Of a stretch of DNA of 43,480 nt, positions 1 to 43,480 are shown piece after piece. The notes under the pieces are model-generated. The model worked only from the letters and a program-made list of their open reading frames with translations. It was not told the DNA's origin and searched no databases. Each line of letters begins with the position of its first letter. Within the stretch, counting starts at the first letter, position 1. This DNA comes from Clostridia bacterium (GTDB lineage: Bacteria > Bacillota > Clostridia > Christensenellales > Aristaeellaceae), in NCBI GenBank assembly GCA_017936375.1, contig JAGBFR010000035.1:1-43480 (forward strand). Reading direction: 5' to 3'. A program made the position numbers and the translations under genes.

Positions 1-280
1 CTGCTCCGAGTACGGCAAGTACAACATCCAGTGCAACGGCATCGGCCCGGGCTACATCGCGACCCCGCAGACCGCGCCGCTGCGCGAGATCCAGCCGGAC
101 GGCAGCCGTCATCCGTTCGATCAGTTCATCATCGCCAAGACGCCGGCCGAGCGCTGGGGCGAGGCGGACGATCTGGGCGGCCCGGCCGTGTTCCTGGCCT
201 CCGACGCTTCCAACTTCGTCAACGGCCATGTGCTCTACGTCGACGGCGGCATCCTCGCCTACATCGGCAAGCAGCCGTAA
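1..280 (+). CDS. SDR oxidoreductase, gluconate 5-dehydrogenase-like (3' end only)
   Basis: The last 92 residues of a short-chain dehydrogenase are read from base 2; the start lies left of the window. The visible part carries the post-catalytic PG loop (GPGYIATPQT), a substrate-lid stretch with the TPAERWGEADDLGGP pattern, and the classical SDR ending in which VNGHVLYVDGG closes the nucleotide fold. This ending resembles gluconate 5-dehydrogenase/2-deoxy-D-gluconate 3-dehydrogenase, which interconvert gluconate or a deoxygluconate and the keto acid with NAD(P)H in the cytoplasm. The catalytic Ser-Tyr-Lys and the Rossmann glycine motif are outside the window, so the substrate is inferred from the C-terminus only. 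A terminator follows within 20 bases. Confidence 0.8.
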   Translation, partial: CSEYGKYNIQCNGIGPGYIATPQTAPLREIQPDGSRHPFDQFIIAKTPAERWGEADDLGGPAVFLASDASNFVNGHVLYVDGGILAYIGKQP

Positions 281-295
281 CTTTAAAACCTTCAC

Positions 296-328
296 AGCGT
301 CCCTGCCAGATGGCGGGGACGCTTTTTT
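296..328 (+). terminator. Intrinsic terminator after the SDR gene
   Basis: AGCGTCCC-GCC pairs with GGC-GGGGACGCT around an AGAT loop and is followed by a run of T (323-328). It sits 15 bases after the SDR stop. Confidence 0.85.
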
Positions 329-562
329 GCTGTTTTTCGGATGGTTTACGGGGCGTTCTGCTTTAGAAATCAAGGCGGAGCAAGCAGAAAAGCTTCAAAA
401 AAACGCCGAAAATCCCTTGAGCCATCAATCTATCCAATCGGGATATGTATATCCGTGTTTTTTCCGAAAATCCGGCCGGAAAGCCGCTCAAACAGCCCCT
501 TCGGCGCCCGATCAAGGGTATTTTGAGGGAAATCGGGGTCTTTTCGATAAAAAACGAGCGTA
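329..562. other. Non-coding spacer, no gene seen
   Basis: The stretch between the SDR terminator and the promoter of the SPFH gene is lower in GC than its surroundings. Its short open frames have no convincing ribosome binding site or recognisable product. I see no RNA gene or repeat in it. Confidence 0.5.
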
Positions 563-591
563 TTGACGCTGCCGGGCGACTATGTTATCCT
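563..591 (+). promoter_or_regulatory. Sigma-A-type promoter for the SPFH gene
   Basis: TTGACG (563-568), 17-base spacer, TATCCT (586-591). It lies about 100 bases before the SPFH start codon. Confidence 0.6.
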
Positions 592-693
592 TTTATCAAT
601 CGATCGAGGAACCCGATACCACAAAGAAAACCTGCGGCGCACAGCCGCATAGGATACGCAGCCGGGCAGCCCCCGGGGAAAGGAAGAATCCAT

Positions 694-1572
694 ATGAAGA
701 ATGTCAAGCTGATCGTCGCCGCCTCTGTTATCCTTGTGCTCCTGCTCATCCTGGGGCTCAACAGCTTCGCCTCCGTGCCCGTCGGCCACACCGGCATCCT
801 GCTGACGATGGGCAAGGTGGAGGACTCCGCGCTCTCCGAGGGCGTGCATTTCAAGATCCCCTTCGCGCAGAAGATCATCTCCATGGACAACAGGATCAAG
901 AAGCTGGAGCTCAATACCGAGGCCTTCTCCAAGGACATCCAGACCGTCTCCGCGACGCTCGCGGTCAATTACCGCCTGCAGGCCGACAAGACCTTCTCCA
1001 TCTATAAGTCCGCCGGCCTCTCCTACGAGGAGAATCTGATCGTTCCCGCGACGCACGAGGTGCTCAAGTCCGTCTGCGCGCAGTACACGGCGGAGGAGCT
1101 GATCTCCAAGCGCGCTGAGTCTTCCGACAAGATGCGCGACGAGCTGGACGCGAAGCTCTCCGGCATGGGCATCTCCGTCAATGATTTCAACATCATCGAC
1201 TTTGACTTCTCCGACGAGTTCATCTCCGCCGTCGAGTCCAAGCAGGTCGCCGAGCAGCTCAAGAAGAAGGCGGCCACCGAGAACGAGACCGCCATTGCCC
1301 AGGCCGAGCGCGAAAAGCAGGTGGCCATCAAGCAGAGCGAGGCGCAGGCCCAGAGCCTGCTCATCGCCGCGCAGGCTGAGGCCGACGCCATCAAGCTCGC
1401 CGCCGATGCGGAGGCCTATCGCCTTGAGCATGTGGGCGCGCAGCTGACCAATCAGACCATCCTCAACACGCTGGCCGAAAACTGGAACGGCGAACTGCCC
1501 GGCGTGGTCGGCGCGGACGCCGCCGGCATCTTCAGCCTCGACGCGGCTGTCTCCGACGGGGCGGCCCAGTAA
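694..1572 (+). CDS. SPFH/prohibitin-family membrane protein
   Basis: A 292-residue protein with one N-terminal transmembrane segment (about residues 5-27) followed by an SPFH/band 7 domain (opening PVGHTGILLTMGKVE) and a long Ala/Glu/Lys-rich helical stretch typical of prohibitin and HflK/HflC relatives. Such proteins form oligomeric membrane scaffolds that hold proteases or organise microdomains; the partner here is not known. The start at 694 is chosen because an AAAGGAAG ribosome binding site precedes it and the hydrophobic segment begins right after; the frame is open further upstream but without homologous-looking sequence. A small gene of unknown function follows 53 bases later and may be cotranscribed. 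Confidence 0.88.
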   Translation: MKNVKLIVAASVILVLLLILGLNSFASVPVGHTGILLTMGKVEDSALSEGVHFKIPFAQKIISMDNRIKKLELNTEAFSKDIQTVSATLAVNYRLQADKTFSIYKSAGLSYEENLIVPATHEVLKSVCAQYTAEELISKRAESSDKMRDELDAKLSGMGISVNDFNIIDFDFSDEFISAVESKQVAEQLKKKAATENETAIAQAEREKQVAIKQSEAQAQSLLIAAQAEADAIKLAADAEAYRLEHVGAQLTNQTILNTLAENWNGELPGVVGADAAGIFSLDAAVSDGAAQ

Positions 1573-1625
1573 AATGACAACAAAAGAAGCTGCATACAGC
1601 ACAGAACAGAAAGGAATATGACCGG

Positions 1626-2081
1626 ATGTATACCCATGACAGTATCCCGCAGGACAGCGAATGGATGAAGCGCCAGCTTGGCGAGGCGATCATCGCCGGC
1701 GAACGCGCGATGAAGAGCCTGTCCGACGCGTGCGACAAATTGAGCAGCGCGAAGAAGTGGGGCATCTTTGATATGCTGGGTGGCGGCTTTATCGCCAGCA
1801 TGATCAAGCACTCCAGGATGGAGGACGCCGCGCAGCTCCTTCGCCGCGCGGGCGACGATCTCGCCGTCTTTCAGGATGAATTGCAGGACGTCGACGTGAT
1901 CTGCGATATCGACCTTGAGACGGACGGCTTCCTCTCCTTTGCCGACGTATTCATGGACAGCTTCGTTGCCGACGCGCTCGTGCAGGAGAAGATCGCCAGG
2001 ATCATGCGTCAGGCGGAGGAGGCCCTCGAGCGCACGGGCTCCATCGTTGCGGCGATGAAGGAAAAGCACAGGATGCTGTAA
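1626..2081 (+). CDS. Conserved hypothetical protein, helical, 151 aa
   Basis: I do not recognise a named family. The 151-residue product is soluble and largely alpha-helical, with two amphipathic stretches (about residues 15-45 and 115-150) around a centre containing a glycine-rich turn (MLGGGFIAS) and an acidic segment (DVDVICDIDLETD). No signal peptide or membrane segment is evident. It follows the SPFH gene by 53 bases on the same strand with no terminator between them and is closed by a strong terminator, so the two probably form a unit. Pairing with a membrane scaffold protein suggests, as inference only, a role in envelope stress or as a binding partner. Confidence 0.75.
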   Translation: MYTHDSIPQDSEWMKRQLGEAIIAGERAMKSLSDACDKLSSAKKWGIFDMLGGGFIASMIKHSRMEDAAQLLRRAGDDLAVFQDELQDVDVICDIDLETDGFLSFADVFMDSFVADALVQEKIARIMRQAEEALERTGSIVAAMKEKHRML

Positions 2082-2105
2082 TACAGCATTAGAACAACGG
2101 CATAA

Positions 2106-2137
2106 AAACCGGGACTGCCGAAAGGCGGTCCCGGTTT
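2106..2137 (+). terminator. Strong terminator between convergent genes
   Basis: AAACCGGGACTGCC pairs with GGCGGTCCCGGTTT (one G-T pair) over a GAAA loop. It can serve the plus-strand unit and, because of the flanking A and T runs, the minus-strand gene ending at 2165. Confidence 0.88.
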
Positions 2138-2164
2138 GTGTCTTTTCAGATGGAAGAGGGATGC

Positions 2165-2431
2165 TCAGGCCTCTCTCTTCTTCTTTTTTCTCATGCCCTT
2201 GAAGGAGCGGATCGTGCGGAACGACTTGCGCATGCGGTAGAGCTGCACGATGCACAGCAGCATCAGCAGCACGCACACGATCGCCAGAAAATCCGTCCGC
2301 TTAAAGCCGGTGAGCGCACAGAGCATCGTGATGACCACGGCGAAGGCGGTAATCATGAACAGCCCGAGCGTATTGCTTTTGCGGCGGTACAGAAAGGACT
2401 TGAGCTTTTCGCCATTCAGCTTGCCAGCCAT
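2165..2431 (-). CDS. Small two-helix membrane protein, 88 aa
   Basis: An 88-residue protein of unrecognised family. It has a basic N-terminus (about 20 residues), two hydrophobic segments (about residues 22-42 and 46-64) joined by a short loop, and a strongly basic C-terminal tail ending in a KKKK cluster. The charge pattern suggests both termini face the cytoplasm. It stands alone between the convergent unknown gene and the M20 amidohydrolase. No function is assigned. Confidence 0.6.
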   Translation of the reverse strand: MAGKLNGEKLKSFLYRRKSNTLGLFMITAFAVVITMLCALTGFKRTDFLAIVCVLLMLLCIVQLYRMRKSFRTIRSFKGMRKKKKREA

Positions 2432-2483
2432 TGAATCATATCCCCCAGATCATTGACGCCGGAACAGAATCCTAAGCGACACA

Positions 2484-2512
2484 GATAATCAAAAACATAT
2501 TTCTTGATTATC
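2484..2512. repeat. Inverted repeat GATAATCAA / TTGATTATC
   Basis: Two perfect 9-base arms (2484-2492, 2504-2512) separated by 11 bases, AT-rich, without a T run. It lies between the M20 amidohydrolase stop and the start of the small membrane protein, so it could be an operator for the latter or a weak transcript-end hairpin. Confidence 0.55.
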
Positions 2513-2552
2513 CGGAAAATTCCTGTTCAGTTTTCGTTAATTTTTTGCGGAG

Positions 2553-3716
2553 TTATTCTCCGGCGGTCATCGCCGCGCTCAGCGCCATCCATGCGCAGGA
2601 GAGCGCCAGCACATCCTCGTCCACGGTGAACAGGCCGTGGTGATGCGCTGCAGTATATCCCTTCTCTGGGTTATTCATGCCTGCCTGCACATAGCAGCAG
2701 GGCGCGATGGCGCGGTAATCGGCAAAGTCGTCGCCGAGCATGCTGGGCTCCTGCGGCTGTATCTTTTCCGGCGGGACGAGCTGCGCCGCCGCGCGGTTGG
2801 CGATCTCGACAAGGGATGCGTCGTTGACGACCACGCCGCTGACATGGTTGATCTCGATCTCCGCCGTGCAGCCGTGGGCGCGGGCGATATCATGGATGAT
2901 GGCGTCAAAGCGCTCGAGGATCGTCTCGTGCACCGCATCGTCAAAGCAGCGCAGCGTGCCCTCAAGCACGGCGTCCTGCGCGATGATGTTGCAGCGCGTG
3001 CCGGCGTGGAAGGAACCGACCGTCACCACAGCGCTCTGCATCGGGGAGACGAAGCGGGAGACGATGCTCTGCAGGGACTGCACGATCGCCGCGCCCGCGG
3101 TGATCGGGTCGATGCAGGAGTGCGGCGCCGCGCCATGGCCGCCGCGCCCGTGGATGGTGACCTTGAACATATCCGGGCAGGCGCACATGCCGCCCGCCGT
3201 GGCGTGGAGCGTGCCGGTTTCGTACGGGCTCCAGACGTGCAGGCCGTAGAAGGCGTCAATATCCTGCACAAGCCCGGTGGCGATGACCTCGCTGGCGCCC
3301 TTCTCGCCCTCCTCCGCCGGCTGGAAGATGATCTTGTACGTGCCGCAGAGGGACTCGCGCGCGTCGTGCAGCATCAGCGCGGTGTATACGCCGACGGTCG
3401 TGTGCGCGTCGTGCCCGCAGCCGTGCATCATGCCCTCGACCTTCGACTTATAGGGGAGGTCGGTCAATTCCTGCATCTGCAGCGCGTCGGTGTCAAAGCG
3501 CATGCCGATCGTCTTTCCCGGCTTCGCGCCGCGCACGACGGCGATCGTGATATTCTCTGCCGGGCAGAGCAGCTCGACGCCCGCCGCGCCGAGCACCTCG
3601 CGCACGCGCGCATTGGTGCGGATTTCAAAGTGGGACGGCTCGGGATACTGGTGCAGATCCCTGAAAAACGCGCGCATATCCGCCTCATAGGCCTTTGCTG
3701 CGGTCATAAAATCCAT
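2553..3716 (-). CDS. M20 family metal-dependent amidohydrolase (HipO/IAA-amino acid hydrolase type)
   Basis: A cytoplasmic M20D-type hydrolase that cleaves N-acyl amino acids or related amides. The di-metal ligands are visible: HGCGHDAHT, the PAEEGEKGA glutamates, and a C-terminal HHHGLF histidine. The central GRGGHGAAPH segment belongs to the dimerisation lid domain. I place the start at 3716 (387 aa) because GGAAGG/AGG lies upstream at suitable distance and the family usually begins near this point; the frame extends 15 codons further to 3761, but that ATG has no ribosome binding site. The substrate cannot be told from sequence. It is divergent from the methionine importer, though no link is proven; N-acyl-methionine use would be a guess. 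Confidence 0.88.
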   Translation of the reverse strand: MDFMTAAKAYEADMRAFFRDLHQYPEPSHFEIRTNARVREVLGAAGVELLCPAENITIAVVRGAKPGKTIGMRFDTDALQMQELTDLPYKSKVEGMMHGCGHDAHTTVGVYTALMLHDARESLCGTYKIIFQPAEEGEKGASEVIATGLVQDIDAFYGLHVWSPYETGTLHATAGGMCACPDMFKVTIHGRGGHGAAPHSCIDPITAGAAIVQSLQSIVSRFVSPMQSAVVTVGSFHAGTRCNIIAQDAVLEGTLRCFDDAVHETILERFDAIIHDIARAHGCTAEIEINHVSGVVVNDASLVEIANRAAAQLVPPEKIQPQEPSMLGDDFADYRAIAPCCYVQAGMNNPEKGYTAAHHHGLFTVDEDVLALSCAWMALSAAMTAGE

Positions 3717-3881
3717 ATCTGTGCCTGCCTTCCGCGCCGCTGGCGGCGCTGTATTTTCCATGTATAATGAAGAAAAGTTTCGCCGGAGAGGGGAAAAAAT
3801 CCTCTTTATTCAGGCCAAAATAGCGGGATTCGGTCAGTTGGCCATAGTCTGATCCTATGACCGGGCATACCTTTTTCATCA

Positions 3882-3910
3882 TTGCCTATATGGGCAAAAG
3901 GGAATATAAT
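3882..3910 (+). promoter_or_regulatory. Promoter of the metNIQ operon
   Basis: TTGCCT (3882-3887), 17-base spacer, perfect TATAAT (3905-3910). Only about 35 bases separate the expected transcript start from the metN ATG, so there is no room for a SAM riboswitch or T-box leader. Confidence 0.85.
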
Positions 3911-3952
3911 AGCACTCAGCTGCCTCCCGGCAGCCTGAAAAGGGGATACAGA

Positions 3953-4993
3953 ATGATAGAATTACGCCATGTCTGCAAGACATTTGAAACAACCGATAAA
4001 GAGAAGAGCGTGCATGCGGTGCGCGACGTCTCCCTGACCATCGAGGACGGCGAGATCTTCGGCATCATCGGCTTCTCCGGCGCGGGCAAGTCGACGCTCG
4101 TGCGCTGCATCAATCTGCTCGAGCGGCCAACCAGCGGCAGCGTCATCATGGACGGCGAGGACCTGACAAAGATGACTGAGCGCCAGCTGCGTCAGACGCG
4201 CAGGAAGATCGGCATGATCTTCCAGCACTTCAACCTCATGAATTCCCGCACGGTCTTTGACAATGTGGCCTATCCGCTCTTCGGATCGAAGATGAGCAAG
4301 GAACGCAAGGAGCGCAAGGTCATGGAGCTGCTGGAGATCGTGGGCCTGACGGAAAAGGCGGGGGCCTACCCCTCTCAGCTCTCCGGCGGACAGAAGCAGC
4401 GCGTGGCCATCGCCCGTGCGCTGGCGAATAACCCGACCGTTCTCCTTTGCGACGAGGCGACCAGCGCGCTGGACCCGCAGACCACGCAGGACATCCTGCG
4501 CCTGCTGCAGCGCCTGCGCGAGCGGCTGAAGCTGACCATCATCCTCATCACGCATGAGATGGCGGTGGTCAAGCAGGTCTGCACCCGCGTGGCCGTCATG
4601 GAGGAGGGCCGCGTGGTGGAGGAAGGCAGGATCTACGACGTCTTCTCCAATCCTCAGCAGCCCATCACCCGCCGCTTTATCCGCACCACGACGCACATCG
4701 AGGGCGTCGAAGAGCTCCTCAAGACCGATCCGTCCTCGCTGGGTCTTGCCAGCGGCGATATCGTCGTGCGCTACGACTGCTCGGGCGACCGGACGTCGCA
4801 GGCCTCCGTTTCCCGGATTTCCCGCGAGTACGGCGTGGACATCTCCATCATCTTCGGCAATGTCGAGATGCTGCTGGGCACCCCGTTCGGCACGATGATC
4901 GTCGTCTTCCGCGGCGAAGAGAAGGCGGTACAGGCGGCGCTCACCGAATTTGAAAAGACCGCAAGCCGGGTGGAGGTGATCTGCCGTGTCTGA
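3953..4993 (+). CDS. metN: Methionine ABC importer, ATP-binding protein MetN
   Basis: A 346-residue ATPase that drives uptake of methionine at the inner face of the membrane. It shows Walker A GFSGAGKST (residues 40-48), the LSGGQKQR signature, Walker B followed by CDEATSALD, and a C-terminal NIL regulatory domain (about residue 265 onward), which in this family binds methionine and inhibits transport. The start at 3953 follows an AAAAGGGG site 9 bases upstream; the frame is open earlier but reads through the promoter. The gene overlaps metI by 8 bases, and metQ follows, giving the classic N-I-Q order in one operon. Confidence 0.95.
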   Translation: MIELRHVCKTFETTDKEKSVHAVRDVSLTIEDGEIFGIIGFSGAGKSTLVRCINLLERPTSGSVIMDGEDLTKMTERQLRQTRRKIGMIFQHFNLMNSRTVFDNVAYPLFGSKMSKERKERKVMELLEIVGLTEKAGAYPSQLSGGQKQRVAIARALANNPTVLLCDEATSALDPQTTQDILRLLQRLRERLKLTIILITHEMAVVKQVCTRVAVMEEGRVVEEGRIYDVFSNPQQPITRRFIRTTTHIEGVEELLKTDPSSLGLASGDIVVRYDCSGDRTSQASVSRISREYGVDISIIFGNVEMLLGTPFGTMIVVFRGEEKAVQAALTEFEKTASRVEVICRV

Positions 4994-5663
4994 GCTGCTG
5001 ACGAAAATCGCACCCAACTTCATCAAGACCTTCCCGGAATTCACAGAGTCCTTCTTTGAGACGCTGGAGATGGTCGGCACGGCGGCGGCGACGAGCGCGC
5101 TGTTCGGCATCTTCTTCGGCGTGGTGCTCGTGGTGACCGCGCCGGGCGGCATCATGGAAAACAAGTGGATCAATTCGATCCTCGACAAGATCATCAACGT
5201 CTTCCGCGCGATCCCGTTCGTCATCATGATCGCGCTGTTGCTCCCGCTCACGCGCCTTGTGATGGGCACGTCCATCGGCACGAAGGGCGCGATCTTCCCG
5301 CTGGTTGTGGCGACGGTCCCGTTCTTCTCCCGCCAGATCCACAGCGCGCTGTGCGAGGTGGATAAGGGCGTCATCGAGGCGGCGCAGGCCATGGGCTCCG
5401 GCCCGTGGGAGATCGTCTTCCGCGTGTATCTGCGCGAGGGCCTCGGCGGCATGATCCGCGGCGCGACGATCACCGTCGTCAACCTCATCACCCTCTCCGC
5501 GATGGCGGGCTGCGTCGGCGGCGGCGGCCTTGGCGACTATGCCATCCGCTACGGCTTCCAGCGCAAGATGACCGACGTCACCATCGTCACCTGCATCGTG
5601 CTGCTGATCCTGGTGACGATCATCCAGTCCATCGGCAACGTCCTCTCCGCCAAAAGGCATTGA
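4986..5663 (+). CDS. metI: Methionine ABC importer, permease MetI
   Basis: A 225-residue inner-membrane permease with about five transmembrane segments and the conserved EAA-type cytoplasmic loop (EAAQAMGSGPWEIVFRVYL), which docks to MetN. The start is GTG at 4986, 8 bases inside metN, with an AGGTGAT ribosome binding site in the metN 3' end, implying translational coupling. Length and motif spacing match the family. Confidence 0.95.
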   Translation: MSELLTKIAPNFIKTFPEFTESFFETLEMVGTAAATSALFGIFFGVVLVVTAPGGIMENKWINSILDKIINVFRAIPFVIMIALLLPLTRLVMGTSIGTKGAIFPLVVATVPFFSRQIHSALCEVDKGVIEAAQAMGSGPWEIVFRVYLREGLGGMIRGATITVVNLITLSAMAGCVGGGGLGDYAIRYGFQRKMTDVTIVTCIVLLILVTIIQSIGNVLSAKRH

Positions 5664-5730
5664 GGCAATGACCCTGCAACTCTCCGCGCTGCGCGCGCGG
5701 GATTGATAAACATCTTCAGGAGGAACCATT

Positions 5731-6537
5731 ATGAAGAAGATTCTTGCGATCATCCTTGCCCTGTCCCTGTGCCTGTGCGCTGCGCTGGCCTGCGCCGAGA
5801 CCGTGAAGGTCGGCGTCGTCGGCGAGAACAACGAGCAGTGGGAGCAGGTCATCATCCCGACCCTTGCCGCTGAAGGCATCGAGATCGAGCTGGTCAAGTT
5901 CTCCGATTACATCATGCCCAACATCGCGCTGGCCGAGGGCGAGGTCGACCTCAACGCCTTCCAGCACTACAACTTCATGAACAACTGGTCCGCCGAGAAC
6001 GGCACCGAGCTCGTCGCCGTCTGCGACACGCTGATTGCTCCGCTGTGCATCTACTCCGAGAAGTACACCTCCCTTGACGAGGTCAAGGAAGGCGACGGCA
6101 TCGCGATCATGAACGACGTCGTCAACGAGGCGCGCGCCCTGCGCATGCTCGAGGCCGCCGGCCTGATCAAGCTCGCCGAGGACATCACCGAGCTGGCCAC
6201 CGTCGCCGACATCGTTGAGAACCCGAAGAACCTCGAGTTCTTTGAGATGGAAGCCGCGCTGACCGCCTCCATGATGAGCGACCCGTCCGTGCACATCGCT
6301 TTCCTCAACGGCACCCATGCCAAAGACGCCGGCCTGACCAACGACCAGGCGCTCTACATGGAGCAGTATGACCCGAACAACCCCGACATGCACGGCATCA
6401 TCAACGTCATCGCCGCCCGCGCTGACCGCGCCGAGGAAGCCGTCTTTGCCCGCATCGCCGAGGTCTATCACAGCGACGAAGTCCGCGCGCTGTTTGACAC
6501 CGTGTACAAGGGCGTCTACATCCCGGCTTGGGAGTAA
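5731..6537 (+). CDS. metQ: Methionine ABC importer, substrate-binding protein MetQ (NLPA family)
   Basis: A 268-residue solute-binding protein that captures methionine outside the membrane. An N-terminal signal segment covers residues 1-22. The cleavage region contains Cys21 in an ALAC context, a weak lipobox; cleavage by signal peptidase I after ACA is the alternative, so lipid anchoring is likely but not certain. The mature part opens with TVKVGVVGENNEQWEQ and carries the NLPA landmarks (NAFQHYNFM, IAIMNDVVNEARALRML). An AGGAGG site lies 8 bases before the ATG. It ends the operon, followed by a very stable terminator. Confidence 0.95.
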   Translation: MKKILAIILALSLCLCAALACAETVKVGVVGENNEQWEQVIIPTLAAEGIEIELVKFSDYIMPNIALAEGEVDLNAFQHYNFMNNWSAENGTELVAVCDTLIAPLCIYSEKYTSLDEVKEGDGIAIMNDVVNEARALRMLEAAGLIKLAEDITELATVADIVENPKNLEFFEMEAALTASMMSDPSVHIAFLNGTHAKDAGLTNDQALYMEQYDPNNPDMHGIINVIAARADRAEEAVFARIAEVYHSDEVRALFDTVYKGVYIPAWE

Positions 6538-6545
6538 TCCGAAAA

Positions 6546-6594
6546 AACAAAAGCGCGAGCCGCAGAGCATTGCTCTGCGGCTCGTTCTTTTGTT
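6546..6594 (+). terminator. Terminator of metNIQ
   Basis: A 13-base perfect stem (GAGCCGCAGAGC with its complement, ATT loop) is extended by AACAAAAG/CTTTTGTT arms, giving A and T tracts on both sides. Confidence 0.9.
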
Positions 6595-6604
6595 GGTCTT
6601 GCAT

Positions 6605-6762
6605 TCTCCCTCAGCCGCGGCTTTCGCCGCGTCAGCTCCCTCTCGGAGGGAGCCTATTATATGCGCTGCTCTGCAAATCGGCGGGGATTTGCATGATTAC
6701 AATGAAGAAAAGCCTCCCTCCGGGAGGGAGGTGGCATCGCATCCAGCGATGACGGAGGGAGA
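6605..6762. repeat. Intergenic element with ~50-base terminal inverted repeats
   Basis: Left arm 6605-6654 and right arm 6712-6762 are imperfect inverted copies, both built from nested hairpins (CTCCCTC...GAGGGAG, then a GC hairpin, then an outer CTCCCTCAGCC/ACGGAGGGAG end). The centre holds a further hairpin GCAAATC/GATTTGC (6673-6692). There is no coding potential. The architecture is that of a MITE-like or REP/BIME-like repeat; no clear target duplication is seen. Confidence 0.75.
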
Positions 6763-6821
6763 CTGCGGGAAGCAGGGTATCTCATACAGCAAAAGAGAGA
6801 TCTTTTGCTTATTCTTCGGCA

Positions 6822-7349
6822 TTACTCCGCCCAGAAGACGTTCCCGCCGCGGCGCGCCGGGGCAGCGGGCATGTCGCAGTCGGCATAGCCCAGAATGCAG
6901 TGGCCGACGCCCTCGTAATCGCCCTCAACGCCCAGCTCGCGCAGGATGGCCTTGCCTTCCTCGCTCTCAAATTCTTCCTTCGCGCGGTGAATCCAGCAGC
7001 TGCCCACGCCCAGTTCATGCGCGGCGAGCATCAGATTGCCCATCACGAGGCTGCCGTCGTAGACATAGGTGCCGACCTCCTTGTTCGCCAGCACGACCAG
7101 CACCACCGGCGCGCCGTAGAAGGGATCGTGTCCCTCGGGCGCGCCCATGATCTTTGCGTTCATCGCCGAGAGCTTATCGCGCAGGGCGCGGTTGGTGACG
7201 GCGAGGATCATCCCGGCCTGCTTGTTCCTGCCGCTGGCCGCCCAAAGGCCGGCCTCGATGATCGATTCCAGCGTCTCTCTGGGAATCATGTCGCTCTTGT
7301 ATTTGCGGATGCTTCGCCTTTCAAGCATCGCGGTCATGGCGTCGCTCAT
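6822..7349 (-). CDS. Nitroreductase-family flavoprotein
   Basis: A 175-residue FMN-dependent oxidoreductase of the nitroreductase fold. The N-terminal RRSIRKYKSD segment supplies the FMN phosphate contacts, GLWAASGRNKQ follows, and the C-terminal part has the typical GVGSCWIHRAKEEFES and GVGHCILGYAD stretches. Such enzymes reduce nitro groups, quinones or enoates with NAD(P)H in the cytoplasm; the physiological substrate is unknown. It is monocistronic, with an AAGGAGG site before its ATG and its own promoter. A weak hairpin (6789-6808) follows the stop. Confidence 0.9.
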   Translation of the reverse strand: MSDAMTAMLERRSIRKYKSDMIPRETLESIIEAGLWAASGRNKQAGMILAVTNRALRDKLSAMNAKIMGAPEGHDPFYGAPVVLVVLANKEVGTYVYDGSLVMGNLMLAAHELGVGSCWIHRAKEEFESEEGKAILRELGVEGDYEGVGHCILGYADCDMPAAPARRGGNVFWAE

Positions 7350-7397
7350 AAGAAATCCTCCTTGCGGCTCTTTGGGCCGTCCGGCCCTGATGGATTC

Positions 7398-7426
7398 AGT
7401 ATAGCGGATTGCGCGGGGAATGTAAA
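7398..7426 (-). promoter_or_regulatory. Promoter of the nitroreductase gene
   Basis: On the minus strand TTTACA (7421-7426), 17-base spacer, TATACT (7398-7403). It lies back to back with the proX promoter (7456-7484). Confidence 0.8.
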
Positions 7427-7455
7427 CGCAGATTTTGTGTGCATTCCCGCTGCGC

Positions 7456-7484
7456 TTGACAAACGGACGGCGCTGCGCTAGGAT
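7456..7484 (+). promoter_or_regulatory. Promoter of the ProX/serine hydrolase operon
   Basis: Perfect TTGACA (7456-7461), 17-base spacer, TAGGAT (7479-7484). The transcript would begin near 7491, before the small leader ORF at 7532. Confidence 0.85.
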
Positions 7485-7531
7485 GGTTGGAGCGAATTCA
7501 AAGCATCCCGCCGAGCAAAGGAGACGCCTGT

Positions 7532-7621
7532 ATGATGCGCATGGAGATCATCAGCCCTTGCCTACGCGACGCCCCGCCCGGCGGCTGCGGATACAGATCA
7601 ACGGGAGGCCGACATGCTTGA
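7532..7621 (+). CDS. Possible leader peptide, 29 aa, overlapping proX start
   Basis: A short ORF has a near-perfect ribosome binding site (AAAGGAG, 7517-7523) 8 bases before its ATG (a second ATG follows at 7535). It encodes 29 residues with an Ala-Pro-Pro-Gly-Gly run at residues 14-18 and stops at 7619-7621, inside the first codons of the ProX-like gene (ATG at 7614). The arrangement is that of a translated leader coupled to the next gene. No homologous family is recognised. It could instead be a chance ORF; the strong SD is the main support. Confidence 0.45.
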   Translation: MMRMEIISPCLRDAPPGGCGYRSTGGRHA

Positions 7622-8165
7622 GCTTGTGAAGGGAAGGCCGCAGGACGCGGCGGGCAGGCTCGCGCGGGAGATGCGCGTATATGACCTGCTTGACCGCCTC
7701 GGCATTGAATATGAGCGCATCGACCACGAGGCGGCGTTCACGATGGAGGCGTGCGAGGCGATCGACCGCGCGCTCGGCACGCTGATCTGCAAGAATCTGT
7801 TTCTTTGCAACCGGCAGAAGACAAAGTTCTACCTGCTGATGATCCCCGGCGATAAGGTCTTTAAGACCCGCGACCTGAGCCGCCAGATCGGCAGCGCGCG
7901 CCTGTCCTTTGCCTCGCCGGAGGCGATGGAGGCGTACCTGGATATCACGCCCGGCTCCGTCTCCGTGATGGGCCTGATGAACGACCACGGGCGTCAGGTG
8001 CAGCTGCTGGTGGACAGGGAGGTTCTTTCCGCACCAACGCTGGGGTGCCATCCGTGCGTCAATACCTCGAGCCTGCGCCTGCGCATGGCGGATGTGACGG
8101 ACGTCTTCCTCCCCGCGGTCGGGCATGAGATGATCGTGGTCGATCTGCCGGCTTGTGAGGAATGA
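7614..8165 (+). CDS. ProX/YbaK-type aminoacyl-tRNA deacylase (Ala-tRNA(Pro) editing)
   Basis: A 183-residue free-standing trans-editing protein of the YbaK/ProX superfamily, which hydrolyses alanine wrongly attached to tRNA(Pro) in the cytoplasm. Features seen: the N-terminal segment ending LGIEYERIDHEA, the catalytic-lysine region GTLICKNLFL, the KTKFYLLMI strand, and near the C-terminus the GCHPCVNTSSL signature of the ProX/PrdX subfamily. A GGGAGG site lies close before the ATG, and the preceding small ORF overlaps it. The downstream serine hydrolase begins within 12 bases, so they are cotranscribed, with no obvious functional link. Confidence 0.88.
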   Translation: MLELVKGRPQDAAGRLAREMRVYDLLDRLGIEYERIDHEAAFTMEACEAIDRALGTLICKNLFLCNRQKTKFYLLMIPGDKVFKTRDLSRQIGSARLSFASPEAMEAYLDITPGSVSVMGLMNDHGRQVQLLVDREVLSAPTLGCHPCVNTSSLRLRMADVTDVFLPAVGHEMIVVDLPACEE

Positions 8166-8176
8166 AAGGAAATATC

Positions 8177-9049
8177 ATGAACAGCGTGAATCTGGAAGCA
8201 TATATCGATCAGGCAAGAGCGCTCGATGTGCTGGGCGTGAATGTGACCGTCAGGGGCGAGCAGATCGTCACATGGCGCGCGGAGGAGGAGTGCAGGCGGC
8301 TGATCCATTCCGCAGCGAAGAGCTTTACCGCCATGGCGGTGGGCTTTGCCGTGCAGGAGGGGCTTGTCTCCCTGGAGGAAAAGCTGACGGACGCCTTCGC
8401 CGATGAACTGCCGGGCGACGTCGGAGAGAATCTGCAGAAGGCGACCGTGCGCGATCTTCTGACCATGCACCTTGGCCATGCGCAGGCGCATCTGATGGCC
8501 GGGCAGCGCCCCTTCTACGAGGAGGACGACTGGGTGCGCATGTGCCTCGCGCTGCCGATGCCGTATGTGCCGGGCAGGCGATTCTGCTACAGCAATCTCG
8601 GCCCGTATCTGGCGGGCGTGCTCGTGCAGCGCCGGGCGGGCTGCGATCTGGTCGAATATCTGACGCCGCGCCTCTTTGCGCCGCTCGGTATCAAGAGGCC
8701 GACGTGGGAGACCGACCGGCAGGGCCGCACCTTCGGCGCGGCGGGGCTGATGCTCACCATCACGGAGCTGCACCGCTTCGGCCTGTTCTGCCTGCAGCGC
8801 GGCATGTGGGAGGGGAAGCAGCTGATCGACCCCGCGTGGATCGACGAATGTGCGAAGCAGCAGGGGCCCATGCCCTACGGCTATCTCTTCTGGCTGGGCA
8901 AGCGCGGCTCCTACCGGGCGGATGGCAAATACGGCCAGCTCTCCATCATCCTGCCGGAGAAGGAGGCTGTCGTCACGCTTGTCTCCGAATGCCGCGATAC
9001 GAAGGCGCTGATGCGCGCGGTCGATGCATTCATCGACGAGGTGCTGTGA
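8177..9049 (+). CDS. Serine hydrolase, class C beta-lactamase/penicillin-binding-like fold
   Basis: A 290-residue member of the beta-lactamase superfamily. It has the S-x-x-K nucleophile motif (Ser45-Ala-Ala-Lys48) and the Y-x-N motif (Tyr138-Ser-Asn140). No signal peptide is visible, which argues for a cytoplasmic esterase or peptidase rather than a secreted beta-lactamase. The start at 8177 is preferred because AAAGGA lies 6-8 bases upstream; an in-frame ATG at 8162 overlaps the ProX stop and is the alternative. It is the last gene of the operon; no clear hairpin terminator follows before the malQ promoter. The substrate is unknown. Confidence 0.85.
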   Translation: MNSVNLEAYIDQARALDVLGVNVTVRGEQIVTWRAEEECRRLIHSAAKSFTAMAVGFAVQEGLVSLEEKLTDAFADELPGDVGENLQKATVRDLLTMHLGHAQAHLMAGQRPFYEEDDWVRMCLALPMPYVPGRRFCYSNLGPYLAGVLVQRRAGCDLVEYLTPRLFAPLGIKRPTWETDRQGRTFGAAGLMLTITELHRFGLFCLQRGMWEGKQLIDPAWIDECAKQQGPMPYGYLFWLGKRGSYRADGKYGQLSIILPEKEAVVTLVSECRDTKALMRAVDAFIDEVL

Positions 9050-9057
9050 ACCTCATA

Positions 9058-9086
9058 TTGACAAATGAAATCCCGTCGGGTATGAT
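9058..9086 (+). promoter_or_regulatory. Promoter of malQ
   Basis: Perfect TTGACA (9058-9063), 17-base spacer, TATGAT (9081-9086), immediately after the serine hydrolase stop. Confidence 0.88.
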
Positions 9087-9164
9087 AAGTATATCGTTAA
9101 ACCTTCTGCACTAAGGTGATTTGATGCGCGTCTGCGCATGGCTATGAGAAAGGACGGATGAAGC

Positions 9165-10676
9165 ATGAATCGTGCCGCCGGTATTCTTCTCCCCATCACC
9201 AGCCTGCCGTCCAGGTACGGCGTGGGCTGCTTCTCCAAAAGCGCGTATGACTTCGTGGACTGGCTGCGCGACGCGGGCCAGACCTACTGGCAGATCCTTC
9301 CGATCTGCCCGACGAGCTACGGCGATTCCCCGTATCAGTCGTTTTCCACCTTTGCGGGCAATCCGTATTTCATCAGCCTCGAGGCGCTGATTGAGGAGGG
9401 CGTGCTCACCCGCGAGGAGTGCGATGCGGCGGACTTTGGCGATAACCCGTCGGATATCGACTATGAGAAGCTGTACTTCCAGCGCTATCCGCTGCTGCGC
9501 AGGGCGTACGAGCGCAGCGATATCAGTAAGAATCCGGCCTATCAGGCGTTCGTTGATAAGAATGGCTGGTGGCTGTCGGATTATGCGCTCTTCATGGCGC
9601 TCAAGGATTTCTTCAAGGGCCAGTGCTGGTATGACTGGCCGGAGGATATCCGCCTGAGGTATGGCTATGCGCTGGATTACTACCGCCGCGAATTGTATTT
9701 TGACGTCGAATTCCAGCAGTATCTGCAGTTCAAGTTCTTCGAGCAGTACCGCGCGCTCAAGGCCTATGCCAACGGGCAGGGCGTGAAGATCATCGGCGAT
9801 ATCCCGATCTATGTCGCCATGGACAGCGCGGACGTCTGGGCGCATCCGGAGCTGTTCCAGCTGGACAAGGACAACGTGCCCACGGCCGTCGCGGGCTGCC
9901 CGCCGGATGGCTTTGCTGCGGATGGACAGCTCTGGGGCAATCCGCTCTACCGCTGGGACTACCACAAGCAGACGGGCTACAGCTGGTGGCTCTCCCGCCT
10001 GTGGTACTGCCATCAGCTCTACGACGTCACGCGCATCGATCACTTCCGCGGCTTTGACGAGTATTATTCCATCCCCTACGGCGCGAAGACCGCCGCGGGC
10101 GGCCACTGGGAGAAGGGCCCGGGCATCGACCTCTTCCGCTGCGTGGAGGCGAATCTGGGCTGGCATGAGATGATCGCCGAGGATCTGGGCTATGTGACGG
10201 ACACCGTCCGCCAGCTCGTGCGCGAGAGCGGATTCCCGGGAATGAAGGTTTTGGAATTTGCCTTTGACTCCCGCGACACCGGCTCCGCCAACGACTACCT
10301 GCCGCACAACTATATCGAGAACTGCATCGCCTACACCGGCACGCACGACAACGAGACGCTGGTCGGCTGGTTTGACGAGATCCCGGATAACGAACTCGCC
10401 ATGGCGCGCCGCTACCTTTGGGATGATTACACGCCCAAGGCGCAGCTGCACAAGGCCTTCATCGCGCTGGCTATGCGCTCGGCGGCGAAGAGCTGCATCG
10501 TTCCCATGCAGGACTATCTCGGCCTTGACAACACCTGCCGTACGAATAAGCCCTCGACCATCGGCACCAACTGGCGCTGGCGCGTGACCGGGGAACAGCT
10601 CTCCCCCGAGCTCCGGGAGGAGATCCTCTCCATCACCAAGCTCTATGGCCGGATGAACTGGGCCGCAAATAAGTAA
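9165..10676 (+). CDS. malQ: 4-alpha-glucanotransferase (amylomaltase)
   Basis: A 503-residue GH77 enzyme that transfers glucan segments between maltodextrins in the cytoplasm, feeding glycogen or maltose turnover. The opening GILLPITSLPSRYGVG and the GDSPYQSFSTFAGNPY block are diagnostic. The catalytic nucleophile is Asp292 in VTRIDHFRGF, the acid/base Glu339 in IAEDLGYVT, and the transition-state aspartate lies in YTGTHDNET. Length and motif order are normal. It has its own promoter and terminator and no malP or transporter beside it, so it acts as a stand-alone gene. Confidence 0.95.
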   Translation: MNRAAGILLPITSLPSRYGVGCFSKSAYDFVDWLRDAGQTYWQILPICPTSYGDSPYQSFSTFAGNPYFISLEALIEEGVLTREECDAADFGDNPSDIDYEKLYFQRYPLLRRAYERSDISKNPAYQAFVDKNGWWLSDYALFMALKDFFKGQCWYDWPEDIRLRYGYALDYYRRELYFDVEFQQYLQFKFFEQYRALKAYANGQGVKIIGDIPIYVAMDSADVWAHPELFQLDKDNVPTAVAGCPPDGFAADGQLWGNPLYRWDYHKQTGYSWWLSRLWYCHQLYDVTRIDHFRGFDEYYSIPYGAKTAAGGHWEKGPGIDLFRCVEANLGWHEMIAEDLGYVTDTVRQLVRESGFPGMKVLEFAFDSRDTGSANDYLPHNYIENCIAYTGTHDNETLVGWFDEIPDNELAMARRYLWDDYTPKAQLHKAFIALAMRSAAKSCIVPMQDYLGLDNTCRTNKPSTIGTNWRWRVTGEQLSPELREEILSITKLYGRMNWAANK

Positions 10677-10681
10677 ATAAG

Positions 10682-10711
10682 AAAAGCCGCTTCCATCGTG
10701 AAGCGGCTTTT
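10682..10711 (+). terminator. Terminator between malQ and the convergent exporter genes
   Basis: AAAAGCCGCTTC pairs with GAAGCGGCTTTT; flanking A and T runs make it usable from both strands. Confidence 0.88.
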
Positions 10712-10717
10712 GTATGC

Positions 10718-11179
10718 TTACTGGATCTTCTCGGCGCGGCGCAGTCGGCGCATCATCATCGCGCGGAAGACGACGGACGTGACCGCCGAACCCACGGCAA
10801 TTGCCGCGACGACCTGCACGGCCTCCATGCCGCAGCGTGCGGCCTGCATGCCGTTGTCCTGCACGAGGGCGAGAAGCATGGCGTAGAAGCTGTAGCCGGG
10901 GACGAGGGGGATCAGCGCGCTGAGCAGAAAGATCGTCGAGGGCATGCGCATCACGCGCGCGCAGATTTCACAGATGACGGCGACAGTCACCGTCGCGAAA
11001 AAATAGCTGGCGATCAGGCTCTGCCCCATGTGCAGGCGCAGGATCATATAGACCAGCTGGCCGAGCATACCGGTCAGCGAGGCGGGCAGGATAGAGCGGG
11101 GCGGCGCATTGAGCAGCAGGCTCAGCCCGACTGTGCCGCCGAATGCGCCGACGGCGCCAATGAACAATTCCCCAATCAC
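10718..11179 (-). CDS. Threonine/serine exporter, C-terminal subunit (ThrE2/DUF3815 type)
   Basis: A 153-residue integral membrane protein with about four or five hydrophobic segments, corresponding to the second half of ThrE. Typical marks are the opening GAVGAFGGTVGLSLL, the ATVTVAVICEICARVMRMP stretch and the LIPLVPGYSFYAML block. With the adjacent subunit it forms an exporter of threonine and serine. It overlaps the N-terminal subunit gene by 4 bases, so synthesis is coupled. The serine degradation genes sdaAB-sdaAA lie 4 kb away, consistent with control of internal serine. Confidence 0.88.
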   Translation of the reverse strand: MIGELFIGAVGAFGGTVGLSLLLNAPPRSILPASLTGMLGQLVYMILRLHMGQSLIASYFFATVTVAVICEICARVMRMPSTIFLLSALIPLVPGYSFYAMLLALVQDNGMQAARCGMEAVQVVAAIAVGSAVTSVVFRAMMMRRLRRAEKIQ

Positions 11180-11949
11180 AGCAGCATGCCTCCCATCATC
11201 GCGGCTATTTCAAGGCCGACATACACGCCCAGCGCGACGGACGCCGCCAGCAGCAGGGCTTCTGCCGCGCGCGTCACGCCCGAGACGAGATCGCCATACA
11301 TCGTATCGCGCATCGCCGTGGTCATCAGCAGCCCTGTGAGCAGGGGCATGATGCCGCCGGCGATGACGGCATTGACGCTCCCGGCGGGCAGCAGCGGCGA
11401 GGAGGCCTGCGCGAGCAGCGCTGTGATCGCACCGCCGGCAAAGCAGCCAAAGAGCGCGCCCATCTCCATATTGGAAAAGAGCGGCTGCACCAGCTGCACC
11501 AGCATGCCGATGAGGAAGGAGACGACAAATGCGCTCAGCCGCCCGCCAAAGAGCAGGCTGAAGGAGGCTGCCGTGAGGCCCGACGCTGCAATCTGTACCC
11601 AGAGGGGCAGGCCCGGCAGCGCCGCGATGGCCTCCAGTTCCGCCTGCGCCTGCTGCGCGGTCATTTCCCCGCGCTCCACGCTGCGGGAGACGCTGTTTGT
11701 GCGCTCAAGCCGCGTGGTATTGGTGCCGCGGCGATTGATGCGCGTCACGCGCATGTGCCCGTCCACCTCCACGAAGATCGATGTGGGGAAGGCGGCGATA
11801 TTCACATTCTTCAGCCCGAAGCCCTTGGCCATGCGCAGGGCCGTCTCCTCGACGCGGTAGGTTTCCCCGCCGTTTTCAAGGATGAGCTGTGCAGCGCGGC
11901 AGATCAGGGCGATCTGCTGCTTCGTGCTTTCGCTGAGTGTGCTTTGCAT
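11176..11949 (-). CDS. Threonine/serine exporter, N-terminal subunit (ThrE/DUF1212 type)
   Basis: A 257-residue protein covering the first half of ThrE. A cytoplasmic N-terminal part (about residues 1-115) contains the conserved ENGGETYRVEETA and FPTSIFVEVDG stretches, and is followed by about five transmembrane segments. An AAGGAG site lies 8 bases before the ATG. It follows the acyltransferase gene by 41 bases on the same strand and overlaps the C-terminal subunit by 4 bases; all three are probably one transcript. Confidence 0.9.
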   Translation of the reverse strand: MQSTLSESTKQQIALICRAAQLILENGGETYRVEETALRMAKGFGLKNVNIAAFPTSIFVEVDGHMRVTRINRRGTNTTRLERTNSVSRSVERGEMTAQQAQAELEAIAALPGLPLWVQIAASGLTAASFSLLFGGRLSAFVVSFLIGMLVQLVQPLFSNMEMGALFGCFAGGAITALLAQASSPLLPAGSVNAVIAGGIMPLLTGLLMTTAMRDTMYGDLVSGVTRAAEALLLAASVALGVYVGLEIAAMMGGMLL

Positions 11950-11990
11950 AGGTGAATCTCCTTATACGCCACAGAGCCCGTATGGCACGC

Positions 11991-13112
11991 TTATTTTTTC
12001 AAAGAGAGCAGCGCGCCCTTTGCCTTTTCCTGTATCCATGCCGCGGCGAGGGGCAGCAGCATGCCCGCCGCGACATAGATCACGGCGAACTGCTCCCGCC
12101 CGAAGGGGGTATAGACATAGCCGCTCTTCGTGCGGAAGGAGAGGACGGAGAAATCCGCCGCGCCGACGCCCGCCATATTCATCAGAAGGAAGACACAGTT
12201 GACCGCGAAGAAGCCCATGTAATGGTGCATCATGATGTCAAACGTATGCCGCGAGGCATAGAGCGCGAGGCGGCTGCGGGCCACAACGGGCGCGGCGATG
12301 CGCGCGACGCGCAGCCAGAAGGCGATCGCCAGCGCGCCGCCGACGTATACGCCGAAGGGGCCGCAGGGGAAGTAGCTGCAGCTTGAGAGCAGATAGGACA
12401 GATTCTCATAGCGCGCAAAGAGCAGCGCCCGCAGCGTGAGGATGACGAGCAGATACGGCGCGGTGGGGATGCGGTCGCGCGATTCGAGTGCGCGGCGGTA
12501 GAGCACGCCGCCCGCATAGCCCGGCAGGAGGATGAGCGCGCGCATGGCAAAGAGCGGCAGCGCTGCCTGATGTCCCCCGGCGCAGAGCGCGGCCGCCGTG
12601 CTGCCCGCAGCGAGGCTCACGAGGAAGGAAGGCAGCAGCCACCTGCCGCCGAAGAGGCGCGCGCAGACGCGCTGGATGAGCAGATACCCGGCCTGAACGA
12701 GGAAGAGCGGGAAGACAAACCACGAACCGAGGTTGTAGACGAAGTGCTCTCCATCCGTCAGCGGGGCGAGCAGCAGCGTATAGGCATTGAGCTCCTGCCC
12801 GAGGGCAAAGCCGCCCGCCCTGCGCAAGAAGGCGGCGAGCAGGCCGTAGAGGAGATTCCACAGATAGAGCGGGATCAGCAGGCGCTTCGCCTTTGCGGCG
12901 AGGGAGGGCAGCGCCCTCTTTTCCGGGCTGAAGAAATAGCCGGAGACGAAGGCGAACAGCAGCAGATGAAAGGAGTAATATCCCATCAGCCCGCCCAAAT
13001 CCATCATGTCGCGCAGCGGGATATGCCCGTCCACGACAAAAAGGATGGCAAACAGATACAGCGCGCGCATGGTCATGTTTTCCCCTTTCGGGGCATTGGA
13101 AGAATGGGGCAT
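11991..13112 (-). CDS. Membrane acyltransferase, acyltransferase-3 (OafA-like) family
   Basis: A multi-spanning protein of about 373 residues with roughly ten hydrophobic segments. The early segment with the conserved histidine (FVVDGHIPLRD) followed by SFHLLLFAFVSGYFF is typical of acyltransferase-3 proteins, which move acyl groups to cell-surface sugars or lipids. The start at 13112 is chosen for an AAAGGAGG site 7 bases upstream; a later ATG at 13076 with AAAGGGG is possible, and the frame is open to 13193 without good signals. The substrate is unknown. It appears to lead the operon with the ThrE genes, with no obvious shared pathway. Confidence 0.75.
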   Translation of the reverse strand: MPHSSNAPKGENMTMRALYLFAILFVVDGHIPLRDMMDLGGLMGYYSFHLLLFAFVSGYFFSPEKRALPSLAAKAKRLLIPLYLWNLLYGLLAAFLRRAGGFALGQELNAYTLLLAPLTDGEHFVYNLGSWFVFPLFLVQAGYLLIQRVCARLFGGRWLLPSFLVSLAAGSTAAALCAGGHQAALPLFAMRALILLPGYAGGVLYRRALESRDRIPTAPYLLVILTLRALLFARYENLSYLLSSCSYFPCGPFGVYVGGALAIAFWLRVARIAAPVVARSRLALYASRHTFDIMMHHYMGFFAVNCVFLLMNMAGVGAADFSVLSFRTKSGYVYTPFGREQFAVIYVAAGMLLPLAAAWIQEKAKGALLSLKK

Positions 13113-13197
13113 GGCGGCGCCTCCTTTCGGTATTGCTGCGGCAGGAACGGCGATCGCTGCGCGCGTGACGGCGCGGCGGGCAGATCGTGACAAGACG

Positions 13198-13206
13198 ATT
13201 ATACCA
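13198..13206 (-). promoter_or_regulatory. Extended -10 promoter for the acyltransferase operon
   Basis: On the minus strand TGG-TATAAT, an extended -10 box without a good -35. It lies about 85 bases before the chosen start codon. Confidence 0.6.
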
Positions 13207-13268
13207 TAGTTGACACGCGGCTATAAAGAGGGAAATAGACCGCAGAAGAGGGCGAAGAAAGAGCCCGA

Positions 13269-13337
13269 ACTGACTGATAACGGTTAAAAAAGTCAGTGAT
13301 TGTGTGAAAAACGGAAAAATACATCATTTTTGTCAGT
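13269..13337. promoter_or_regulatory. Repeated GTCAGT half-sites, possible XRE operator
   Basis: ACTGAC (13269-13274) and GTCAGT (13292-13297) form an inverted pair. A further TCAGT lies at 13333-13337, at the -35 region of the XRE gene. The location suggests autoregulation; this is inference. Confidence 0.35.
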
Positions 13338-13364
13338 AGACGATCCCAAAATGAAAAGTATACT
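13337..13364 (+). promoter_or_regulatory. Promoter of the XRE regulator gene
   Basis: TAGACG (13337-13342), 16-base spacer, TATACT (13359-13364), 60 bases before the start codon. Confidence 0.55.
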
Positions 13365-13425
13365 AAATGTATCAGGTGATTTTTGCCTGTAAAACGGGTG
13401 AATCCCCCGTAGGAGGTGTCTACAC

Positions 13426-13716
13426 ATGGTGAAGTTTGGCGAGCGGCTCAAAGCAGCGCGCACCGCTAAACATATGAGCCAGCAGGCGCTCGCCGACGTG
13501 ATCGGAAAGAGCCTCAATACTGTCGGGCTCTATGAGAGAGGTCTGCGTCAGCCGAGTCTTGAGACGCTTTGTCTTCTTGCGGACACGCTGGAGGTTTCCT
13601 GCGATTATCTTCTCGCACGGACGGAAGCGAAAAAGACGGCAAAGATGTCCGAGGAGGACGATGAAAGCCTTGTTATGAGGATCCGGAGGATCGAATCTCA
13701 TCTTGGGCTCGATTGA
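13426..13716 (+). CDS. XRE-family helix-turn-helix regulator, 96 aa
   Basis: A small DNA-binding protein with one HTH_3/Cro-C1 domain (about residues 4-64): FGERLKAARTAKHMSQQALA, then the recognition helix around SLNTVGLYERGLRQPS, and LETLCLLADTLEVSCDYLL. A charged tail of about 30 residues may mediate dimer contacts. GTAGGAGGT precedes the ATG. It stands alone with its own promoter and terminator. Targets are unknown; repeated GTCAGT half-sites upstream suggest it represses itself. Confidence 0.88.
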   Translation: MVKFGERLKAARTAKHMSQQALADVIGKSLNTVGLYERGLRQPSLETLCLLADTLEVSCDYLLARTEAKKTAKMSEEDDESLVMRIRRIESHLGLD

Positions 13717-13752
13717 TCCGTGATTTTGAGACAATCGGAAATTGAAACAGCT

Positions 13753-13787
13753 AAGCGCGGAGAATGGACCCCGCGCTTTTCTTTTTG
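13753..13787 (+). terminator. Terminator of the XRE gene
   Basis: AAGCGCGG pairs with CCGCGCTT over a 10-base loop, followed by a T-rich run. Confidence 0.82.
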
Positions 13788-13790
13788 TTT

Positions 13791-13822
13791 GAAAAGGCTT
13801 CCCCTTGCGAAAAGGGGAAGCC
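13791..13822 (-). terminator. Terminator of the exonuclease gene
   Basis: GGCTTCCCCTT pairs with AAGGGGAAGCC; on the minus strand it is followed by TTTTC. Confidence 0.8.
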
Positions 13823-13831
13823 GGAAGGGTA

Positions 13832-14845
13832 TTACTGCGGCGCGCGCTCCTGCTGCTCTGCCTTCATGCGGATGGCGTCGTCCATGTTGAGCCGGTGGTG
13901 ACGCTTCTTGATCGGGGTGAGCAGGTAGAGCCTGTGCTTCTCGCGCACGTCGGCGGCCTCGTTTTCGTCCGCCGCGTAGGCGCGCTGATGCATGATGAGC
14001 ATGCCGGACTGGGTACGCTTGAAGTGCATCTGCCCATAGCACATCCCATGCTGCGGGCAGCGGGAGAGGGCGATGAACTTTTCCCGTCCGCTGTCAAACC
14101 AGCGGATCTCAAACGCCGTCCTCTGTCCGCAGGCGGGACAGGGGATGTTCATCAGCTTCTCGTCCGCCAGCGCGTCGGTCTGGTAGCCGTAATGCGTGGG
14201 CAGGGAGCGGAGCATGGACTCGGCGATCTTCTTTTCCCTCCTGACGGCGGCGAGAAGGAGGCTGCGCCGGCCCTCTTCCATCTCGGGCAGCGCGCGCTCG
14301 ATGCAGGGGAGCAGCGCCGCGGTGCATTGCGCGTCATAGACCGCCCTGTGCGCGGGCACGTCGGGCGTGAGCTCCATGCGCTCGAGCGCGGCGTGGAGAT
14401 TCATCTGCTGATGCGGGTCGCCCAGGCACGCATGGCCGAAGACCATCTGCGCGTCCAGCGGCGCTTCAAAGGGCATCGGGGTCATAAAGAAGGCGGCGTT
14501 GCGCTTGAGCACGGGGTAGTCGTCCCTGCCCCATGTGACCAGCTGCGCGTCGTCGCCGCACCAGTGCACAAAATCGGCAAAGACGTCCTGGAACGTGCCG
14601 CCGGAGCTCAGCTCCTCGGGGGTGATGCCGGTGACGGAGCGGATATGCTTGTCGAGCTTCTTATACAGCCTCGGGCGGATCAGCGCGCTGAAGGTATCTA
14701 CAACGTTGTAGTCCCTGTCCACGCGGCAGGCGCCGATCTCGATGATCTCATGCGGCATGCGGTGGTTGGGGTTGTAGGCGCTCTGGTTCCATTCCAGGTC
14801 AAATACGATCATATGGCGAGCCTGCTCGCCGGCCAAAGAAAACAT
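13832..14845 (-). CDS. DEDDh 3'-5' exonuclease with C-terminal zinc-ribbon-like region
   Basis: A 337-residue protein. Its N-terminal half is an RNase T/DNA polymerase epsilon-type exonuclease of the KapD-like group: IVFDLEWNQ gives the first Asp and Glu, later DDYPVLKR contributes, and HRAVYDAQCTA gives the final His and Asp. The C-terminal 100 residues carry a CPACG...CPQHGMCYG cysteine arrangement suggestive of a zinc ribbon, not part of the usual exonuclease core. The nucleic acid target is unknown. The family commonly begins at MIVFDLEW, so the ATG at 14812 may be the true start; the longer start at 14845 has only weak AGGA spacing. It is divergent from sdaAB. Confidence 0.85.
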   Translation of the reverse strand: MFSLAGEQARHMIVFDLEWNQSAYNPNHRMPHEIIEIGACRVDRDYNVVDTFSALIRPRLYKKLDKHIRSVTGITPEELSSGGTFQDVFADFVHWCGDDAQLVTWGRDDYPVLKRNAAFFMTPMPFEAPLDAQMVFGHACLGDPHQQMNLHAALERMELTPDVPAHRAVYDAQCTAALLPCIERALPEMEEGRRSLLLAAVRREKKIAESMLRSLPTHYGYQTDALADEKLMNIPCPACGQRTAFEIRWFDSGREKFIALSRCPQHGMCYGQMHFKRTQSGMLIMHQRAYAADENEAADVREKHRLYLLTPIKKRHHRLNMDDAIRMKAEQQERAPQ

Positions 14846-14877
14846 GGAGCCACATCCTGACGTAAGAATTGATTCTG

Positions 14878-14895
14878 CCGGCGCTTCCGCCGGCC
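14878..14895 (-). other. 5'-UTR hairpin of the exonuclease transcript
   Basis: GCCGGCG-GAAG-CGCCGGC forms a 7-base stem with a tetraloop just after the transcript start. It may protect the 5' end; no regulatory role is shown. Confidence 0.4.
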
Positions 14896-14904
14896 GCTCG
14901 CTCT

Positions 14905-14932
14905 ATTGTACAGCATCCCGCGCGTTTTTCAT
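14905..14932 (-). promoter_or_regulatory. Promoter of the exonuclease gene
   Basis: On the minus strand ATGAAA (14927-14932), 16-base spacer, TACAAT (14905-14910). Confidence 0.55.
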
Positions 14933-14952
14933 AGAGGAAAAAGCGCGCGCGG

Positions 14953-14981
14953 TTGAATTTGCCGCCCCTTTCTGCTATCAT
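14953..14981 (+). promoter_or_regulatory. Promoter of sdaAB-sdaAA
   Basis: TTGAAT (14953-14958), 17-base spacer, TATCAT (14976-14981), about 60 bases before sdaAB. Confidence 0.75.
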
Positions 14982-15039
14982 CATAGGCAGGACAGGCGCG
15001 CTGTGCGCCGCCGCATTCAGATAATACGGGGGACAGCCG

Positions 15040-15720
15040 ATGAATATATTCGACATTCTGGGGCCGGTGATGGTCGGCCCGAGCAGCTCGCATACCGCGG
15101 GCGCCGTGCGCATCGGGCGCATTGCGCGCCGGCTGCTTGGCGAGGGCACGCCCGTGCATGCATGGATCGGGCTGAGCGGCTCCTTCGCCGCCACGGGCCG
15201 GGGCCACGGCACGGACCGCGCAATCATCGCGGGCCTGCTCGGCATGCAGACGGACGACGAGCGCATCGCCTCGAGCTTTGCCTGCGCCGCGCAGGAGGGC
15301 ATGGCCTTCACCTTTGAGAGCGTGAAATTGACGGGCGAGCACCCCAATACGGCCAAGCTCATCCTGACGGCCAGAAGCGGGCGGACGATGGAGATGGTCG
15401 CCTCCTCGCTGGGCGGCGGGCGGATCATGGTCGTGGAGCTCGATGGCCTGCGCGCCAATTTTTCCGGCGATCTGCCGACGCTCATCGTGCAGAATATGGA
15501 CCAGCCGGGCCATGTCAGCGACGTGACGAGCATGCTCGCGCACAAGGGCATCAACATCGCGACCCTGCAGCTTTCACGCGATCATCCCGGCGGAAACGCC
15601 GTCATGATCCTTGAGATCGACAAGGCCGTGCCGCAGGAGGGCATCGCATGGCTCGCACGGACGGAGGGTATCCGCCGCGTCACGTTCGTGGATGCGGAGC
15701 CCGTCGAGGTGCAGGCATAA
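15040..15720 (+). CDS. sdaAB: L-serine dehydratase, iron-sulfur type, beta subunit
   Basis: A 226-residue subunit of the oxygen-sensitive enzyme that turns L-serine into pyruvate and ammonia. It opens with the diagnostic NIFDILGPVMVGPSSSHTAG block and ends with an ACT domain (about residues 148-222; QPGHVSDVTSMLAHKGINIA), which in this family senses or positions serine. The alpha subunit gene begins 20 bases later in the same operon. The split two-subunit arrangement is characteristic of Firmicutes. Confidence 0.95.
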   Translation: MNIFDILGPVMVGPSSSHTAGAVRIGRIARRLLGEGTPVHAWIGLSGSFAATGRGHGTDRAIIAGLLGMQTDDERIASSFACAAQEGMAFTFESVKLTGEHPNTAKLILTARSGRTMEMVASSLGGGRIMVVELDGLRANFSGDLPTLIVQNMDQPGHVSDVTSMLAHKGINIATLQLSRDHPGGNAVMILEIDKAVPQEGIAWLARTEGIRRVTFVDAEPVEVQA

Positions 15721-15740
15721 GGCTGAAGGAGGAAACGGAT

Positions 15741-16613
15741 ATGGCGATTGATTCCCTTGCCGGGCTGATGCAGGCCGGAGCGGAACGCGATCTTTTTGAT
15801 GTGATTCTTGAAAACGACTGCCGCGAGCGCGGCGCTTTGCGGGAGGATTCCCTCGCACGCATGCGCATGCTCTATGCGGCGATCCGGCGCGCCGGGCGGG
15901 GATACGATCCTGCGCTGCGCTCGGGCAGCGGCATGGTCGGCGGCGACGGCGCGAGGATGCGCGCGCACGCAGCCTCGGGAAAGACCATCTGCGGCGAGTA
16001 TATCGGCAGCGTGATCGCGCAGGCGCTGGAGATGGGCGAGAGCAACGCATGCATGAAGTGCATCGTCGCCGCGCCGACGGCGGGCAGCTGCGGCGTGCTC
16101 CCGGCGGTGCTGCTGCCCTATCAGCAGCGCGAGGGGCTTGACGACGAGACGATGGTCCGCGCGATGTATGTGTCCGGCATGATCGGCCAGATCATCGCCA
16201 GGAAGGCGTCCATCGCGGGCGCGTCCGGCGGCTGTCAGGCGGAGATCGGCTCCGCCAGCGCGATGGCGGCTGCGGCGCTGTGCTATCTGGCGGGCGGCAG
16301 CGCGGAGGCGGTCTGCCATGCCGCGGCGATCGCGGTCAAGAGCCTGCTCGGCCTCGTGTGCGACCCGATTGCGGGCCTTGTCGAGGTGCCGTGCGTCAAG
16401 CGCAATGCCGCGGGCGCGATGATCGCCATGTCCAGCGCGGATATGGCGCTTGCCGGCATCCGCTCGGCTGTGCCGCCGGACGAGGTCATCGCGGCGATGC
16501 GCGAGGTTGGCGACAAGATGGACGTCTCTCTCAAGGAGACGGGCGTCGGCGGCGTTGCGGGCACGCCCTTCGGGCAGAGCATCGCCAAAAAGATGAGCGG
16601 GAAAAGTGAATAA
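15741..16613 (+). CDS. sdaAA: L-serine dehydratase, iron-sulfur type, alpha subunit
   Basis: The 290-residue catalytic subunit that carries the [4Fe-4S] cluster. Conserved cysteine regions are visible: CMKCIVAAPTAGSCGVLP, GGCQAEIG and the GLVCDPIAGLVEVPCVKRNA block, together with the terminal VGGVAGTPFG. The start at 15741 has an AGGAGG site 8 bases upstream; the frame is open 31 codons further but only inside sdaAB. It ends the operon at a perfect palindromic terminator. Confidence 0.95.
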   Translation: MAIDSLAGLMQAGAERDLFDVILENDCRERGALREDSLARMRMLYAAIRRAGRGYDPALRSGSGMVGGDGARMRAHAASGKTICGEYIGSVIAQALEMGESNACMKCIVAAPTAGSCGVLPAVLLPYQQREGLDDETMVRAMYVSGMIGQIIARKASIAGASGGCQAEIGSASAMAAAALCYLAGGSAEAVCHAAAIAVKSLLGLVCDPIAGLVEVPCVKRNAAGAMIAMSSADMALAGIRSAVPPDEVIAAMREVGDKMDVSLKETGVGGVAGTPFGQSIAKKMSGKSE

Positions 16614-16614
16614 A

Positions 16615-16645
16615 TCAAAACCACCAGTTTAACTGGTGGTTTTGA
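16615..16645 (+). terminator. Terminator of sdaAB-sdaAA
   Basis: TCAAAACCACCAGTT and its complement form a perfect 15-base palindrome with T-rich ends; usable from both strands. Confidence 0.88.
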
Positions 16646-16649
16646 TTTT

Positions 16650-16839
16650 GCGGGATGCGCCTGCGGGCGGGAACCTCATCCGTCTGCCCTTCGGGCAGCC
16701 ACCTTCCCCTCTCAGGGGAAGGCTTTTGGGGTTACGGTTCTATCCAAGAAACTTGTGTTAGGAATAGTTGTTTGGTGAACCTTTGCCTTCCCCTGGGAGG
16801 GGAAGGTGCCGAGCATAGCGAGGCGGATGAGGTTCCCGC
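16650..16839. repeat. Intergenic element with ~55-65-base terminal inverted repeats
   Basis: The left arm (about 16667-16733) and right arm (about 16785-16839) are inverted copies ending in GCGGGAACCTCATCC and its complement. Each arm contains a CCTTCCCCT...AGGGGAAGG hairpin, and the left arm a GCCCTTCGGGC hairpin. The middle 50 bases are unrelated sequence. The outer left bases (16650-16666) also match the solo arm at 36157-36231. It is a MITE/REP-like element between sdaAA and the ABC-F gene. Confidence 0.8.
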
Positions 16840-16880
16840 GCCGCAGCACGATCGTTTCCCTGCAGGGGCGGGTGAGGTTC

Positions 16881-18419
16881 TTAATGCGTCATGAGGGCGT
16901 TTGTTATTTCCTTCAGCCCATCCTTCCCAAGCTCCACCGCCCTCGTGCAGACCTCGCGCGCAAAGCGCTCGTCGTGCGAGACGGCGATGATGCAGCCGGG
17001 ATATTCCGCAAAGAGCGCGCGGATCACCGGGCCGGAGAGGGGCGAGATGTTGCGCGTGGGCTCGTCGAGCAGCAGCACGTTGGCGCTTGCATTGGCCATC
17101 ATCAGGAACATGAGCTTCGCCTTCTGCCCGCCGGAGAGGCCGCGGCAGGGGTGCTCCATCTCCTCGGGGGTGAATTTCATGGAGCCCAGCGCGATGCGGC
17201 TGCGCGTGGTCTCATCCTTGTCCCATGTGACGGCGAGCATCTCCACGGGCGTCTTGTCCATGTCCAGCATGTCGCATGGGTCCTGCGGCATATAGAAGAC
17301 GCGCAGGTCGGCGCGGTCCCGGATCTCTTCATGGATCGCGCGAAGGAGGGTCGATTTGCCCGCGCCGTTGCGCCCGGCGAGGAGCAGCCTGTCCCGCCCG
17401 CGAACGACGAGCCTCAGATCCCGCGCGAGCACGCGCCCGGGGACGGTGAGCTCCGGCAGGGTCATGTCCAGCACCACCTTGCCCGGGGGCAGGGGCTCGC
17501 AGTCGAGCTTGGCGAAGATGGCCTCCTCGCTCTCGGGCATGTCGGTCATGTCCTCCGCCTCGCGCTCAAAGCGCCGGCCCATGCTCGTCACGGCGGCCAT
17601 CTTTTTCTTGAGCAGCCTGCCGCCGTGCGGGTCCTGCCGGGAGATGGTGTTCTGCTGGTGCTCGACCTTCTGGCGGATCTGGTCGTAGCGGCGCATCTTC
17701 TTGTCGAATTCCTCCCGCTCCTTGCGGGCGACCTGCTCCTGATGCGCCATGGACGAGGCGCGGGTCGAGACGAATTCCTCATAGCGCATCCGCCATACCG
17801 TCGCGCGCGGCACCTGCCTGCGCCGCAGCCGCTCGATGTGGATGATGACGTTCGCTGCCGCGTCAAGGAGCTCCTCGTCGTGGGAGACAAAGACCGTGGG
17901 GATGCGGCAGGAGGCGATGAAGCCGCGCAGCCAGCGCACGGTCGAAAGGTCCAGGTCGTTGCTCGGCTCGTCGAGCAGCAGCAGCGAGGGCTTCTCCATC
18001 AGGATGCGCGTAAGCTGGAGCTTGACGCGCTCCCCGCCGGAGAAGCTGCTCATCGTCTGCTCGCTGTAGAAGACGTCCTGCGGAAGGGCCGCCTGCCGGG
18101 CGAGGTCGATGAGCTCCCGCGGCGTCTGGTCAAAGAAGGCGGGGCTGGCGCTGAAGAATTCATATGCGCTCATTTCGCGTTCATCGGCGGGCAGCTCCTG
18201 CGGCAGATAGCCGCGCGCGCCTGTGACGCTGATCGTTCCCTCATAGGAAACGTAGGGCGCGTCCAGCCCGGCGAGCAGGCGCAGGATGGTGGATTTGCCG
18301 TTGCCCTCCTCGCCGATGAGCGCGGCGCGCTCGCCCTCGCGCAGGGAGAAGGACAGGTCCGTGACCAGCGGGGTCAGATCCTTGTTGTGGTGGATGGAAA
18401 GGTGCTGAATCTGAAGCAT
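16881..18419 (-). CDS. ABC-F family ATPase, antibiotic-resistance (ribosome protection) type
   Basis: A 512-residue cytoplasmic protein with two ABC ATPase domains and no membrane segments, as in ABC-F factors that bind the ribosomal E site and dislodge drugs. Domain 1 (about residues 1-215): Walker A GEEGNGKST, signature FSGGERVKLQL, Walker B LLLLDEPSNDLD. A long charged linker follows (about 225-290; RKEREEFDKKMRRYD...LLKKKMAAV), the part that reaches the peptidyl transferase centre in resistance members. Domain 2: AGRNGAGKST, LSGGQKAKLMF, and LLDEPTRNISPLSG in place of the usual NHLD. An attenuator-like leader supports a drug-responsive role; which drug class is not known. Confidence 0.88.
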   Translation of the reverse strand: MLQIQHLSIHHNKDLTPLVTDLSFSLREGERAALIGEEGNGKSTILRLLAGLDAPYVSYEGTISVTGARGYLPQELPADEREMSAYEFFSASPAFFDQTPRELIDLARQAALPQDVFYSEQTMSSFSGGERVKLQLTRILMEKPSLLLLDEPSNDLDLSTVRWLRGFIASCRIPTVFVSHDEELLDAAANVIIHIERLRRRQVPRATVWRMRYEEFVSTRASSMAHQEQVARKEREEFDKKMRRYDQIRQKVEHQQNTISRQDPHGGRLLKKKMAAVTSMGRRFEREAEDMTDMPESEEAIFAKLDCEPLPPGKVVLDMTLPELTVPGRVLARDLRLVVRGRDRLLLAGRNGAGKSTLLRAIHEEIRDRADLRVFYMPQDPCDMLDMDKTPVEMLAVTWDKDETTRSRIALGSMKFTPEEMEHPCRGLSGGQKAKLMFLMMANASANVLLLDEPTRNISPLSGPVIRALFAEYPGCIIAVSHDERFAREVCTRAVELGKDGLKEITNALMTH

Positions 18420-18436
18420 GCGTTCATATCCTCATC

Positions 18437-18534
18437 AAAACCGGCATGCTGCCGGCGGCATCACCGACCAAGTACCGCAAATCTCTTTCCTTTGCGAACG
18501 AGGCCGATGCTTTTCAGATTTACATAACAAAAAA
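18437..18534. repeat. Structured repeat copy A (~98 bases), in the ABC-F leader
   Basis: It shares an almost identical end (ACCGGCATGCTGCCGGCGGC and following ATCACCGAC) with copy B at 22626-22727, and the same overall plan: an internal AAATC/GATTT pair and a terminal A-run that on the minus strand is the T-tract of the preceding terminator. The middle part has diverged. Confidence 0.75.
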
Positions 18535-18561
18535 CCGCCCGCAGCGCTGGGCTGCAGGCGG
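18529..18561 (-). terminator. Leader (attenuator) terminator upstream of the ABC-F gene
   Basis: On the minus strand CCGCCTGCAGC pairs with GCTGCGGGCGG (one T-G pair) over a CCAGC loop and is followed by TTTTTTG. It lies between the promoter and the coding region, about 110 bases before the start codon. A leader segment upstream (18620-18628 on the plus strand) is complementary to its 5' arm, giving a candidate antiterminator. Confidence 0.8.
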
Positions 18562-18662
18562 ACGTCACGCGCAAATAAGCCCGGACAGGGCTGGAGGCGG
18601 CGCAAGGGATTCCGTTTTTCTGCAGCACAAAAACACGCGGCTTTGTGTCCATAAAAACAGAA

Positions 18663-18674
18663 TTACCTGCGCAT
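18663..18674 (-). CDS. Three-codon leader ORF (Met-Arg-Arg-stop)
   Basis: The minus-strand leader has a good AAGAGGTGA ribosome binding site (18679-18687) just before ATG CGC AGG TAA. It is the first ATG after the expected transcript start. Short upstream ORFs that sense drug-stalled ribosomes are known for ABC-F and erm resistance genes, and Arg-x-Arg-type motifs are known macrolide stalling signals; the application here is inference. Confidence 0.5.
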   Translation of the reverse strand: MRR

Positions 18675-18702
18675 CGTGTCACCTCTTGATCATTCTGCCT
18701 GT

Positions 18703-18732
18703 ATGATAGCATGGCCGCGGGCGGCGCGTCAA
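18703..18732 (-). promoter_or_regulatory. Promoter of the ABC-F gene
   Basis: On the minus strand TTGACG (18727-18732), 18-base spacer, TATCAT (18703-18708). The transcript starts near 18696, leaving a leader of roughly 275 bases. Confidence 0.75.
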
Positions 18733-18829
18733 GGATTTCATGACGCGCGGATCCTTCAGAATCAAGGAGGGGACGACTGACCGACGGCGAAAATGAACCG
18801 AATTCACAGAACGTTCACATTCCTATGTA
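18733..18829. other. Spacer between divergent ABC-F and ABC exporter promoters
   Basis: About 100 bases with no ORF of note. An AAGGAGGGG motif at 18763-18772 is not followed by a usable start. Any shared regulator would bind here, but no clear dyad stands out. Confidence 0.4.
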
Positions 18830-18858
18830 TTGACACCGTCCCCGGGGGCATTTATCAT
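18830..18858 (+). promoter_or_regulatory. Promoter of the ABC exporter pair
   Basis: Perfect TTGACA (18830-18835), 17-base spacer, TATCAT (18853-18858). The short leader leaves no room for attenuation. Confidence 0.88.
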
Positions 18859-18898
18859 TATTTTGAATGCAGATAAAGAGATGCAGAAAAGGGGGCAT

Positions 18899-20710
18899 AT
18901 GATGAAGAAGGGGATCCTCGGCGCGCTGGGGCGCCTTGGCGGGCAGGTTGGGCCGTATAAGAAGAACGCCCTGCTCTCGCCCATGTTCACGACGCTCTGC
19001 GTCATTTTGGAAATTTATATCCCGTACCTCACCGCGTCCATCATCGACGACGGCATCGCGGTGGGCGATATGGCGCATGTGGTCAGGACCGGCGTTCTGA
19101 TGATGGTGATGGCGGCGCTCGCCGCGTTTTTTGGCGTGCAGGCCGGCACGCACTCCTCCCGCGCGTCCACGGGCTTTGCCTGCAACCTGCGCGAGACGAT
19201 GTTCGGCCGGATTCAGGCGTACTCTTTTTCCAACATCGATAAGTTCTCCACCGCCGGCCTCGTCACGCGCCTGACGACGGACGTGACCAACGTGCAGAAC
19301 GCCTTCCAGATGGTGATGATGCTCTGCACCCGCGCGCCGATGACGCTGATTGTCGCGCTGGTGATGGCCTTCTCCATCAGCGCGCGCCTGTCTATGATCT
19401 TCCTGGGGGTCATGGTGGTGCTGATCGTGCTGCTGGCGGTGCTCATCCCGATGGCGATGAAGTACTTCAAGCAGATGTTCAAGAAGTACGACGTGATCAA
19501 CGCCGTCATCAAGGAGAATATCGGCTCTATCCGCGTGGTCAAGAGCTTTGTGCGCGAGGCGCATGAAAACGAGAAGTTTGAGCGCGCGGCTGGCGACGTG
19601 TATGACAACTCCGTCGCGGCGGAGAAGATCATGTCCCTGCATAACCCGATCATGATGACCTGCGTGCGCACCTGCACGCTGCTGATCTCCTGGTTCGGCG
19701 CGCAGATGATCGTGCGCGGCACGGGCCTGACCACGGGCGAACTGACGAGCCTGCTCTCCTACGTGATGAGCGTGCTCTTCAGCCTGATGATGCTCTCGAT
19801 GGCCTTTGTCATGATCACCCAGTCTGCCGCGGCGGTGGAGCGCATCGACGAGGTGCTCTGCGAGGAGATCGACATCGTCTCCCCGGAGAATGCCGTCAAG
19901 ACCGTCCGGGACGGCTCCATTGAATTTGACAACGTGGCCTTCTCCTATCAGGGGAAGGGCGGCAAGCGCGTCCTGCAGGATGTGACGCTGAAGATCCATT
20001 CCGGCGAGACCGTCGGCATCCTCGGCGGCACGGGCAGCGCGAAGTCCACCCTCGTCTCGCTCATCTCCCGCCTGTACGATGCGACGGAGGGCAGCGTGAA
20101 GGTCGGCGGCGAGGACGTGCGCCGCTATGATATTGAAGCCCTGCGCAGTGAGGTCGCCGTCGTCCTGCAGAAGAATGTGCTCTTCTCCGGCACGGTGCTG
20201 GAGAATCTGCGCTGGGGCAATGAAGACGCGACCGAGGAGCAGTGCCGCGAGGCCTGCCGCCTCGCCTGCGCGGATGACTTTGTCTCCGCTATGCCCGAGG
20301 GCTACAACACCCGCATCGAGCGCGGCGGCACGAATGTATCCGGCGGGCAGAAGCAGCGCCTGTGCATTGCCCGCGCGCTGCTGAGCAGCCCGAAGGTGCT
20401 CATCCTCGACGATTCCACCTCCGCCGTCGATACCGCGACGGACGCGAAGATCCGCGCCGCGATGCGCACATACATCCCCGAGACGACCAAGATCATCATC
20501 GCCCAGCGCATCGCCTCCATCGAGGACGCCGACCGCGTGATCGTCATGGACGAGGGGCGCGTGGTCGCCTTCGATACCCCGGCGCAGCTCATGGAGACCT
20601 GCCCGATCTATCAGGAGGTCGCCCTCAGTCAGGCCGGCAGCGGCTCGGGCGACTTTGACGAGGACGCGAAGAAGGACGCGGGCAGCGTGAAGGGAGGCGA
20701 GCGCGCATGA
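18899..20710 (+). CDS. ABC exporter half-transporter 1 (degenerate-site subunit)
   Basis: About 603 residues: an N-terminal six-helix ABC exporter domain (about residues 1-310) fused to an ATPase domain. It has Walker A GGTGSAKST, in which Ala replaces the usual Gly before Lys; the signature VSGGQKQRL; and Walker B ending LILDDSTSAVD, with Asp in place of the catalytic Glu. That substitution marks the non-catalytic half of heterodimeric exporters such as the TM287/288 and BmrCD types. The start at 18899 (or 18902) follows AAAAGGGGG; the frame is open to 18830 but only through the promoter. It overlaps the next gene by 4 bases. Drug or lipid export is likely; the substrate is unknown. Confidence 0.92.
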   Translation: MMKKGILGALGRLGGQVGPYKKNALLSPMFTTLCVILEIYIPYLTASIIDDGIAVGDMAHVVRTGVLMMVMAALAAFFGVQAGTHSSRASTGFACNLRETMFGRIQAYSFSNIDKFSTAGLVTRLTTDVTNVQNAFQMVMMLCTRAPMTLIVALVMAFSISARLSMIFLGVMVVLIVLLAVLIPMAMKYFKQMFKKYDVINAVIKENIGSIRVVKSFVREAHENEKFERAAGDVYDNSVAAEKIMSLHNPIMMTCVRTCTLLISWFGAQMIVRGTGLTTGELTSLLSYVMSVLFSLMMLSMAFVMITQSAAAVERIDEVLCEEIDIVSPENAVKTVRDGSIEFDNVAFSYQGKGGKRVLQDVTLKIHSGETVGILGGTGSAKSTLVSLISRLYDATEGSVKVGGEDVRRYDIEALRSEVAVVLQKNVLFSGTVLENLRWGNEDATEEQCREACRLACADDFVSAMPEGYNTRIERGGTNVSGGQKQRLCIARALLSSPKVLILDDSTSAVDTATDAKIRAAMRTYIPETTKIIIAQRIASIEDADRVIVMDEGRVVAFDTPAQLMETCPIYQEVALSQAGSGSGDFDEDAKKDAGSVKGGERA

Positions 20711-22620
20711 TGAGAGGACCCGGCGGCCCCAACGCCCGCATGAAGAACGCGGGCAGGCCCGGCGCAAAGAACCCGATGAAGACCTTCCGGCGCATCCTCA
20801 GCGAGATTATGACGCGCTACAAGTGGCATTACCTGCTCGTCTTCGTCTGCATCTTTGTCAATACGATCACCAATATTCAGGGCCAGCTCTTCTCCCAGAC
20901 GCTCATCGACGACCATATCCTGCCGATGATGGGCGTGGAGAACCCGGACTTCGGCCCGCTCGGGCGGGCGATTCTGGGCATTACGCTTGTATATCTCGTG
21001 GGTACGTTCGCCGCGTGGCTGCAGAATTACCTGATGATCTTCGTCACCCAGGGCACGCTGCGCGACCTGCGGCTCAAGGTGTTCAAAAAGATGGAGCGCC
21101 TGCCTATCAAGTACTTTGACACCCACGCGCACGGCGACGTCATGAGCGTCTACACCAACGACATCGACACCATGCGCCAGATGATCTCCCAGTCGCTGAT
21201 CCAGCTGGTGACGAGCGTGGTGACGATCGTGAGCGTCCTCATTTCCATGATTGCGCTCAACGTCCCGCTGACGCTCATCACGCTGGTCATGGTCGCGCTG
21301 ATGCTGCGCATCTCCATGGGCAGGATGATGAAGTCCGGCGCGTACTTCGTCAAGCAGCAGAAGGATCTCGGCGCGGTCAACGGCTATATCGAGGAGATGA
21401 TGGACGGCCAGAAGGTCGTCAAGGTCTTCTGCCATGAGGATGAGACGCTGGAGGCCTTCCACACGCTCAATGAAAACCTGCGCGACAGCGCCTACAACGC
21501 CAACCGCATCGCCCATACCGTCATGCCGGTCAACGCCGCGATGGGCAATATCAGCTATGTGCTCTGCGCGGTGGCGGGCGGCATGCTCGCGGCCAACGGC
21601 TACCTCGGCCTGACCATCGGCACGCTGGTCTCCTTCCTCTCGCTCAACCGCAGCTTCTCCCAGCCGATCAACAACGTCTCCCAGCAGGCCAATTCCATCG
21701 TCATGGCGCTGGCCGGCGCGGAGCGCGTCTTTGCCCTGCTCGACGAGGAGCCGGAGGCGGACGAGGGCTATGTGACGCTGGTCAATGCCAAGCGCAGCCC
21801 CGACGGCACGCTGACGGAGTGCGCGGAGCGCACCGGCCTGTGGGCATGGAAGCACCCGCACAAGTCGACCGGCGTGACCGAATACGTGGAGCTCAGGGGC
21901 GATATCGTCATGGACGGCGTGGACTTTGGCTACACGGATGAAAAGATGGTCCTGCACGACATCAAACTCTACGCCACCCCGGGGCAGAAGATCGCCTTCG
22001 TCGGCTCCACCGGCGCGGGCAAGACGACCATCACCAACCTCATCAACCGCTTCTACGACATTCAGGACGGCAAGATCCGCTACGACGGCATCAACATCAC
22101 CAAGATCCGCAAGGACGATCTGAGGCGGTCGCTGGGCGTCGTCCTGCAGGAGACGAATCTCTTCACCGGCACGGTCATGGAGAATATCCGCTACGGCAGG
22201 CTCGACGCGACGGACGAGGAGTGCATCGCCGCGGCAAAGCTGGCCAATGCGCACAGCTTCATCGAGAAGCTTCCCGAGGGCTATGACACCATGCTCTCCG
22301 GCAACGGCGGCAACCTCTCTCAGGGCCAGCGCCAGCTGCTCTCCATCGCGCGCGCAGCCGTCGCTGACCCGCCGGTGCTCATCCTCGACGAGGCGACCTC
22401 CTCCATCGATACCCGCACGGAGGGTCTCGTGCAGGCGGGTATGGACAGCCTGATGCACGGGCGCACGACGTTCGTCATCGCGCACAGGCTCTCGACCGTC
22501 CGCAATTCCGACTGCATCATGGTCCTTGAAAAGGGCCGCATCATCGAGCGCGGCACGCACGACGAACTCATCGAGCAGAAGGGCAAGTACTACCAGCTCT
22601 ACACGGGCGACTTTGCGTAA
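20707..22620 (+). CDS. ABC exporter half-transporter 2 (catalytic-site subunit)
   Basis: 637 residues with a basic N-terminal extension of about 30 residues, six transmembrane helices, and an ATPase domain with canonical Walker A GSTGAGKTT, signature LSQGQRQLLSIARA and Walker B with catalytic Glu (LILDEATSSID). Between the membrane and ATPase domains is an insertion of about 40 residues (around residues 350-390) also seen in the larger subunit of BmrCD-type exporters. The ATGA overlap with the first subunit implies equal synthesis. Together they form one heterodimeric export pump. Confidence 0.92.
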   Translation: MMRGPGGPNARMKNAGRPGAKNPMKTFRRILSEIMTRYKWHYLLVFVCIFVNTITNIQGQLFSQTLIDDHILPMMGVENPDFGPLGRAILGITLVYLVGTFAAWLQNYLMIFVTQGTLRDLRLKVFKKMERLPIKYFDTHAHGDVMSVYTNDIDTMRQMISQSLIQLVTSVVTIVSVLISMIALNVPLTLITLVMVALMLRISMGRMMKSGAYFVKQQKDLGAVNGYIEEMMDGQKVVKVFCHEDETLEAFHTLNENLRDSAYNANRIAHTVMPVNAAMGNISYVLCAVAGGMLAANGYLGLTIGTLVSFLSLNRSFSQPINNVSQQANSIVMALAGAERVFALLDEEPEADEGYVTLVNAKRSPDGTLTECAERTGLWAWKHPHKSTGVTEYVELRGDIVMDGVDFGYTDEKMVLHDIKLYATPGQKIAFVGSTGAGKTTITNLINRFYDIQDGKIRYDGINITKIRKDDLRRSLGVVLQETNLFTGTVMENIRYGRLDATDEECIAAAKLANAHSFIEKLPEGYDTMLSGNGGNLSQGQRQLLSIARAAVADPPVLILDEATSSIDTRTEGLVQAGMDSLMHGRTTFVIAHRLSTVRNSDCIMVLEKGRIIERGTHDELIEQKGKYYQLYTGDFA

Positions 22621-22625
22621 AAACC

Positions 22626-22727
22626 AAACCGGCATGCTGCCGGCGGCATCACCGACAAAGCACCATAAATCATGCCGCTCTGCGGCCGAGTCCGCCATTC
22701 TGCGGGATGATTTACGCAGCAAAAAAA
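22626..22727. repeat. Structured repeat copy B (~102 bases)
   Basis: The partner of copy A (18437-18534), same orientation. The first ~30 bases are identical, followed by a hairpin TAAATCAT...ATGATTTA and a terminal A-run that is the minus-strand T-tract of the terminator at 22731-22755. The two copies lie on either side of the exporter pair. Confidence 0.75.
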
Positions 22728-22760
22728 TAAGCTCCCCCGGCTTTGCCGGGGGAGCATTTT
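22721..22760 (-). terminator. Terminator of the M20 peptidase operon
   Basis: GCTCCCCCGGC pairs with GCCGGGGGAGC over a 3-base loop; the minus-strand side has TTATTTTTTT, the plus-strand side ATTTT, so it can work both ways. Confidence 0.9.
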
Positions 22761-22765
22761 GTCTG

Positions 22766-24202
22766 TTACAGCATCTTCAGCAGCCTCACGTAGAACTGCA
22801 CCGTCGTCACCAGCGTCTTGACGGGCACGCGCTCGTCGTTGCCGTGGATCATCGCGCGCTCCTCCTTGGACAGGCGCATCGCCGAGAAGCGGTAGACCTT
22901 GTCGCTGATCGCGCAGTAGTGGCGGGAGTCGCTGCAGGCCATCATCAGATAGGGCGTGACGATCGCCTCCGTCCACGTCTGGCGGATGGCGAGGGCGAGC
23001 TTGTCATAGCTCTCGCAGTCCGTTCGGGAGACGATGGAGGGCGCCATGCCGCTGATGCGCTCGACCTCGATCGCCTTGTTGCCGGCGGCCCTGCGGATGT
23101 GGGCCTGCGCGGAGTCGAGCGTCTCCCCGGGCAGCAGGCGCATGTTCAGGCCGAAGCTCGCCTTCGGGGGCATGACGTTGTAGGCCGGGCTGCCCTCAAA
23201 GCGCGTGGGCGCGACGGTCGTGCGCAGCAGCGCGTTGAGCTCGCCGCCGCTCAGGCGGCAGTAGAGGCTGAGCACGGGCTTGAAGAGCCAGAGATTGGCA
23301 AAGATCATCCTGTAGAGGAAGGTCGAATGCCGCCCCAGCGTGTCGAGCATCTGTGCGACGGGCGGGGTGACGCGGCTGGCAAAGGGACGCCTCTCGATAG
23401 AGACCAGCGCGCGCGCCAGCTGGCCGAGCACCGTTTTGGGCGGGGGCGTGGAGGCATGGCCGCCGCTCGAGGTCATGGACAGGCGCAGGTTGAGGCTGCC
23501 CTTTTCCGCGATGCCGATGACGGCGCACTCGCGCGTGACGCCGGGGAAGACGCGGCTGACCACCGCGCCGCCCTCGTCCAGCACGATCTCGGGCGTGACG
23601 CCGCGGCTGCGCAGCGTCTCCACAATCTGCGGGCAGGACTGCCCGTCGACCTCCTCCTCGCCGGAGAAGGAGAGGTAGAGGTCGTTTTCCGGCGTGTAGC
23701 CGTCGGCGAGCAGCGACTCCAGCGCCTCAAAGACGCCCAGCAGCGTGCCCTTGGTGTCCAGCGTGCCGCGGCCCCAGATGACCCCGTCCTCGAGGACGCC
23801 CTCAAAGGCTGGGCGGCTCCAGTCCTCCTCGTTCGCGGGGACGACGTCGTAATGCGCCATCAGCACGGAGGGCTTTTCCTGCGAGCGGCCTTTCATGTGA
23901 TAGAGCAGGCCGGTTCTGCCGATGTGCTCGAGGGTAAAGGCCTTATGGACCAGCGGATATCGCGCGGCGAGCAGCGCCTGAAATTTTTCAAACTCGGCGA
24001 AGTCGACCTTCGTTTCGTTCCGGTCGGAGACCGTGCGGCAGCGGATCATCTCCTGCATGCTTTCCGTGATGCGCGCCTCGTCCACGAGGACGGGGACGGG
24101 CTCTGCGGGCGTCTCCTGCGGGGGGATAAAGGCGTTTGTCCGGCGCACGACGACGGCGATGAGCGCGGCCAGCGCGAGCAGGATCAGGATGGCGAGGAGC
24201 AT
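22766..24202 (-). CDS. Membrane-anchored M20 peptidase, CPS1/PM20D1-like
   Basis: A 478-residue zinc hydrolase. One N-terminal transmembrane segment (about residues 2-20) anchors it, probably with the catalytic part outside. Metal-site motifs: LMAHYDVVPANEEDW, GVIWGRGTLDTKG, SFSGEEEVDGQSC, DEGG and a C-terminal HGNDERVPV histidine. It has the longer M20 layout of carboxypeptidase S and PM20D1, which cleave peptides or N-acyl amino acids. It is the last gene of a four-gene operon with three membrane proteins and starts 4 bases after the previous stop. Release of amino acids for a linked transporter is a plausible inference. Confidence 0.87.
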   Translation of the reverse strand: MLLAILILLALAALIAVVVRRTNAFIPPQETPAEPVPVLVDEARITESMQEMIRCRTVSDRNETKVDFAEFEKFQALLAARYPLVHKAFTLEHIGRTGLLYHMKGRSQEKPSVLMAHYDVVPANEEDWSRPAFEGVLEDGVIWGRGTLDTKGTLLGVFEALESLLADGYTPENDLYLSFSGEEEVDGQSCPQIVETLRSRGVTPEIVLDEGGAVVSRVFPGVTRECAVIGIAEKGSLNLRLSMTSSGGHASTPPPKTVLGQLARALVSIERRPFASRVTPPVAQMLDTLGRHSTFLYRMIFANLWLFKPVLSLYCRLSGGELNALLRTTVAPTRFEGSPAYNVMPPKASFGLNMRLLPGETLDSAQAHIRRAAGNKAIEVERISGMAPSIVSRTDCESYDKLALAIRQTWTEAIVTPYLMMACSDSRHYCAISDKVYRFSAMRLSKEERAMIHGNDERVPVKTLVTTVQFYVRLLKML

Positions 24203-24206
24203 GATC

Positions 24207-24860
24207 TTACACCCATCCCTTCTTGTACATCACGCGCGCGGCGGCCAGCGCGATGATCACGCCGACGGGCACCAGCACGCCCACCGAGCCCGCCAGAGAC
24301 GGCACGGCGAGGAACAGGCAGATCATGAAGACCAGCGGGGCGACGGAGAGCTTCCAGTTCTTGCTGATGTAGACCACGCCGAGGCCGCCGAAGAGCGCGG
24401 GCAGGATGTTGTCAAACGCGGGCGCGAGCGCGGGGGAATCGAGGATGGGCGTGATCAGCGCGAGCAGGCAGACGCCCGCGGCGATGACCAGCGTGGTGAC
24501 GATGGAGCAGGTCGCAATGGCGAGGGTGGAGATGACCTCGCCCTCCTCCGTGCCGGGCTTTACGCCCATGGACTCCATGGCGCTCAGCGCGCTGGGCGCC
24601 TTGAGGCTGGTCAGATTGCCGGTGACGAAGGCCAGATACGTACCGCCGACGCCGAGCATCGGGGTGTAGGTGATGACCTCGATCACGCCGACGGTCCAGT
24701 AGATCGGCGCGACGCCGAGCAGGCCCTTGAGGACGGCGGTCATCTCCGGCCATGCGTTGTAGTACACGCAGATGGCGGCGGGCACCATCAGCACCACGAC
24801 CACGGCGCTCCAGATCCAGATTCTGCCGTAGCGGTCGGTTTCTTTCATATAATCTCTCAT
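24207..24860 (-). CDS. Integral membrane protein, partner of the DUF5058 protein
   Basis: A 217-residue protein with about five or six transmembrane segments. No named family is recognised. It contains a conserved-looking GGTYLAFVTGNLTSLKAPSA stretch between helices, followed by a soluble ESMGVKPGTEEGEVIS loop, reminiscent of transport proteins with re-entrant polar segments. The start at 24860 has a GGGAGG site 8 bases upstream; the frame is open to 25235 only as antisense-like low-complexity sequence. It lies 17 bases after the DUF5058 gene and 4 bases before the peptidase gene, so the three are tightly coupled. A two-component permease is my inference. Confidence 0.75.
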   Translation of the reverse strand: MRDYMKETDRYGRIWIWSAVVVVLMVPAAICVYYNAWPEMTAVLKGLLGVAPIYWTVGVIEVITYTPMLGVGGTYLAFVTGNLTSLKAPSALSAMESMGVKPGTEEGEVISTLAIATCSIVTTLVIAAGVCLLALITPILDSPALAPAFDNILPALFGGLGVVYISKNWKLSVAPLVFMICLFLAVPSLAGSVGVLVPVGVIIALAAARVMYKKGWV

Positions 24861-24877
24861 ATCTGTGTCCTCCCTTC

Positions 24878-25600
24878 TCAGCTGAGCAGCGGCGTGATGA
24901 CCACGGCGAAGATCATCGCGCCGACCATGGAGATGGACATGGCGTACGTCTCCAGCCACTGCATGTTCTTTTTCTTGATCAGGTAGCCGCACACGCCCAT
25001 CAGCGCGGCGGAGCACAGCAGCACGAGGATCGGGATCAGCCCGGCGGGGCCGCTGCGCAGATCGGAAAAGACCATGCCCAGGAACGCCGAGATCATGCCC
25101 AGGAACATCGAGGTCATGAACAGGTCGCCCCACTTGTCGTCCTTCTGGCGGAGCTTGACCACGCCGCCGCGGATGCGCTTCATCAGCACCGGCGGGAGGA
25201 TGATGCTGGGCAGGATGCCGAGTGTCATGACCCATGCGATGGCGGAATACGCCTTCGGGTCGGTGATCATCTGCGAGAGGGAGAGGCCCAGCGCGTTGGC
25301 GGTGGAGGTCGCGGCGGGCAGCTCATAGGTCAGCGCGCCGATGACGCTCATGCGGATCCACGGCAGCGGAATGCCCAGAAACTTGGCCAGCGTGACCACG
25401 CCCAGCAGGATCGAGACCGCCGGGGCGAGGGTGAAGATGGACGTGGAGAGGATGACCCGGCGCAGACGCTCGGCGCTCATGCCCATCTCGCGGCCGCGCC
25501 TGTACGCGCGCACGAGGAAGAAGACCGACTGCGCCAGCACAAAGAGGATGACGAGCACGGCCACAAGATACAGGAATGTGCTGTTGGTGCTGAATTCCAT
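24878..25600 (-). CDS. DUF5058-type integral membrane protein
   Basis: A 240-residue protein with about six transmembrane segments. The N-terminal FLYLVAVLVILFVLAQSVFF helix followed by a basic RRGREMGMS loop, and the centre with IRMSVIGALTYELPAATS and an LSQMITD loop, match what I remember of DUF5058 proteins. The function of the family is not established. It sits between a YczE-like membrane protein and another membrane protein, with an M20 peptidase at the end of the operon. A role in uptake of the peptidase product is inference. The family call rests on recall of the pattern, not on a search. Confidence 0.72.
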   Translation of the reverse strand: MEFSTNSTFLYLVAVLVILFVLAQSVFFLVRAYRRGREMGMSAERLRRVILSTSIFTLAPAVSILLGVVTLAKFLGIPLPWIRMSVIGALTYELPAATSTANALGLSLSQMITDPKAYSAIAWVMTLGILPSIILPPVLMKRIRGGVVKLRQKDDKWGDLFMTSMFLGMISAFLGMVFSDLRSGPAGLIPILVLLCSAALMGVCGYLIKKKNMQWLETYAMSISMVGAMIFAVVITPLLS

Positions 25601-25633
25601 ACGATGATGCTCCTTTCTGTTGTGTCAAAAGGG

Positions 25634-26344
25634 TTATGCCTTGAAGAAGCGGCGAAGAGGCAGCGCGTCGCGCTCATCAAAGTGCGCACCGAGCCATCTG
25701 GAGATGAGCGAGATCAGCGTGCCGTTGACCAGCGCGCAGACGATCGTGCCCGCCTTCACGCCCTCAAAGTGACCAAAGCCGAAAAAGGCAAAGCTCATCG
25801 CCACCGAGGCGGCGCAGCTTATGCAGTCGTAGGCCGTCTTGACCCTGCCCACATCCATGCGCCGCGCGGCGGAGAGCTCCTTGACCAGCAGCTCATAGAC
25901 CTCCGGCGCGATGTATGTGCGCAGGAAGAGCGCCACGCCGATGGAGCCCAGCACCATGCCCAGCACATAGTATACCGTGCGCAGCACGAGTCCGCCTGCG
26001 GGCAGCGGCGCGGCGAGGGCAATGCACAGATCCAGCGTGAGGCCGTAGAGCACGGCGGTGACGAAGGAGAAGAAGTAATACTTGCGTACCCGGCGCAGCA
26101 GGAGCATCATCACGACCAGCAGCGCGCCCTGCAGCAGGTACTCCGCCATGCCGAAGGTGAGGAAGGGCAGCGCGGGGGAGAATTTGAGATGCAGCAGGTA
26201 CGCCGGCGCGACGACCATGGACATGCCAAAGTCCGCCCGCTCCATCAGCGCGGTGCCCAGCGCGAGGATCACCATGCCCAGAACATAGGACGCTTCGGCG
26301 TAGAGGACGGGCTTCTTTGCGCCCGGTGTCTTTTGCGTTTCCAT
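25634..26344 (-). CDS. YczE/YitT-like membrane protein (DUF6198 type)
   Basis: A 236-residue protein with about five hydrophobic segments and the pattern of the YczE/YyaS family: an early LGTALMERADFGMSMVVAPAY stretch cut by polar residues, then TLDLCIA and a terminal GTLISLISRWL. The function of this family is unknown. The start at 26344 follows an AGGAGG site 7 bases upstream; the open frame further upstream crosses the promoter. It is the first gene of the four-gene operon, 33 bases before the DUF5058 gene. Family assignment is moderate. Confidence 0.7.
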   Translation of the reverse strand: METQKTPGAKKPVLYAEASYVLGMVILALGTALMERADFGMSMVVAPAYLLHLKFSPALPFLTFGMAEYLLQGALLVVMMLLLRRVRKYYFFSFVTAVLYGLTLDLCIALAAPLPAGGLVLRTVYYVLGMVLGSIGVALFLRTYIAPEVYELLVKELSAARRMDVGRVKTAYDCISCAASVAMSFAFFGFGHFEGVKAGTIVCALVNGTLISLISRWLGAHFDERDALPLRRFFKA

Positions 26345-26421
26345 CGGATTGCCTCCTGACTGACGAGGGGTGATGCGGATTGATGCGCCTTGCCGGCGCA
26401 TGAGTCCGCATAGTACCTGCC

Positions 26422-26450
26422 ATTGTATCACTGCTGTGCGGCGCAGGCAA
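26422..26450 (-). promoter_or_regulatory. Promoter of the four-gene membrane/peptidase operon
   Basis: On the minus strand TTGCCT (26445-26450), 17-base spacer, TACAAT (26422-26427), about 75 bases before the first gene. Confidence 0.8.
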
Positions 26451-26484
26451 GCCGCCGCCGCGCATTTTGGGCTTTCCGCGGCGC

Positions 26485-26517
26485 AAAAAAACTGCGGGCC
26501 GCCTGAGCGGCCCGCAG
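26485..26517 (-). terminator. Terminator of the flavoprotein reductase gene
   Basis: CTGCGGGCCGC pairs with GCGGCCCGCAG over a 4-base loop, followed on the minus strand by seven T. It separates this gene from the next operon. Confidence 0.9.
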
Positions 26518-26531
26518 GGAGTGATGGGGGA

Positions 26532-28154
26532 TTACGCCTTGATGTACGCTTCCATGTACTTGGCGGCGACGATGCCGCTGGTGAACGCGACGCCGATGGA
26601 AGCGCCTTCGTTCTCATAGTACGGGGAGGCATAGATGCTGCCGTTGTCCACGCCCGCGACGTACAGGCCCGCGATGGGCTCCTGCGCCGGGGTCAGCGCG
26701 CGGCAGTAGTCGTCGGTCTTCACGCCGCCGAAGGTGCCCCAGATGGACGGCATGGACTCGATCACATAATAGGTCTCGCCGGAGAGCGGCTTGAGCAGGT
26801 AGGGCGCCTTGTAGAACTGGTCGTCCTCGCCCTTTTCGCACAGCGCGTTGTAGTCGGTGACGGCCTTTTCGAGGTTGTCAAGGCCGAAGAACGCGGCGCA
26901 CTCCGCCAGCGTGCCCTTGACCGCCCAGCCCTCGGCGAGGGCGATGCCCATGGCCTCGTCCATGTTGGACAGCACAGCGCCCTTGAGGGTCGCCTGGCCG
27001 ACGTACCAGTCCGCCGGGTTGCCGTAGTACTCGAGGATGCCCTTGTCGCGCACGGCGGTATAGTACGCCTCGTCCACGACGGCGTAATACTTGCCCTCGC
27101 GCAGGCTCATCTCGCCGCCCAGCGCCAGCGGACGGTCGGTCAGATACTGCTCGTTCATGAAGCGGTCGCCGTTCTGATTGACGATCAGGCCGCCGTAGAT
27201 GGCGAACTTCTGCGCACGGGTCGTCGGGGAGAAGGCCTGCAGCATGCCGGCGACGTGCTGGATCTTGCTGTTCGCGCCGCCGAACTCGTTGCAGCACAGC
27301 GCCCAGTTGCGGTCGGCGATGCCGCCGGCCTCGAGCACCATGTCATAGCCCTTGCCGTCCGGCAGGGTGGAGCACAGCGGGATGATGTCGATATCGCCGA
27401 AGTGCTCGCGCAGGCGCGCGTCGTTGCCCGCGTAGCCGCCGGTGGCGACGAGCACGGCCTTCGCATTGTACTGCAGGTAGGTGTTGTCCTCCACATTGCG
27501 CGCGATCACGCCGGTGACGGCCTCGCCGGTCTTGACCAGAGAGACGCCCTCGCGGTTGTACTCGATCACGCCGCCGTCGGCGACGAACTTGTCGACCAGC
27601 GGCTGATAGCGGGCCGCGCCGGAAACCTGAACGCCGTCCGCGCCGGTGAAGTTGTGGCGGGCGCGGAAGCCCATGCCGTACGCGTCAATGCGCAGGCCCA
27701 TCGGCACGCCGTTGTCCACAAAATTGCCGACGACCTTGTCGCCCTGCTCGAGGCACTTCTTGAGCAGGCTGCCGTTGACGGTGCCGTTGCTGTGGCCGTA
27801 CATGCACTTGTAGAGGGTCTCGACGGTCACGGTCGCGTTCTCCGCTTCCTGAACGCGGGTAGCCGCCAGCGCGGGGCCGCCGGCCATCGTGGCGCTCGCC
27901 ACGCCGCAGGAGCCGCCCTTTTCCAGCAGGATGGTCTTGACGCCGGCCTTCTGCAGCTCGAGCGCGGCCATCATGCCCGCAGCGCCGCAGCCGATGACGA
28001 CCGCGTCGTACTCCGCCGTCGCGGCGATATCATAGCCCTTCTTCTCCTCGGCGGCTTCCGCAGCGGCGGTGCCGACAAGGCCGGTGGCGGCCAGACCCAG
28101 CAGGCCGGCGGCGGAGCCCTTCATAAAGGACCTTCTGGTCATGTTGATGCTCAT
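26532..28154 (-). CDS. Tat-signal FAD-binding reductase, fumarate reductase flavoprotein family
   Basis: A 540-residue flavoprotein with a twin-arginine-like signal (TRRSFMKGSAAGLLGLAATG), so it is probably exported folded with its cofactor. The FAD site opens with AVVIGCGAAGMMAALEL (about residue 52) and closes with GLYVAGVDNGSIYASPYY near the C-terminus. The family includes fumarate, urocanate and other enoate reductases used as respiratory electron sinks; the substrate cannot be named here. No FMN-binding domain or cytochrome gene is present beside it, so the electron donor is unknown. The start at 28154 has AAAGGAAG 8 bases upstream. It is monocistronic, with a near-consensus promoter. 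Confidence 0.88.
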   Translation of the reverse strand: MSINMTRRSFMKGSAAGLLGLAATGLVGTAAAEAAEEKKGYDIAATAEYDAVVIGCGAAGMMAALELQKAGVKTILLEKGGSCGVASATMAGGPALAATRVQEAENATVTVETLYKCMYGHSNGTVNGSLLKKCLEQGDKVVGNFVDNGVPMGLRIDAYGMGFRARHNFTGADGVQVSGAARYQPLVDKFVADGGVIEYNREGVSLVKTGEAVTGVIARNVEDNTYLQYNAKAVLVATGGYAGNDARLREHFGDIDIIPLCSTLPDGKGYDMVLEAGGIADRNWALCCNEFGGANSKIQHVAGMLQAFSPTTRAQKFAIYGGLIVNQNGDRFMNEQYLTDRPLALGGEMSLREGKYYAVVDEAYYTAVRDKGILEYYGNPADWYVGQATLKGAVLSNMDEAMGIALAEGWAVKGTLAECAAFFGLDNLEKAVTDYNALCEKGEDDQFYKAPYLLKPLSGETYYVIESMPSIWGTFGGVKTDDYCRALTPAQEPIAGLYVAGVDNGSIYASPYYENEGASIGVAFTSGIVAAKYMEAYIKA

Positions 28155-28200
28155 GGTGATCTTCCTTTCTCCGACTGAATCGGATCCGTATGTTGAATCC

Positions 28201-28229
28201 AGTATATGACTTTGACGAAATTGTGTCAA
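28201..28229 (-). promoter_or_regulatory. Promoter of the flavoprotein reductase gene with overlapping dyad
   Basis: On the minus strand TTGACA (28224-28229), 17-base spacer, TATACT (28201-28206). A TTGAC-N8-GTCAA inverted repeat (28212-28229) overlaps the -35 and spacer and could be a repressor operator. Confidence 0.85.
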
Positions 28230-28282
28230 TTATATTATGGAAATACGATGTTTATATGACTATGTGAATATAAAGGAAATGG

Positions 28283-28313
28283 CCGGAATCGTATGATTTT
28301 TGTCTGATTCCGG
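28283..28313. repeat. Inverted repeat CCGGAATC / GATTCCGG upstream of GH79
   Basis: Perfect 8-base arms (28283-28290, 28306-28313) with a 15-base gap, about 50 bases before the extended -10 of the GH79-like gene. It is a candidate operator; there is no T run to make it a terminator. Confidence 0.55.
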
Positions 28314-28362
28314 GGTTTCTTTGGGGAGATTTTCGGGGCCGCATGCAGGAGCCGTTCCGGCG

Positions 28363-28371
28363 TGATATAAT
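28363..28371 (+). promoter_or_regulatory. Extended -10 promoter of the GH79-like gene
   Basis: TGA-TATAAT gives an extended -10 with a poor -35, suggesting dependence on an activator. It is 70 bases before the start codon. Confidence 0.6.
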
Positions 28372-28440
28372 GCTGCCGGATGATGAATAACCGGCCGCAT
28401 CTCTGCGCCGGAATTGCGCATAAGAAAGGAAGTATAACCC

Positions 28441-29940
28441 ATGGCACAGTTTATTACCCTCGCCTCCGCCGGCCTTGAGCGCCTGCGCGGGATCGACGAG
28501 CGCCTCGTCTCCTACAACGTCGAGATGACCGAGGTCACCGGCGGCACCTTCTGGACGGCCTATACCGACGCGCAGGTGGACGGCACGGAGGAATTCCCCG
28601 TGATCACCGACTGGCGCGACATGGGCAATCTGCAGCAGTGGTACGACCCGATCGACCTGTATAACCCGCGCCTGCGCAAGCTGGCGAAGGAGCTGGGCGC
28701 GGCGTGGGTGCGCATCTCCGGCACATGGGCGAACAAGACCTATTACGACTTTGACGGCCATACCAGCGGCAAGGTGCCGGCGGGCTTCCAGAATCTGCTC
28801 ACGCGCGAGCAGTGGGTCGGCGTGCTCGATTTTGTCAAGGCCATCGGCGGCAAGCTGCTCGTTTCCATGGCCAACTGCCCGGGCATCCACGCGGCGGACG
28901 AGCCCTATCCGCTCGATCAGGCGAAGCTGCTCTTTGACTTCTCCGCGCAGTACGGCGTGCCGATTGACGCGGCGGAATTCACCAACGAGCCGAACATGAT
29001 GGCCATGTCCGGCCTGCCGCAGGGCTACACCGCCGAGGATCATGCCCGCGACCACGACATCTTTGGCCTCTGGCTCAAGGAGAATTATCCGGACTGCCTG
29101 TTCGTCGGCCCCTGCACCGTCGGCGATATCAAGATCAACATGGGCGGCCGCGACAATGTCGGCGGCGGCATCGCCTCCGCGCTCAAGATGGTCTCCACCG
29201 AGGAGCTGCTCGGCGAGAACAAGGCGAAGCTGGACGTCTTCTCCTATCATTATTACAACGGCGTGTCTGAGCGCGGCGCGGCGATGGGCGGACACTGGCC
29301 GGTCGAGAAGGCGCTGAGCGAGGAGTATCTCGCCGTGGCGGCGGACTGCGCGCGCCAGTATGTCGCCCGCCGAGACCGCTATGTCCCGGGCGGACAGATG
29401 TGGGTCACCGAGTCCGGCGACGCCGGCTGCGGCGGCAACACGTGGGCGCCGACGTATATGGATGTGCCGCGCACGCTCAATGAGCTGGGCGAGTTCGCGA
29501 CCGTGACCGACGGCGTGATCTTCCACAATACGCTGGCCTCCTCCGCTTACGGCTATCTGGAGCACGGCAGCTTCATGCCGAGGCCGAATTACTTCGCCGT
29601 CCTCCTGTGGAACCGCCTGATGGGCTCTGACGTCTATGCCTCCGGCGAGGAGGTCCGCGAGGGCGCGCATGTCTATGTCCACTCCCGCAAGGACGGCAAG
29701 GACGGCTACGTCTACCTCGTCATCAACAACTCCACGACCGACACGACCACCGTCGCCCTGCCGGGCGAGGCCGAGGCCTATGTCCTTGGCGGCGAGGGGA
29801 AGCTGCGCAGCCGCGTGATGACCCTCAACGGCAAGCCCCTCACGCTGGGTGAAAACGACGAGCTCCCGGCGCTTGAGGGCGTGAAGGCCTCCGGCGAGGT
29901 GGCGCTCGCTCCGGGCGCCTGCGCGTTCTTCGTGATCTGA
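28441..29940 (+). CDS. GH79-like glycoside hydrolase (beta-glucuronidase/heparanase type)
   Basis: A 499-residue clan-A type retaining glycosidase. The acid/base is Glu183 in EFTNEPNMM and the nucleophile Glu324 in WVTESGDAG, in the order and spacing of the GH79/GH39-like (beta/alpha)8 enzymes. A C-terminal beta domain (about residues 420-499) follows. GH79 members remove beta-linked glucuronic or 4-O-methylglucuronic acid. No signal peptide is present, so it should act on imported oligosaccharides. Its neighbours are CE7, GH43, GH39 and GH67 genes. The family assignment is by pattern; GH30 or GH39 relatives are the alternatives. Confidence 0.78.
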   Translation: MAQFITLASAGLERLRGIDERLVSYNVEMTEVTGGTFWTAYTDAQVDGTEEFPVITDWRDMGNLQQWYDPIDLYNPRLRKLAKELGAAWVRISGTWANKTYYDFDGHTSGKVPAGFQNLLTREQWVGVLDFVKAIGGKLLVSMANCPGIHAADEPYPLDQAKLLFDFSAQYGVPIDAAEFTNEPNMMAMSGLPQGYTAEDHARDHDIFGLWLKENYPDCLFVGPCTVGDIKINMGGRDNVGGGIASALKMVSTEELLGENKAKLDVFSYHYYNGVSERGAAMGGHWPVEKALSEEYLAVAADCARQYVARRDRYVPGGQMWVTESGDAGCGGNTWAPTYMDVPRTLNELGEFATVTDGVIFHNTLASSAYGYLEHGSFMPRPNYFAVLLWNRLMGSDVYASGEEVREGAHVYVHSRKDGKDGYVYLVINNSTTDTTTVALPGEAEAYVLGGEGKLRSRVMTLNGKPLTLGENDELPALEGVKASGEVALAPGACAFFVI

Positions 29941-29961
29941 TTCTGGCAAAATGAAAAATAG

Positions 29962-29985
29962 GCCGCCGGGCATCCGCCTGGCGGC
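29962..29985 (+). terminator. Possible weak terminator after the GH79-like gene
   Basis: GCCGCCGGGC and GCCTGGCGGC-type arms form a GC-rich hairpin 20 bases after the stop but with no T run; it may be incomplete because a gene remnant begins here. Confidence 0.4.
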
Positions 29986-30081
29986 TGGATTGGACCGTAC
30001 TACCCGGGCAGCGGCACCGCGGTCATCGGTACCGTGCACTGGGGCCGCAAGGCGGGCGCGGCGGCTGCGGCGAACGTCTGA
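29962..30081 (+). pseudogene. C-terminal remnant of a flavoprotein reductase
   Basis: A frame opening after a TAG stop (29959) and ending at TGA (30079-30081) reads GGWIGPYYPGSGTAVIGTVH and then WGRKAGAAAANV. This matches the FAD-closing C-terminus of fumarate reductase/succinate dehydrogenase-type flavoproteins (an ...AGG...YPGSGT...GR.A pattern). There is no start codon or upstream domain; the rest of the gene is absent. A terminator follows at 30105. It appears to be what is left of a gene deleted when the GH79 gene was placed here. Confidence 0.6.
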
Positions 30082-30104
30082 TCAGATCTCAAACGCACAT
30101 AATC

Positions 30105-30134
30105 AAAGGGGACAGCTTCGGCTGTCCCCTCTTT
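30105..30134 (-). terminator. Terminator of the esterase operon (works from both strands)
   Basis: AAAGGGGACAGC pairs with GCTGTCCCCTCTTT around a TTCG loop. Confidence 0.88.
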
Positions 30135-30148
30135 CTTATGGAAAAAAA

Positions 30149-31117
30149 TCAGTTGTTCATCTCCAGCATGAAGAGCATCGTCTGCTCGTCCGCGCCGGGC
30201 AGGTATTCGTGGCCGAAGTCCGGGAAGATCACGACCTCCTTGGGCGCGGTGATCTTGTTGTACGCGGCGAACTGCGTGGACGGCGGGCAGATGTTGTCCA
30301 TCAGGCCCGTGTACATGCGCACCTTTGCGCGGATGCGGTGGGCGATGTGCTGATTGTCGATATAGCCAAGGAGGGTGAAGATCTCCTCCTCGCGCTCATG
30401 CAGCGGATCGAACTTGCGGAAGTACTGGCGCAGCTCGTCATAGGCGTCCTTCGCCAGGTCCATCTCCCACACGCGCTGATAGTCGCACAGGAAGGGATAG
30501 GTCGGCGCGGCGCGGTTGAGGTTTGGGGTCAGCGCGGCGCAGGCCAGCGTCAGCGCGCCGCCCTGGGAGCCGCCCATCGCGCCCACGCGCGTCTCGTCCA
30601 CCTCGGGCATCGCCATCACGATGCGCGCCATCTGGGCCGCGTCGAGGAAGATCTGACGGAAAAGGAGCTTCTCGGGGTTCTTTTCGTCAAGGCCGCGGAT
30701 GATGTGGCCGTTGAGGGTGTTGCCCTTCACGCCGCCCACGTCCTCGGAGGAGCCGCCCTGGCCGCGGCAGTCCATCGCCGCGACGATGAAGCCCGCCTGC
30801 ACATAGCCCAAAAGGCCGGTGAATTCCGGCGCGGCGCCGCTGTATCCGTGGTAACAGCAGACGGCGGGCATCGGCTTTTCAATCTTCTCGGGCATGACGA
30901 GCTTGCAGTGGATGCGCGCGCCGCCCATGCCGGTGAAGTACATATGATAGCAGACGACGCCGGGGATCTGGAAGTCGGCCTTCTCCAGCTCATAGCCGGT
31001 GCCCAGCGCCTCCATCTCGGCGACGGACTTGTCCCAGAAGGCGTCGATATCCGCGGGACGCGGGTTGATTCCCTGATACTGCTTCAGCTCCCGCAGGGGC
31101 ATGTCAAGAATGGGCAT
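30149..31117 (-). CDS. Acetyl-xylan esterase/cephalosporin C deacetylase (CE7)
   Basis: A 322-residue alpha/beta hydrolase that removes acetyl groups from xylo-oligosaccharides. The catalytic triad is Ser184 (MGGSQGGA), Asp274 (GLMDNICPP) and His303 (FGHEY); the oxyanion YHGYSG and the RGQGGS motif of the CE7 family are present. The length is normal, and there is no signal peptide, so it works in the cytoplasm as usual for CE7. It follows the large hydrolase gene by 57 bases in the same operon. It would free acetylated xylo-oligomers for the GH39, GH43 and GH67 enzymes nearby. Confidence 0.93.
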   Translation of the reverse strand: MPILDMPLRELKQYQGINPRPADIDAFWDKSVAEMEALGTGYELEKADFQIPGVVCYHMYFTGMGGARIHCKLVMPEKIEKPMPAVCCYHGYSGAAPEFTGLLGYVQAGFIVAAMDCRGQGGSSEDVGGVKGNTLNGHIIRGLDEKNPEKLLFRQIFLDAAQMARIVMAMPEVDETRVGAMGGSQGGALTLACAALTPNLNRAAPTYPFLCDYQRVWEMDLAKDAYDELRQYFRKFDPLHEREEEIFTLLGYIDNQHIAHRIRAKVRMYTGLMDNICPPSTQFAAYNKITAPKEVVIFPDFGHEYLPGADEQTMLFMLEMNN

Positions 31118-31174
31118 GGTGATTTTCTCCTTTGCAGTGCGTTTTTTTCAAAATCGCGGCGGCTGCGCCGCCTT

Positions 31175-33418
31175 TCATCGGGTCAGGGTGACGGGGCCGA
31201 ACATACCCGAGGGCAGGACGGCGTGCTCCCGCGCGTTTGCGGGCGTGTTGCATATTTCGATGCGGAGTTTCTTCATTCCTGCCGGAAGCGCGTAAGTATG
31301 CGGCCCCCACATGCGCAGGCCGAGCGCCTGCCCATCCGCAAAGGCGCGGGTGATCCCGGAGCATGCGCCCAGATCAAGCGCGGCGGGCGCGGAGAGGAAC
31401 AGCTCCGCCTCATAGGCCATGAAGCTGGAATAATGCGCGAGGCCGGGCTGCTCCGTCCACGAGGGGAGGCGGCCCTCGCCGTCCGTCACAAGCGAAAAGG
31501 CGGGACGATCGCCGTCCAGCGGCGTGACGGCAAAGCGCACGCCGGCAAGGGGCTGCGCCGTTTTTACGTCCTCCGTCTCTTTGCCGGCGCAGGTCACGGG
31601 CAGCTCGCGGCTGACGCAGAGGATGATGCTCTCCCTGCGTCCAAGGCGCAGGGCATAGCGCCCCTCGCCGTCAACGCCCGCCGGCGTGATTTCGCCCGTC
31701 CATGCGTTCCACCACTGCGCGCCGCCTTCGGCGGCGACAAAGAGCCTGCCCCGGATTTCCTCTGCGCCCTCGTTGGTCATCAGGTAGAAATCGACGCCCT
31801 CCTTGACCACATGGGTCACGCGCAGATCCGGCGCGGCAGGCGTGATGACAAGGTCGCGCGGGAGGGAGGCGAGGTCCGGCGCGCCGTCGATGATATGCGT
31901 GTAGCGCTGGTGGGCGAGGGTCAGGCTGCCGTCCGCGCCGCGCGCTGCCTCCGGAAGCAGATCGCGCTCGAGGTAGTTGAACTCGATCTGGTTTTCATAC
32001 AGTGGGATGCAGGCCTCCCACGGCATCTCGTCCGCCTCGCAGAGCACGGCGACGCGCGCCTGATTGACGCTGTCCGTATTGAGCCATGAGAGCCTGCGCA
32101 TGTACAGGGCGATTTTGTCATACCACGGCCACCAATGATTGCCGGGGCCGACGTCCGGCGGGCGCTCCATGTCCCGTCCGTCCCGCAGGGAATAGAAGAA
32201 CGCATGCGGATAGAGCAGATTTGTGCCGCGCACGAAGAGGTAATCCATGTACCACTTCATGTCGTCCGCCGTGAAGGACCAGAGCGCGCCGTCCGCGCCG
32301 CAGCAGCCGAAGCATTCGTTGGCGTTCCGCCTGCGTAGTCTGTGCCGCGCCGCATCGGAGGCGCACTTGGGATGGACGCTCTCCGCGCCGCGAAGGCCGT
32401 CCTCCACCTCGACAAAGCGCCAGACGAGGTCCTGCCCGGGGATGCCGAAGTGCTGCTCGAGCCCGATGTCCCAGCCCTTCGCCGGATGGCCCGTGAGCGC
32501 GACGCTGTGCGAATCGCACCATGCGGCGAGCTGGCCGTAATACGTCTCGTTCATCCGCGCGTTGACCGCGCGGCGGTAGCGGCGGCGGATCTCCTGCGTG
32601 CGCGCGCCCATGTCCATAAAGAGCGCGGGCAGGTCCGCCGCATCGCCGAAGGATGCAAGGAAGCCCTCCGTCCATGCGATGCCGCCGGGCAGGCTGTTGC
32701 GGCCGGTAATGTCCGGCTCGTCGGTGAACATGGCGACGATGGTTTTGCCAAAGTGGCGCGCGAGCGCGGCGTAATAGCGCTCATGCGTCAGGCGGATGAA
32801 GGCGCGCACCGCGTCGGGATTCAGCAGGTCGGCGGAGGCGGGGGCGTCTGCCTCGCCGTCGTCCTCGTTTTCGTGCACGCCGCGGATGGTGCCGCCGGAA
32901 TAGACGAGGGAGAAGGCGAGCAGACGCTTCCCCTCGCCCGCGCGGTACAGGCCGTCTGCATCCGGCTGGAGGGCGCGCACCTCGCCCGCGCAGCCGTCTT
33001 CGATGAGAGCCTCGCACACGGCGATATGCTCCGACGCCGCCGGGAGGACGCTGCCCTCCGCAATCTGCATGCGCAGGCAGCGGGAGGCATAGGCCGGGTT
33101 CTCCCGCACGACCATGCCGTGCGCTGAGCCGGAGGGATACATCGCCTCGTCATAGAGCACCACGCGCATGGACAGGCGCTCGGCCTCCTCCACGGCGAAG
33201 CGGATGAAGTCCATATACCGGTCCGACAGATAGGGGATCGTTTTGGGTAGACCCTTGCGCGGATGGATCACAAAGCCCGCGACGCCTTTTTCGTGAAAGT
33301 CGTGAATCTGGCGGCGCAGCGCTTCGTGCGTCAGATCGTCGTTGATGAACCAGAAGGGGAGGGGGGAATACTCGTCCCCCGGGCGCAGGAAGGCCCCGCG
33401 CAGCGCGTCGATGCTCAT
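31175..33418 (-). CDS. Large glycoside hydrolase, GH106 (alpha-L-rhamnosidase)-like
   Basis: A 747-residue protein with no signal peptide. The N-terminal region (SPLPFWFINDDLTHEALRRQ, then HDFHEKGVAGFVIHPRKGL) and VVLYDEAMYPSGSAHG match the start of the GH106-like (beta/alpha)8 domain; a later AMFTDEPDITG supplies a likely catalytic Glu. The C-terminal 200 residues look like beta-sandwich domains. I cannot assign the substrate: GH106 proper hydrolyses alpha-L-rhamnosides, but many relatives are uncharacterised. The start at 33418 follows a GAGG site and begins right at the conserved fold; the longer open frame crosses a terminator. It is cotranscribed with the CE7 esterase. Confidence 0.75.
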   Translation of the reverse strand: MSIDALRGAFLRPGDEYSPLPFWFINDDLTHEALRRQIHDFHEKGVAGFVIHPRKGLPKTIPYLSDRYMDFIRFAVEEAERLSMRVVLYDEAMYPSGSAHGMVVRENPAYASRCLRMQIAEGSVLPAASEHIAVCEALIEDGCAGEVRALQPDADGLYRAGEGKRLLAFSLVYSGGTIRGVHENEDDGEADAPASADLLNPDAVRAFIRLTHERYYAALARHFGKTIVAMFTDEPDITGRNSLPGGIAWTEGFLASFGDAADLPALFMDMGARTQEIRRRYRRAVNARMNETYYGQLAAWCDSHSVALTGHPAKGWDIGLEQHFGIPGQDLVWRFVEVEDGLRGAESVHPKCASDAARHRLRRRNANECFGCCGADGALWSFTADDMKWYMDYLFVRGTNLLYPHAFFYSLRDGRDMERPPDVGPGNHWWPWYDKIALYMRRLSWLNTDSVNQARVAVLCEADEMPWEACIPLYENQIEFNYLERDLLPEAARGADGSLTLAHQRYTHIIDGAPDLASLPRDLVITPAAPDLRVTHVVKEGVDFYLMTNEGAEEIRGRLFVAAEGGAQWWNAWTGEITPAGVDGEGRYALRLGRRESIILCVSRELPVTCAGKETEDVKTAQPLAGVRFAVTPLDGDRPAFSLVTDGEGRLPSWTEQPGLAHYSSFMAYEAELFLSAPAALDLGACSGITRAFADGQALGLRMWGPHTYALPAGMKKLRIEICNTPANAREHAVLPSGMFGPVTLTR

Positions 33419-33825
33419 GCCGTACCTCGCTTTCTGATGAGTTTTGATGAGTCTATTTTCGCACAGAACGATTCTTGCTGTAAATGATGAAAATTCAGCA
33501 CAACATAAAAACCCGGGAAACACCCGGGTTTTTGTGTCGAAATCTTCAGGCTGTTCTTGCTGCGGATCATTCTGAACCACGATGTGCGGCTCATGTCTTT
33601 GCAGACATTGATGGCGATGCGAACCAGCCAGGTTTTCGGGCTGCTGTCCCCGCGAAAGGAGGATAAGCGGCTGTATGCCTTGAGGAATGTTTCCTGAACG
33701 GCGTCCTCTGCCAGCGCCTCGTCCTTGAGGTAGACAAAGCACAGACGAAGAAGCTCCTTTTCATATAGAGAGATCCATTGATCGATCCGTTCGGCGCTGC
33801 TGTCCGGGCCCTTGACAACATCCAT
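33415..33825 (-). pseudogene. ECF sigma factor truncated after region 2
   Basis: The first ~90 residues are a clear ECF sigma region 2 (DQWISLYEKELLRLCFVYLK, DEALAEDAVQETFLKAYSRL, FRGDSSPKTWLVRIAINVCK). After about residue 93 the similarity stops. The frame then runs through an intrinsic terminator (33507-33533) into meaningless sequence up to 33415. Region 4, which reads the -35 box, is missing altogether. An AAAGGAGG ribosome binding site still precedes the ATG. Most likely it is a deletion remnant; a working region-2-only protein is less likely. No anti-sigma gene is nearby. Confidence 0.75.
33507..33533 (-). terminator. Terminator inside the truncated sigma factor frame
   Basis: AAAAACCCGGG pairs with CCCGGGTTTTT over a 5-base loop, T-rich on both strands. 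Confidence 0.88.
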
Positions 33826-33893
33826 GGCTTTTGCCTCCTTTCAATGGATTGGACGAAGAAAGCGTCCGTTTTTTACGCTGTGGAGAGAAAAAA

Positions 33894-33928
33894 CAAGAAA
33901 AATGCGCCCCTCCGAAGAAGGGGCGCAT
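33894..33928 (-). terminator. Terminator of the GH43 gene
   Basis: ATGCGCCCCT pairs with AGGGGCGCAT; on the minus strand it is followed by TTTTTCTTG. Confidence 0.88.
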
Positions 33929-33942
33929 GGCCTTGGGTTTGG

Positions 33943-35466
33943 TTATTCCTCCCCTGCCGGCATGACGGCAAAGCGCGTAAAGCGCGCGGGAACGCTTGCC
34001 GGCGCGCCGTTTCCCGTGGCGTACATGCCCGCATACACGCCGACGAAGCCCCAGTGCGCCTCGGAGGAGAGGAGCTTGGTCATCGCGCTGGCGTGGGAGC
34101 TGATGCCGTCCGGGCGCTGCACGCCAAAGCGGTAAAACTCCCTGTCCGACCGGATGACGAGCGTGACCTCGCCATCGGGGCAGGGGATGGGCGCGCTCTC
34201 GGTCTGCATGTCGCCGACCGTGCGCTTGAGGACGATCGCGCGCTGCCCGCCGCGCAGGGTGATCACCCATTCATAATGCGCCTGCTCGCACATGCGCAGC
34301 GCGACGCCGGCCTCCTCGTTTTCCCCCTGCGGGTCAAAGGAGAGCCGCGCGGCGATCTCGGTGACGAAGTGCCGCTGACGCCTGCCGATAAAGACCGGGG
34401 AGAAGTCGCTGAGCGTATCCGCCGCACCGTGCAGCAGCAGCGCGCCCGGCTCGAGGGCATAGCCCTCCGGGAAGCGGCGCACGCCGTTATAGCACAACGC
34501 CAGCTGCGGCGCGGTGAAATCATCCTCCGTCATCTCCGGCTTTACGGGCTGGAGGGTCAGCTGAGAGGGGGTGTCCACATGGATGGGCGCGAGCTTGCCT
34601 GTGCGCACGTGCGGCCAGCCGTCGCCGTCCCAGTCGATGGGCAGCAGCGCTGTCTCGCGGCCCAGATGATGATACTTCGACACCGCCTGACGGTAGCAGA
34701 GGAAGACGATGAACGTCTCCCCGTGCTGGGTCTGCACGAAATCGGCGTGGCCGGTCGCGGAGAGGGGCGCGGGGTTGCGGTCGCGCGCGGTGAGGATGGG
34801 GTTGTGCGGGCAGGGGGCAAACGGGCCCCACGGGCTGCGCGCCCTGAAGAGCGTGACCATATGCCCCAGCGCCGTGCCGCCCTCGGCGAGGACGAGGTAG
34901 TAGTACTCGCTGCGCTTGAAGAGATGCGGCGCCTCCGTGCTGCAGCCGCCCGTGCCCTCGCAGATGACGCGCGGGCCGTCGAGGATCTCGCCCGTCGCCG
35001 GGTCGATGACCGACTGCTGGATGACGGGGTTGACGATGCCGCCGCCGAAGAGGTTGCTCGTCAGGTAGCAGGTGCCGTCCTCGTCAAAGAAGAGGGACGG
35101 GTCGATGCCGCTCTGCTCGAGCCAGACGGGCATGGACCACGGGCCGGCGGGGTCCTTGGCGGTCATGAAGAAATTGCCGCCGCGCGCGGAGGCAACCGCC
35201 GTCGTGACCATGTAGAATGTGCCGTCGTGATAGCGGATGGTCGGGGCGTAGATGCCGCCGGAGGCCTTTACCCGGGCAAAGTCCATCTGCTCCGGCCGGT
35301 CGATGACATGGCCGATCTGTTCCCAATTCACCAGATCGCGGCTGTGGAAGACCGGGACGCCCGGCAGATATTCAAATGTGCTGGTGACGAGGTAGTAATC
35401 CTCGCCCACGCGGCAGACGCTCGGATCGGGATACATGCCCGTGAGCACGGGGTTCTTGTATTGCAT
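33943..35466 (-). CDS. GH43 beta-xylosidase/alpha-L-arabinofuranosidase
   Basis: A 507-residue inverting glycosidase with a five-bladed propeller (about residues 1-300) and a C-terminal beta-sandwich of the GH43_C2 type (about 320-507). The catalytic base Asp lies in TGMYPDPSVC and the acid Glu in STEAPHLFKR; VTSTFEYLPGVPVFHSRDLV is typical of cytoplasmic xylosidases. No signal peptide is present. It should release xylose or arabinose from short xylo-oligosaccharides. The start at 35466 has an AAGGAGG site 7 bases upstream. The gene is monocistronic, with its own terminator. Confidence 0.92.
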   Translation of the reverse strand: MQYKNPVLTGMYPDPSVCRVGEDYYLVTSTFEYLPGVPVFHSRDLVNWEQIGHVIDRPEQMDFARVKASGGIYAPTIRYHDGTFYMVTTAVASARGGNFFMTAKDPAGPWSMPVWLEQSGIDPSLFFDEDGTCYLTSNLFGGGIVNPVIQQSVIDPATGEILDGPRVICEGTGGCSTEAPHLFKRSEYYYLVLAEGGTALGHMVTLFRARSPWGPFAPCPHNPILTARDRNPAPLSATGHADFVQTQHGETFIVFLCYRQAVSKYHHLGRETALLPIDWDGDGWPHVRTGKLAPIHVDTPSQLTLQPVKPEMTEDDFTAPQLALCYNGVRRFPEGYALEPGALLLHGAADTLSDFSPVFIGRRQRHFVTEIAARLSFDPQGENEEAGVALRMCEQAHYEWVITLRGGQRAIVLKRTVGDMQTESAPIPCPDGEVTLVIRSDREFYRFGVQRPDGISSHASAMTKLLSSEAHWGFVGVYAGMYATGNGAPASVPARFTRFAVMPAGEE

Positions 35467-35519
35467 GGCTGCGCCTCCTTGGTGACGTCGCTGTCGTTTG
35501 CGGATTGTCGGCTGATTCC

Positions 35520-35548
35520 ATTGTTTCACAAATGCGCGCCAAAGTAAA
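35520..35548 (-). promoter_or_regulatory. Candidate promoter of the GH43 gene
   Basis: On the minus strand TTTACT (35543-35548), 17-base spacer, AACAAT (35520-35525). The boxes are imperfect, so an activator may be needed. Confidence 0.45.
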
Positions 35549-35656
35549 CAGGCGATTATTTTGTCCCTCCATAAAATCATATCCGGAAACCGTATCCGCC
35601 CGCGCATATCCGCCGCCGCTGCGCATATAGATGATACTACATGAGGAGGGAATCAT

Positions 35657-36130
35657 ATGAATCACAGCATGCCCGGGCGAATCGCCCTTCTGACCATCAT
35701 CCTCGCGCTGGCGCTCGCTGCCGCGAAGGCGCAGACGCTGACCTGCATCGTCGCCGACGGGCAGTATGTCAATGTGCGCAACAGGCCGTCGACCTCGGCT
35801 GCGTCATGGGGAATCCTGCACAACGGCGATACCATCGAGGCGGACCCGATGGAGATCACGGACGGCTTTTTCAAGACGACCTTCCGCGAGCGGGAGGCCT
35901 ATGTCTCCGTGCGCTATTTTGAGATCGCGGAGGAGGCGGCGTATACCGTCTCGGCGAATGGGCGCGTGCGCGTGCGGGAGACGCCGGGCGGAAAGGCGGC
36001 GGGCTTTGTGCAGCCCGGCGCGCAGGTCTATGTCAGCGCATGGCGCTATGCGGCGGACGGCAGCCTCTGGGCCCGGTGCACGGGCGGGCAGTATGTGTCG
36101 GCAGAGTTTTTGAAGAAGAAAGAGGATTAG
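35657..36130 (+). CDS. Secreted bacterial SH3-domain protein, 157 aa
   Basis: A signal peptide (about residues 1-25, LLTIILALALAAAKAQ) is followed by two SH3b-like repeats: residues 28-88 (DGQYVNVRNRPSTSAASWG) and 95-150 (NGRVRVRETPGGKAAGFVQP). Such domains bind cell wall peptides or glycans. The protein carries no enzyme domain and no anchor, so it may be a free wall-binding module. A GGAGGG site lies 6 bases before the ATG. It is alone on the plus strand between GH43 and GH39; a link to hemicellulose use is not evident. Confidence 0.8.
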   Translation: MNHSMPGRIALLTIILALALAAAKAQTLTCIVADGQYVNVRNRPSTSAASWGILHNGDTIEADPMEITDGFFKTTFREREAYVSVRYFEIAEEAAYTVSANGRVRVRETPGGKAAGFVQPGAQVYVSAWRYAADGSLWARCTGGQYVSAEFLKKKED

Positions 36131-36156
36131 GCAGACGCATCCTCGTTGCCCCAAAA

Positions 36157-36231
36157 GCCTTCCCCTGTGAGGGGAAGGTGGCTGCCCGGAGGGCAGTCGG
36201 ATGAGGTCCCCCGCCCGCAGGCGGATACGCC
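36157..36231. repeat. Solo arm of the 16.7-kb inverted-repeat element
   Basis: About 75 bases nearly identical to the complement of the left arm at 16650-16733: CCTTCCCCT hairpin, GCCCGGAGGGC hairpin, CGGATGAGGT and a CCCGCAGGCG end. The second arm is absent. Confidence 0.8.
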
Positions 36232-36238
36232 ATAAAGA

Positions 36239-36268
36239 ACCCCGCGCTCACCTGAGCGCGGGGTATTT
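36239..36268 (-). terminator. Terminator of the MBL-GH39 operon
   Basis: ACCCCGCGCTCA pairs with TGAGCGCGGGGT around a CC loop, T-rich on both sides. Confidence 0.88.
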
Positions 36269-36271
36269 TGC

Positions 36272-37774
36272 TTAGTAATGCTCAATATACCAGTTGTAGT
36301 CGTAGCCGTACTCCGGCTGCGGCTGATAGGGCTTGAGGGTGAAGTACACCAGCGCGTTGCGGCCGAGGGTGAGGGACGCCGCCGTGCCGTCCTCCACGAT
36401 CGCGGAGGCGCACAGGGGCTTGGCCGCCTCGCGCAGGAAGGCAAGCTGTTCCCCGTCAAGGCTTGCCGGCTCGCCCATCTCATGCCAGATCTTCAGCGGG
36501 TTGCAGCAGTCCTCGTCGACCGTGCGCGTGAGCAGCGTGCTCGCGCCCGCCCAGCCCGCGTCGATCTTCACCTCGAGCGGGCTCTGATCCTCGCGGCAGA
36601 GATTCCATGCCACGCCTTCAAGCGTGCCGTCCGCCCGGCGGACGATGACGCTCTGCGCGTCGCGGTGGACGCACTCGCCCTTCAGATTGTTGAAGAAGGC
36701 GAATGTGTACATCGTGGGCTTGGCGATCAGACCGTTGGCGATCATGCCGAAGCCGCCGTGGAACGGGCGGGACGGCACGTCGCACTCCTCAAACACATCG
36801 CCGAACGTCCAGTAGGAGTAGCTTGCGGCGACGTCGCCAAGACCGGCGAGCAGCCCGGCGATGTAGCAGGCGTTGAGGTTCGTGTCGTGAATCGGGCAGA
36901 GGGGATTGTAGGAGGTGTTGAACTCGGTGATGTGCATCTCCATCCCCTTATACTCGGGGAAGCTGTCGATAATCTCGCGCGTTTTGCGCATTTCCTCGAT
37001 GGTGAATTCCGGTGTGCACATCTCGTGGTAGAGATAGCGGCCGACGCGGTTGGGCTGCTGGCCCATGTAGGCATGGCGGGAGACGAAGTCGAGCGGCAGC
37101 TGCTTCTCCCGGCAGAAGGTCAGGAAATCCAGCACCCACTCCTGCGAGCCGGCGCCGCCGCAGATGGCCGGGCCGCCCACGCGCATGGCGGGCAGCGCCT
37201 CCTTGACGGCCTTCGATGTGATCTCATAGAGGCGCAGGTACTTCGGCTTGTCCGCGTTCTCCCAAAATCCGGGGAGGTTCGGCTCGTTCCAGACCTCGCA
37301 GGGCCACGCGCTCACCTCGTCCTCGCCATAGCGCCGGGCAAGGTGGGTGAGCGTGGCCTTGACCATCGCCGTCCACTTCTCCTCGTCGGCGGGCGGGGTG
37401 GTGTTGCCCTCCCAGTAGAAGATGGTCTGCTTGCCGGAGGCCATCTTTTTCGGCATGAAGCCCAGCTCGAGGAAGGGCTTGATGCCCAGCGCCAGATAGC
37501 TGTCCACCACGCGGTCGAGGTAGGTGAAATTGTAGGCCTCGTGGGTCACGCCGTCCGCGTCGGTATAGGGGCGGTAGATGCCCATATCGTCGCAGAAGAG
37601 GCCGTGGCCGCGGATGTGCTTGAAGTGCGCCATGTCCTGCGCCATGGCGAGCTGGTCGAGGTATTCCTTGTGCAGGGCGAGGCCCATGCGGCCCGTGCCG
37701 ACGCAGAAGGCCGCGTTATTCGTAAAGGAAGCGCAGCTGTTTTCGTCGATGGCGATGTGCAGTTGCTTCATCAT
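36272..37774 (-). CDS. GH39 beta-xylosidase
   Basis: A 500-residue retaining glycosidase that removes xylose from xylo-oligosaccharides. The acid/base is Glu164 in PCEVWNEPNLPGFW and the nucleophile Glu284 in HITEFNTSYNP; the (beta/alpha)8 domain covers about residues 15-340 and a beta domain follows. No signal peptide is present, so it acts in the cytoplasm. Its ATG overlaps the stop of the MBL gene by one base (TAATG), indicating coupled translation. It fits with the neighbouring GH43 and GH67 genes. Confidence 0.93.
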   Translation of the reverse strand: MMKQLHIAIDENSCASFTNNAAFCVGTGRMGLALHKEYLDQLAMAQDMAHFKHIRGHGLFCDDMGIYRPYTDADGVTHEAYNFTYLDRVVDSYLALGIKPFLELGFMPKKMASGKQTIFYWEGNTTPPADEEKWTAMVKATLTHLARRYGEDEVSAWPCEVWNEPNLPGFWENADKPKYLRLYEITSKAVKEALPAMRVGGPAICGGAGSQEWVLDFLTFCREKQLPLDFVSRHAYMGQQPNRVGRYLYHEMCTPEFTIEEMRKTREIIDSFPEYKGMEMHITEFNTSYNPLCPIHDTNLNACYIAGLLAGLGDVAASYSYWTFGDVFEECDVPSRPFHGGFGMIANGLIAKPTMYTFAFFNNLKGECVHRDAQSVIVRRADGTLEGVAWNLCREDQSPLEVKIDAGWAGASTLLTRTVDEDCCNPLKIWHEMGEPASLDGEQLAFLREAAKPLCASAIVEDGTAASLTLGRNALVYFTLKPYQPQPEYGYDYNWYIEHY

Positions 37775-38568
37775 TATATTTCCTCCTCGCGCCTGCGCGC
37801 GGCATATTTGTCATAATCAAAGACGAAAACCTGCCCCTCGGCGGGGACGGCCTCGCGGGTGGCGATGGGATGGCCCATGTCCACGCACTTTGCGCCCTCG
37901 AGCGTCCCGCGCGTCAGGCCCTGATAGAAGGCGTCGATCGCCGCCCGGGGATAGAGCGCCTCCCTGTGGGAGCAGAGCACGTGGTCAAACGGCAGCGCAA
38001 GCGCGGCGCGCATGTTGCCGATCAGATCCTGCACGACGGCCGCCTCGGGGAAGAAGAGCCATGTACAGGGGTTCCAGTTGTCGCCGGAGAGCAGCAGCCT
38101 GCGCTCGGGCACATAGACGACCGCGCTGCCCGGCGTATGCCCGGGGCAGGGGATGATGCGCGCCGTCATCCCGCCCAGATCGATCTCCTCCGCCTGCGCG
38201 GGCTGCGGGACGGGGTAGGACGCCGTCAGATAATCCGTCGGGGGCGTGACGCCCGCGCCTGCTGCCTGCTGCGCGACGCGCGCGCGCCGCTCGGGCGAGG
38301 TGTAATCCGGGTAGAGGGGGATATCGGGTGCGGCGAGCAGCACAGAATCAAAATCGCGCGCGCCGAGCGCATGGTCGTGATGCGCATGGGTGAGCAGGAC
38401 GGTCACGGGCTTGTCCGTAATCGTCCGCACAAATGCGGCGGCGCTCTCCACGCCGTAGCCCGTGTCGACCAGCAGCGCGCGCTCCCCGCCTGCAAGGAGG
38501 GTCATATACACGCCCAGTGGATCGCGGATGTGGTATACGCCGGGCAGGACTTCTCGGGAAATGAACAT
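37774..38568 (-). CDS. MBL-fold metallo-hydrolase coupled to GH39
   Basis: A 264-residue metallo-beta-lactamase-fold enzyme. The zinc site is THAHHDHALG (His61, His63, Asp65, His66), with a further histidine in CPGHTPGSAVVY and an Asp in LLSGDNW, so a two-metal centre is expected. The general family includes glyoxalase II, lactonases and thioesterases. Tight coupling to the GH39 gene (TAATG overlap) suggests a role in hemicellulose sugar metabolism, for example opening a sugar lactone or cleaving an ester side group; this is inference. A GGAGG site lies 7 bases before the ATG at 38568. Confidence 0.85.
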   Translation of the reverse strand: MFISREVLPGVYHIRDPLGVYMTLLAGGERALLVDTGYGVESAAAFVRTITDKPVTVLLTHAHHDHALGARDFDSVLLAAPDIPLYPDYTSPERRARVAQQAAGAGVTPPTDYLTASYPVPQPAQAEEIDLGGMTARIIPCPGHTPGSAVVYVPERRLLLSGDNWNPCTWLFFPEAAVVQDLIGNMRAALALPFDHVLCSHREALYPRAAIDAFYQGLTRGTLEGAKCVDMGHPIATREAVPAEGQVFVFDYDKYAARRREEEI

Positions 38569-38727
38569 ACGGCGGCCTCCTTTGGCGCGGGAGATGCGGA
38601 AGGGGTTGACGTTGTGTGCGCCCGGTCATGGGCGGGAAAGTAGTCTGCGCAGCGGGCATTCCTGCCTCAAACGGACCCCGGCGGGGCCTGATCAGCCGTC
38701 GGAATCCCTGCAATGGCTGCGCTTTTT

Positions 38728-38774
38728 CGGGAGATTTTACTGCGGGAGATATTCGACGGGGGTATGAAATCTCC
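38728..38774. promoter_or_regulatory. Repeated CGGGAGAT half-sites between the MBL and GH67 genes
   Basis: CGGGAGAT occurs at 38728-38735 and again at 38743-38750 (15-base period); an inverted ATCTCC lies at 38769-38774. The remaining part of the 417-base divergent spacer (38569-38985) holds no gene. The repeats may bind a regulator of the minus-strand operon. Confidence 0.35.
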
Positions 38775-38796
38775 TTTTTGTCAACCTGTGAAGCGC

Positions 38797-38827
38797 AATA
38801 TCTGAGCAGTCATGAGCAATTATTATA
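38797..38827 (+). promoter_or_regulatory. Shared motif (site 1), probable AraC-type operator before GH67
   Basis: AATATCTGAG followed by CAGTCATGAGCAATTAT closely matches site 2 at 41741 (AATATCTGAG, then AAGCAAATGACCATTAT). In both cases the motif begins exactly 55 bases before the first base of the -10 hexamer (38797 to 38852). Confidence 0.55.
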
Positions 38828-38857
38828 TTGTCCGGCTATTTTTGACCATGCTATAAT
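38828..38857 (+). promoter_or_regulatory. Promoter of the GH67-AraC operon
   Basis: TTGTCC (38828-38833), 18-base spacer, extended TGC-TATAAT (38849-38857). Confidence 0.7.
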
Positions 38858-38985
38858 GGATAAAACGAAGCGCTGCTTTCTGTTCAATATCACCGATGGC
38901 CGCCGGATGCTCCGCCGGACAGGCGGTCACACATGCCATGCAGCAAATGAAGAGCGAAATACAGAGAAGAGAGAGGGTACCGTCC

Positions 38986-40827
38986 ATGAAAAACCAAATG
39001 GATTACGGTTTGTCCTGGCTGAAATTCCTGCCCGATCAGCCGTCCATGACGGCGAAGACGCCGCTGGAGGCCGCGCACGCGGAGCTTGCGCAGATGGAGG
39101 GCCTTCATGTGGATGTACAGCTGGAGCCCGCCCTTGGCGACGGCTTTAGCATCGAGAAGCGCGGGGACGGCTATCTGCTGCGCGGCGGCGAGACGGGCGT
39201 GCTCTACGGCGCGTACCGCGCGATGATGGCACATGCCGCCGGGCAGAATGTACCCGAGGGGGAGGATGCGCCGTACTATGCCCTGCGCATGCTCAATTGC
39301 TGGGACAATGCCGAGGGCGATATTGAGCGCGGCTATTCCGGGCGCTCCCTGTTCTTTGAGGGCGGGCGCTTTGCCTATGACCCGGCGCGCATCCGCCAGC
39401 TGGCGCGCATGCTCGCCTCCGTCGGCGTCAACGTCATCTGCATCAACAACGTCAACGTCCACAACCCGGCGCACAAGCTCATCGAGGAGGAGTGGCTGCC
39501 GCAGCTGGCGGAGCTGGCGGCGATCTTCCGCCCCTTCGGCGTGCGGCTGATGCTCTCCATCGATTATGCGCATCCCATGCGCCACGGCGTCGCGACGGCG
39601 GATCCGCTCGACCCCGAGGTGCAGCGCTGGTGGATGGAGCGGGCGGACATCGTCTACCGCTATGTGCCGGATCTGGCCGGCTTCCTCGTCAAGGCGGACA
39701 GCGAGCACAGGCCCGGCCCCTTCACCTACGGGCGCACGCACGCGGACGGCGCGAATATGCTCGCCAGGGCGCTTGCCCCGCACGGCGGCACGCTCGTCTG
39801 GCGCTGCTTTGTCTACAACTGCATGCAGGACTGGCGCGACACTGCAACCGACAGGCCGATGGCGGCCTACAAGCACTACGCGTATCTGGACGGCCAGTTT
39901 GAGGACAATGTGATCCTGCAGATCAAGAATGGCCCGTTCGATTTCCAGGTCCGCGAGCCGGTCTCCCCGCTGCTGCTGGCGATGCCCAAGACGCATCTGG
40001 CGCTCGAATTCCAGCTTGCGCAGGAGTACACCGGCCATCAGATCGACATCTACGCCATGCCGCCGATGTGGAAGGAACACTTTGCGGATATGCCGCCCTC
40101 CTGCGTGCAGGCGATTGCGGCGGTCAGCAACCTTGGCCGCGACGACAACTACACCGGTCATCCCTTTGCGGCGGTCAATCTCTTTGCCTACGGCCTGACG
40201 GCGTGGAATCCTGCGGCGGAGCCGGATGAGGTCATCCGCCTCTGGTGCCGCCTGACCTACGGCCTGCACGGGGCGCAGGAGGACGCGCTGCACGCGCTGC
40301 TCATGGGCAGCCGCCGCACCTATGAAAAGTACACCGCGCCGCTGGGCCTTTGCTGGATGGTCGAGCCGCACGGGCATTACGGCCCCTCGCCGATGGGCTA
40401 TGAATACGCCCTCTGGGGCACCTATCACAAGGCCAACCGCGACGCCGTGGGCATCGACAGGACGGAGAGCGGGACGGGCTACACCGCGCAGTACCCCGAG
40501 GCGCTCAGGACGCGCTATGAAAACCTTGAGACCTGCCCGGATCTGCTCAAGCTCTTCTTCCATCGCCTGCGCTACGACTATGTGATGGACGATGGCCGCA
40601 CGCTGATCCAGCGCATCTACGACGATCACTTTGAGGGCCTTGAGGAGGCGAAGGAGATGGCGCGCGTGCTGGCTGCGCTCGACCTGCCCGAGCCGGACAG
40701 GGCTGTCGCGGCGGAGCGCATGGAGCGCCAGCTGCGCAATGCGCGCGAGTGGTGCGACGTGACCAACACGTTCTTCTATCGCCTCAGCGGCGTGAAGGAC
40801 GCGAAGGGCCGCACGATTTACGACTGA
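38986..40827 (+). CDS. aguA: GH67 alpha-glucuronidase
   Basis: A 613-residue enzyme that releases glucuronic or 4-O-methylglucuronic acid from the end of glucuronoxylan oligosaccharides. Diagnostic blocks: VKADSEHRPGPFTYGRTHAD and KNGPFDFQVREPVSPLL, the latter holding the Asp and Glu of the catalytic base pair. It is slightly shorter than many GH67 enzymes, mainly at the N-terminus, where the non-catalytic beta domain is compact. No signal peptide is present, as usual for the family. The start at 38986 has GAGAGAGGG upstream; the frame is open to 38896 without signals. The AraC regulator follows 28 bases later. Confidence 0.94.
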   Translation: MKNQMDYGLSWLKFLPDQPSMTAKTPLEAAHAELAQMEGLHVDVQLEPALGDGFSIEKRGDGYLLRGGETGVLYGAYRAMMAHAAGQNVPEGEDAPYYALRMLNCWDNAEGDIERGYSGRSLFFEGGRFAYDPARIRQLARMLASVGVNVICINNVNVHNPAHKLIEEEWLPQLAELAAIFRPFGVRLMLSIDYAHPMRHGVATADPLDPEVQRWWMERADIVYRYVPDLAGFLVKADSEHRPGPFTYGRTHADGANMLARALAPHGGTLVWRCFVYNCMQDWRDTATDRPMAAYKHYAYLDGQFEDNVILQIKNGPFDFQVREPVSPLLLAMPKTHLALEFQLAQEYTGHQIDIYAMPPMWKEHFADMPPSCVQAIAAVSNLGRDDNYTGHPFAAVNLFAYGLTAWNPAAEPDEVIRLWCRLTYGLHGAQEDALHALLMGSRRTYEKYTAPLGLCWMVEPHGHYGPSPMGYEYALWGTYHKANRDAVGIDRTESGTGYTAQYPEALRTRYENLETCPDLLKLFFHRLRYDYVMDDGRTLIQRIYDDHFEGLEEAKEMARVLAALDLPEPDRAVAAERMERQLRNAREWCDVTNTFFYRLSGVKDAKGRTIYD

Positions 40828-40855
40828 GACTGACGGAATAAAGGGGGGCTCCTTG

Positions 40856-41749
40856 GTGAGGGAATCCTTCAGCAGCCTGCGGCAGATCGAGCATCATGAC
40901 AATGATCTTGTCCGCGTATATAACAACACGCAGACGGACGACTATCCCGCGCACTGGAACAACGCCTTTGAGATCATCGTGCCCATCGAGAATGCCTACG
41001 AGGTCTGCATCAACGATACCACGTACGACGTGCGTCAGGGCGAGGTGCTGATCATCCCGGCGGGTACCGTGCATGAGATTTTCGCCCCGGAGAGCGGGCG
41101 GCGCTATATCATCATGGCGGAGACGAGGCTGTTTCTTGCGGTCGACGGGCTCGCTGCCGTGCAGCACTGCTTCTATCCCTGTGTGCATCTGCGCTATGAC
41201 CGTCACGGGGAATTGCTCGAGGAGATTCACGGCTTCCTGTCCAAGGTGGTCAGGGGCTATGAGACGCAGGCCTACTTTGGCCGCGCGGAGGCGAAGCTCT
41301 ATCTGAGCATGGTCTTCGTGCGCATCGCCCGCAGCCTGCTGGAGGGCGGCGAGCAGGGCGCTGCCGGCGCGCACCGGCAGCAGACGATGAGCGTCTTTCT
41401 GGATGTATGCACCTACATCGCCGAGCACTGCGCGCAGAAGCTGACGCTCGAGGACGCCGCCGCTTACAGCGGCTACAGCAAGTATCACTTCGCCCGCATG
41501 TTCAAGGCGTATTCGGGCATGAGCTTCTATGATTTCTTCCTGCGCCAGCGCGTGCTGCTGTGCGAGCAGCTGCTGGGCGATCCGCAGCTGCCGGTGACGG
41601 AGGTCGCCCTGCGCAGCGGCTTTGGCTCGATCGCCACATTCAACAGGATCTTCAAGCAATACGAAAAGATGACGCCGACGGAGTACCGCAGGATGCGTCA
41701 GCAGGTGCAGAGCGCCGGCGATCCGGCGGAGGAAAACAGCAATATCTGA
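40856..41749 (+). CDS. AraC-family regulator of the hemicellulose genes
   Basis: A 297-residue regulator with an N-terminal cupin-type ligand domain (about residues 20-100; NAFEIIVPIENAYEVCIND, EVLIIPAGTVHEI) and two C-terminal helix-turn-helix motifs (about 190-285; LTLEDAAAYSGYSKYHFARM and VTEVALRSGFGSIATFNRIF). The start is GTG at 40856 with GGGGGG 7 bases upstream; a TTG at 40853 is the alternative. It is cotranscribed with the GH67 gene and lies just before the sugar permeases, so control of both by xylo- or glucurono-oligosaccharides is likely. Confidence 0.9.
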   Translation: MRESFSSLRQIEHHDNDLVRVYNNTQTDDYPAHWNNAFEIIVPIENAYEVCINDTTYDVRQGEVLIIPAGTVHEIFAPESGRRYIIMAETRLFLAVDGLAAVQHCFYPCVHLRYDRHGELLEEIHGFLSKVVRGYETQAYFGRAEAKLYLSMVFVRIARSLLEGGEQGAAGAHRQQTMSVFLDVCTYIAEHCAQKLTLEDAAAYSGYSKYHFARMFKAYSGMSFYDFFLRQRVLLCEQLLGDPQLPVTEVALRSGFGSIATFNRIFKQYEKMTPTEYRRMRQQVQSAGDPAEENSNI

Positions 41750-41771
41750 GAAGCAAATGACCATTATCGAT
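41741..41771 (+). promoter_or_regulatory. Shared motif (site 2), probable AraC-type operator before the permease genes
   Basis: AATATCTGAG then AAGCAAATGACCATTAT, overlapping the AraC stop codon. It starts 55 bases before the -10 hexamer (41741 to 41796), the same spacing as site 1. Confidence 0.55.
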
Positions 41772-41792
41772 AGGTGTGCGATTTGTGATAAA

Positions 41793-41801
41793 TGGTACAA
41801 T
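41793..41801 (+). promoter_or_regulatory. Extended -10 promoter of the sugar ABC permeases
   Basis: TGG-TACAAT with no recognisable -35, as expected for an activator-dependent promoter; about 105 bases before the TTG start codon. Confidence 0.6.
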
Positions 41802-41905
41802 TTTGTCAGAATAATTGGACGGAATCGCCTTTTATCCCAAGACAAAGCCGGGATTCGGTGCAGATTTGCCCGTTCCGGCCATGATTCCTGAAGGAGGAGT
41901 GCAAC

Positions 41906-42865
41906 TTGAAAAAGAGTCAGGCCGCAGTGAGCAATCGACGTTCGCTGCGCAGGCTGTCCTGGAGCAACTACATGAAGCGGTACGGCACGCTGTATCTGCT
42001 GCTGCTGCTGCCCATGGCGTTCTTCATCGTCTTCCGCTATCTGCCGATGGCCTACATCACCATGGCCTTCAAGCAGAATAACATCATCAAGCCGCTCTTT
42101 GAGGTGCCGTGGGCGAAGAACAACGGCATGGAGTGGTTCATCAAGGCGTTTAAGAACCGCGACTTCCTCTTCGCCATCAAGAACACCATCACCCTGAACC
42201 TGCTGGATCTGGTGGTCGGCTTCCCGGCGCCGATTCTCATTGCGCTGCTGCTCAATGAGCTGACGCACAACGGCTTCAAGCGCGTGACGCAGACGATCAT
42301 CTACCTTCCGCACTTCCTGTCCTGGATCATCATCTCCGGCCTCGCGCTGCGCCTGCTCGCGCCGACGGACGGCCTGATCAACATCCTGCTCGCCAAGGTG
42401 GGCATAGAGCCCATCCCCTTCCTCAACAAGCCCAACTGGTGGACCGGCACATATGTCGCCCTGGGCATCTGGAAGGAAGCGGGCTGGAATACCATCATCT
42501 ACCTCGCTGCGATGACCTCCATCAGCCCTGAGCTGTACGAGGCCGCCGCCGTTGACGGCGCGAACCGCCTGCGCAGAATCTGGCACGTGACGCTGCCGGG
42601 CCTGCGCTCGACGATCATCACCCTGCTGATCATGAACCTCGGCCGCATCCTGGGCAGCGAATTTGATCGCCCGTACGCGCTGAGCAACAAGCTGGTCACC
42701 AGCGCCTCCAACGTCATTTCCATCTTCGTCTATCAGAACGGTATCAAGGGCTCCCAGTTCTCTCTGACGACGGCTGTGGGTCTGTTCCAGTCGGTCATCG
42801 GCGTGTTCTTCCTGCTCGGTGCGAACAAGCTGGCGAAGAACTTCGGCGAGCGCGGCGTCTGGTAA
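41906..42865 (+). CDS. Sugar ABC transporter permease, LplB type
   Basis: A 319-residue inner-membrane permease with six predicted transmembrane segments after a basic N-terminal tail of about 25 residues. The EAA loop YEAAAVDGANRLRRIWHVTL docks the ATPase. This is the first permease of the CUT1 family branch typical of Firmicutes oligosaccharide importers (LplB/YteP). The start codon is TTG at 41906 with a strong AAGGAGG site 8 bases upstream. The second permease gene starts 15 bases later. Import of glucurono-xylo-oligosaccharides is inferred from the adjoining enzymes and regulator. Confidence 0.93.
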   Translation: MKKSQAAVSNRRSLRRLSWSNYMKRYGTLYLLLLLPMAFFIVFRYLPMAYITMAFKQNNIIKPLFEVPWAKNNGMEWFIKAFKNRDFLFAIKNTITLNLLDLVVGFPAPILIALLLNELTHNGFKRVTQTIIYLPHFLSWIIISGLALRLLAPTDGLINILLAKVGIEPIPFLNKPNWWTGTYVALGIWKEAGWNTIIYLAAMTSISPELYEAAAVDGANRLRRIWHVTLPGLRSTIITLLIMNLGRILGSEFDRPYALSNKLVTSASNVISIFVYQNGIKGSQFSLTTAVGLFQSVIGVFFLLGANKLAKNFGERGVW

Positions 42866-42880
42866 GGGAGGAGAGAAAAT

Positions 42881-43480
42881 ATGATCAAATCCAAGGGCGC
42901 AAAAATCGCCGATATCGTCATCATTGCCGTCTGCTGCGTGCTGATCTTCATCTGCCTCGTGCCGATGCTCAACGTTCTGGCGCGCTCCCTGTCCTCCACG
43001 GAATACCTCATCCGCAATGAGGTGCTCCTCTGGCCCAAGGGCCTGACCTTTGAGGCGTACACCACTGTCCTTCAGGACGCGAAGTACACCCATTCCCTCG
43101 TCTTCACCGCGTGGCTCACCCTGGGCTGCACCATCCTCTCGATGGTGATGACCATCATGTGCGCCTACCCGCTGATCTATGACAACCTGCGCGGCAAGGC
43201 CTTTATCAACGGCTTCGTCCTGCTGACGATGTACTTCTCCGCCGGCACGATCCCGCATTACCTGCTGCTCAAGAACCTCAAGATGCTCGATACCGTCTGG
43301 GTGCTGGTCATCCCGAACTGCCTGAGCGTCTTCAACGTGGTCATCATGCGCAGCTTCTTCTACGGCATCCCGGACAGCCTGCGCGAGGCGGCCGAGATCG
43401 ACGGCGCGGGCCCGATCCGCACGCTGATCCAGATCTACCTGCCGCTGTCCACCTCCGTCATGGCGACGCTGGCGCTGTTC
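42881..43480 (+). CDS. Sugar ABC transporter permease, YtcP type (5' part)
   Basis: The first 200 residues of the second CUT1 permease; the gene runs past the right edge. Several transmembrane segments are visible (first about residues 11-32), and the EAA loop REAAEIDGAGPIRTLIQIYL lies at the end of the visible part. A GGGAGGAGAG site lies just before the ATG. Together with the preceding LplB-type protein it forms the membrane channel; the substrate-binding lipoprotein probably follows outside the window. The ATPase for such systems is often shared and encoded elsewhere. Confidence 0.93.
   Translation, partial: MIKSKGAKIADIVIIAVCCVLIFICLVPMLNVLARSLSSTEYLIRNEVLLWPKGLTFEAYTTVLQDAKYTHSLVFTAWLTLGCTILSMVMTIMCAYPLIYDNLRGKAFINGFVLLTMYFSAGTIPHYLLLKNLKMLDTVWVLVIPNCLSVFNVVIMRSFFYGIPDSLREAAEIDGAGPIRTLIQIYLPLSTSVMATLALF

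Follow-up and report, generated by a model that had tools for sequence, protein, structure and literature searches.

A ribosome-mediated transcription attenuator is most likely encoded in the leader of an ABC-F ribosome-protection gene, where a drug-stalled ribosome on an upstream open reading frame (uORF) of three codons would permit readthrough of an intrinsic terminator (probability about 0.8). The window (the whole stretch of DNA that was analysed, 43,480 nucleotides) had been described in a first-pass annotation as carrying an attenuator-like leader ahead of this gene, fitting drug-controlled termination. In outline this description holds: it is based on the parts of the leader, their conservation, the covariation of the helices P1 and P0 and of the terminator, and the weaker terminator obtained on masking of the uORF. 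Beyond these observations we infer translation of the uORF, drug stalling as the signal, the identity of the drug and ribosome protection by the ABC-F protein. The following features were located:

18732 to 18703, minus strand: promoter-like site, TTGACG, 18-nt spacer, TATCAT, with TG before the second hexamer (consensus scan, 10/12)
18685 to 18680, minus strand: Shine–Dalgarno (SD) sequence GAGGTG, ending 5 nt before the ATG of the uORF (sequence)
18674 to 18663, minus strand: uORF ATG CGC AGG TAA, Met-Arg-Arg-stop (sequence)
18663 to 18653 with 18619 to 18609, minus strand: arms of the P1 hairpin (fold)
18606 to 18594, minus strand: 3' partner of P0, the outer helix in which the SD and uORF are paired (fold)
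18685 to 18594, minus strand: P0/P1 hairpin enclosing the SD and uORF, probable anti-antiterminator (fold, covariation of P1)
18628 to 18620, minus strand: GTGCTGCAG, proposed antiterminator strand (terminator-free fold with the uORF masked)
18561 to 18535 (stem-loop) and 18534 to 18529 (U-run), minus strand: intrinsic terminator (scan; fold −22.3 kcal/mol)
18419 to 16881, minus strand: ABC-F ATPase gene, 512 aa, ribosomal-protection-like (best NCBIfam match, solved relatives)

The layout of an ABC-F attenuator is complete in the window: the gene has its own promoter-like site, an SD with a short uORF, and a terminator. From the putative transcript start at about 18696 to the ABC-F ATG at 18419 the leader measures about 277 nt, in agreement with the roughly 275 bases given earlier, and the Met-Arg-Arg uORF and its good SD stand as annotated. 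The uORF had also been taken for the first start on the transcript; it is the first with an SD, but an extra ATG (Met-Ile-Lys-Arg-stop) stands upstream at 18693, near the putative transcript start and with no room for an SD. The terminator stem comprises 11 pairs, 9 of them G-C, and is followed by six T; its 5' arm contains CTGCAGC (18557 to 18551), which is, as claimed, the perfect complement of GCTGCAG in the loop of P1. In the 3.1 kb scanned, the chance level was 0.8 promoter-like sites in shuffles vs 3 found, and 2.0 terminator-like sites vs 4 found. The end of the terminator lies about 110 nt from the ABC-F start, vs ≤25 nt in 10 of 13 leaders of the genus. Another strong hairpin occupies this interval (18420 to 18528, minus strand), and folding places the start codon of the ABC-F gene in a base-paired region. 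The ABC-F gene is flanked by two divergent ABC exporter genes on the plus strand (about 18899 to 20710, and 20707 to 22620) and adjoined by a serine dehydratase alpha chain gene (15648 to 16613, plus strand). The Rfam search suggested in the first-pass annotation returned no family for the leader: no covariance model of Rfam 15 matched the window at its gathering score, nor the segment 18400 to 18760 up to E = 1, and a riboswitch or other known Rfam family was put low, there being no such match.

The ABC-F protein contains the Pfam domain ABC_tran twice. Its best NCBIfam model was NF000355 (ribosomal protection-like ABC-F), with 263 bits over residues 4–496 and thus below the cut-off of 380; six relatives of the protein scored 260–280 bits with the same model. 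With the CplR model NF043038 the protein reached 146 bits against a cut-off of 780, and it is therefore not a CplR. The closest solved relatives by sequence were VmlR2 (8buu) and PoxtA (7p7q), followed by Uup and EttA. A structure predicted from three sequences (mean pLDDT 77.9) showed two long linker helices and matched EttA, PoxtA, VmlR2 and Uup about equally, so that the predicted fold does not separate resistance from housekeeping proteins. The gene probably protects ribosomes from antibiotics, with resistance as the presumed outcome. A plasmid search gave nine records with a best identity of 31%, and no close mobile copy of the gene was seen among them.

Homologues of the gene were collected by protein search from 29 genomes of the genus (20 matching at E ≤ 1e-80) and 300 genomes of the family (57 matching). 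An ultrashort uORF with an SD was found upstream of the gene in 51 of the 58 homologous loci from 57 genomes; it was absent at L014, L016, L017, L020, L029, L030 and L031. Its length was three codons in 47 cases, four in 3 and two in 1, and 45 of the 51 began with Met-Arg (MRK 24, MRI 7, MRR 4, MRN 3, others single). In a strict test (three codons, Arg second, SD, 80–300 nt upstream of the gene) 40 of 57 leaders carried M-R-x-stop; after dinucleotide shuffling (40 rounds) the average count was 0.375 and the highest 2, and the antisense strand had 0. These counts are partly manual: one uORF (L023) was set by hand, the non-Arg uORFs came from a later list, and 12 of the 19 uORFs from other families (see below) were recognised by eye. 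Two loci on contigs identical to those of L012 and L024 (L009, L010) and three already in the set (L085, L087, L091) were left out, as was the near-copy L050 from the strict test and from the pairing and masking tests on sister-genus leaders. Together with the covariation of the terminator stem within the genus, these data bear out the conservation of mini-ORF and terminator on which the annotation had staked its proposal.

In an order-wide search the protein was found at E ≤ 1e-90 in 32 of 396 genomes, 25 of them outside the family of the window. Loci from 23 of these 25, belonging to four further families (f10, f26, f31, f32), were examined by script and by eye, and 19 of the 23 had an ultrashort uORF (MRN/MRK/MRD 9, MINR, MYNK, TTG-started 8); none was seen by either means at L069, L071, L079 and L081. 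The TTG-started uORFs all precede the same ABC-F type in one of these families (L083, L086, L088, L089, L090, L092, L093, L094), seven reading Met-x-[Ile/Thr]-Arg-stop and one MKIA. A strict nucleotide pattern, AGGTG-N3..12-ATGCGNNNNTRA, has two matches in the 2.85-Mb genome, one of them in this leader; across the 29 genus genomes it gave 51 matches (reversed control 17) with just 7 ABC-F leaders among them and is thus unspecific by itself. A scan of genome contigs gave three loci only, one of them unrelated. Of 10 genus relatives examined, 9 have a frame for a MarR-like regulator running divergently from the ABC-F gene (L012, L014, L016, L017, L019, L023, L024, L026, L031; Pfam MarR for the L014 ORF, the others by likeness), at the place directly taken by two ABC exporters in the window. 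L014, L016 and L017 have no uORF leader; a sequence recognised by eye as promoter-like lies immediately in front of their ABC-F gene, next to the one for the MarR-like regulator. Judged from sequence, these three loci and L031 give the impression that control by the leader RNA was lost or gave way to another kind. Two of the genus relatives, both Clostridia, have genomes that were assembled from rectal samples of water deer.

The leader is more stable than its shuffles, both as a 172-nt segment (z −3.41; 1/200 as stable) and as a 297-nt segment (z −3.35). The hairpin with GTTTTT/AAAAAC arms of the earlier description is present as P1, but the minimum-energy fold extends outward from it: the SD GAGGTG and GCGCAGG of the uORF (18672 to 18666) pair with CGCCTC and CTTGCGC (18606 to 18594) to give P0. 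Over 14 genus leaders, 11 of the 16 pairs in P1 and the terminator were changed on both sides, and 90.4% of cells were paired, vs 84.2% in shuffled and ≤57.7% in slid controls; the alignment used (A2) stops 175 nt past the uORF, too early for the longer leaders L021 and L025, whose aligned "terminator" columns are not real terminators. For P0, pairing within leaders was compared with pairing across leaders, and 221 of 50000 permutations were as good (13 genus leaders). The corresponding helix of the sister genera, between SD-uORF and a 3' partner, was equalled in 0 of 50000 permutations with 19 leaders of <70% identity and in 0 of 20000 with 34 leaders. Control segments reached 771 (+12..+38) and 3777 (upstream) of 50000, so this permutation test has some background, and kinship is only partly controlled in the structural tests. 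L021, with its terminator undefined, was left out of the masking, antiterminator and P0 tests, and L034 and L036, with no U-run by the rule applied, out of the sister-genus ones. RNAalifold on the sister-genus alignment A1 (30 of 37 leaders, without L032, L034, L036, L040, L042, L050 and L066) did not recover the SD-uORF::3'-arm helix, because indels probably misplace the 3' arm.

For computation of the switch, a stalled ribosome was modelled, as an assumption, by keeping bases −15 to +15 around the uORF start codon unpaired. In the window, the energy gap between folds with and without the terminator was 13.2 kcal/mol before masking and 6.0 kcal/mol after it, and a drop as large was seen in 3 of 150 shuffled leaders; the masked gap itself is ordinary, 34 of 150 shuffles being as low. 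Combined over 13 genus leaders, the drop gave a Fisher p of 7.6e-6 and the masked gap 0.003, with the drop inside the shuffle range in 6 of the 13 (of 150 shuffles: L023 129, L026 81, L027 40, L028 28, L015 27, L012 22). The pairing of the P1 loop with the terminator arm, proposed in the annotation, appears as GTGCTGCAG::CTGCAGC in the best terminator-free fold of the window with the uORF masked; the antiterminator duplex showed no detectable coevolution across species, 3179 of 20000 permutations being as good, so the proposal stands as a computed, candidate antiterminator that is not backed by covariation. As the terminator is still preferred by 6 kcal/mol at equilibrium after masking, antitermination would have to be kinetic. 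The switch logic in the genus of the window is supported by these computations. In the proposed sequence of events, ribosomes would finish the three-codon uORF at once when no drug is present; the leader would then fold into the P0/P1 hairpin that encloses the SD and uORF, the P1 strands would be kept from the terminator, and RNA polymerase would stop at 18529. If a drug blocking the peptidyl transferase centre froze the ribosome on or close to the start codon of the uORF, P0 would be kept from closing; the P1 strands (GTGCTGCAG and its neighbours) would be free to pair with the arms of the terminator, and transcription would run on into the ABC-F gene.

A variant of this arrangement was found in the sister genera. 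There the stretch that immediately precedes the U-run is the complement of SD and uORF (AGGGGCGGGAAGATGCGC with GCGCAGCTTCCGGCTTTT, for instance), which can therefore be the terminator's own 5' arm. With the uORF masked, the median pairing energy of the 3' arm was 7.3 kcal/mol, as against 12.95 without masking; a drop of ≥3 was seen in 23 of 34 leaders and a rise of ≥3 in none. Because a weak local hairpin, mostly of −4 to −11 kcal/mol, could compete for the same 3' arm in many of these leaders, the switch logic of the sister genera is offered as a proposal. A degenerate 25-mer built from the sister-genus SD-uORF leaders, AAGGNGYSGRARGATGCGCAANTRA, matched 20 times in the 300 family genomes and 0 times when read backwards, with no match in genomes of the window's own genus. 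Every one of the 20 matches precedes an ABC-F start. The genes behind them comprise 14 known window-type homologues, one (L096) that starts like these with a frame of <374 aa, and five of Lsa type, all from genus g31. In 297 genomes of the order there were two matches, both before ABC-F genes and one already counted. The five Lsa-type loci are L104, L105/L109, L106, L107 and L108, three of them typed by score and L106 and L108 assigned from their first residues only. Two were scored at full length, L109 (the same gene as L105) and L107. With the Lsa model, whose cut-off is 750, they reached 610 and 619 bits and are thus Lsa-like and not formal Lsa members; with NF000355 they scored 441 and 446 bits, above the cut-off of 380. 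The partial L104 gave 571 bits to the Lsa model and 377 to NF000355. The Lsa-type protein is 26% identical to the window ABC-F. In all five Lsa-type leaders the 3' arm pairs with the SD-uORF and its pairing energy falls on masking; the fall is clear in four of them and amounts to 0.5 in L109.

A history of the lineage may be sketched from these data, tentatively and with rather less confidence than the attenuator itself deserves. The uORF would be a structural part of the terminator and not just a sensor: in the sister genera SD and uORF would form the 5' arm and the 3' arm would end in the U-run, so that a stalled ribosome sitting there would prevent termination without a dedicated antiterminator. 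Arg-2 would be kept since its codon CGC gives a self-complementary GCGC. The cassette would serve at least two ABC-F families, that of the window and the Lsa-type, having been swapped or having arisen twice, and the genus of the window would hold a derived form with a separate terminator. In the ampC attenuator of Escherichia coli, which provides growth-rate control of a beta-lactamase, a ribosome on a minimal ORF would itself block formation of the terminator. The sister-genus variant resembles ampC in this respect and differs in that ampC does not sense a drug. A uORF that serves as terminator arm of an ABC-F gene was not met in the general literature searches made.

The composition of the uORF bears on what it senses. 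Macrolide leader peptides follow a wider R/K-x-R/K stalling-motif rule. The annotation had pointed to short Arg-containing leader peptides as stalling sequences for macrolide-type drugs; on such a reading, a ribosome carrying fMet-Arg would stall before Arg-3 through the charged motif, as in erm-type attenuators. The window peptide itself and the K or R at residue 3 in 32 of the 50 uORFs having one speak for such a peptide-dependent mechanism, which we nevertheless regard as unlikely. According to an excerpt of the hflXr report, an RLR motif marks macrolide leaders (PMC6310831). Neither RLR nor R-x-R occurs in the 51 uORF peptides; residue 3 may be K, I, N, R, E, M, F, Q, H or G, and the position is elsewhere occupied by Met-Arg-Ile, -Asn, -Glu, -Phe, -Gln and -Gly, by Met-Thr-Lys, Met-Asn-Asn and others, and by the TTG-started uORF in the eight loci mentioned above. 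The codon of Arg-2 is CGC in 43 of 45 uORFs vs 19.4 expected, a number reached in 0 of 200000 simulations; the expectation was taken from the same ABC-F genes (CGC 43% of Arg codons) and is uncorrected for relatedness. This bias indicates that RNA pairing constrains codon 2. With GCGC located in P0 and residue 3 variable, the constraint acts at the RNA level, and a macrolide-type stalling peptide is not the best reading of the uORF.

A general sensor of translation or arginine supply, in which slow decoding of Arg or poor initiation would set readthrough with no drug involved, is slightly less probable still: the uORF of the window has two Arg codons, one of them AGG, and ribosome occupancy alone would act in the computations, yet residue 3 is Arg in only 4 of 50 uORFs, codon 2 is non-Arg in 6 of 51, and the genes behind the sister-genus motif are two ABC-F families and not arginine genes. 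Least probable of all, and hard to credit, is a plain or decayed terminator leader that is unregulated and owes its uORF to descent or chance. The loci L014, L016 and L017, which combine a promoter-like sequence with the absence of a leader uORF, are what this explanation can draw on, and they mark the switch as dispensable; conservation far above shuffles, the covariation and the strict association of the sister-genus motif with ABC-F starts argue against it.

The comparison with known systems was made with excerpts of the reports on vmlR (PMC9226507), hflXr (PMC6310831), cplR (PMC10201436) and are5sc/tiaA (PMC12421871), and of PMC8196190. So short an ORF had been thought possibly undescribed; three-codon uORFs, including Met-Arg-x, have in fact been published before ABC-F genes, namely MIN for vmlR with MDN, MDK and MRK in relatives (PMC9226507), MR[I/M] for cplR (PMC10201436) and MLV for are5sc (PMC12421871). 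The cplR leader of Clostridioides difficile, as far as excerpted, is like that of the window in having a Met-Arg-[Ile/Met] uORF in a 5' hairpin, a separate intrinsic terminator and an ABC-F gene, and is induced by lincomycin and retapamulin; unlike the terminator of the window, at its distance of about 110 nt from the ABC-F start, the cplR terminator also hides the main SD (PMC10201436). The vmlR leader of Bacillus subtilis likewise has a three-codon uORF in an anti-antiterminator hairpin, an alternative antiterminator and a terminator, and MRK, the commonest uORF here (24/51), functions in it, but less well; the excerpt also describes sites where RNA polymerase pauses and a hairpin at the main SD, and the ABC-F subfamily differs from that of the window (PMC9226507). 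In Streptomyces, uORFs precede are5sc and tiaA, the former with three codons and a TTG start, and lincosamide, streptogramin A and pleuromutilin drugs cause stalling at the start codon; these systems are actinobacterial and of another ABC-F subfamily, the tiaA uORF has nine codons, and a conserved predicted Met-Arg-Ser uORF of are5sc proved untranslated, according to the excerpt (PMC12421871). By analogy, lincosamides, pleuromutilins and streptogramin A, which act at the peptidyl transferase centre and stall ribosomes at or just after the start codon, would be the likelier inducers of the leader described here. No paper on leaders of this ABC-F clade was found in a literature search that left bioRxiv and most subscription journals aside.

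The findings extend attenuation by ultrashort uORFs to an ABC-F clade whose seven scored members lie below curated cut-offs and which spans five families of one order, within a group of Clostridia that has received little study. They suggest that a leader motif of about 25 bases could flag uncharacterised ABC-F genes as probably drug-inducible. Codon identity that is set by RNA pairing and not by the peptide calls for caution in reading stalling motifs from such uORFs, and a uORF that doubles as terminator arm would be a minimal design that is easily tested.
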